DNA from: Paracoccaceae bacterium | GTDB lineage: Bacteria; Pseudomonadota; Alphaproteobacteria; Rhodobacterales; Rhodobacteraceae | Length of the DNA: 37,809 nt | Assembly (NCBI GenBank): GCA_029247845.1 | Contig: JAQWKM010000011.1 | Location: forward strand, 1-37,809 | Reading direction: 5' to 3' | Notes under the pieces: model-generated | Database searches by the model: none | Told to the model about the DNA's origin: nothing | The model's input: the letters and a program-made list of their open reading frames with translations, nothing else | Made by a program: the position numbers and the translations under genes | Part shown: positions 1-37,809 of the stretch, piece after piece | Layout: each line of letters begins with the position of its first letter | Position numbering within the stretch: the first letter of the stretch is position 1

Positions 1-1
1 C

Positions 2-394
2 GAAGATCGCATCGACGGGGCTCATCTGCGGCTCGAGGCTGCCTTCCAACTGCGCCGCAAAGGCGTCGAGACCAAGATCATCCTTGGCGGTGAACCACCA
101 GAAGTAGATGAAGTTCTGATTCGCAATATTGTCAAAGCCAGAAACTGGTTTGAAGCGATCAAGCGCGGTGAGACCTTTGCCAAGATTGCCGCGCGCGAAG
201 GCACATCAAAACGCCGCATCCAGGATGTTGTTGATCTGGCGTTTCTGGCGCCGGACATTTTGCAGCAGGTCATCGCCGGATCTCTGCCGCCGCAGGCCGC
301 ATCTGACGTTCTGATCAAACGGGGCGTTCCGGGGCGGTGGACCGAACAACGGCTTCTGATCAAAGAGAATCCGGTTCATTCAAACGCTGCCTAG
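2..394 (+). CDS. Serine recombinase-like protein, C-terminal part (5' end outside window)
   Basis: An open frame runs from the window edge to a TAG at 392-394 and gives about 130 residues with no start codon, so this is the 3' end of a gene beginning to the left. The visible part reads as the C-terminal tail of the large 'recombinase family protein' group common in Rhodobacteraceae. After a basic, charged stretch comes a helical segment (WFEAIKRGETFAKIAAREG) and a helix-turn-helix-like segment (TSKRRIQDVVDLAFLAPDIL). The catalytic resolvase domain is not visible. Recombinases of this family cut and rejoin DNA through a serine. The codons look more GC-rich than the AT-rich DNA that follows. 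The family call rests on remembered similarity of the tail only. A bare HTH/ParB-like protein is the alternative. Confidence 0.6.
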   Translation, partial: EDRIDGAHLRLEAAFQLRRKGVETKIILGGEPPEVDEVLIRNIVKARNWFEAIKRGETFAKIAAREGTSKRRIQDVVDLAFLAPDILQQVIAGSLPPQAASDVLIKRGVPGRWTEQRLLIKENPVHSNAA

Positions 395-567
395 GCGACC
401 CAATCCTCAAACTCGTACCGTGGAAATGCAAAACAGAGACGAAGGCCTAATATTGGCCGATAATGCGGTGCCGTTGGACTCTCACGCGAAAACCAATAGT
501 GCCAAGACTTTGAAATTGTCCGATAAAAGCGAGGAAATCGCGCGAGCCTCAAATTTTGGGAAGTGCG

Positions 568-642
568 TGGCTGGGGTGGTAGGATTCGAACCTACGGTAC
601 ACGCTACCAAAAAGCGTTGCCTTACCGCTTGGCTACACCCCA
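568..642 (-). tRNA. tRNA-Gln (anticodon UUG)
   Basis: Read on the minus strand, a full cloverleaf can be drawn. The acceptor stem TGGGGTG pairs with CACCCCA, the D arm is GCC...GGC, and the anticodon stem ACGCT/AGCGT encloses the loop TTTTGGT, giving anticodon TTG. The T arm contains the GGTTCGAATCC signature, followed by discriminator G and an encoded CCA at 570-568. It decodes CAA/CAG glutamine codons. Its 3' end faces the recombinase-like gene. A plus-strand open frame over this region is only the antisense of the tRNA. Confidence 0.96.
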
Positions 643-1074
643 ACAAGTGTGAGGTGTTTACGCTGGACTTTCCGCTTGTTCAAGGCAAAAAAAGGTTTTT
701 TCGTATTGATTTCAGCTTGAGAAGCTAAATGTGGGTGCGGCACTTTTGGCTATAAAAAACTAAGGAAGTTATTTTGATAGGACTTCTCTATTGCAAAATT
801 GCAAAATTATGATTTTAAAATTTTGAAAAGATTAAATGTTTATGAAAAAAAGAAAAAATTAGCCGCTGCGGATCAAGTATCAGCTAAACTGATTAATAGA
901 TTTCCACGTTATAGTATTTAAGCATATAATTATTCAGATACATTATTTTTCCAACATCAATTAACAATTAGCGGCCACTCTAATTGGTGAAAATAAATAA
1001 TTGGGGTTGAAAATTGTGTTCAACCAACCTTTACTGCATTCAGAAATAATCAAATTGCCAATTGGGAGATAGGT
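643..1074. other. AT-rich intergenic region upstream of the ABC importer operon
   Basis: No convincing coding frame is present. Visible structure includes a tandem copy of TTGCAAAA at 791-806, a 7-bp inverted repeat (GGTTGAA at 1005-1011 and TTCAACC at 1019-1025), and an 11-base palindrome AATTGCCAATT at 1053-1063 just before the start codon. The hexamer AATTGG recurs near 982, 999 and 1060. These could be operator or leader elements for the downstream importer, but no known regulator motif was recognised. No clear sigma-70 hexamer pair could be singled out in such AT-rich sequence. Confidence 0.4.
1005..1025. repeat. Inverted repeat (7-bp arms) in the importer leader
   Basis: GGTTGAA and TTCAACC form perfect complementary arms separated by 7 bases, 50 bases upstream of the binding-protein start. 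It may be a regulator-binding dyad or a small leader hairpin. No T-run follows, so it is not an intrinsic terminator. Confidence 0.4.
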
Positions 1075-2664
1075 ATGAAAGATAAATTCATTGAGAAGCA
1101 AGCTCAAAAGTTGACTGATGGGGTGATTGATCGCCGTAAGTTCATGATGTCAGTACTTGCCACTGGATTAACATTGCCAGCAGCGCTAGGGCTTGCGAAC
1201 AAAGCTGAAGCGGCTGCCCCTAAAAGAGGTGGAACATTCCGTTATGGCTGTGGACATGGCTCAACTACTGATACTCTAGATTCAGGAACCTCAGAAAATC
1301 ACTTTACGCTGGTAAATACATACAATATCTCTAACCATCTTACCCATATTGATAGCGATGGACAACTGAAGGGCGATTTAGCGGAAAGTTACGAATCTAG
1401 TGATGCCCAGACATGGAGATTTAATCTTCATAAAGGTGTCGAGTTTCATAACGGGAAAACATTGACCGCTGATGACGTTTTGGCATCTTACGAACATCAT
1501 GGTGGTGAGGCTTCAAAATCAGCTGCAAAGGGTTTGCTATCGGCTGTAAAGTCAGTGAAGGGAGATGGGCCGAACACGGTTGTTTTTGAACTAGAAACGC
1601 CAAATGCTGACTTCCCTTACATTGTGAGTGATTATCATATCTCGATCCGTCCAGAAGGTGATATGACATCTGGAGTGGGCACTGGACCTTATGCTATTGA
1701 TGATTGGGAGCCTGGAGTTCATTCCAAGCTCAACCGTAACCCAAACTATTTCAAGTCGGACCGCGCTCACTTTGATCGCGTTGAAATGACGTCGATTATG
1801 GATACTACTGCGCGCCAGAATGCGATTATGAACGGGGACGTCGATTGTGCTGATAAGGTTGACCTTAAAACCGTCGCTCTGCTGGCACGTTCTCCAAATC
1901 TTGAAATTGATGAAACAACTGGTACAGGCCATTACACCTTCCCGATGCGTCTAGATGTTGCACCATTCGATAATTATGACTTGAGAATGGCGCTAAAGCT
2001 TGCTGTGGATCGGCAGGAGCTTGTAGATAAAATTTTGCTTGGCCGCGGTGCAGTTGGCAACGATCACCCAATTTCTGCCACGCAAGCGTACCATGCCAGC
2101 GGGTTGGAACAGCGTGAATATGATCCTGATCAAGCAGCTTTCCACTACAAGAAGTCGGGACACTCTGGATCAATACAGCTATCCGCCGCTGATGCAGCCT
2201 TTGCTGGTGCTGTTGATGCTGCTCAGTTAATGGCAGCTTCTGCTGCTAAAGCGGGCATAAATATCGAGGTGATACGCGAGCCAAATGATGGCTACTGGTC
2301 AAATGTTTGGAACAAAAAGGGTTGGTCTGCATGTTATTGGGGAGGTCGTCCTACACCAGATTGGATGTTCTCTGCTGCTTACACTGAAGATACTGAGTGG
2401 AATGACACAGCGTGGAAGACAACTGACGCTGCAGTAAAGTTTAACAAGTTGGTAGTAGAAGGCCGTGCTGAACTTAATGAGGTACGTCGTGGTGAAATTT
2501 ATGCAGAATGCCAAGCTTTGATCCGTGACGATGGCGGTTGCTTGCTTCCCATGTTCTATAACAACGTTTGGGCACGTAGCAAGAAAGTAACCCACAGTGG
2601 AGAATTGGCAGCTAATTGGAACACCGATGGTGCCAAATTGTGCGAGCGCTGGTGGTTCGCCTAA
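1075..2664 (+). CDS. ABC transporter substrate-binding protein, family 5 (peptide/nickel/glutathione type), Tat-exported
   Basis: A periplasmic solute-binding protein of 529 residues, the usual size for the SBP_bac_5 (OppA/DppA/GsiB) family. It would capture the substrate and hand it to the two permeases encoded downstream. The N-terminus carries a twin-arginine export signal: DRRKFMM at residues 19-25, a hydrophobic stretch to about residue 40, then an AEAAA cleavage region. Mature family features include GGTFRYG near the new N-terminus, FHNGKTLTADDVLASYE, and GTGPYAIDDWEPG. The start is supported by GGGAG at 1064-1068, six bases before the ATG. Ligand specificity cannot be read from sequence. 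The downstream cysteine synthase-like gene hints at a sulfur-containing peptide, but that is inference. Confidence 0.9.
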   Translation: MKDKFIEKQAQKLTDGVIDRRKFMMSVLATGLTLPAALGLANKAEAAAPKRGGTFRYGCGHGSTTDTLDSGTSENHFTLVNTYNISNHLTHIDSDGQLKGDLAESYESSDAQTWRFNLHKGVEFHNGKTLTADDVLASYEHHGGEASKSAAKGLLSAVKSVKGDGPNTVVFELETPNADFPYIVSDYHISIRPEGDMTSGVGTGPYAIDDWEPGVHSKLNRNPNYFKSDRAHFDRVEMTSIMDTTARQNAIMNGDVDCADKVDLKTVALLARSPNLEIDETTGTGHYTFPMRLDVAPFDNYDLRMALKLAVDRQELVDKILLGRGAVGNDHPISATQAYHASGLEQREYDPDQAAFHYKKSGHSGSIQLSAADAAFAGAVDAAQLMAASAAKAGINIEVIREPNDGYWSNVWNKKGWSACYWGGRPTPDWMFSAAYTEDTEWNDTAWKTTDAAVKFNKLVVEGRAELNEVRRGEIYAECQALIRDDGGCLLPMFYNNVWARSKKVTHSGELAANWNTDGAKLCERWWFA

Positions 2665-2678
2665 GTGATTTGACAAGA

Positions 2679-2709
2679 ATGGTTCAGGCGGCATTGTCTC
2701 CTGAACCAT
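2679..2709 (+). promoter_or_regulatory. Intercistronic hairpin between binding-protein and permease genes
   Basis: A perfect 10-bp stem (ATGGTTCAGG at 2679-2688 with CCTGAACCAT at 2700-2709) encloses an 11-base loop, starting 14 bases after the binding-protein stop codon. It is followed by AT-rich sequence without an uninterrupted T-run. Hairpins at this place in binding-protein operons typically protect the upstream mRNA and partly stop read-through, so that binding protein exceeds permease. That role is inferred here. Confidence 0.65.
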
Positions 2710-2779
2710 AAACTTTTAATTGTTTTCACACATTTCGCCTCGTTAGAGTTGCGCACTAATTTGAAAAGGAATTGGTCGA

Positions 2780-3760
2780 GTGCATCCAGTTCTGAGCACG
2801 GTATTGCAGCGTCTAGGCCTAGGGCTTGCCACGCTTCTTGCAGTTTCAGTTATAATATTTATTTCCATTGAGTTGCTGCCCGGTGACTTTGGACAGATTG
2901 TCCTTGGCCAAGCCGCAACCAAGGAGACAGTCGCGGCTTTTAGGCTAGAACTGGGCCTCGATAAGCCTCCTTACATCAGATATTTTGACTGGGTTGCAGG
3001 AGTGGTGCGGGGTGATCTTGGACAATCATTTTCTGGGCGCGCAGCTAGTGGACAGGATAGGTCACGAGAAGTTGCCGAACTTATTGGGCCACGACTTAAA
3101 AATACACTCTTTCTGGCTGGCATAACAGCATTGATCTCAGTGCCTTTGGCTCTAATACTTGGCATTAGCACTGCACTTTATCGCAATTCTATCTATGACC
3201 GCTCAATTAATGCGACAACTCTTACTACGATCTCTTTCCCTGAATTCTTTGTTGCTTATATACTGATCCTTTTCCTGTCCTCGCTCAACCAGTGGCTACC
3301 CTCTCTGGCTAATGTCGATGCCGCAACGCCTTTAGACGAACGTCTTTTACGTATTGCGTTGCCAGTTTTGACGCTCACCTTAGTGATTATTGCTCACATG
3401 ATGAGAATGACGCGTGCTGCAATCATCAACTTGCTTGCGAGCCCTTACATCCAGATGGCGCAACTATCAGGGGCCTCTCGCACTGAGGTAATAATTAAGC
3501 ATGCTCTTCCCAATGCTTGGGCTCCGATCGCAACGGTTATAGCATTCAATCTCGCCTACCTTGTAGTGGGTGTCGTGGTGGTTGAGGTAGTGTTTGTCTA
3601 CCCAGGAATCGGTCAGCTAATGGTTGACGCCGTAACAACCAGAGATATTCCAGTTGTTCAGGGCTGTGCACTTATTTTTGCAGTCACTTACATTCTTTTA
3701 AACCTGAGTGCTGATATCATCGGTATAATAACTAATCCAAGATTGCTTCACCCCAAATGA
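2780..3760 (+). CDS. ABC transporter permease 1 (DppB/OppB type)
   Basis: An inner-membrane permease of 326 residues of the BPD_transp_1 family, the first of the two transmembrane subunits of the importer. The N-terminus has the typical single helix (LGLATLLAVSVIIFISIELL) followed by a periplasmic segment and about five more hydrophobic helices. The cytoplasmic coupling loop is visible as GASRTEVIIKHALPNAWAP, which contacts the ATPase. The start is a GTG at 2780 with AAAGGA at 2765-2770. Its TGA stop overlaps the ATG of the next gene (ATGA), consistent with translational coupling. The family and role are clear; the substrate is not. Confidence 0.9.
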   Translation: MHPVLSTVLQRLGLGLATLLAVSVIIFISIELLPGDFGQIVLGQAATKETVAAFRLELGLDKPPYIRYFDWVAGVVRGDLGQSFSGRAASGQDRSREVAELIGPRLKNTLFLAGITALISVPLALILGISTALYRNSIYDRSINATTLTTISFPEFFVAYILILFLSSLNQWLPSLANVDAATPLDERLLRIALPVLTLTLVIIAHMMRMTRAAIINLLASPYIQMAQLSGASRTEVIIKHALPNAWAPIATVIAFNLAYLVVGVVVVEVVFVYPGIGQLMVDAVTTRDIPVVQGCALIFAVTYILLNLSADIIGIITNPRLLHPK

Positions 3761-4674
3761 GCCAAGAAATTCAATCATATTCAGCCAATGCCGAGAATGC
3801 TAACATCAGTGAGCGTCGCAGTGTCTGGGACAATTTTAAGCTTGAACTGCGTAAATCACCTTTTACCGCACGCTTTGGAATAATAATAATTTTGTTGTAT
3901 GCGCTTATGGCGATATTTGCCCCTGTTTTGGCACCCTATGGCCAGGCTCAGGTTTTTCCCTCGCCGTACGATCCCTGGAGTCCAACCCATATCTTTGGGA
4001 CGGACCAGATAGGTCGAGACGTTTTTTCGCGAATGATTTACGGCGCCCGAAACACTGTAGGCATTGCTGTTGCGACAACATTTTTGTCTTTTTTGATTGG
4101 AGGCACACTTGGCTTGGCCGCGGCAATCGATCGTCGTTGGATTGATCAAGTTTTGAGTAGGTCGGTTGATGTGCTTATGGCTATCCCGAGCTTGATATTC
4201 GCCTTAGTTTTACTATCCATTTTTGGTTCTACTATTACTAGCCTGATAATCATTATAGCAGTTCTAGATTCCACTCGGGTATTTAGATTGACACGGTCAG
4301 TTGCAGTGAATGTGGTTGTTATGGATTATGTTGAAGCGGCTAGATTGAGGGGTGAGGGGTTAGGGTGGATAATGAGACGTGAAATTCTTCCGAACATCAT
4401 GCCACCTTTGATTGCAGAGTTTGGGTTGAGATTTTGTTTCGTGTTCCTTACTATCGCTGCCCTTTCTTTTCTTGGAGTGGGAATTCAACCCCCAACTGCT
4501 GACTGGGGATCAATGGTACGCGAGAATGCAAACCTTCTCCAATTTGCACAATATGATCTTCGGGCGGGACTGACGCCTCTATTACCTGCTGCAGCTATCG
4601 CTTTATTAACGGTGGCTGTAAACTTTGTGGTTGATTGGTTTCTTCATAAGACAAGTGGTCTTCGTGATGAATAA
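3757..4674 (+). CDS. ABC transporter permease 2 (DppC/OppC type)
   Basis: The second membrane subunit, 305 residues, with the DppC layout: a cytoplasmic N-terminal tail, a first helix near residues 40-62 (FGIIIILLYALMAIFAPVLA), the IFGTDQIGRDVFSRMIYGAR signature typical of OppC/DppC permeases, and an EAA coupling loop (EAARLRGEGLGWIMRREILP). It forms the translocation pore with permease 1. The start overlaps the upstream stop by four bases, and its end overlaps the ATPase start by eight bases, so the four importer genes form one tight operon. Confidence 0.9.
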   Translation: MSQEIQSYSANAENANISERRSVWDNFKLELRKSPFTARFGIIIILLYALMAIFAPVLAPYGQAQVFPSPYDPWSPTHIFGTDQIGRDVFSRMIYGARNTVGIAVATTFLSFLIGGTLGLAAAIDRRWIDQVLSRSVDVLMAIPSLIFALVLLSIFGSTITSLIIIIAVLDSTRVFRLTRSVAVNVVVMDYVEAARLRGEGLGWIMRREILPNIMPPLIAEFGLRFCFVFLTIAALSFLGVGIQPPTADWGSMVRENANLLQFAQYDLRAGLTPLLPAAAIALLTVAVNFVVDWFLHKTSGLRDE

Positions 4675-6286
4675 AAGCAGTGAACGTGGTGACCTTCTTT
4701 TGGATGTAAAGGGTTTAAAGATTCAGGGTTTTTCTGATGAGAAGTGGCATGACATAATCAAAGGCATAGATTTGAAGTTGCATCGCGGCGAAATCATGGG
4801 ATTGATTGGCGAGTCTGGTGCTGGAAAGTCTACACTTGGATTGGCCGCGATGGGCTACACGCAGCCTGGCTGTCGTATCACAGAAGGAAATATACTTTTT
4901 GATGGTGCTGATCTAGCTGGTCTTTCTGATGTCCAGAAAAAGAAATTCTGGGGAAATAGAATGACTTACGTAGCGCAATCAGCTGCGGCCTCATTTAATC
5001 CGGCACATCGACTTATTTTACAGACAACAGCTTCGACTATTCGCTCTGGTGCTAAGAGCAAAGACCAAGCTTATAGTGATGCAATGGATCTTTATAAGGA
5101 GCTGAACTTACCTGATCCACAAAATATTGGTGACAGGTATCCTCATCAAGTATCGGGTGGACAACTGCAGAGGGTAATGACTGCAATGGCAATGTCACCT
5201 CGGCCCGACTTAATTGTTTTTGATGAGCCAACAACAGCTTTGGATGTAACGACCCAAGTCGAAGTACTCTCGGCCATGCGCAAAATCGTGGAAAAATTTA
5301 ATACTGCAGCGATTTATATCACACATGATCTTGCGGTAGTGGCGCAGATGGCAGATTATATAAAAGTTCTGCGTTATGGTAAGGAAGTGGAAGAAGCGCC
5401 AACCCGGAAAATGTTATCTTCTCCTAAAGAAGAATATACGAAATCACTCTGGTCTGTCCGGTCACTGGAAAAGCAAGAACAACAAAAAGGTGAAAGTGTT
5501 TTATCCCTCAAGAGTATCGATGCAGCTTATGGCTCCGCAAAAGTTCTTTTTGATGTCAACATAGAAGTAGCTAAAGGCACAACTGTTGCTGTCGTTGGTG
5601 AATCCGGTTCGGGTAAATCAACAACGGCGCGGGTCATTACCGGCCTCCTGCCACAATCTTCTGGTATCATAAGTTTTGACGGTGAAGAATTACCAAAAGC
5701 TCTTAAAGATCGTACAAAAGAACAAAAGCGGCGTATTCAAATGATTTATCAAATGGCTGATACCGCGATGAACCCTCGACAGACTGTCGGTGAGATCATC
5801 GGTAGACCGTTGCAATTTTATCTTGATATGAACGGTGCTGAGAAAAGAAAACGAACTTTAGAGTTGTTGGAGATGATTGAGTTGAATGGCGACTTTATGC
5901 AGCGCCTTCCGAGCGAACTATCAGGTGGTCAGAAACAACGCATTTGCATCGCCCGCGCACTTGCGGCTAATCCTGATTTTATTATTTGTGATGAGGTCAC
6001 GTCTGCTCTCGACCAGATTGTTCAGGAGGGCATATTAAAGCTTTTATTGCGGCTGCAAAAAGATCTGGGCCTAACTTATTTGTTTATTACCCACGATATT
6101 TCAACGGTCAAAGCGATTTCGGACCAGGTTGTTGTTATGAATCAGGGTTCAGTTGTGGAACAAGGCCAGAAAACTGATGTATTCCAGCCTCCACACCCAG
6201 CCTATACCGAACTGTTGCTGTCGTCCGTTCCAGAGATGGATCCGGATTGGCTAACAAATCTTAATGCGGCACGGCAGGTAGATTAA
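4667..6286 (+). CDS. Fused double ATP-binding subunit of the family-5 ABC importer
   Basis: An ATPase of about 539 residues made of two complete ABC domains in one chain, as in GsiA, DdpDF and related fusions. Domain 1 has GESGAGKST (Walker A), SGGQLQRV (signature) and DEPTTALD (Walker B). Domain 2 has GESGSGKST, SGGQKQRI and DEVTSALD. Each D-loop and H-loop region (ITHDLAVVA, ITHDISTVK) is also present, so both sites look competent. I choose the ATG at 4667, which overlaps the permease stop in ATGAATAA. A longer frame from 4625 would only read back into the permease gene. The protein powers import from the inner face of the membrane. Confidence 0.9.
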   Translation: MNKSSERGDLLLDVKGLKIQGFSDEKWHDIIKGIDLKLHRGEIMGLIGESGAGKSTLGLAAMGYTQPGCRITEGNILFDGADLAGLSDVQKKKFWGNRMTYVAQSAAASFNPAHRLILQTTASTIRSGAKSKDQAYSDAMDLYKELNLPDPQNIGDRYPHQVSGGQLQRVMTAMAMSPRPDLIVFDEPTTALDVTTQVEVLSAMRKIVEKFNTAAIYITHDLAVVAQMADYIKVLRYGKEVEEAPTRKMLSSPKEEYTKSLWSVRSLEKQEQQKGESVLSLKSIDAAYGSAKVLFDVNIEVAKGTTVAVVGESGSGKSTTARVITGLLPQSSGIISFDGEELPKALKDRTKEQKRRIQMIYQMADTAMNPRQTVGEIIGRPLQFYLDMNGAEKRKRTLELLEMIELNGDFMQRLPSELSGGQKQRICIARALAANPDFIICDEVTSALDQIVQEGILKLLLRLQKDLGLTYLFITHDISTVKAISDQVVVMNQGSVVEQGQKTDVFQPPHPAYTELLLSSVPEMDPDWLTNLNAARQVD

Positions 6287-6395
6287 CTCTAAGACATTAA
6301 TTTTTTGGTCTTAATTGCTGATATGTTTAGTATCTGCTATGTATTTTTTGGTTAATTATATTCTGTTGTGGAAACTTAAAGGAGCGGCTTAACTG

Positions 6396-7475
6396 ATGTC
6401 TGATAAAACTGCAATTTTTACAACAAATGGGCGTGGTACTGTTTATAACTCAATCATAGAAACGATTGGAGATACGCCAGTCGTTAGGCTGAATAAGATT
6501 GCTCCCGCGAATGTAAATATTTTCGTAAAAGTTGAAGCATTCAACCCTGCTGCCTCGGTCAAGGACCGGCTTGCGCTTAATATTATTGAAGCGGCGGAAA
6601 GATCTGGTGAACTAGCACCAGGGCAGACAGTTGTAGAAGCCACAAGCGGCAACACTGGGATCGGTCTGGCGATGGTTTGTGCCGTTAAAGGTTATCCACT
6701 CGTTGTCACAATGGCGGATAGTTTTTCTGTTGAGCGGCGCAAGTTAATGCGCTTTCTTGGTGCAAAGGTAGTCCTGACCCCTAAGGCACAAAAGGGCTTG
6801 GGCATGTATCAAAAGGCCAAAGAGCTTGCAGATGTAAATGGTTGGTTTCTCGCCCACCAGTTTGAAACAGGGGCAAATGCGGATATCCATGCCGCGACGA
6901 CAGCTCAGGAAATTGTTGGTGATTTTGCAAGTACTAAACTTGATTATTTCGTCACAGGTTATGGCACGGGCGGGACTGTCACAGGGGTGGCCCGCGTGCT
7001 GCGTGACAAGCTTCCTGAGACAAAAATAATCCTGAGCGAGCCTACAAATGCGGCTCTTATCGAATCAGGTCACGCGCAAGAGCGCAACGAGGCGGGTGAG
7101 CCCACTGTGAGCCACCCAAGTTTTGCACCCCATCCCATTCAGGGCTGGACACCGGATTTTATTCCTCTCGTCCTGCAAGAAGCAATTGACAACGGGCTTT
7201 ATGATGATCTTTTGAAAGTATCTGGACCGGATGGGATTGCATGGGCCAAACGTCTGGCCAGCGAAGAGGGCATTTTTACCGGTGTTTCGGGGGGCTCTAG
7301 CCTTGCGGTGGGGATTGAAGTTGCCAAGTCTGCACCAGATGGGTCAAACATCCTCTGCATGCTGCCGGATACGGGAGAACGTTACCTTTCAACGCCACTC
7401 TTTGACGGCATCGAAGAAGAAATGTCCGAAGACGAAATTGCCCTCTCTAAGTCGACACCGGGCTATCAGTTGTAA
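6396..7475 (+). CDS. cysK: Cysteine synthase-family PLP enzyme (O-acetylserine sulfhydrylase-like)
   Basis: A fold-type II PLP enzyme of 359 residues. Seen: the PLP lysine in SVKDR (K56), the substrate-binding loop TSGNTG at residues 84-89, the phosphate-binding glycine loop GYGTGGTVTG near residue 192, and a GVSGGSS segment toward the C-terminus. Family members make cysteine from O-acetylserine and sulfide. It is somewhat longer than E. coli CysK (323 residues), with extra sequence around residues 230-255 and at the end. AAAGGAG at 6378-6384 precedes the ATG. It lies 109 bases behind the importer ATPase with no strong terminator between, so co-transcription is possible. A cystathionine beta-synthase-like or other beta-replacement activity is not excluded, so the gene symbol is provisional. 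Confidence 0.82.
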   Translation: MSDKTAIFTTNGRGTVYNSIIETIGDTPVVRLNKIAPANVNIFVKVEAFNPAASVKDRLALNIIEAAERSGELAPGQTVVEATSGNTGIGLAMVCAVKGYPLVVTMADSFSVERRKLMRFLGAKVVLTPKAQKGLGMYQKAKELADVNGWFLAHQFETGANADIHAATTAQEIVGDFASTKLDYFVTGYGTGGTVTGVARVLRDKLPETKIILSEPTNAALIESGHAQERNEAGEPTVSHPSFAPHPIQGWTPDFIPLVLQEAIDNGLYDDLLKVSGPDGIAWAKRLASEEGIFTGVSGGSSLAVGIEVAKSAPDGSNILCMLPDTGERYLSTPLFDGIEEEMSEDEIALSKSTPGYQL

Positions 7476-7510
7476 GCACCATTAATAAATTCAGCCATTA
7501 GAGGTCGGTA

Positions 7511-9505
7511 TCATTTGAATGTACGGCTGATGGTTTCGTTCATGTCTTTTTCAAAGACTAAAACGTCATTTTCAAATGCCTCAAGTCGTGCATTGAGATA
7601 GAAGTTGTCTTTATCTGATCTCATCTCGGCATAGGTTTCGGTGCGAACAGACCAATCTCCGCGAGCGTTCTCGCAGGTCCAGTGGGTTTTCCCATGAGCT
7701 GAGAGTGGGTCGTCGGGATGGATGCTCCACCATTCGCGCGCAATTGATCCATGCACCAATCCGTGATCCATGTCCTCGCCCTTGCCAAAATCATCTACAA
7801 TCTCAAGCGTGACAATCCCAGTTTGCATATCATCGATAACGCGCCGTGAATTTGATGGTTCGCGCAAATATTTAAGCTGCCATGGCGCATCACTTTCCGG
7901 TGGGGGAAAGGCTCTTTCGTCCTTTGACCCACTCCGACGCGTTGGTAACTTAAGCGAACCCGACAAAAGAGTTAAATTCGCAGCTTTGGGCATAGGCCAC
8001 AATAGTGGCCAATAGCTGGTTGAGATGGCAAGCGATATTTTATGCCCTGCTGGTACGCGATAGGCGATTTGATCAAGGTCTAGCGAGATATCGACATATT
8101 CTGCGACAGGAAGGGGTTCGGGCTGGGAATGGTCTATCCTGTGGCAGAGGTTCAAAACCCCATAAGTAATCCGTGTAGAGGCGCCATCGGGGTGAGTGTG
8201 ATTAAGCCGAACTGCGATTTGGGCTTTGGGTTGATCCGATATCAGCCGAAGTGTAACTTTGGGAGCCCCTACAATATCGCAGGATGTTTCCAGCCTTTCT
8301 GAAGTATATAAAACTGAAAGCGCATTATCAGGGCGCTGATCTCCTGAGAGTTCCGGCCCAAGCCAGATCGCACAATATTCCCCGCCATTCATACCGCAGG
8401 TTTGTGGTGAGCATATTTCGTCGCTAAGCTTTTCTGAAATGTTGCCCAATTGATTATGTGCGCTCAGATAATATGTCTGCCAACTTAGGCCATTGGGCCA
8501 ATCGTCCTCGGTGATCCAAATTCCCGTGCGCTTTTGATAAAATGTTTTGGGGCGCACGCCATCCATCAAATAGGCAGTGTAATCAGGATAAGTTTCGACA
8601 CCTGTGTCCTCGCCTTTAAGCCAGTGATCCCACCAACGCAGCGCCTCTTGCAGAAATCCAATCCTTGGTTCGGGAACCGCAAAATGGGGATATTTATGCA
8701 CCCAAGGACCAACGATCCCTTTGACCGGCGCAGTTAGGTTCTCGACCAAATGGGCAACTGTATTTTTATAGGCATCGCCCCAGCCCCCGATGGCGAGAGT
8801 TGCGGCTTTAATTGCGGGGTAGTCTTCGCAGACTGAACCGTGCTGCCAATAGGTATCTCTTATTTGGTGGTTTAGCCATTTTATTGGAAGAAATGGTTCT
8901 GCATCAAGGCGTTGAAGCCACATCTGGCGCCATTTTTCGCCGACAAGTTTGGGATCGGGCGGACGGGAGGAATACGCCCACATTGTCGACCCCCACCCAA
9001 GGTTTTCATTGAGGAGACAACCACCTTTGTAGTGAATATCATCGGCATATCGATCAACTGTTGAGCATAGCGTGATGATGGCCTTAAGCGCCGGGGGTTG
9101 CATAGCCGCAACTTGGAGCGAATTAAAGCCCCCCCAGCTAATCCCCATCATACCCACTTTGCCCGAACACCAAGGTTGGGCGGTAATCCATGCAATGGTT
9201 TCTAAGGCATCATCCAGTTCTTGTTGCGAGTATTCGTCCTCCATCACGCCTTCGCTGTCGCCATTCCCGCGCATGTCAACGCGCACACAGGCGTATCCGC
9301 GTTTAGCAAAATAGGGATGTGTCAGAGCATCGCGCGCCGTTGTTCCATCGCGTTTTCGATAGGGTAGGAATTCGAGGACTGCAGGCACAGGGTTTTGCGC
9401 TGCATCTTGTGGCTTCCATATCCTTGCAGACAATCGACACCCGTCAGGCATCACAATGCCAGCGTCTGGGATTTCCTGAATGTCCAGGATATTCATCTGT
9501 TTCAT
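7511..9505 (-). CDS. CocE/NonD-family alpha/beta hydrolase (X-Pro dipeptidyl-peptidase S15 type)
   Basis: A serine hydrolase of about 664 residues with an N-terminal alpha/beta-hydrolase domain and a C-terminal jelly-roll (PepX_C) domain. The nucleophile is in GMMGISWGGFNS, near residue 123. Likely acid and base are in GGWGDAYKN and GPWVHKYPH. VRVDMRGNGDSEG is a typical CocE/PepX strand-loop. Family members hydrolyse X-Pro peptides, acyl esters or glutaryl-type amides; the substrate here is unknown. A longer frame begins at 9535, but AGGACC at 9516-9511 sits seven bases from the internal ATG at 9505, so I prefer that start. The gene is convergent with the cysteine synthase gene. Nearness to a peptide-type importer makes a peptidase role attractive but unproven. 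Confidence 0.85.
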   Translation of the reverse strand: MKQMNILDIQEIPDAGIVMPDGCRLSARIWKPQDAAQNPVPAVLEFLPYRKRDGTTARDALTHPYFAKRGYACVRVDMRGNGDSEGVMEDEYSQQELDDALETIAWITAQPWCSGKVGMMGISWGGFNSLQVAAMQPPALKAIITLCSTVDRYADDIHYKGGCLLNENLGWGSTMWAYSSRPPDPKLVGEKWRQMWLQRLDAEPFLPIKWLNHQIRDTYWQHGSVCEDYPAIKAATLAIGGWGDAYKNTVAHLVENLTAPVKGIVGPWVHKYPHFAVPEPRIGFLQEALRWWDHWLKGEDTGVETYPDYTAYLMDGVRPKTFYQKRTGIWITEDDWPNGLSWQTYYLSAHNQLGNISEKLSDEICSPQTCGMNGGEYCAIWLGPELSGDQRPDNALSVLYTSERLETSCDIVGAPKVTLRLISDQPKAQIAVRLNHTHPDGASTRITYGVLNLCHRIDHSQPEPLPVAEYVDISLDLDQIAYRVPAGHKISLAISTSYWPLLWPMPKAANLTLLSGSLKLPTRRSGSKDERAFPPPESDAPWQLKYLREPSNSRRVIDDMQTGIVTLEIVDDFGKGEDMDHGLVHGSIAREWWSIHPDDPLSAHGKTHWTCENARGDWSVRTETYAEMRSDKDNFYLNARLEAFENDVLVFEKDMNETISRTFK

Positions 9506-9637
9506 TGTTCGGTCCTGTGCTGTGCGCATGGGCATACCACAAGCTGCAACACTATGTCTGTCAACAAAAATATGACCTCAGGCGGTCTATCTATGGATTT
9601 TCAAATGCTGCGCTCAAGAGTTAATTTTTCAATCGCT

Positions 9638-11815
9638 TTAAAACTTCTTCTGAGATTTTCCACGATAGGCTCTTGTCCCGCCCTTTCCAGCACTTGAGCG
9701 ACCCCTTCTATTAGAGGTTTCGCTCGCTGCCTCGATCGCAGACTGGCGCACGAGTGGATCATCTGCAACAGCGAGGTCAACGGCTTCGAGCCGCTTGACT
9801 TCGTCTCTAAGCCGGGCAGCCTCTTCAAATTCCAGATTTTCGGCAGCTTTACGCATATCTGTGCGAAGCCCTTCCAGAACAGTTTTCAGATTTGCGCCTG
9901 CGAGAGATTTATCAATCGTTGCGGTTACACGTGCTTGGTCTGTATCCCGCGTGTAAAGACCAGACAGTATATCCTCGACGTTCTTTTTAACAGTCGTCGG
10001 TGTAATCCCATACTTTTTATTATAATCCAGCTGTTTGACGCGCCGACGGTCGGTCTCTGCCAGTGCCCGTTCCATAGATCCAGTGATACGGTTTGCATAC
10101 ATGATCACTCGGCCATCTACATTGCGCGCCGCGCGGCCGATGGTTTGAATCAATGAGGTTTCTGAGCGCAGGAAACCCTCTTTATCAGCATCCAGTATGG
10201 CGACGAGACCACATTCAGGAATATCAAGTCCTTCGCGCAAAAGGTTGATTCCGATCAGAACATCAAACGCCCCGAGCCGAAGATCGCGCAAAATTTCGAT
10301 GCGCTCCAATGTGTCGATTTCCGAATGCATATAGCGCACACGAATACTCTGTTCATGCATATATTCTGTAAGGTCCTCTGCCATTCGTTTTGTCAATGTC
10401 GTGACGAGAGTGCGGTATCCTGCCGCTGATACGCAACGCACTTCATCGAGTAAATCATCGACTTGCATGTCAACCGGTCTGATCTCGATTTCAGGGTCTA
10501 TCAGGCCAGTAGGGCGAATGATTTGTTCGGTAAATACGCCTCTGGATTGCTCCATCTCCCATGAGGACGGCGTCGCACTGACATAGACAGATTGAGGACG
10601 CATGGCGTTCCATTCCTCAAACTTCAACGGTCGGTTGTCCATACAAGAGGGCAGTCGAAAGCCATGTTCGGCCAATGTGAATTTACGCCGATAATCACCT
10701 TTATACATTCCGCCAATTTGCGGTATCGAGACATGGCTTTCATCGGTAAAGACAATTGCATTATCGGGGATAAATTCAAACAGTGTGGGTGGCGGTTGAC
10801 CAGGAGCACGGCCCGTCAGATACCGAGAATAGTTTTCAATCCCATTACAAACACCTGTCGCTTCTAGCATTTCCAAATCAAAATTAGTACGTTGCTCAAG
10901 CCGTTGCGCCTCTAAAAGCTTGCCCTCGCCAACCAGTTGGTCCAGCCTTTGGCGCAACTCTTTTTTGATGCTGATAATCGCTTGCTGCATTGTTGGCTTT
11001 GGGGTCACATAATGCGAATTGGCGTAAATTCTTATTTGTTCGAAAGCATTTGTTCGCTCGCCTGTCAGAGGGTCAAACTCTGTGATAGTTTCCAATTCAT
11101 CCCCAAAAAAGGATAACTTCCAAGCGCGGTCTTCCAAATGTGCTGGAAAAATTTCAAGGCTGTCACCGCGCACACGGAAGGTTCCACGCTGGAAGGCCTG
11201 ATCGTTTCGCTTATATTGTTGAGCGACAAGATCTGCCATGACCTGGCGCTGATTATAGTTTCCGCCAATTTTCAGGTCCTGCGTCATGGCGCCGTAAGTT
11301 TCGACGGATCCAATGCCGTAAATACAGGACACGGACGCCACAATGATCACATCATCGCGTTCCAACAAAGAGCGTGTGGCTGAATGGCGCATTCGGTCGA
11401 TCTGTTCGTTTATTTGGCTTTCTTTTTCTATATATGTGTCTGAGCGTGCGACATAGGCCTCCGGCTGATAATAATCATAAAAACTAACAAAATATTCGAC
11501 TGAATTTTCAGGGAAAAACCCTTTGAATTCACCAAATAACTGTGCTGCAAGGGTTTTGTTGGGGGCAAGGATAATGGCGGGTCTTTGAGTTTCCTCGATA
11601 ACTTTGGCCATGGTAAAAGTTTTACCAGTACCTGTCGCCCCGAGCAGAACTTGATCTCGTTCTCCATCTCGCACGCCGGACGTCAGTTCTTTAATGGCCG
11701 TAGGTTGATCTCCTGCTGGCGAAAATTCGGTATGCATTACGAATTTTTTGCCACCCTCAAGTTTGGGGCGCTGGCGCACTTCACCTGTCACATGTCCAAG
11801 GGCGTCTTCAGTCAT
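9638..11815 (-). CDS. uvrB: UvrABC excision nuclease subunit B
   Basis: UvrB, 725 residues, the damage-verifying helicase of nucleotide excision repair, acting with UvrA and UvrC. Seen: Walker A GATGTGKT near residue 60, the beta-hairpin region with YYQPEAYV, DESHVSIPQIGG, YVSATPSSWE, helicase motifs GINLLREGLDIPE and QTIGRAARN, and the C-terminal UVR motif (LEFEEAARLRDEVKRLE) that binds UvrC. A basic Arg/Lys/Gly-rich tail ends the protein. Length is slightly above the E. coli protein (673 residues), as is common in alphaproteobacteria. About 130 bases separate it from the hydrolase gene downstream. Confidence 0.97.
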   Translation of the reverse strand: MTEDALGHVTGEVRQRPKLEGGKKFVMHTEFSPAGDQPTAIKELTSGVRDGERDQVLLGATGTGKTFTMAKVIEETQRPAIILAPNKTLAAQLFGEFKGFFPENSVEYFVSFYDYYQPEAYVARSDTYIEKESQINEQIDRMRHSATRSLLERDDVIIVASVSCIYGIGSVETYGAMTQDLKIGGNYNQRQVMADLVAQQYKRNDQAFQRGTFRVRGDSLEIFPAHLEDRAWKLSFFGDELETITEFDPLTGERTNAFEQIRIYANSHYVTPKPTMQQAIISIKKELRQRLDQLVGEGKLLEAQRLEQRTNFDLEMLEATGVCNGIENYSRYLTGRAPGQPPPTLFEFIPDNAIVFTDESHVSIPQIGGMYKGDYRRKFTLAEHGFRLPSCMDNRPLKFEEWNAMRPQSVYVSATPSSWEMEQSRGVFTEQIIRPTGLIDPEIEIRPVDMQVDDLLDEVRCVSAAGYRTLVTTLTKRMAEDLTEYMHEQSIRVRYMHSEIDTLERIEILRDLRLGAFDVLIGINLLREGLDIPECGLVAILDADKEGFLRSETSLIQTIGRAARNVDGRVIMYANRITGSMERALAETDRRRVKQLDYNKKYGITPTTVKKNVEDILSGLYTRDTDQARVTATIDKSLAGANLKTVLEGLRTDMRKAAENLEFEEAARLRDEVKRLEAVDLAVADDPLVRQSAIEAASETSNRRGRSSAGKGGTRAYRGKSQKKF

Positions 11816-12006
11816 AAATCGTTCCTCACTGGAACTTCAACATAGGCAGCTTGCCCCAAGTTTCAACGGGCAAATTTTACAGTTTTAATTCTATGCACTT
11901 TGACAGCGCCCGCAAAGATAAGAGGATCGGTCGGTACTCAGAGTAAGCTGACGTGTTTACAGCGGATAAATTCATGAATATACACTCACTTAAAGGAGTC
12001 TCTGAT

Positions 12007-12318
12007 ATGCGCGCACGCATTTACAAGCCAGCCCGGACGGCTATGTCGTCAGGAAATGCCAATACCCGTGAGTGGGTTTTGGAATTTGCTCCGGACTCTG
12101 CCAGAAAAGTTGATCCTTTGATGGGGTGGACATCGAGCGATGATACTCAGTCGCAGGTAAAACTGCAGTTTGAGACAAAAGAAGCGGCCTTGGCCTATTC
12201 GAAAGATAATGGCATTGACGCTGTTGTCTCCCAGCCGAAAACACGTAAAGTCAATATCCGTCAACGCGGATATGGTGAGAATTTTTCCACTGATCGAAAA
12301 GGGGCTTGGACCCATTAG
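12007..12318 (+). CDS. NADH dehydrogenase accessory subunit, NDUFS4 family (ETC complex I region)
   Basis: A small protein of 103 residues matching the NDUFS4 (18-kDa) complex I accessory subunit kept by alphaproteobacteria and mitochondria. Characteristic stretches are [41 protein letters not shown] and a C-terminal RKGAWTH. It would sit on the peripheral arm of respiratory complex I and stabilise the NADH-oxidising module. The start at 12007 is chosen because AAGGAG at 11993-11998 lies eight bases ahead; an in-frame ATG at 11953 adds an unlikely 18 residues. It stands apart from any nuo operon, as often seen in this group. Confidence 0.9.
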
Positions 12319-12346
12319 GTGAGCGACGTGTTTTCTTTGTATGCCT

Positions 12347-12376
12347 TTGGTGAAAATAACTTTCCTTTCATAATAT
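12347..12376 (+). promoter_or_regulatory. Possible sigma-70-type promoter for the pca operon
   Basis: TTGGTG at 12347-12352 and TAATAT at 12371-12376 are separated by 18 bases, about 80 bases upstream of the chosen pcaC start. Both hexamers are close to the vegetative consensus. No obvious PcaQ-type dyad was recognised beside it. The match could be chance in AT-rich DNA. Confidence 0.3.
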
Positions 12377-12457
12377 TACATTCTCTAATAGCAAGGCCAC
12401 AGTATGGCAGGTCGGGCGTATGCCACCGGTTCTCAGCTATTTTATTTGGTGGTACAG

Positions 12458-12841
12458 ATGAACAAGACTGAAAAATACGAAAAAGGCATGCAGGTGCGCC
12501 GCAGCGTATTGGGGGATGCGCATGTAGATCGCGCCGAGGCGTCAAAAACTGAGCTTGATGTGGGCTTTCAAGAGTTGATCACTGAGGCTGCTTGGGGAAG
12601 TGTTTGGGCTGGGGATCAATTCACAAAGCGCGAACGCAGCTTAATCACATTGGCTCTGCTGGCGGCTGAAGGAAACTCTGAAGAAATTGCTATGCATGTG
12701 CGCGCATCGCAAAAAACGGGTACAAGCCCAGAAGATATCATGGAGGCTATGTTACATGTCGCGATCTATTGTGGCGTTTCCAAGGCCAACTACGCGATTA
12801 AGATCGTCAAACAAACCTTAAGCGATCTAAAGAACGACTGA
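12458..12841 (+). CDS. pcaC: 4-carboxymuconolactone decarboxylase
   Basis: A protein of 127 residues of the carboxymuconolactone decarboxylase/AhpD-like fold. PcaC converts 4-carboxymuconolactone to beta-ketoadipate enol-lactone in protocatechuate breakdown. Seen: MQVRRSVLGDAHVDRA near the N-terminus, then FTKRERSLITLALLAA and the active-site helix region MHVRASQKTGTSPEDIMEA followed by LHVAIYCGVSKANYA, all typical of PcaC. The frame extends upstream to 12404, but canonical PcaC proteins start near the ATG at 12458. The preceding GGTGG is a weak ribosome site. Its TGA overlaps the pcaH start (TGATG), which supports one operon and the pathway assignment. Confidence 0.92.
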   Translation: MNKTEKYEKGMQVRRSVLGDAHVDRAEASKTELDVGFQELITEAAWGSVWAGDQFTKRERSLITLALLAAEGNSEEIAMHVRASQKTGTSPEDIMEAMLHVAIYCGVSKANYAIKIVKQTLSDLKND

Positions 12842-13557
12842 TGAGAGAGTATTTTGCCAGAGACCACGCACGCCATCCTCCCGCCCTCACTCAAGATTAC
12901 AAATCAACAGTTTTGAGGTCTCCCAAACATGCCCCTCTCACGCTTGGACAAACAATTTCAGAAATCACTGGTCCGCACTTTGGGCAGGGTGATATTGGCG
13001 AACTTGATAACGATCTCATTCGGAATTTTGCAAAAGATGGAGATCCAATTGGCGAAAGAATAATCCTGCACGGACGCGTTTGTGATGAGGGGAGGCGCCC
13101 TGTTCCAGATGCACTAATTGAAATATGGCAGGCCAATGCAGGCGGGCGTTATCGTCATCAAAATGATGGCTATCTTGCCCCACTGGATCCAAATTTTGGT
13201 GGCTGCGGTCGGACCATGACTGATGATGCAGGTTATTATAGATTTCAAACAATTAAGCCTGGAGCCTATCCATGGCCCAATTGGGAACCCAGTTGGCGAC
13301 CCGCCCATGTTCATGTCTCGGTATTTGGTCATAGCTTTTCTCAACGCCTCGTTACGCAGTTATATTTTGAGGGAGATCCTTTGATTGAAAGATGCCCAAT
13401 CGCCAATTCAATTCCCGATCTGCGTACGCTGCAGCAACTCGTTGCGCCTTTGGATATGGACACAGCCCAGCCCTCTGACTGTCTTGCATACAGATTTGAT
13501 ATTGTTTTGCGTGGACGATTTTCGACACCTTTTGAAAACCGTCTTGAAGGAAGTTGA
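12841..13557 (+). CDS. pcaH: Protocatechuate 3,4-dioxygenase beta subunit
   Basis: The catalytic iron-bearing subunit, 238 residues, which with PcaG performs intradiol ring cleavage of protocatechuate to 3-carboxy-cis,cis-muconate in the cytoplasm. All four Fe(III) ligands of the family are visible: Tyr104 in GGRYRHQND, Tyr143 in GAYPWPNW, and His156 and His158 in WRPAHVHVSVFG. LAPLDPNFGGCGR is another family signature. Length is normal. Translation is probably coupled to pcaC before it and to pcaG after it, since both junctions overlap by one or a few bases. Confidence 0.96.
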   Translation: MREYFARDHARHPPALTQDYKSTVLRSPKHAPLTLGQTISEITGPHFGQGDIGELDNDLIRNFAKDGDPIGERIILHGRVCDEGRRPVPDALIEIWQANAGGRYRHQNDGYLAPLDPNFGGCGRTMTDDAGYYRFQTIKPGAYPWPNWEPSWRPAHVHVSVFGHSFSQRLVTQLYFEGDPLIERCPIANSIPDLRTLQQLVAPLDMDTAQPSDCLAYRFDIVLRGRFSTPFENRLEGS

Positions 13558-14189
13558 TGATGGCTCAAGAGGATAAAATCCTGCAGGAAACGCCTTCTCA
13601 AACTGTGGGGCCTTATGTGCACACTGGTCTTGCGCCATGGGCGATTGGCCTTGATGTCTTCAAAACGGATATAGGAGCTGAAATTGTAGGTCCCAAAAGC
13701 AAAGGTAGGCGCATCACAGTTTCAGGTCGTATCATAGACGGTGCTGATGATTTGGTTCGCGATGCGTTGATTGAAGTCTGGCAGGCCAATGCCAATGGAA
13801 TTTACAGACATGTGGAAGATCCCAAGTTTGGGGAATTAGAAAAAGATTTTCGGGGCTGGGGGCGGGCTTGGACCAATTTTGAAACTGGAAAATGGTCTTT
13901 CCAGACTGTCAAACCGGGACCAATCAAGGATCGAGATGGTGTCATGCATGCGCCCCATCTCAATATTTGGATTGTGGCACGTGGTATCAATATAGGTCTG
14001 AGTACAAGGATATATTTTGTGGATGAAACGGATGCAAATGCCAAGGATCCTGTATTGAATATGATCCTGCCCGAGCAAAGGCGGCAAACGTTATTGGCGA
14101 AATACCGAGATGAGAAATTAAAGACAAATGATTATGTCGTCGATATTGCCTTGCAAGGTGATCACGAAACCGTATTTTTGAATACATAA
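13557..14189 (+). CDS. pcaG: Protocatechuate 3,4-dioxygenase alpha subunit
   Basis: The structural partner of PcaH, 210 residues, slightly longer than the roughly 200 usual. It shares the intradiol dioxygenase fold (ETPSQTVGPYVHTGL, DALIEVWQANANGIYRH, GWGRAWTNFETGKWSF, MHAPHLNIWIVARGINIG) but, as expected for an alpha subunit, it does not carry the full Tyr/Tyr/His/His iron set. The ATG at 13557 overlaps the pcaH stop codon, and GAAGG at 13546-13550 serves as ribosome site. A TTG at 13554 and a second ATG at 13560 are alternative starts. Confidence 0.95.
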   Translation: MMAQEDKILQETPSQTVGPYVHTGLAPWAIGLDVFKTDIGAEIVGPKSKGRRITVSGRIIDGADDLVRDALIEVWQANANGIYRHVEDPKFGELEKDFRGWGRAWTNFETGKWSFQTVKPGPIKDRDGVMHAPHLNIWIVARGINIGLSTRIYFVDETDANAKDPVLNMILPEQRRQTLLAKYRDEKLKTNDYVVDIALQGDHETVFLNT

Positions 14190-14215
14190 TAAATAGTTAA
14201 AGGACAGGAAGTATC

Positions 14216-15064
14216 ATGAACAAACCCTGCATCATTTGCGTCGCGATCACAGGGTCAGTGGCGACAAAGGCCGATAACCCAGTGGTTCCAACAACGATAA
14301 CAGAACAAGTTGAAAGCACCCACGCGGCCTTTGAAGCAGGCGCGTCTATTGCCCATTGTCACGTGCGTTTGGACAATGGCAAACCAAGCTCAGACCCCGA
14401 AAGGTTTGCGCGGTTAATGGAGGGGATTTCCAAACATTGTCCGGGGATGATCATTCAACTATCCACAGGTGGTCGCTCGGGTGCTGGACAAGAGCGGGGC
14501 GGAATGCTCTCGCTGAGACCAGATATGGCGTCTTTGACGGTTGGGTCAAATAATTTTCCCATGCGGGTTTACGAAAACCCGCCGGACTTGGTCGACTGGC
14601 TGGCCAGTGAAATGCATCAACACGAAATCAAACCCGAGATTGAGGCTTTTGATCTTTCTCATATTCACCATGCGGCTCTCATGCGCCGCGATGGACGGTT
14701 GTCGGGACGTATTTATGTACAATTTGTTATGGGCGTTAAAAACGCCATGCCGACGGACAAAGATGTTTTTGACTACTACATAAAAACCGTTGAGCGTTTG
14801 CTACCAGATGCAGACTGGTGTGCAGCCGGTATTGGGGCAAACCAGATTGTTGTCAACGAGTGGTGTGTGGCCCAAGGTGGACATGCGCGTACCGGTCTTG
14901 AAGACAATGTGCGGCTGGATAAACACACTCTGGCTCCGTCAAATGCCGCCCTCGTTAAGCGTGTTGTTGATCTTTGTGATAAATATCAGCGTCCTATTGC
15001 TACATGGTCTCAAGCCCGTGAAATGTTGGATCTACGGTCTGTATGTATAACTGGTACAATTTGA
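14216..15064 (+). CDS. Beta-keto acid cleavage enzyme (BKACE/DUF849, Kce family)
   Basis: A zinc-dependent TIM-barrel enzyme of 282 residues in the 3-keto-5-aminohexanoate cleavage (Kce) family. Members use acetyl-CoA to split a beta-keto acid, giving acetoacetate and a new CoA ester. Seen: IAHCHVR with the two histidines that bind zinc in Kce, IIQLSTGGRSGAG, and a late glutamate in ARTGLEDNVRL that completes the metal site. It lies 26 bases after pcaG behind AGGAAG, so it belongs to the pca operon. This context suggests beta-ketoadipate as substrate, which would yield succinyl-CoA and acetoacetate. That is inference; family members differ widely in substrate. Confidence 0.88.
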   Translation: MNKPCIICVAITGSVATKADNPVVPTTITEQVESTHAAFEAGASIAHCHVRLDNGKPSSDPERFARLMEGISKHCPGMIIQLSTGGRSGAGQERGGMLSLRPDMASLTVGSNNFPMRVYENPPDLVDWLASEMHQHEIKPEIEAFDLSHIHHAALMRRDGRLSGRIYVQFVMGVKNAMPTDKDVFDYYIKTVERLLPDADWCAAGIGANQIVVNEWCVAQGGHARTGLEDNVRLDKHTLAPSNAALVKRVVDLCDKYQRPIATWSQAREMLDLRSVCITGTI

Positions 15065-15090
15065 ATATAAGTTTCAAATGGAGTTTCTCG

Positions 15091-16710
15091 ATGCGGCATG
15101 GCGGAAAAATACTAGTTGATCAATTAAAGATTCAAGGGGTTGAGCGGGTATTTTGTGTTCCTGGTGAAAGTTACCTCGCGGCGCTTGATGGGCTTTATGA
15201 AAGTGGGATAGAGACAATCGTTGGGCGTCAGGAAGGTGGCGTTGCGATGATGGCCGAGGCACATGGCAAGCTGACAGGAGCGCCAGGGATCGCGTTTGTG
15301 ACGCGGGGACCGGGCGCTACCAGCGCTTCTGCAGGAGTTCATGTCGCCTTTCAGGATAGCACTCCAATGATCCTTTTTGTGGGGCAAGTGGCAAGCGATC
15401 AGCGTGATAGGGAGGCTTTTCAAGAAGTTGACTATCGCCAAATGTATGGACCACTTGCCAAATGGGTTGCTGAAATTGATCGCATTGACCGCATCCCCGA
15501 ATATGTCTCACGCGCATTTCATGTCGCTGTATCGGGGCGTCCGGGACCAGTGGTTTTATCGCTTCCCGAAGATATGCTATCGGCGAGGGCGGATGTATTA
15601 GACGCCCTCCCTGCCAATCCGGCCCAACAAATGGTTTGTGATGAAGTGATCAGAGAAGTTATTGATTGCCTTAAAAGAGCTCAGCGCCCATTTGTAATTG
15701 TTGGAGGAAGTGGCTGGAGCACTGATGCGGCGCGCAACCTTGGTAAATTTGTAGGAGCACTCGGCTTGCCCGTTGGGGCTTCTTTTAGATGTCAGGACTA
15801 TCTGGATAACAGACATCCAAACTATGTTGGCGATGTAGCAATCGCGCCTAATCCAGAACTGGCAGAGCAAGTGCAAAACTCCGATTGTCTTTTAATTTTG
15901 GGGGCACGCTTAGGCGAGATGACGTCGAGCGGCTATACACTTTTTGACGTGCCAAATCCGAAACAGGGCCTGATCCATATACACGCAGATGCAGACGAAA
16001 TAGGTCGTATCTATCGACCTGAGTTTGGGCTTGTCTGTCGAGCGGCTGATTTTTTGGACCGCGCTGTTTGCCTGACCAAGGGCATCACTCAGCAATCGCC
16101 CGCTGTTGCGCGCAAAAGTTATGAGACTTGGCAAGAGCCCTCACCGACCCCAGGTGCGGTGAAGATGGAGCAGATCATCCATCATCTTTCTCAAGTTCTA
16201 GCGGAAGACGCAATTATTGCCAATGGTGCTGGAAATTATGCCGCTTGGTTGCATCGTTATTTTTGTTACAAATCCTATCGAACCCAACTTGCGCCAACCT
16301 CCGGTTCCATGGGATATGGCCTTCCTGCAGCTGTGGCCGCCAAATTAAATCACCCAGACCGTGAGGTAATCTGCCTTGCTGGAGATGGCTGCTTTCAGAT
16401 GACGATGCAGGAATTTGGCACAGCAGTTCAATATGGGGCAAAAATAATTGTCATAGTGGTCAACAATGGTGTCTACGGAACGATCCGCATGCACCAGCAG
16501 CGCGATTATCCGGATCGCCCGTCAGGCACGACAATGCTCAATCCAGATTTTGCGACCCTTGCAACTTGCTATGGTTGCAGCGGCGAAGTGGTCACAAAGA
16601 CGCAAGATTTCGAAGCCGCATTTGCCCGCGCACAAGCCTCGGAAACATCCACAATAATAGAACTTAGAACAGATCCGGCGGCAGTCTCTCCGCGCACACC
16701 GATTACCTGA
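15091..16710 (+). CDS. Thiamine diphosphate-dependent enzyme, acetolactate synthase-like, function unknown
   Basis: A ThDP enzyme of 539 residues with the three-domain acetolactate synthase/pyruvate oxidase layout. The N-terminal domain has the cofactor-activating glutamate in GRQEGGVAMMAEAHGKL and GIAFVTRGPGATSAS. The C-terminal domain has the ThDP/Mg motif from AGDGCFQMTMQEFG to VVNNGVYG. The start is placed at 15091 because GGAG at 15080-15083 lies seven bases ahead; a frame from 15043 overlaps the BKACE gene. It is probably the last gene of the pca operon and ends six bases from the convergent pobA. No small regulatory subunit is nearby, so branched-chain biosynthesis is unlikely. Decarboxylation or carboligation of a 2-keto acid is possible. 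Confidence 0.85.
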   Translation: MRHGGKILVDQLKIQGVERVFCVPGESYLAALDGLYESGIETIVGRQEGGVAMMAEAHGKLTGAPGIAFVTRGPGATSASAGVHVAFQDSTPMILFVGQVASDQRDREAFQEVDYRQMYGPLAKWVAEIDRIDRIPEYVSRAFHVAVSGRPGPVVLSLPEDMLSARADVLDALPANPAQQMVCDEVIREVIDCLKRAQRPFVIVGGSGWSTDAARNLGKFVGALGLPVGASFRCQDYLDNRHPNYVGDVAIAPNPELAEQVQNSDCLLILGARLGEMTSSGYTLFDVPNPKQGLIHIHADADEIGRIYRPEFGLVCRAADFLDRAVCLTKGITQQSPAVARKSYETWQEPSPTPGAVKMEQIIHHLSQVLAEDAIIANGAGNYAAWLHRYFCYKSYRTQLAPTSGSMGYGLPAAVAAKLNHPDREVICLAGDGCFQMTMQEFGTAVQYGAKIIVIVVNNGVYGTIRMHQQRDYPDRPSGTTMLNPDFATLATCYGCSGEVVTKTQDFEAAFARAQASETSTIIELRTDPAAVSPRTPIT

Positions 16711-16716
16711 TCTGGA

Positions 16717-18293
<1,577 letters not shown>

Positions 18294-18422
18294 TCTGACA
18301 TATTTCTAGTTTGGTTTCATGCTATCAGGTTGTGCTGGAGCAAATTCTGGAAGGTTTGAACAAGAGGCGAACACGCTTTTGACACGGTTGCTCTGACTAT
18401 AATCGACCTACCAGCGCTTAGA

Positions 18423-19232
18423 TCAGAAATCAATCTTCAGTTCTGGCAGGTTCAACGTCTTCACCAGTTCGCGCAATTCTTGCCGTGCCGCAATATTTGA
18501 AATATTAAGCTGTTTAACTCCGACATCTTTGAGATCCAGTAACGTGAGACCTCTCGGGAACAGTTCGCGGAATATCACGCGTTCGTTAAAGCCGGGTGAA
18601 ATTCGAAAGCCGATGCGCTTGGCAAGTTTTTCCAAGGCACGCTGCATCTTTTGCTTATTCACCATTTGCTGAGCCCCAAGCCGATTGCGTAGTACAATCC
18701 AATCGATTGGCTTTAAACCTGCCTGCGCTCTTAGCTGTCGTGCGTGCCATACCATTTCTGAATAGACTGATGGGCCTTCAATGGTTTCCCCATCCGCGCC
18801 AATCCGGGCCAATAGATCAAAATCAATAAAGCTGTCGTTCAAAGGTGTTATAAGCGTATCTGCCAGAGAATGTGCAACTTGACTGAGCCGCGTATGAGAC
18901 CCGGGACAATCAATGAAAATATAATCACATGTTTCCTCCATCTTAGAAATGACTGCAGAAAGGCGATGGTCAAAAATATTTTCACCTTCTGGAATGGTCT
19001 CTTTGTCAATTTCTGGAAGTGGAAAGAAACTGGGTCCCTTCAACTCTATGCCAATTTCGGTCAAATGATTGCGCCGATTGGCACAATAGCGCCCAAAAGT
19101 TTGCTGTCGTAAATCAAGGTCAAGTGCACCTACGCGATAATCCATACGGGCAAGTGACGTAGCGACGTGCATTGTAACAGTCGATTTGCCTGCACCGCCT
19201 TTTTCATTTCCCACTACGATTATGTGCGCCAT
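18423..19232 (-). CDS. mipZ: Division-plane positioning ATPase MipZ
   Basis: A ParA/MinD-like P-loop ATPase of 269 residues. In alphaproteobacteria without MinCD, MipZ forms a gradient from the ParB-bound poles and blocks FtsZ assembly away from midcell. Seen: the deviant Walker A NEKGGAGKSTVTMHVATSL at residues 8-26, ALDLDLRQQTFGRYCANRR as in MipZ, DYIFIDCPGSHTRLS (Walker B), and WIVLRNRLGAQQMVNKQKM, a MipZ family block. The last residues ELKIDF end the protein. AGGA lies about ten bases before the ATG. It is apparently monocistronic, with 229 bases of non-coding DNA on its upstream side. Confidence 0.93.
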   Translation of the reverse strand: MAHIIVVGNEKGGAGKSTVTMHVATSLARMDYRVGALDLDLRQQTFGRYCANRRNHLTEIGIELKGPSFFPLPEIDKETIPEGENIFDHRLSAVISKMEETCDYIFIDCPGSHTRLSQVAHSLADTLITPLNDSFIDFDLLARIGADGETIEGPSVYSEMVWHARQLRAQAGLKPIDWIVLRNRLGAQQMVNKQKMQRALEKLAKRIGFRISPGFNERVIFRELFPRGLTLLDLKDVGVKQLNISNIAARQELRELVKTLNLPELKIDF

Positions 19233-19461
19233 TCAGCGTGATCCTGACAAGTAAATCTGTGTATTACATTTCTATAAGCATTCAATTGCACAAGGTGAAG
19301 CATCCTTATGCAAATTGGCTTTGATAAGTGCGTTGCAGTCCAAAATGTGGGTCTATACGCAACAATTAGGTGTGTTATGGCCAAATTTAGGAAGGAACTC
19401 CATATCCTCTTCTGGACGATTGGTTTTTTGGACATGCCGAAAGGATATATCCTATGACGTT

Positions 19462-20613
19462 TCAAATACCATCTCCAATAGATGGGGTTGGAGCAACTTC
19501 TTTTTTGGCCTCAAGTTCTTCAAAGTCAAAGGCATCAAGTCGGCGCGCGCGGCGTCCCGCTTTGTCAGCGCTGATTTTGATTTCGGACAAATCCTTTACA
19601 GCCATCCCGAAATGGCGATCCAGATTTTCTACTCGGCTCCCCAATCGGTCTACATCTTGGTACAGCAACCCAAGCTCTTTTCGGATGGCTCCCGCCTGTT
19701 CTTGCATTCGTGCGTCTTTTAAGATGGCGCGCATTGTGTGCAGTGTGGCCATACAGGTTGTTGGGGACACGATCCAAACGCGCGCTGCAAAGCCTTCGCG
19801 CACAATTTCGGGAAAATTTGCATGTAATTCGGCATAAACAGCCTCGGAGGGAAGGAACATCAAGGCACCATCAGCAGTTTCACCTTCGATGATGTATTTT
19901 TCCGATATATCTTTGATGTGCTTTTTGACAGCCGCGCGTAGGAGTTTTGCAGCATCATTCAACTCGCGGTCTGACGAGGCGTTGCGGATAGCTTCATAGG
20001 CTTCTAGCGGGAATTTACTGTCGACTGCGATGGGGCCGGGAGGGTTGGGTAAGTGAATCAAACAATCTGCCCTGCGCCCATTGGAAAGAGTGGCTTGCAG
20101 TGTGTAGCTATCGCTAGGAAGGGCTTTGATTACAATATCGTTCAGTTGAATTTCACCAAATGCGCCTCTGGTTTGTTTGTTGGACAAGATATCTTGCAGG
20201 CTCAATACGTTTCCTGACAATTTGGTAATATTTTCTTGTGCCTTGTCGATCGCACTCAGGCGTTGTTGCAATTCACCCAACGAATGGGCGGTTCGGCGTG
20301 CCGAGCCTTGAAGGTTTTCGGTCATTTGGTGCTGAACTTGGATAAGCCGCTTTTCCATCATCTCCATCATGCCGGTTTGGGATTGGGTTTGGGCTTCGGA
20401 AACGTGATGCAAACCTCCGGCAAGGCGTTCTTGACCATCTCCCAAAGACTGCACTCTCTGGCCAAGTGCCGTTATCTGATGGGACAAGGGTTCCATCAGT
20501 TTTGCAGATTTCTGCGAGGCCCTTATCCCTATCCACAAAAGAAAAATTACCAAAACTACACAGGCAAAAGCAATCTTTACGAGTGGATTTGTGAGGTCAA
20601 TTGTTTGCGTCAT
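19462..20613 (-). CDS. rmuC: DNA recombination protein RmuC
   Basis: A membrane-anchored RmuC protein of 383 residues. An N-terminal helix (IAFACVVLVIFLLWIGIRAS) is followed by a long coiled-coil segment to about residue 120, then the RmuC nuclease-like domain (GAFGEIQLNDIVIKALP, CLIHLPNPPGPIAVDSKFP, DGALMFLPSEAVYAELH, ARVWIVSPTTCMATLHTMR). RmuC limits inversion at short repeats in E. coli and is predicted to have a PD-(D/E)XK-type core. Its ATG overlaps the mutL stop as ATGA, so the two repair-related genes are probably translated together. Length is shorter than E. coli RmuC (475), typical for alphaproteobacteria. Confidence 0.92.
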   Translation of the reverse strand: MTQTIDLTNPLVKIAFACVVLVIFLLWIGIRASQKSAKLMEPLSHQITALGQRVQSLGDGQERLAGGLHHVSEAQTQSQTGMMEMMEKRLIQVQHQMTENLQGSARRTAHSLGELQQRLSAIDKAQENITKLSGNVLSLQDILSNKQTRGAFGEIQLNDIVIKALPSDSYTLQATLSNGRRADCLIHLPNPPGPIAVDSKFPLEAYEAIRNASSDRELNDAAKLLRAAVKKHIKDISEKYIIEGETADGALMFLPSEAVYAELHANFPEIVREGFAARVWIVSPTTCMATLHTMRAILKDARMQEQAGAIRKELGLLYQDVDRLGSRVENLDRHFGMAVKDLSEIKISADKAGRRARRLDAFDFEELEAKKEVAPTPSIGDGI

Positions 20614-22457
20614 CTTCTTCCAAACAGTCGTTCAATATCCGAGAGCTTAAGCTCGACATACGTCGGTCTCCCGTGATTGCATTGCCCCGAATGAGGGGTG
20701 CTTTCCATTTCGCGCAAAAGCGCATTCATTTCTTCTCCGCGCATGCGCCGCCCTGAGCGAATAGATCCGTGACAGGCGACACGGCTCAATATTGATTCGA
20801 CCTTATCGTGAACAGATTGCGTCGCATTCTGATCACAAAGCTCATCAAGCACATCCAAGATAATCGATTTTGCGTTTACTTCACCCAAAATTGCCGGAGT
20901 TGTGCGTACCGCCACAGCACCTGCTCCAAACCCTTCGACCACCAGACCCACGCTTTCGAGCGTTTCAGAAAAATCAAGCAGCCTTGTGCAATCGTCTGCT
21001 GACAAATCAACAATCTCTGGAATTAGAAGTGCTTGTGATGGAACTCCGTTTTCGCGCATTTGGGTTTTCAGTTTTTCATAGACCAGACGTTCATGTGCGG
21101 CGTGCTGATCCACAATAACTATGCCATCCGCGGTTTGGGCAATAATGTAATTTTCATGTACTTGCCCGCGCGCGGCGCCTAGAGGATGCGTTTCTAACGC
21201 AGTTTCTGTAGGTGTCGTTTCGCCTTTGTCTTCCGAAACGTCCACGCGTGCATAAAGTGCAGCGGTTTCTGCAAATTGAGGCGCCTGCATTTGATAGTTG
21301 GCAGCGTGCGCCGCAGCACTTGACTGCGGCATTTGATACGAGAAATTACGCGCCGTTTGTTCTGGCTTAGCGGCACCAAGAACGGCATCAGCCACTGTCG
21401 TGGAAGCCCTATATCCAGCCTCTGCGAGAGTATGGCGCAGGCATGAAATAATCATGCCGCGTAAAAGTCCGGGCTGACGAAATCGGACTTCGGATTTTGC
21501 TGGATGCACGTTTACATCCACCAGTTGGCTATCGCATTCAACAAACAATGCCGCTGCAGGATGGCGATCACGAGATAAGAAATCATTATAGGCTGCACGC
21601 AAAGCGCCGATTATGAGCTTGTCCCGGACGGGGCGTCCGTTGACAAAGAAATGCTGCATCACGGCTGCACCACGCGAGAAGGTTGGCAGAGCCGCATAGC
21701 CGCTCAGGGTAAATCCATCCCGCTTGGCCTGAATGCGCACGGCATTATCTGAAAAGTCTTTTCCCAATACCCGAGTAAGACGCCAGTATAGCGCATCAAT
21801 AAGATCCCCATTTTCCGGATTAACAGCAAAAAGCTTACGCTGGTTTCCTGCTGAGACGTCATTAAGTTGAAAACCCACCAAGGGTGAGGCAATTGCCAGC
21901 CGTTTGACAATTTCTGAAATGGCTTGAGTTTCGGCCCGGTCAGTGCGCATGAATTTTAACCGCGCTGGAGTGGCGTAAAAAAGATCTCTTAGCTCGACGA
22001 TCGTTCCCTCAGCCATGGCAGCCGGTTTTACCAAACCTACTTGACCTCCAGTGACGGTAATTTGCGCGGCATCAAACCCGTTTGCGCGACTGGTAATGGT
22101 TAGGCGGCCGACGGCCCCTAAAGAGGGTAAAGCTTCGCCTCTGAACCCAAAACTATTGATGTTGAGAAGATCAGAGCCGTCAATTTTTGAAGTTGCATGC
22201 CGCGACATGGCAAGGGGAAGGTCTTGTGCGCTCATCCCACATCCGTCGTCCGTGACACGGATCAGTGTCTTACCGCCATCGGCTATATCAATACGCAGTC
22301 GCCGGGCACCGGCATCTAGCGCATTTTCGATCAGTTCTTTGACTGCAGAAGCGGGCCGCTCAACGACTTCTCCTGCCGCAATTCTGTTAATTGCAGCGTC
22401 ATCCAATTGCCTAATTCTAGGCAGCATTGTGGACATGTTGGGGGCGGACACAAACAT
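20610..22457 (-). CDS. mutL: DNA mismatch repair protein MutL
   Basis: MutL, up to 615 residues. The N-terminal GHKL ATPase has INRIAAGEVVERPASAVKEL, ENALDAGARR, VTDDGCGMS and FGFRGEALPS. The C-terminal dimerisation domain contains DQHAAHERLVYE, which fits the DQHA(X)2E(X)4E metal-binding motif of MutL proteins that nick DNA themselves, as expected in bacteria lacking MutH. The protein couples mismatch recognition by MutS to strand incision. The start is uncertain: ATGs at 22457, 22436 and 22427 all lack a good ribosome site, and the conserved sequence begins at about PRIRQLDDAAINRI. It overlaps rmuC downstream. Confidence 0.96.
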   Translation of the reverse strand: MFVSAPNMSTMLPRIRQLDDAAINRIAAGEVVERPASAVKELIENALDAGARRLRIDIADGGKTLIRVTDDGCGMSAQDLPLAMSRHATSKIDGSDLLNINSFGFRGEALPSLGAVGRLTITSRANGFDAAQITVTGGQVGLVKPAAMAEGTIVELRDLFYATPARLKFMRTDRAETQAISEIVKRLAIASPLVGFQLNDVSAGNQRKLFAVNPENGDLIDALYWRLTRVLGKDFSDNAVRIQAKRDGFTLSGYAALPTFSRGAAVMQHFFVNGRPVRDKLIIGALRAAYNDFLSRDRHPAAALFVECDSQLVDVNVHPAKSEVRFRQPGLLRGMIISCLRHTLAEAGYRASTTVADAVLGAAKPEQTARNFSYQMPQSSAAAHAANYQMQAPQFAETAALYARVDVSEDKGETTPTETALETHPLGAARGQVHENYIIAQTADGIVIVDQHAAHERLVYEKLKTQMRENGVPSQALLIPEIVDLSADDCTRLLDFSETLESVGLVVEGFGAGAVAVRTTPAILGEVNAKSIILDVLDELCDQNATQSVHDKVESILSRVACHGSIRSGRRMRGEEMNALLREMESTPHSGQCNHGRPTYVELKLSDIERLFGRR

Positions 22458-22640
22458 AACACAACACTTAGCATATTCTACGGCGATTCTACTATGTCAA
22501 ATATAGCGAAATTTATGGGTGTTTTTTATAACTTTACGGCAGGTATTGATTTCGACCGCAAACTCACACTGCGTTCCATGCTCAAAAAATTTGATTTCTT
22601 AGAGATTTATTCTTATCTTTTTTTCAATTCAAAAGGAACT

Positions 22641-23056
22641 CACACGTATAGGATAATCGAATCTGTCAAAAGCCGGACTTTTAGAGTATTATGGATGCTT
22701 GAAGAACTTAGGTTTCCCTATGAGCATCAAAATGTGGCGCCTCATAGTGCAGAAACTCTTGCCTAAAATACCTCTGGCAAGGTTCCAATTTTACTCGATG
22801 GTGATGTTGTGATCCATGATTCAGGCGCTATTCTGACATATCTTGCTGGCAAATGTGGTCAACTGACGGCGCAGGCCGGTACGATTGGGCGGGCGCGTCA
22901 AGACGCGGTGCTTCACCAGATATCTTTTTAACCCATTGAGAGCGCTGGGTTTATGTTGCTGAATTTCCAAGTGACAATGAGAAATTCAATACCTATCTAA
23001 AACGCCTTAGATCACGGCCTGCTTACAAGATGGCACTTACAAAGGCGGCAACTTAA
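22641..23056 (+). pseudogene. Glutathione S-transferase-family gene, degraded
   Basis: The plus strand encodes a recognisable GST in pieces. The first piece is YRIIESVKSRTFRVLWMLEE then LRFPYEHQNVAPHSAETLA, matching the thioredoxin-like N-terminus. A TAA follows, and the same frame continues NTSGKVPILLDGDVVIHDSG and AILTYLAG, where the conserved VPIL and DSGAI positions bind glutathione, through RARQDAVLHQISF to another TAA. A large part of the helical domain is then missing. In another frame FPSDNEKFNTYLKRLRSRPA and YKMALTKAAT, the typical GST C-terminus, ends at 23056. AAAGGA at 22633-22638 may be the old ribosome site. Two stops, a frameshift and an internal loss make function very unlikely. 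Confidence 0.85.
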
Positions 23057-23062
23057 AACTAT

Positions 23063-24268
23063 TTAGGGCGCGCGCTCTGTGCCTGCTAAGGCAAATTTTG
23101 CGGCATGCCGACCAGCCCAAGCCCCTGTAGCAAGGGACGCAGTGATAAGATAACCGCCAGTCGGAGCCTCCCAGTCAAGCATTTCACCTGCGCAAAATAC
23201 ACCTGCTTTTTGCCGGATCATCAGCGTTTCGTCCAATTCGCCAAACGCTATACCGCCAGATGTCGAGATTGCTTCATCGATTGAACAAAGTCCCGCATAG
23301 CGTAGCGGCAATGATTTCAAAAGTCTGGCCAAAGTGGTGGGCTCTGATGGCAGCGGGCTTGAAAACTCACGCAAGAGGGCCTGCTTTACTGGATCAAGCC
23401 TAAGCACTTTTCGGAGAAAATTGTTTAGGCTTTGTTTGCCCTTGGGCCGTTTGAGCGCAGTTATGATCTTTTTCGGAGACCAATCAGGTAAAAGATCAAG
23501 ATTGAGTTCGCTGCCCAGTCTTAAATCGCGGCTGATTGTGTAAACGCCACTCCCTTCGAGCCCTTTTGAGCTGATCACAGCCTCCCCGCGGATAGATCTC
23601 TGGTCCACATTAAAAGAGACAGATTTAAGGGGTGTGCCAAAGAACCGCTGCATATGCTCTGACCAATGGATATCCAAAGCGGCGTTCGCAACTCCAAACG
23701 GGGTGAGCCGAACGCCTTCGTCTGCGAGGCTGGACGCCCAGGCGCCGTCCGAGCCAAGTTTTGACCAACTCGCCCCACCCACCGCAAGAACGCAGACGTT
23801 TGCAGTGAGAGACTTTTGGCCTTGGGGCGTGTCGAAGGACAAACTATCTTGGGCAAACCCAAGCCAACGCCAATTTGTTTTGACATCAACATTGGATTGG
23901 ACGAGCCGTGCGAGCCATGCACGCAACAGAGGCGAGGCTTTCATCGCCTCTGGAAATACGCGTCTGGTAGAGCCGGTAAATACCTTTGCTTCAAGCGCAT
24001 TTGCCCATTGCATGACATGAGTTGGACCAAAGTCCTGAAGTATTGGCAGCAGAGTGGATTTGGCTTCATAAAACCCATTCATAAAGCTCTCAAAGTCTTC
24101 GTTTTTTGTCAGGTTTAAACCAGACTTCCCTGCCATGAGAAATTTCCGGCCGACTGTTGGTTTGGCCTCCGTAAGAGTAACTTTAAGACCTGCGATCGCT
24201 AATTTCTCAGCCGCCATCAACCCTGATGGCCCGCCCCCTATGACTAACGCTGTCTTCTGTATGCTCAC
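23063..24268 (-). CDS. FAD/NAD(P)-dependent oxidoreductase, HI0933/TIGR03862 family
   Basis: A flavoprotein of 401 residues resembling the HI0933-like (BaiN/RdsA) group. Seen: the FAD-binding Rossmann motif [17 protein letters not shown] near residue 8, GRKFLMAGKSGLNLTKNED, which is diagnostic of the family, VCVLAVGGASWSKLGSDG, and the C-terminal STSGGIAFGELDETLM and FCAGEMLDWEAPTGGYLIT FAD-contact region. The reaction is unknown for most members. The start codon is GTG at 24268; no good ATG lies upstream in frame. It sits alone between two decayed genes, seven bases from the GST remnant on the opposite strand. Confidence 0.88.
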   Translation of the reverse strand: MSIQKTALVIGGGPSGLMAAEKLAIAGLKVTLTEAKPTVGRKFLMAGKSGLNLTKNEDFESFMNGFYEAKSTLLPILQDFGPTHVMQWANALEAKVFTGSTRRVFPEAMKASPLLRAWLARLVQSNVDVKTNWRWLGFAQDSLSFDTPQGQKSLTANVCVLAVGGASWSKLGSDGAWASSLADEGVRLTPFGVANAALDIHWSEHMQRFFGTPLKSVSFNVDQRSIRGEAVISSKGLEGSGVYTISRDLRLGSELNLDLLPDWSPKKIITALKRPKGKQSLNNFLRKVLRLDPVKQALLREFSSPLPSEPTTLARLLKSLPLRYAGLCSIDEAISTSGGIAFGELDETLMIRQKAGVFCAGEMLDWEAPTGGYLITASLATGAWAGRHAAKFALAGTERAP

Positions 24269-24269
24269 T

Positions 24270-24440
24270 TATGCTCCTATCGGATTGCAGTTCGATCACC
24301 CGATGCGGGTAAGGAATCGTGATATTATGCTCTTTGAGCGCATTCCAAATTAAAAACAAGACGTCTGAGGTGTATTTTTGGTTTCTATCATCACAATAGA
24401 TGGGCCAAAATTCACATCTTTTTGGAAAAACTTGAAGTGT
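24270..24440 (-). pseudogene. MscS-type mechanosensitive channel, C-terminal remnant
   Basis: On the minus strand the last part of an MscS-family C-terminal domain can be read: SDVLFLIWNALKEHNITIPY followed by PHRVIEL, equivalent to the conserved '...IWxALKExgIxIPFPQRxVxL' end of these channels. The upstream part, KDVNFGPSIVMIETKNT, is in a neighbouring frame, so a frameshift lies near 24360. No membrane helices or beta domain could be found between here and 24674. Intact channels open under osmotic shock; this remnant cannot. The assignment rests on about 45 codons. Confidence 0.55.
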
Positions 24441-24674
24441 TTAGTTCTACGAAATGGCAACTGAAAATAGGCAGCAAGCTGGGTTTTCATGACCAAATGA
24501 TAATACCAAATAGAATAAAAGTACACACCCACACGGAATTATGTCTAAAAGGATTTGTCTGTGATAATGTTTTTTGTTAGGATGAGGTGGCGTTAATAAA
24601 AAATTTCTTCAATCCCAAATTCCACTTTTATGTGCAGCGAGCATAAGGTCGTGTGATCTATTTTATCCCAGCCC
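24441..24674. other. Intergenic DNA with no recognised feature
   Basis: AT-rich sequence between the MscS remnant and the enoyl-CoA hydratase stop codon. No coding frame of note, no convincing terminator and no repeat was seen. Confidence 0.4.
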
Positions 24675-25283
24675 TTAATCACACATTTTTTTGATTGCAC
24701 TTACGTGCTCTGGAGTGGCGGTGCAGACGTCATTGGTAAACTCAATTGCTTGCTGCATAAGCTCCTCTGGCTGGCAAATACGCTCGATCAAGCCATAGAC
24801 CAAGGCATCCTCTGCACTAAGTTTTTGCCCTGCCATGAGTACCATTTTCGCACGTGCGGGACCGATGATGTTGGTCATGCGGGTAGGGTCGCTTGGTTGG
24901 GGTAAGTAGCCGAGTTTCATGACAGGATAAAAGAATTTAGCATGTGGCACTGCGATGCGAATATCGCAGGCAAGTGCCATTCCAAAAGCTCCTCCGGCCA
25001 GCGTGCCATTCAGGGCGGCGATGGTGAGGCAGGGTAAATCTGCGATCGCGCCTGATACTTTTTCCCAGACATCAGAAGTAGCAAGACCAGATTTTGCAGC
25101 TTCCAGATCAGCACCGGCGCTGAAAACTTTTCCCGTTCCTGTAATGATGAGCGCTCGTGCTGCCGCCCCCTCCTGTGCTACCTCAGCAATGCGTTCAAGC
25201 ATCTCCAAAGTCAGAGAGTTCGCCTTTTCAGGACGGTCCAAGCGAAGTATCCAAATGCCCCCTGATTTTGAAAGATCAATCAT
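24675..25283 (-). CDS. Enoyl-CoA hydratase/isomerase (crotonase) family protein
   Basis: A crotonase-fold protein of 202 residues, shorter than the usual 250-260 because the C-terminal helical extension ends early. Seen: RLDRPEKANSLTLEML, the first oxyanion-hole segment GKVFSAGADLEAA and the second, LNGTLAGGAFGMALACDIRI. The family hydrates or isomerises acyl-CoA thioesters; the normal glutamate pair is not clearly identifiable, so the reaction is open. Its ATG overlaps the stop of the SDR gene upstream (ATGA), so the two are co-translated and probably act on the same substrate. Confidence 0.83.
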   Translation of the reverse strand: MIDLSKSGGIWILRLDRPEKANSLTLEMLERIAEVAQEGAAARALIITGTGKVFSAGADLEAAKSGLATSDVWEKVSGAIADLPCLTIAALNGTLAGGAFGMALACDIRIAVPHAKFFYPVMKLGYLPQPSDPTRMTNIIGPARAKMVLMAGQKLSAEDALVYGLIERICQPEELMQQAIEFTNDVCTATPEHVSAIKKMCD

Positions 25284-26032
25284 ATCAGACCAACAGCCTT
25301 GCGAATATAGTCTTCTCTTAGACTGATTTCTTTACCTATAAATTCGTCAGCTTCTGGTCCGCACATCCAAACCAGTACTTTGGCTGGCCATACGGGGGTA
25401 ATATGATCTGACCAGTCCAACTGGCTCACTGGGTTTATTCCACTGGCCTTGATATCGCGTTGCATTTGCGTAGCCACTGTCCCTGGGGATAGGCCCATGG
25501 CGCGGATGCCTTGGTGTCGGTTTTCATGGTCGGTGCAGGTTGTCAGCATGGCTGCACCGGCTTTGGATGTGCAATAGGCGCTCCAAGCCTCTATCGGGTT
25601 ATGCGCAGCACCAGAGCTGACGGTAATGATGGTGCCGCCACCGTTCTTGAGCATGATTGGTAGCGCGCAGCGGTTTGCATAAAAGACACCCTTTATATTG
25701 ATATCTATTAATTTCCCCCAGAGTTCTGGATCTGCATCGGCCTGGTATGAAATTGGCTCCAGGGCTGCTGCATTATTTATGAGCACTTCCAGTTTACCAA
25801 ATCTCTGTACTGTAGTTTGAATGGCTCTTTGGACATCCGCAAACACCGAAATATCTCCAGCTATCGCAAGTGCCTGTTGTCCTATTTCATTGGCAATCGT
25901 ATCTATAGAATCTTTATCCCGTGCAAAAAGAACGACATTTGTCCCATTTTTCGAAAATTCTCGAGCGGCAGCCGCTCCAATGCCACGGCTTGCCCCAGTA
26001 ATTAAAACAGTTTGTCCAGACAGGCCTGTCAT
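25280..26032 (-). CDS. Short-chain dehydrogenase/reductase
   Basis: A classical SDR of 250 residues. Seen: the cofactor motif TGASRGIG near residue 13, NNAA near residue 87, the catalytic serine in ITVSSGAAHNP and the YCTSK tetrad (YxxxK) about 13 residues later, then LSPGTVATQM. FARD after the second strand suggests NADP preference. The ATG has AAAGGAAAG just upstream. It forms a two-gene unit with the crotonase gene, consistent with an oxidation/hydration step on an acyl-CoA or ketone, but the substrate is unknown. Confidence 0.88.
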   Translation of the reverse strand: MTGLSGQTVLITGASRGIGAAAAREFSKNGTNVVLFARDKDSIDTIANEIGQQALAIAGDISVFADVQRAIQTTVQRFGKLEVLINNAAALEPISYQADADPELWGKLIDINIKGVFYANRCALPIMLKNGGGTIITVSSGAAHNPIEAWSAYCTSKAGAAMLTTCTDHENRHQGIRAMGLSPGTVATQMQRDIKASGINPVSQLDWSDHITPVWPAKVLVWMCGPEADEFIGKEISLREDYIRKAVGLI

Positions 26033-26171
26033 CGGCTTTCCTTTTGTTTGCGGCCGCGTTGCGCCAAGGCCAACATTTTAGTATTGTTATGGTCCTGTGG
26101 CTGAGAGATAATCGCCACATGGTTTCATTAACCACGTTTATAGAGAAATTTCTATTTCTGGAAGGACCAAC

Positions 26172-27695
26172 ATGACCTGCATTGGTAAATATGTCGCCTT
26201 ACTGGGCGCTCTCTTAATCTGGCTGGCGTCTCCCAGTTGGGCAGAGCTGTCTGTTGATCAAGTGTGGGATGATATTGTCAAGCGCACTAAATCTTTGGGC
26301 TATAAAGTGTCCACGATACAGTCGCGTTCTGATGGAATACTGGTCTTATCAGAACTGAATCTGCGGCATGATAATCTGGATGAAGGTTATAGCGTAAATG
26401 TCAACTTGGGCGATATGCAGCTTGTTCTTAACAATGACGGTAGTGTGATGGTCTCTCCATCCAAAAATATCGTTTGGGACTTTCTGCTTCCAAATACAGC
26501 GCGCGATACAATGACTTTTAAGTTGATCCAGAAGACAAAAGGTCTCTCAATTGTGGCAAGCGGCGCTGTTGGCCAGATAACCTATGACTATTCGGCCGAG
26601 CACATTGACGCGGTGTTTGACGAATTTGCAGTGCAGGGAGACATGATGAAATCTGATGAGGCAGATCTGCGGATCAGTTTGATAGACGTTGTTGGAAAAT
26701 CAAAAGTAACTGGGGATGCTTTACTTGAAACTCTGTCGAGTTTTTCAGCAAGGAATATTAATTTTATGGGGCGCTTTGCCCCAAAGACAGAGCCTTATGA
26801 AGGCACTTGGAAAACACGCCTTTCCAATGTGTCATTTGCTTCGACAGGACAGGTTCCAGACGGCGTTTCATTGCAGGACATAAGCCTGGCCTTGTCTGCA
26901 GGTTATAATAATTCCAGCGTTTTTGGATACGAAGCAGGCGAAACTGACGTGTCATTTAACTCTGGTAGCGAAGATTTAATATTTAAGAGCAGCTCGGCTG
27001 GAGTTACAGCCTCAAATACAATGTCAATCTCTGGGTTGAAATCAACATCTGAGATACGGTCTATGAAATTTGCCGGTTCAGGCGACCTTTTGCCTCTTCC
27101 TGTACAAGCAATGCTCGGATCACTCGAATACGGCATCGATATGCCAGTGATGCCACGTCCAGAACAGCAGGTGTTTGGTCTAAAGCTTGAATTAAACGAA
27201 TTATCCATGTCTGAGAACGTTTGGAAAACCTTTGATCCACTGAATGACCTGCCGCATGATCCGCTCAGCCTAAAACTTGATATAGAGGGTGCGATGCTGC
27301 TTTTGATCGATTTTTTGGGTTCAGACATGTCCAAATCCGACCTAAATGATTTTACTAAAATAGCGCAGATTGCTTCACTTTCTTTTAAGTCCCTGTTGTT
27401 CTCTGGTTTTGGCGCCGAGGTCTTGGCTCAAGGTGACTTCGAGTTTGACAATCAGGATTTGAAAACATTTGGGGGCATACCGCGCCCTGAGGGTTGGGCC
27501 AAAGTCAATTTGACGGGCATGAATGGCTTTCTTGAAAAAGTGGCTAAAATAGGTCTGATCGGATCGCAACAAGCTATGGGAGCAAAAATGGCCATGGGTA
27601 TGTTTGCGCTGCCTATTGGCGATGACATGATGCAAACAAAGGTTGAAATCGATAAAAATGGTGGTGTTTTTGCTAATGGTCAAAAGCTTCGATAA
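26172..27695 (+). CDS. DUF2125-family exported protein
   Basis: A protein of 507 residues with a Sec signal peptide (hydrophobic YVALLGALLIWLASPSWA then E, cleavage likely after residue 24). The body is rich in beta strands with repeated short segments on linear 'lawn'-like motifs (SRSDGILVLSELNLRHDNL, GDMQLVLNNDGSVMVSPS, AKVNLTGMNGFLEKVAKIGL), as in DUF2125 proteins of Rhodobacterales and Rhizobiales. Such proteins resemble AsmA-like periplasmic or outer-membrane-associated proteins, but no function is established. GGAAGGA at 26160-26166 provides a ribosome site. It is transcribed away from the SDR gene. Confidence 0.78.
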   Translation: MTCIGKYVALLGALLIWLASPSWAELSVDQVWDDIVKRTKSLGYKVSTIQSRSDGILVLSELNLRHDNLDEGYSVNVNLGDMQLVLNNDGSVMVSPSKNIVWDFLLPNTARDTMTFKLIQKTKGLSIVASGAVGQITYDYSAEHIDAVFDEFAVQGDMMKSDEADLRISLIDVVGKSKVTGDALLETLSSFSARNINFMGRFAPKTEPYEGTWKTRLSNVSFASTGQVPDGVSLQDISLALSAGYNNSSVFGYEAGETDVSFNSGSEDLIFKSSSAGVTASNTMSISGLKSTSEIRSMKFAGSGDLLPLPVQAMLGSLEYGIDMPVMPRPEQQVFGLKLELNELSMSENVWKTFDPLNDLPHDPLSLKLDIEGAMLLLIDFLGSDMSKSDLNDFTKIAQIASLSFKSLLFSGFGAEVLAQGDFEFDNQDLKTFGGIPRPEGWAKVNLTGMNGFLEKVAKIGLIGSQQAMGAKMAMGMFALPIGDDMMQTKVEIDKNGGVFANGQKLR

Positions 27696-27851
27696 CGCAT
27701 CGAAAACAAGCGTTCATCACGATTGTCCGACCCTCACCCCTCGTCACACAAGCAGATCGTGCTATCTTGGTAGAATAGAAGAAAGTATGCAACAGCTTGC
27801 GCTTAACCATGCGGTTCAATACATCTAATATCAGAGAAAATTGGAGTTTTT

Positions 27852-29213
27852 ATGTTTGATCTGAAAAGCCCTTTATCTTTGGCTAACTTATCGGAGAAAA
27901 TTTTAGTCGCTGCCAAAAGGGCAGGTGCTGAGTCTGCGGATTGTTTGGTCGCTTCTGGCAGTTCAACCAATGTCGATGTGCACAATGGTGCGCTTGAACT
28001 TGCCGAGCGGTCGGAAGGTTCTGATATTGGATTGCGGGTTTTTATTGGTAAAAAACAAGCCATGGTTTCGGGTTCAGACATAAGTGATCGCACGATTGAA
28101 GAAATGGCTGAGCGTGCGATTGCGATGGCCAAAGAAGCTCCGGATGATCCATATGCTGGTTTGGCTACACCGAATCAATACGCGACCGCATGGGATATTG
28201 ATGCGCTGGAGCTTTATGACACGTCCCCTGAACCTTCAGCCAAGAGTCTTGAAGAAGAAGCTAGGCTGGTTGAGATCGAAGCCCTAGGGCATAAAGGTAT
28301 TGAACAAGTCAGTACTGCATCTGCCAGTTACAGCAGCAGTGAAGTCTTACTCGCCACCAGCAATGGGTTTTTGGGCGGTTATAAACGGACGTCACGATCT
28401 TTAAGTTGTGTCGCCATTGCTGGCACTGGCTTGGGCATGGAACGCGATTATGATGTTGACTCGCGCATTCATCAAGGTGATCTTCGCTCTGCGCAAGATA
28501 TTGGTGCCTCGGCGGCGAGGCGAACGCTTGAGCGGCGAACCCCTCGAAAACCGTCTACGGGTGTTTACCCTGTGCTCTTTGACGAGCGTATTTCCTCCAG
28601 TCTGATTGGCCATCTTTTGTCAGCCATCAATGGTGCCTCTATTGCCCGTGGGTCTTCGTGGTTACTGGATGCGCTTGAGACGCAGGTTCTGCCAGCCGGG
28701 ATGTCGCTGATCGAAGAACCAGGTAGACCACGAGTGGGGGCGTCTAAACCATTTGATGCCGAAGGTCTGCCCAAACAACGGCGCGAGATCATCAGAGATG
28801 GCACTCTGATGGGGTGGACACTTGATCTTGTTTCTGCGCGTAAATTAGGCATGAGCTCAACAGCCAGTGCCGCTCGGTCTCCAGACTCTTTGCCAAGACC
28901 GCAAGCCGGAAATGTCACTTTGAGCCAAGGGGAGCAGTCAAAGCAAGATCTCTTGTCTGACATGGGAACCGGGTTGCTGGTCACATCGATGATCGGATCG
29001 ACAATTAACCCTAACACAGGCGATTATTCCCGTGGCGCGGCGGGGCATTGGGTGGAAAATGGAAAAATTGCGTATCCTGTCAGCGAGTGCACTATAGCGG
29101 GGAACCTCAAAGATATTCTGTCGCGCCTTATCGCAGCAAATGACGCCCGACAGCACCTATCGACCCGAGTGCCATCGCTTTTAGTTGAAGGTATGAACAT
29201 TGCCGGACAGTGA
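27852..29213 (+). CDS. pmbA: TldD/PmbA family protein, PmbA (TldE) subunit type
   Basis: A PmbA/TldE-like protein of 453 residues. With TldD it forms a heterodimeric protease that trims modified peptides and unfolded chains; only TldD carries the zinc HExxxH motif, and none is seen here, which fits the PmbA subunit. Seen: AGAESADCLVASGSSTNVDV, ELAERSEGSDIGLRVFIGKK, YPVLFDERISSSLIGHLLSA, and a C-terminal TGLLVTSMIGSTINPNTGDY then SRGAAGHWVENG, all family blocks. A TTGGAG precedes the ATG. Its last codons overlap the next gene by 14 bases. Confidence 0.93.
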   Translation: MFDLKSPLSLANLSEKILVAAKRAGAESADCLVASGSSTNVDVHNGALELAERSEGSDIGLRVFIGKKQAMVSGSDISDRTIEEMAERAIAMAKEAPDDPYAGLATPNQYATAWDIDALELYDTSPEPSAKSLEEEARLVEIEALGHKGIEQVSTASASYSSSEVLLATSNGFLGGYKRTSRSLSCVAIAGTGLGMERDYDVDSRIHQGDLRSAQDIGASAARRTLERRTPRKPSTGVYPVLFDERISSSLIGHLLSAINGASIARGSSWLLDALETQVLPAGMSLIEEPGRPRVGASKPFDAEGLPKQRREIIRDGTLMGWTLDLVSARKLGMSSTASAARSPDSLPRPQAGNVTLSQGEQSKQDLLSDMGTGLLVTSMIGSTINPNTGDYSRGAAGHWVENGKIAYPVSECTIAGNLKDILSRLIAANDARQHLSTRVPSLLVEGMNIAGQ

Positions 29214-29982
29214 TCTTGAACTGCTCAAAAAAGCCGCTCACAAAGCTGCAGATATTGCCAAACCTTTTGCTAAAGGAGCAGTGAAATCTTGGGAAAAAGA
29301 CCAAGGTGCGGGGCCAGTGACCGAAGCAGATATAGCCGTAAACCAAATGTTGAGTAGCTTTTTGCGATCTGAACGCCCCGACTATGGCTGGCTCTCCGAA
29401 GAAAGTGAAGATGACATGTCCCGGCTTTTCGCCGAGCGATGTTTTGTGATCGACCCAATCGATGGTACACGTAGTTTTATCAAGGGTGAAGACACTTGGG
29501 CCCATTCATTTGCAATAACGAAGCGCGGTGAACCTGTTACGGCCGTGGTATTTTTGCCGATGTTGGGTTACCTTTATTGTGCTGAAAAAGGCGAAGGTGC
29601 CACGCTAAATGCAAAGGCGATCTCTGTTAGCAAAGCTAAATCCTTGTCAGGGTCCAATATTCTGGCTGCGCGGCCTGCTGAAGACGTGCGATTTTGGAAA
29701 AATGGAATGGTCCCACAATTTAATAGGTTTCACCGACCGTCTTTGGCCTATCGCCTGAGCCTTGTTGCCGAAGGTCGATATGACGGAATGATTACTTTTC
29801 GCGACAGTTGGGAATGGGACATTTGCGCGGGTGCATTAATCACGTCCGAGGCTGGAGCAGTTGTCTCTGATACTTTGGGTAACCCTCTTGCCTTTAATAA
29901 GCGACGTCCAATAGCAAAAGGCGTGATCTCTGCCGCTCCTTTTGTTCACTCAGATTTTCTTAATCTGTCAAATCCGTATTAG
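29200..29982 (+). CDS. Inositol-monophosphatase family phosphatase (CysQ/SuhB-like)
   Basis: A metal-dependent phosphatase of 260 residues. Seen: GPVTEADIAVN, the metal-binding LSEESED, the first signature VIDPIDGTRSFIKG and the second, WEWDICAGALITSEAGAVVS. The family acts on inositol phosphate, histidinol phosphate, fructose-1,6-bisphosphate or adenosine 3',5'-bisphosphate, and the sequence alone does not decide which. The start is a TTG at 29200 with GAAGG at 29187-29191; there is no earlier ATG in frame, and the next ATG would remove the first metal-site segment. Overlap with pmbA implies coupled translation. It converges with chrR, whose stop lies within this gene's last 15 bases. Confidence 0.87.
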   Translation: MPDSDLELLKKAAHKAADIAKPFAKGAVKSWEKDQGAGPVTEADIAVNQMLSSFLRSERPDYGWLSEESEDDMSRLFAERCFVIDPIDGTRSFIKGEDTWAHSFAITKRGEPVTAVVFLPMLGYLYCAEKGEGATLNAKAISVSKAKSLSGSNILAARPAEDVRFWKNGMVPQFNRFHRPSLAYRLSLVAEGRYDGMITFRDSWEWDICAGALITSEAGAVVSDTLGNPLAFNKRRPIAKGVISAAPFVHSDFLNLSNPY

Positions 29983-30621
29983 CGGCTGGATTATCCGGTG
30001 AAACATTTTGCGGAATTTGAGAGGCGCTTCAGTCACTGCCAAACAGATACAGGGTGAGCCATCTGCGGCAACGGGCGTATGATTGGTGGCTCCGTCTGCA
30101 ATCTCGACATCACCTTTAGCAAAATACTCGGTCTCGTCTGCGAATGCTCCTTTGAGCACCAATGTCATCTCGATTCCCGAATGGCTGTGGTCAGGCATCG
30201 CTGCTCCGGGTGGGATAAAGAGAAGGCGAGCAGTCGCCTCACCGGAAGTTGACAGGATAGATTGTTTAACACCCATTCCGATTGGCTGCCAGTTGATTGT
30301 GTCAAGGCTCTCACCTACATAATCCGACAGAGGCTCTGGAAAATCTATCTTTGATGGCTTTTCGACCTTTTCTACCGGGCAAGATGTCGCAATTTTATCT
30401 AGGGTTTTTTGCAAAGCATCAGGACCAACCTTGATATCGGTTTGCATTTCAAGAAGAATTCCTCCGACTGTATTGTGGCTTTCCATGGATATTCGACACT
30501 CGTCGCACATGGATATGTGTGCTGCAACAGCAACCGAGAAAGCCTCCGGCAAATTACCGCTTGAATAAGCCATCATCAGATCATCATTCACATGGTGTTT
30601 TATGGTATTCGTCATCATCAC
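29968..30621 (-). CDS. chrR: Zinc-binding anti-sigma factor ChrR (cupin type)
   Basis: An anti-sigma factor of about 217 residues which, in Rhodobacter sphaeroides, holds RpoE inactive until singlet oxygen releases it. The N-terminal anti-sigma domain has IKHHVNDDLMMAYSSG and the zinc motif HISMCDEC (HxxxCxxC), whose His and Cys residues with an earlier His bind zinc. The C-terminal cupin domain shows PPGAAMPDHSHSGIEMTLVL and NHTPVAADGSP, carrying the second metal site. Three consecutive ATGs make the exact start uncertain. It begins four bases after the rpoE stop. The gene's end overlaps the convergent phosphatase gene by 15 bases. Confidence 0.93.
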   Translation of the reverse strand: MMMTNTIKHHVNDDLMMAYSSGNLPEAFSVAVAAHISMCDECRISMESHNTVGGILLEMQTDIKVGPDALQKTLDKIATSCPVEKVEKPSKIDFPEPLSDYVGESLDTINWQPIGMGVKQSILSTSGEATARLLFIPPGAAMPDHSHSGIEMTLVLKGAFADETEYFAKGDVEIADGATNHTPVAADGSPCICLAVTEAPLKFRKMFHRIIQPLIRI

Positions 30622-30625
30622 ATTA

Positions 30626-31342
30626 TCACTTCATCGAATGCCGCAAACGCTCTAAAGCCAACCTGATACGTGACTTAATTGTACCTAAAGGCAAACCAGT
30701 AGCTGCGGCAATTTCACTGTGGGACATATCTTTGAAGTAAGCCCGTTCAACTAACATCCTCTGTTTTTCGGGTAACTTCGCCAAAGCCTGTCCCAGTTTG
30801 GCTGTTTCTTGCTGAAGTCCGACCGCCTCCTCTTGGTCAAGTTCGTGTTCTGGGCCCCAGTCCAAATTTTCCGGCTCAGGTCGTTTTAGTTTTCTAATAG
30901 CATCGATTCTTTTGTTCCGAGCGATGGTAAATATCCATGTGGCAGCACTTGCTCTTGTAGGGTCAAACAAATGAGCCTTATGCCAGACAGTCGCCATAAC
31001 TTCCTGAGCACACTCTTCAGCCACCGCCGCATCTGTTCCTGATTTCATCAGGAACGCTTTTATTTTAGGAGCAAAATGCGTGAATAGCCTGCCAAAAGCT
31101 TTAACGCTTTTATGCCGTTGTATGAGTTCAAACTCTTCCACCCACAAAGAGCTGGGAGGACTTTCGGTTTTTTCAACCAATTTCACTGCTTTCCCAGTTG
31201 AAGCCGCACTATCAAAATGCGTAGCACGCCCGATTTCGAAAAGCGAGGTGCACTCTACAATAAACGATTTTGTTATAACGGACATACCTCTAATACGTCT
31301 TCTAATCTCATTTGGATCAATTTTAGTTTGAATTCTTTTCAT
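30626..31342 (-). CDS. rpoE: ECF sigma factor RpoE (singlet-oxygen response, ChrR partner)
   Basis: A group IV sigma factor. Region 2 is RLFTHFAPKIKAFLMKSG through CAQEVMATVWHKAHLFDPTR and WIFTIARNKRIDAIRK; region 4 is LAKLPEKQRMLVERAYFKD and SHSEIAAATGLPLGTIKSRI. This RpoE type is held by ChrR, encoded next to it. The open frame from 31342 gives 238 residues, about 55-65 more than usual, with a non-conserved N-terminus. A promoter-like element (31319-31290) lies inside that extension, so the true start is probably downstream, for example GTG at 31186 (187 residues, GGGA six bases ahead). The regulon would include the divergent operon. Confidence 0.93.
   Translation of the reverse strand: MKRIQTKIDPNEIRRRIRGMSVITKSFIVECTSLFEIGRATHFDSAASTGKAVKLVEKTESPPSSLWVEEFELIQRHKSVKAFGRLFTHFAPKIKAFLMKSGTDAAVAEECAQEVMATVWHKAHLFDPTRASAATWIFTIARNKRIDAIRKLKRPEPENLDWGPEHELDQEEAVGLQQETAKLGQALAKLPEKQRMLVERAYFKDMSHSEIAAATGLPLGTIKSRIRLALERLRHSMK
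31290..31319 (-). promoter_or_regulatory. Candidate RpoE-dependent autoregulatory promoter of rpoE-chrR
   Basis: On the minus strand TGATCC (31319-31314) is followed after exactly 18 bases by TATTAG (31295-31290). TGATCC with an 18-base spacer resembles the element described for the ChrR-linked RpoE of R. sphaeroides; the -10 match is weaker. Transcription would start near 31283, inside the longest possible rpoE frame. Confidence 0.5.
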
Positions 31343-31368
31343 CCAACTTAATCCGATATACGTACAAC
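31339..31368 (+). promoter_or_regulatory. Candidate RpoE-dependent promoter of the divergent operon
   Basis: TCATCC at 31339-31344 and TACAAC at 31363-31368 are separated by 18 bases, the same geometry as the opposing element. The -35 differs by one base from TGATCC. Transcription would begin near 31375, about 18 bases before the ATG at 31393, leaving just enough leader for GGGAG at 31379-31383. Confidence 0.42.
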
Positions 31369-31392
31369 TTTAAAAAGCGGGAGATAGAGTAT

Positions 31393-32691
31393 ATGAATGT
31401 TCGCCAGCGCCGGCCACAGGCCCGTACGATTGCGGTTATTGGAGGTGGGATTTCTGGAATGGGGGCCGCATTCGCTTTGTCGCAAAGTCACGACGTTACA
31501 CTTTTAGAAGCTGGACCTCGTTTAGGTGGGCATGCTCGAACGCTTCTTGCCGGAAAAAGTGGTAAACAGCCAGTTGATATGGGCTTTATTGTCTTCAACT
31601 ACGCCAATTATCCTTTAATGACGACTTTATTCGAGGAATTGGATGTTCCCGTTGTAAAAAGCAATATGAGTTTTGGAGCGTCTGTACGAGGCGGCACGTT
31701 GGAATATGGTTTGGCCAGCCTTGGGGCTGTGTTTGCACAAAAGTCCAATGCTCTGCGGCCAAAGTATCTTAAAATGTTAAGTGATATATTTAAATTTAAC
31801 TCGAAAGGCGTGGAGATTGCGAAAGGTAGATCTTTAACGATTGGTCAGTTTTTGGAAGAGTTGGGAACGGGTGAGTGGTTCAGAGACTATTATCTTCTGC
31901 CACTCTCTGGCGCGATATGGTCGACTCCAACCCAAAACATCCTTAACTTTCCAGCCGCCGCCATGATGCAATTCTTTGAAAACCATGCTTTGCTCAATTA
32001 TTCAGGACAACACCAATGGTACACTGTTAATGGTGGGTCGATCCAATATGTGAAGCGGCTCGAACAGACGCTAAAGCGTGATGGTGTCACGGTCCGCGTG
32101 AAAGCGCCTGTGACTTCAGTCCGGCGCAATTTGGGCAAAGCGATAATAACGTGCCATGGGGGACTTCCTGAATCTTACGATGAAGTGATTTTTGCGACCC
32201 ACTCTGACGACAGTCTGCGGCTTTTGTCTGACGCGAGCGAACAGGAAAGCAAGCTATTGGCTGCCATTCGCTATCAGCCCAATGAAGTTGTTTTACATGC
32301 TGATACATCTGTGATGCCAAAGTTAAAGCAATGTTGGTCAAGTTGGGTTTACACAGAGGACAAGCACAAAACCTCAAATAAAATTGACCTCACATATTGG
32401 ATGAATTCACTGCAACCCATTCCAAAAGATGATCCGCTATTTGTGACGCTTAATTGCACGCGTACGATCCGAGAAGATTTGATATTTGACCAGACAATCA
32501 TGCGTCATCCAATCTATGATCTTGAGGCGTGGGCGGCACAAAAGACGCTGGCTCTGCAAAATGGTGAAAGACAGACTTGGTTTTGTGGGGCTTGGATGAA
32601 AAATGGATTTCACGAAGACGGTCTTTCGAGCGCATTAGATGTCGTGTATAAAATCGAAGCTAAATCCGCCTTTAATCTCGCTGCAGAATGA
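31393..32691 (+). CDS. FAD-dependent amine-oxidase-like oxidoreductase (COG2907 type)
   Basis: A flavoprotein of 432 residues similar to the NAD(P)/FAD oxidoreductases found beside DUF1365 and cyclopropane fatty acid synthase genes. Seen: the Rossmann motif IAVIGGGISGMGAAFALSQS near residue 14, LLEAGPRLGGHARTL, PVDMGFIVFNYANYP, YTVNGGSIQYVKRLEQTL, and the C-terminal WFCGAWMKNGFHEDGLSSAL. In R. sphaeroides the homologous RpoE-dependent gene (RSP_1091 type) is linked to fatty-acid modification under singlet-oxygen stress, including furan fatty acid formation. Membrane acyl chains are therefore the likely substrate. GGGAG precedes the ATG by nine bases. It overlaps the DUF1365 gene by four bases. 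Confidence 0.87.
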   Translation: MNVRQRRPQARTIAVIGGGISGMGAAFALSQSHDVTLLEAGPRLGGHARTLLAGKSGKQPVDMGFIVFNYANYPLMTTLFEELDVPVVKSNMSFGASVRGGTLEYGLASLGAVFAQKSNALRPKYLKMLSDIFKFNSKGVEIAKGRSLTIGQFLEELGTGEWFRDYYLLPLSGAIWSTPTQNILNFPAAAMMQFFENHALLNYSGQHQWYTVNGGSIQYVKRLEQTLKRDGVTVRVKAPVTSVRRNLGKAIITCHGGLPESYDEVIFATHSDDSLRLLSDASEQESKLLAAIRYQPNEVVLHADTSVMPKLKQCWSSWVYTEDKHKTSNKIDLTYWMNSLQPIPKDDPLFVTLNCTRTIREDLIFDQTIMRHPIYDLEAWAAQKTLALQNGERQTWFCGAWMKNGFHEDGLSSALDVVYKIEAKSAFNLAAE

Positions 32692-33443
32692 ATCAAGTTG
32701 ACCATATAAAGGGCTGGACATGGCATGGTCGCAAGGGCGGTTTATCAAACGCATTCCGCTATAGTGTTGACTATTTGATGATTAATCCCGAAGAGTATTG
32801 CGAAACGCCGAGGCTTTTCTCACGCAACAAAGGCTGGTTGTTTTCTCTGCATGATAAGGACTATGGCGGTACTCCTAAAGATGGGAAAGGGGTCTCTTGG
32901 GTCAAAGAGGTTTTAGCCGAATATGATTTAGCCTTGAATGGGGCAATCTATCTGTTGGCCCAGCCCCGAATGTGTGGGCAAGTTTTTAATCCCGTTAGCT
33001 TTTGGCTTTGTTATGACGAGAAAGAGCGTCTCTGTGCTGTGATTTCAGAAGTGACAAACACTTATGGGGATCGCCATTCCTATTTATGCCATCATCCCGA
33101 TTTACGCCCAATTGCACGCAGTGACCGATTGTTTGCGCAAAAGATATTTTATGTATCTCCGTTTCAACCCATTAAGGGTGAATATGAATTTCGCTTTGAT
33201 GTGAGAGATGATAAAGTTGGGATTTGGATTGATCTCACATTTCCTGGCGGTGGGGTCACGGCCAATTTGATTGGAAAGCGCAGTCCTCTGAGCAATCGAA
33301 CAATATTGAAATCGTTAGTGCGCAGACCGCTTGCTTCGCGGCGGGTCCTTGGATTGATCCATTGGCAAGCACTCAAGTTGTGGTTTAAGGGCGCAAAGTA
33401 TCGCAAACGGACCACTCCGCCAAAAACAGAGGTTTCTTTGTGA
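32688..33443 (+). CDS. DUF1365 domain protein
   Basis: A protein of 251 residues of the DUF1365 (COG3496) family, almost always encoded next to the flavoprotein upstream. Seen: AFRYSVDYLMINPEEY, LLAQPRMCGQVFNPVSFWLC, ISEVTNTYGDRHSYLCHHP, KIFYVSPFQPIKGEYEF, all conserved blocks of the family. No enzymatic activity is established; the constant pairing suggests it serves lipid modification. Starts within the flavoprotein stop (ATGA) and ends overlapping the GTG start of the MFS gene, so the whole operon is translationally coupled. Confidence 0.88.
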   Translation: MNQVDHIKGWTWHGRKGGLSNAFRYSVDYLMINPEEYCETPRLFSRNKGWLFSLHDKDYGGTPKDGKGVSWVKEVLAEYDLALNGAIYLLAQPRMCGQVFNPVSFWLCYDEKERLCAVISEVTNTYGDRHSYLCHHPDLRPIARSDRLFAQKIFYVSPFQPIKGEYEFRFDVRDDKVGIWIDLTFPGGGVTANLIGKRSPLSNRTILKSLVRRPLASRRVLGLIHWQALKLWFKGAKYRKRTTPPKTEVSL

Positions 33444-34672
33444 TCGAGCAGCGCTACTTTGAGTTGCAATCTTATGCCATTTTTGCCGCGATGTTGGGCA
33501 TTGCGGGTCTTCCGATTTACATCCATGCCCCAAAATTTTTTGTTGATACTTATGGGGTCAGCCTCAGTGCACTAGGATTGGCGTTGTTTTTTTTGCGCTT
33601 GGTGGATTTTGTTCAGGACCCTTTACTCGGCAAATTGGCCGAAAGTACCCGCAAATACCGCGTAGCCCCAGTTTGGATTGCAGGTCTGGTAATGGCACTG
33701 GGAATGTTTGGACTGTTTGCCATGCAGGCGCCAATATCACCCGTTTTGTGGTTTTGCCTGACGCTATCAGCAGTTTTTTCAGGCTTTAGCTTTTTATCTA
33801 TACGGTTTTATGCACAGGGTGTTTCCAGTTTTGGAGAGCTCGGTCAGCTTCGTTTGGCGCGCTGGCGCGAGACTGGAAGCCTTTTGGGCATATGCCTTGC
33901 TGCAATAGCACCAACACTTTTGCTGATTTTTTCTGAGAATGTTTTTTGGTTTTATGCGGTCATGTTTTCTGGATTGGTTTTTGTGGCGCTATTGGCGATG
34001 CAGCGGCATTGGACAACGTTTTCCAGGTCTGTTGCTGAACCGTCTTCGGGATCTATCTTGTCAGATCCCGTCGTGCGCCAACTACTTATTTTGGTAGTGT
34101 TAAATACCGCGCCAGTCGCAGTGTCATCGACGCTGTTTTTATTTTTTGTCGAAAGCCGCCTTCTGGCACCTAACATGGCGGGACCGCTTCTTATAATTTT
34201 TTTCTTGACGGCTGCGGTCTCGGCGCCGATCTGGACGTTTTGTGCTAACCGTTTTGGTGCGCGTCGAATTTTGCTTGTTGCAATGGTCAGCGCGATTATT
34301 AGCTTTGCTTATGGCTTCTTTCTACAGACTGGCCAAGTCTCTACATTTGCAATCATCTGCGTGGCAAGCGGAGCGACGCTGGGAGCAGATTTAGCGATAT
34401 TGCCTGCTATTTTTGCAAGACGACTTGCTAGCACTGGCGCTCGGGCTGAGATTGGCTTTGGCCTTTGGAATTTTGCGTCCAAAGTATCTTTGGCAATTGC
34501 GGCTGTTATTGTTCTGCCTGTTTTGGATTTTTTTGGGTTTCAGCCGGGTCCAGAGAATTCTGAAACTGGCCTCTTTGCGCTGTCCTTTGGGTATGCTGCA
34601 TTGCCTTGCGCACTGAAGTTACTGGCAATCTGGATGTTATTACGACTGCAGTTGGGGCAAGCAAAAACATGA
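33440..34672 (+). CDS. MFS transporter (GPH/sugar-cation symporter-like)
   Basis: An integral membrane protein of 410 residues with about 12 hydrophobic helices and an MFS signature after helix 2 (FFLRLVDFVQDPLLGKLAES). Family members move sugars, melibiose-type substrates or lysolipids with cations; substrate unknown. The start is a GTG at 33440 overlapping the DUF1365 stop (GTGA). A transporter of this type occupies the same place in the R. sphaeroides RSP_1087-1091 operon. Possible cargo is a modified lipid or related compound, which is inference. Confidence 0.85.
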   Translation: MIEQRYFELQSYAIFAAMLGIAGLPIYIHAPKFFVDTYGVSLSALGLALFFLRLVDFVQDPLLGKLAESTRKYRVAPVWIAGLVMALGMFGLFAMQAPISPVLWFCLTLSAVFSGFSFLSIRFYAQGVSSFGELGQLRLARWRETGSLLGICLAAIAPTLLLIFSENVFWFYAVMFSGLVFVALLAMQRHWTTFSRSVAEPSSGSILSDPVVRQLLILVVLNTAPVAVSSTLFLFFVESRLLAPNMAGPLLIIFFLTAAVSAPIWTFCANRFGARRILLVAMVSAIISFAYGFFLQTGQVSTFAIICVASGATLGADLAILPAIFARRLASTGARAEIGFGLWNFASKVSLAIAAVIVLPVLDFFGFQPGPENSETGLFALSFGYAALPCALKLLAIWMLLRLQLGQAKT

Positions 34673-35397
34673 AAAATTTAGTGGGTAAACGGTATTGGTT
34701 GGTGGGTGCCAGCGAAGGATTAGGCGCTGCTTTGGCCCGTAAGTTGAGTGGTCAGGGCGTTGAGCTTGTCCTGTCGGGCCGTAATGCTCAAACTTTGAAA
34801 GACCTCGTTGAAACGTTGCCAAATCCTGCACTCGCTTTGCCCTGCGATGTCAGCTCACAAGACAGTGTCGATGATGCCGTTGCCAAGCTTGGCGATATTG
34901 ACGGTATAGTCTATCTGGCTGGGCTGTATTGGCCGATAAATACGAAAGACTGGCTAACAACTGAAGCGACAGCCATGGCTGATGTGAATTTCACAGGAGC
35001 GGTTCGGATCCTTGGCGCAATTGTTCCCCAGTTTGTTGATTGCGATCAGGGCCATATTGTTATAACTGGAAGTCTTGGCGGATTTCGGGGCATGCCTGGG
35101 GCGATTGGTTATAGTGCCGCTAAGGCCGGTTTGATGACACTGGCCGAGTGTATGCAGATCGATTTGAAAGACACTGGTCTTACTGTTCAAATGGTAAACC
35201 CGGGCTACATCAGGACCCGTCTTACAGACAAAAATACTGGAAGTATGCCATTTATCATGGAACCCGATGAAGCGGCAGAAATCATGTTTAAACATATGCG
35301 TTCTGACAAATTTTCAATCAGCTTTCCGACCTTATTTGCATTATTTTTCCGTTTTCTGCCCCTTCTCCCGAATTGGCTTTACTATCGAATTTTCTAG
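34669..35397 (+). CDS. Short-chain dehydrogenase/reductase (singlet-oxygen operon member)
   Basis: An SDR of about 242 residues. Seen: the atypical cofactor loop VGASEGLGAALA near residue 10, YLAGLYWP in place of the usual NNAG, VITGSLGGFRGMPG with the catalytic serine, and YSAAK (YxxxK). A C-terminal hydrophobic stretch, FPTLFALFFRFLPLLPNWLY, could anchor it at the membrane, fitting a lipid-related substrate. The ATG at 34669 overlaps the MFS stop (ATGA) and is preferred over an in-frame ATG at 34606 that lies inside the MFS gene. It ends the four-gene operon; no cyclopropane synthase gene follows. Confidence 0.88.
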   Translation: MKNLVGKRYWLVGASEGLGAALARKLSGQGVELVLSGRNAQTLKDLVETLPNPALALPCDVSSQDSVDDAVAKLGDIDGIVYLAGLYWPINTKDWLTTEATAMADVNFTGAVRILGAIVPQFVDCDQGHIVITGSLGGFRGMPGAIGYSAAKAGLMTLAECMQIDLKDTGLTVQMVNPGYIRTRLTDKNTGSMPFIMEPDEAAEIMFKHMRSDKFSISFPTLFALFFRFLPLLPNWLYYRIF

Positions 35398-35449
35398 CGT
35401 TTAGAACTGATGGATAGTAGTGTATTTCGGCTAGCTTGAGGGAGTTTGG

Positions 35450-35620
35450 ATGCGGCATTTTGTTTCCATGTTATGTGTATGCGTGGTCCCAGATACCCAG
35501 GCTTTAGGTCAATCAGGTGTAAAGTTTGAGGTTTTCAATATTGCTTGGGATGACGTACTAAATGCGCGATCAGGCCCATCTGCAAAATTTCCCATTATTG
35601 CGACTTTTCTACTTGGCTAA
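35450..35620 (+). pseudogene. Truncated SH3-domain secreted protein
   Basis: A frame of 56 residues begins behind a good ribosome site (GAGGGAG at 35439-35444). It has a short hydrophobic leader (HFVSMLCVCVVPDTQALG) and then VFNIAWDDVLNARSGPSAKF followed by PIIATF, the start of a bacterial SH3 domain as in exported 'VxxDxLNVRSGPSxxxPVIATLP' proteins. The domain stops halfway at a TAA. A later fragment in a shifted frame near 35670 (RAYFL) may be its lost end. Probably a decayed gene; a short functional peptide is not excluded. Confidence 0.55.
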
Positions 35621-35758
35621 TGCGATCTGTCAAAATAAGAGTGTATCTTACTAAAGAAGTGCCCGTTTGATTAGGGCCTACTTTCTTTGCCGGAATAGTA
35701 TGCGGTGTCAAAGGCGCATGCTTTCATCGGTTAGGTAAATGCGCTCTATGTCAGAGCT

Positions 35759-35938
35759 ATGTCTCTTACAAAAGATAGTTTAGTATTTATGGATGGCTCT
35801 CGCAGTCGGAGTGATGCCCTTAAGCGCTTATCGCAAAATACCCTGACGATAGATTACCTTTACCACACTGCTACATTGGTCGGTTGCCCTGTCTCTATCG
35901 CTGAGGCATTTTTAGCGGAGCTAAATGGGAAAAGTTGA
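35759..35938 (+). CDS. Hypothetical 59-residue protein
   Basis: An ATG-to-TGA frame of 59 residues within the gene-poor gap: basic-acidic N-terminus with MDGSRSRSDALKRL, then IDYLYHTATLVGCPVS and AEAFLAEL, compatible with two short amphipathic helices. No Shine-Dalgarno sequence is seen and no family is recognised. It may be a remnant or chance frame. Recorded because the composition looks protein-like and nothing else explains the stretch. Confidence 0.25.
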   Translation: MSLTKDSLVFMDGSRSRSDALKRLSQNTLTIDYLYHTATLVGCPVSIAEAFLAELNGKS

Positions 35939-36066
35939 CCAAAATAGGGTCATATATCCTTATTTCGGTCTCATATTAGTTTCTGCGCACAGCGATCAAG
36001 CATTCCATCATTTTTGATGGAGATAGAATTTATAAGAAGAATGTCTGACCTGCAATTTCCCAACCG
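35939..36066. other. Gap between convergent operons, small hairpin only
   Basis: A 7-bp hairpin (TCCATCA/TGATGGA, 36004-36021, loop TTTT) lies about 45 bases beyond the stop of the saccharopine dehydrogenase gene. No T-run follows on either strand, so it is at best a weak transcription stop or stability element. Confidence 0.35.
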
Positions 36067-37209
36067 CTATCTCATGTGGTCTACGATTTCCAAATGTTGG
36101 GCTAGGTGAGAAATTTGACCCAGCCAGTCAGAGACTAAGTCAACATTATCCGGGGCCGCTGAGACACCTGGTGATAGCTTTTGCTTTAAAACGGCCTCAA
36201 TAGCAAACGACACAGGATAAGAAACAAGCCGCGCCATTGCTGTACCATGTTCATCCCCCCAAGCGTCCATGACATAGGTTTTATGCCAGACCGTTTGACC
36301 ATCTTTCTCTGCTTTTAACCCAACACACATGACGACGCGATCGGGTTCACCTTCGTCATAAGAGTTCTCTTTCCAGAACTGGTCTGACATCTCTATCAGC
36401 CGCACTTCTCCTTTTGACCCCGAAAGGGTTTTAATTTCTTCGAACACACCACTCCAAGCCTCTGTCCAGCCATTGAGCCGCAAAGTGCCGCGTACAAATT
36501 CTTTTACTTTCCAGTCGTCTGCAAAGTGGTATTGGTTTATAAAGGGCAAGGAGTCACGGTTTGGATACACTTCGAATTTTTCTGCTATAGGCAAGGGAGC
36601 ATTATAGCTGCTGATTGCATCCCAAGGCCGATTGACGTTGAATTCCTCAAAATTCCGGATCGATTTAGACGGTGAGCGTAGCGCCTTGAGCACTCCTAAC
36701 GGTGACCAGCTGAATTTGTACCGGAAAAGATTGGCGATTTTGGGAATACCGCCGCAATAGGATTTAAATGAAACGGCATTACCCGAGGTGTTTGCATCGG
36801 ATGCGCGATACTCTTCAACGAGTTTATGCGCCATTAAATGATCGATACCGGGGTCGAGCCCAACTTCGTTGACTAACATTACACCTGCTTGTTTGGCCTG
36901 AACGTCCAGCACCCGCATCTCAGGGGCGATATAAGACGAGCTTACAAAATTTGCGCCCTTTGAGATAGCCAGTTCCGCCAGCGGCACATGCCAGTCTCCG
37001 GGTAGCATTGAGACGACGACATCCCCAGCCTTTAAATCAGACCCAAGCAGGTCTTTGTCAAACGCGTGAAGGTTTTGCGTGAGGTCACCGACCGCTTGTT
37101 GGGCCTTTCCCAGAGTTCGGTTCCAGACGACAACGTCATGGCCCACTTCTATAAGTCTGCGCAATCCCGGAATTGCCGAGAGCCCTGTTCCACACCAATG
37201 AATGGTCAT
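36067..37209 (-). CDS. Saccharopine dehydrogenase-family protein (glutamate-forming, LYS9-like)
   Basis: A reductase of 380 residues. N-terminal Rossmann region (MTIHWCGTGLSAIPGLRRLI, VVVWNRTLGKAQ, DVVVSMLPGDWH), then the family blocks SSSYIAPEMRVLD, VNEVGLDPGIDHLMAHKL and the substrate-binding SYCGGIPKIANLFRYKFSWS. LDPGIDHL and SYCGGLP are typical of saccharopine dehydrogenases that release glutamate and aminoadipate semialdehyde. The pair with the next gene suggests lysine breakdown through saccharopine rather than fungal-type synthesis. Only one base separates the two genes. Confidence 0.88.
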   Translation of the reverse strand: MTIHWCGTGLSAIPGLRRLIEVGHDVVVWNRTLGKAQQAVGDLTQNLHAFDKDLLGSDLKAGDVVVSMLPGDWHVPLAELAISKGANFVSSSYIAPEMRVLDVQAKQAGVMLVNEVGLDPGIDHLMAHKLVEEYRASDANTSGNAVSFKSYCGGIPKIANLFRYKFSWSPLGVLKALRSPSKSIRNFEEFNVNRPWDAISSYNAPLPIAEKFEVYPNRDSLPFINQYHFADDWKVKEFVRGTLRLNGWTEAWSGVFEEIKTLSGSKGEVRLIEMSDQFWKENSYDEGEPDRVVMCVGLKAEKDGQTVWHKTYVMDAWGDEHGTAMARLVSYPVSFAIEAVLKQKLSPGVSAAPDNVDLVSDWLGQISHLAQHLEIVDHMR

Positions 37210-37210
37210 A

Positions 37211-37807
37211 TCACACCTCTACTATATTTTCATTGAACACGTCAGCGGCACGCTGCCAAACGCCCTGATCAAGTTTGTCTAGTTCTAACAGGCATGGCAA
37301 GAGCTGTGATGCAAAATCTATCGAGCTCTCCAATGGTAAGAGCGATGGGAGATTGTCAATTGCCATCACGTCGAGCGGTGGCGTTTTTGAAACGCGCTCT
37401 GCGGGGCTATCCCAACTGGTTGCTTCGCTATAAATTGGAATCGGGTTGTAATCGCTGTCAGGATCACAGGCGATGTCTCCTATTACGCATAATCTTCGCG
37501 GCGTCGCCACATTTTCTGGTGATACGAAAATTGGGGTTCCTGGCCGTGCCATAATACAATTGAAAAATACGTCGTGCTCTAAAATCTCCGGAAACGGACC
37601 GCCGTGTTTGGTCTCTGCCATGTCCCATTTTGTAATTTCTATACCAAGTGCGCTGCATAAATCTGACGCACCAGTGCCAACCCGGCCCAAAGCGCCAATC
37701 ACAATAGCCTTGGGTAGGGGGCGCTTTAACGCCACTAGATCTGTTGTAAGTGCTTTCAATAGTGCATTTTTATTTTTAAATGCTGAGATCGGACCACAGT
37801 ATTGGCC
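37211..37807 (-). CDS. Saccharopine dehydrogenase (lysine-forming, LYS1-like), 5' end cut by window
   Basis: The frame stays open from the stop at 37211 to the window edge (199 codons), so the apparent TTG start at 37759 is not the real one; upstream codons read GQYCGPISAFKNKNALLKAL, a family-like stretch. Then KAIVIGALGRVGTGASDLC (NAD-binding loop), ITKWDMAETKHGGPFPEI, DVFFNCIMARPGTPIFVS and LCVIGDIACDPDSDYNPIPI are strong LYS1-type saccharopine dehydrogenase blocks. About the C-terminal half of a protein of some 350 residues is present. It acts with the adjacent LYS9-like enzyme on lysine and 2-oxoglutarate via saccharopine. Confidence 0.88.
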   Translation of the reverse strand, partial: GQYCGPISAFKNKNALLKALTTDLVALKRPLPKAIVIGALGRVGTGASDLCSALGIEITKWDMAETKHGGPFPEILEHDVFFNCIMARPGTPIFVSPENVATPRRLCVIGDIACDPDSDYNPIPIYSEATSWDSPAERVSKTPPLDVMAIDNLPSLLPLESSIDFASQLLPCLLELDKLDQGVWQRAADVFNENIVEV

Positions 37808-37809
37808 AT

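Follow-up and report, generated by a model that had tools for sequence, protein, structure and literature searches.

A BKACE-family gene in a protocatechuate operon of a marine Paracoccaceae bacterium: a probable stand-in for PcaIJ and PcaF, and its retention in a relative without pcaCHG

The described systems closest to the one presented here are the pca clusters of Methylobacterium, in which, as far as the available text of PMC8963497 goes, no pcaIJ or pcaF is annotated and a DUF849 gene lies between pcaG and pcaB in almost all cases. The same text raises the idea that beta-ketoadipate and acetyl-CoA are converted to succinyl-CoA and acetoacetate. In the available part of PMC12379598, the DUF849 gene is labelled kce, and a plasmid carrying pcaHGBL and kce without pcaIJF gave M. 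extorquens PA1 growth on protocatechuate, a result obtained with kce together with pcaHGBL. Judging from these texts, the role proposed below for BKACE has been published before for Methylobacterium (2022, 2025). Regarding the substrate groups of Bastard 2014, the accessible passages differ: PMC4922564 summarizes them with beta-ketoadipate in G3 and negatively charged substrates in G4, whereas PMC8963497 assigns G4 to beta-ketoadipate. Genetic data are available from R. nubinhibens, where, according to the portion of PMC12442348 (2025) at hand, inactivation of a gene called pcaI abolished growth on 4HB, whereas growth survived the loss of pcaF or of another thiolase gene, and inactivating both only lowered the final density. 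On its face, this pcaI result favours a CoA-ester route, unless the pair concerned is a SCOT; the main text of the article, in its available part, makes no mention of DUF849, keto acid, aminohexanoate or acetoacetate.

The DNA analysed here (the window, 37,809 nucleotides of contig JAQWKM010000011.1) comes from a marine bacterium and holds a cluster for the degradation of plant-type aromatic acids. The gene order is pcaC-pcaH-pcaG-BKACE-TPP enzyme, with pobA convergent, and the features are as follows.

12404..12841, + strand: pcaC, 4-carboxymuconolactone decarboxylase (TIGR02425, 175 bits, cutoff 155.7)
12841..13557, + strand: pcaH (TIGR02422, 348.6 bits, cutoff 296.4)
13554..14189, + strand: pcaG, protocatechuate 3,4-dioxygenase alpha subunit (TIGR02423, 238.6 bits, cutoff 126.25)
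14216..15064, + strand: BKACE, predicted 3-oxoadipate:acetyl-CoA acetyltransferase (NF053568, 478.5 bits, cutoff 350; PF05853)
15091..16710, + strand: acetolactate-synthase-like thiamine-diphosphate (TPP) enzyme, PRK08199 subfamily (NF006052, 829 bits, cutoff 539; score computed on 15085-16710)
16717..17964, - strand: pobA, 4-hydroxybenzoate 3-monooxygenase, convergent (TIGR02360, 663.5 bits, cutoff 538.7)

The earlier note had placed BKACE 26 bases behind pcaC-pcaH-pcaG, and this is borne out both by the coordinates (pcaG stop at 14189, BKACE ATG at 14216) and by profile scores above the NCBIfam cutoffs. An ORF check on the window shows the BKACE frame (14216-15064, + strand) to be open and intact, encoding 282 amino acids. 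The TPP gene follows after 26 bp if its start is the ATG at 15091; an in-frame ATG at 15043 would overlap BKACE. Neither pcaD nor pcaB was found with Pfam and NCBIfam profiles among the genes searched in the window, from uvrB to pobA. Between uvrB and pcaC lies a small conserved ORF (11953-12318, + strand), also present at loci L023, L025, L027 and L093, whose product, judged by eye, resembles an NADH dehydrogenase (NDUFS4-like) subunit.

The BKACE protein matches PF05853 (DUF849) with 308.8 bits against a gathering threshold of 24.8 over the whole profile (1-274 of 274), and the equivalog NF053568 (3-oxoadipate:acetyl-CoA acetyltransferase) over positions 2-273 of 274; the observation is real and a chance match is ruled out. 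It was aligned with 212 homologues, 80 from loci and 132 from survey loci, giving 213 sequences. The Zn ligands that the earlier note had seen in HCH and a late Glu are in place, H47 and H49 being kept in 213/213 sequences and E229 (LEDN) in 212/213, with a single X at position 229; E143, R225 and D230 are also conserved. By the residue roles described in work on Kce, H47, H49 and E229 are taken here to bind Zn, and E143, R225 and D230 to be catalytic. The protein belongs to the BKACE/DUF849 family, with a predicted dependence on Zn. R87 is Arg in all 213 sequences, Leu and Gln in the two other BKACEs of the same genome, and Ala in the Kce structure; it is a possible binder of the distal carboxylate.

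Judging from the operon, the family, the conserved residues and the way the genes are linked in relatives, it is highly probable that this putatively Zn-dependent BKACE acts on beta-ketoadipate and replaces PcaIJ and PcaF, the acetoacetate going to SCOT and thiolase. The predicted reaction would turn beta-ketoadipate and acetyl-CoA into succinyl-CoA and acetoacetate and would be the committed final step in the breakdown of 4-hydroxybenzoate and protocatechuate. Acetoacetate would then be activated by the housekeeping SCOT (ScoAB, encoded on another contig), and the resulting acetoacetyl-CoA would be cleaved by acetoacetyl-CoA thiolase. In sum, beta-ketoadipate and CoA would give succinate and acetyl-CoA, with only one dedicated gene required.

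The gene itself was largely to be expected; what was not is that a close relative has kept it after losing the remaining cluster genes. This relative is G196, the nearest genome (same genus, 96% complete), whose BKACE and TPP proteins are 92% identical to those of the window; their genes lie at locus L023, which is the same place as the G196 locus, the TPP coordinates agreeing within 3 bases; a profile search of this 96% complete genome gave no PcaH match. In L023 the stretch from the small gene behind uvrB up to BKACE bears a deletion scar (5669-6014) in which two scraps of the missing genes are left, each 78% identical in DNA: a 58-base piece of pcaC, and a match of 153 bases that takes in the final portion of pcaG and the beginning of BKACE. 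A broken pobA remnant (8502-9183) follows the TPP gene. Divergence between the window and L023 at codon positions 1, 2 and 3 amounts to.239,.227 and.258 in pobA, as against.051,.040 and.243 in BKACE and.054,.037 and.267 in the TPP gene; for BKACE, dN is.036 and dS.49, and dN/dS is about 0.07 (0.08 for the TPP gene). As BKACE and the TPP gene are constrained while pobA diverges evenly, both have remained under purifying selection since the pathway decayed. This speaks against a simple reading of the operon, and protocatechuate breakdown may not be the only role of BKACE in this lineage.

PcaH is likewise not over cutoff in G248, G250 and G251, the genomes of L025, L027 and L093, which keep BKACE all the same (a completeness figure is at hand for G196 only). 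The best PcaB-like match reaches 168-178 bits across these four genomes (174-178 in those of L025, L027 and L093), whereas 237 and 270 bits are reached by the PcaB-like matches of the window's genome and G247 (L024), which both have PcaH over cutoff; these two scores, too, are under the PcaB cutoff of 355.75. Genes resembling pobA at 72-74% identity are found at L027 8501-9673 and L025 1984-3177, in genomes without PcaH over cutoff. BKACE and the TPP gene are adjacent in L023, L024, L025, L027 and the window, with pcaCHG beside the pair only in the window and L024.

Outside this group, the comparison rests on a survey of 246 genomes from 245 genera, for which at least 90% completeness was requested except for the window's own incomplete genome, which was included, and on 132 BKACE loci labelled by tblastn, each contributed as a single copy by one of the other genomes with BKACE matches listed (134, of which G163 and G223 were left out). 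Of the 246 genomes, 152 contain a TPP-subfamily match over cutoff, and the enzyme of the window reaches only about 220 bits with its best solved chains. Among the 132 loci, 2 show a TPP match no farther than 6 kb from BKACE, with identities of 24-27%, and L228 has one of 43% at a distance of 6.8 kb; since the pairing is so rare in loci from other genera, it looks confined to the window's clade. The neighbours of the TPP gene in 20 other genomes are mixed, the largest neighbour cluster being present at 8 of 20 loci, where ORF calls are unreliable at high GC.

With regard to these data, it can be asked whether BKACE and the downstream TPP enzyme form a protocatechuate-independent pathway that acts on a beta-keto dicarboxylate of other origin, with the link to pcaCHG a second use or incidental. 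This is a real possibility rather than a probable one. In its favour, the adjacency of BKACE and the TPP gene is wider than that with pcaCHG (five loci as against the window and L024), G196 has constrained both genes while lacking PcaH and letting pobA decay, and none of the four genomes holds PcaH over cutoff or a PcaB-like match of 237- or 270-bit strength. However, the apparent restriction of the pairing to one clade counts against it, as does the fact that R87 and the metal site are unchanged, which makes it probable that the substrate class is the same; furthermore, L025 and L027 still carry the pobA-like genes, and completeness figures are absent for G248, G250 and G251. A narrower version, in which BKACE and the TPP enzyme constitute in this genus a separate two-gene module on a beta-keto dicarboxylate that survived the loss of pobA and pcaCHG in the sister species under selection, is advanced only tentatively and is rather doubtful. 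2-Hydroxy-3-oxoadipate synthase joins a 2-oxo acid to an aldehyde, and as a guess by analogy the TPP enzyme may make the beta-keto acid in the same manner.

The preferred reading, that BKACE ends protocatechuate breakdown in place of PcaIJ and PcaF, draws on the association of BKACE with the protocatechuate dioxygenase, which are adjacent in the window. Among the 246 genomes, BKACE is over cutoff in 178, PcaH in 158, PcaF in 160 and the PcaJ/ScoB family in 226. BKACE and PcaH occur together in 147 genomes, BKACE alone in 31, PcaH alone in 11 and neither in 57 (Fisher p 3e-22); the 31 genomes with BKACE and no PcaH over cutoff speak against the reading. At the level of the locus, pcaH or pcaG is matched no more than 2.5 kb upstream of BKACE, and on its strand, in 74 of the 132 loci, and pcaB within 1.5 kb in 40 of those 74; G060 and G106 are among these 74, yet their PcaH is under cutoff, and 41 of the 58 loci without the link belong to genomes holding PcaH elsewhere. 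Roseovarius azorensis (L097), for instance, has the order pcaH-pcaG-BKACE.

The linkage of pcaHG to either BKACE or PcaF can be given as lower bounds, the matches listed covering 147/158 genomes for PcaH, 135/178 for BKACE (including that of the window) and 134/160 for PcaF. Among the 147 genomes with PcaH listed, BKACE lies within 5 kb of pcaHG in at least 75 and PcaF within 15 kb in at least 5, and in none of the 147 is pcaHG linked to both among the matches listed. Two more PcaF-linked clusters, in G013 and G054, were found on reading L313-L328, a set of 16 pcaHG loci that represent the 5 PcaF-linked genomes together with the 11 having PcaH but no BKACE; no BKACE match is present in any of the 16. 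The distance from PcaF to pcaHG is about 7 kb or less in L313-L316, L318 and L321 and about 13.5 kb in L317, and in L314 and L316 pcaB, pcaI, pcaJ and pcaF are consecutive. At one of the 132 BKACE loci, L235 of G166, a PcaF-family thiolase (4862-6058, 68%) is found beside BKACE without pcaHG linkage, an adjacency that counts against a neat exclusion of the two.

In the window's own genome (G000), a 2.6 Mb assembly in 203 contigs that is 75.68% complete, the search for pcaI, pcaJ and pcaF suggested by the earlier note could be run. No PcaF is over cutoff in this partial genome (best 346.2 against 597 bits); the thiolase with this best score passes the general TIGR01930 cutoff and does better, at 545.8 bits, with an acetyl-CoA C-acetyltransferase model, under that model's cutoff of 688, and a second thiolase, on contig C41, passes the cutoff of the PRK08242 acetyl-CoA C-acetyltransferase model (677.8 bits against 514). 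A single CoA-transferase pair was found, on contig C33, with B. subtilis ScoAB (3cdk) as best solved match, and no PcaIJ-type transferase. Regarding the steps upstream, a weak PcaB-like gene is located at the edge of contig C17 (236.7 bits against 355.75, profile 50-334), and no PcaD is over cutoff (best 158.7 against 255.85 bits). With 203 contigs and 75.68% completeness, the absence of PcaF and PcaD from this assembly is weak evidence. The genome carries three BKACEs, the operon copy and two at 29-30% identity (L177 6633-7529 on contig C153 and L178 6770-7744 on contig C99), the latter two adjoining what by eye appear to be acyl-CoA dehydrogenase, enoyl-CoA hydratase and hydroxyacyl-CoA dehydrogenase genes.

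Such incompleteness leaves room for classical PcaIJ/PcaF, encoded on unassembled contigs, to carry the flux with BKACE as an auxiliary. A PcaF-family match is indeed over cutoff in 107 of the 147 genomes with PcaH and BKACE (10 of the 11 with PcaH and without BKACE), and the same-genus genome G196 has one of 664 bits, although such matches may, we presume, be PaaJ of the phenylacetate pathway. This explanation is nevertheless improbable, with pcaHG linked to both BKACE and PcaF in none of the 147 genomes among the matches listed, with a ScoAB-like pair as the sole transferase found in G000, and with PcaF not over cutoff in 40 of the 147 genomes. The corresponding figure is 1 of 11 for PcaH genomes without BKACE, a difference in the expected direction that is not significant (p = 0.29).

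With regard to the fate of acetoacetate, the earlier note had proposed that the CoA-transferase and the thiolase are bypassed. Overall this is not so: since BKACE chemistry releases acetoacetate, a transferase (SCOT) and an acetoacetyl-CoA thiolase would still be needed, and the net reaction is that of the classical route. SCOT genes do occur near BKACE, with scoA within 6 kb in 8 of the 132 loci and scoB in 6; L208 and L220 are stretches that end before scoB. The chance expectation for scoA is 0.4-1.1 loci at 1-3 copies per genome (Poisson, 4.0 Mb genomes, genera taken as independent). The BKACE copy of G103 was chosen knowing of a nearby ScoB, and the scoA count without G103 is 7/131; G034 was noticed likewise. 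By tblastn ends, scoA starts 6-172 bp 3' of BKACE in L181, L208, L219, L220, L250 and L273; in L180 it follows BKACE at 1.3 kb, and in L218 it precedes BKACE by 4.6 kb. Only four of the eight scoA-linked loci are also linked to pcaHG, and PcaF is over cutoff in six of these eight genomes, both of which count against the preferred reading.

The linked ScoA and ScoB are 79-88% identical to ScoAB of G000, as compared with 42-50% for PcaI and PcaJ of L314 and L316, which stand beside PcaF. By these identities, the BKACE-linked transferases are of the acetoacetate SCOT type and not of the operon PcaIJ type, so the route would consist of BKACE and then SCOT and thiolase on acetoacetate, the steps being moved and not removed. 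In G034 the order is pcaD-like-pcaC-pcaH-pcaG-BKACE-pcaB-scoA-scoB, with no PcaF over cutoff; scoA and scoB of this cluster (L180 9047-10376) match another copy of the pair elsewhere in the genome (L329 2195-3836) at 96.3% and 97.3% DNA identity, which looks like a recent duplication. In the portions of the literature available, the search found no description of SCOT genes within a pca-BKACE operon.

The replacement of PcaIJ and PcaF in one step can thus be retained in part. It is in keeping with the NF053568 assignment, with the lack of a PcaF over cutoff in the partial genome and with pcaHG being linked to BKACE or to PcaF, never to both, among the matches listed; it has to be qualified in that transferase and thiolase steps are still needed on acetoacetate and that protocatechuate may not be the sole substrate source. 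The proposed pathway is essentially correct and was published earlier; what the present analysis adds is the family-wide either/or pattern, the link with SCOT and the retention in the sister species. If true family-wide, many members, with named loci including Ruegeria, Leisingera, Sulfitobacter and Roseovarius, would end protocatechuate breakdown via acetoacetate and not via beta-ketoadipyl-CoA. This would also offer an alternative account of the R. nubinhibens genetics, as far as these are described in the available text, since the needed transferase could be a SCOT acting on acetoacetate.

That BKACE is instead a Kce of lysine fermentation or a dehydrocarnitine-type enzyme, present in the pca cluster by accident, is scarcely credible and a Kce identity was rejected: the Pfam family is the same and NF052387 (lysine-fermentation Kce) matches at 251.9 bits, but this is well under its cutoff of 382 and below the 478.5 bits obtained with NF053568, the Glu of Kce 2y7d at the alignment column of V15 is V or L in 213/213 BKACE sequences, and the two further BKACEs of the genome share only 29-30% identity with the operon copy.

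Compared with known systems, BKACE shares its family and type of chemistry with the lysine-fermentation Kce (2y7d-2y7g), whose score as a solved chain is just 178.6 bits (2y7d). The best-matching solved chains, 3chv, 3fa5 and 3no5 (406-472 bits), are homologous over almost the whole length and are labelled merely as DUF849 or uncharacterized. The likeness to the NF053568 equivalog, by contrast, comprises a match over nearly the full profile, far over the cutoff, together with the predicted metal and catalytic residues, and no difference was found. By the available texts, the Methylobacterium kce/DUF849 clusters have in common with the window a BKACE right after pcaG, an operon without pcaIJ or pcaF and the same proposed reaction; there, pcaB follows kce, whereas here the TPP enzyme follows BKACE and the PcaB-like gene is on another contig. 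Lastly, the net reaction of classical PcaIJ and PcaF equals that of BKACE, SCOT and thiolase, as computed here from the stoichiometry of known enzymes; PcaIJ and PcaF act on beta-ketoadipate, whereas in the BKACE route CoA transfer and thiolysis would act on acetoacetate.
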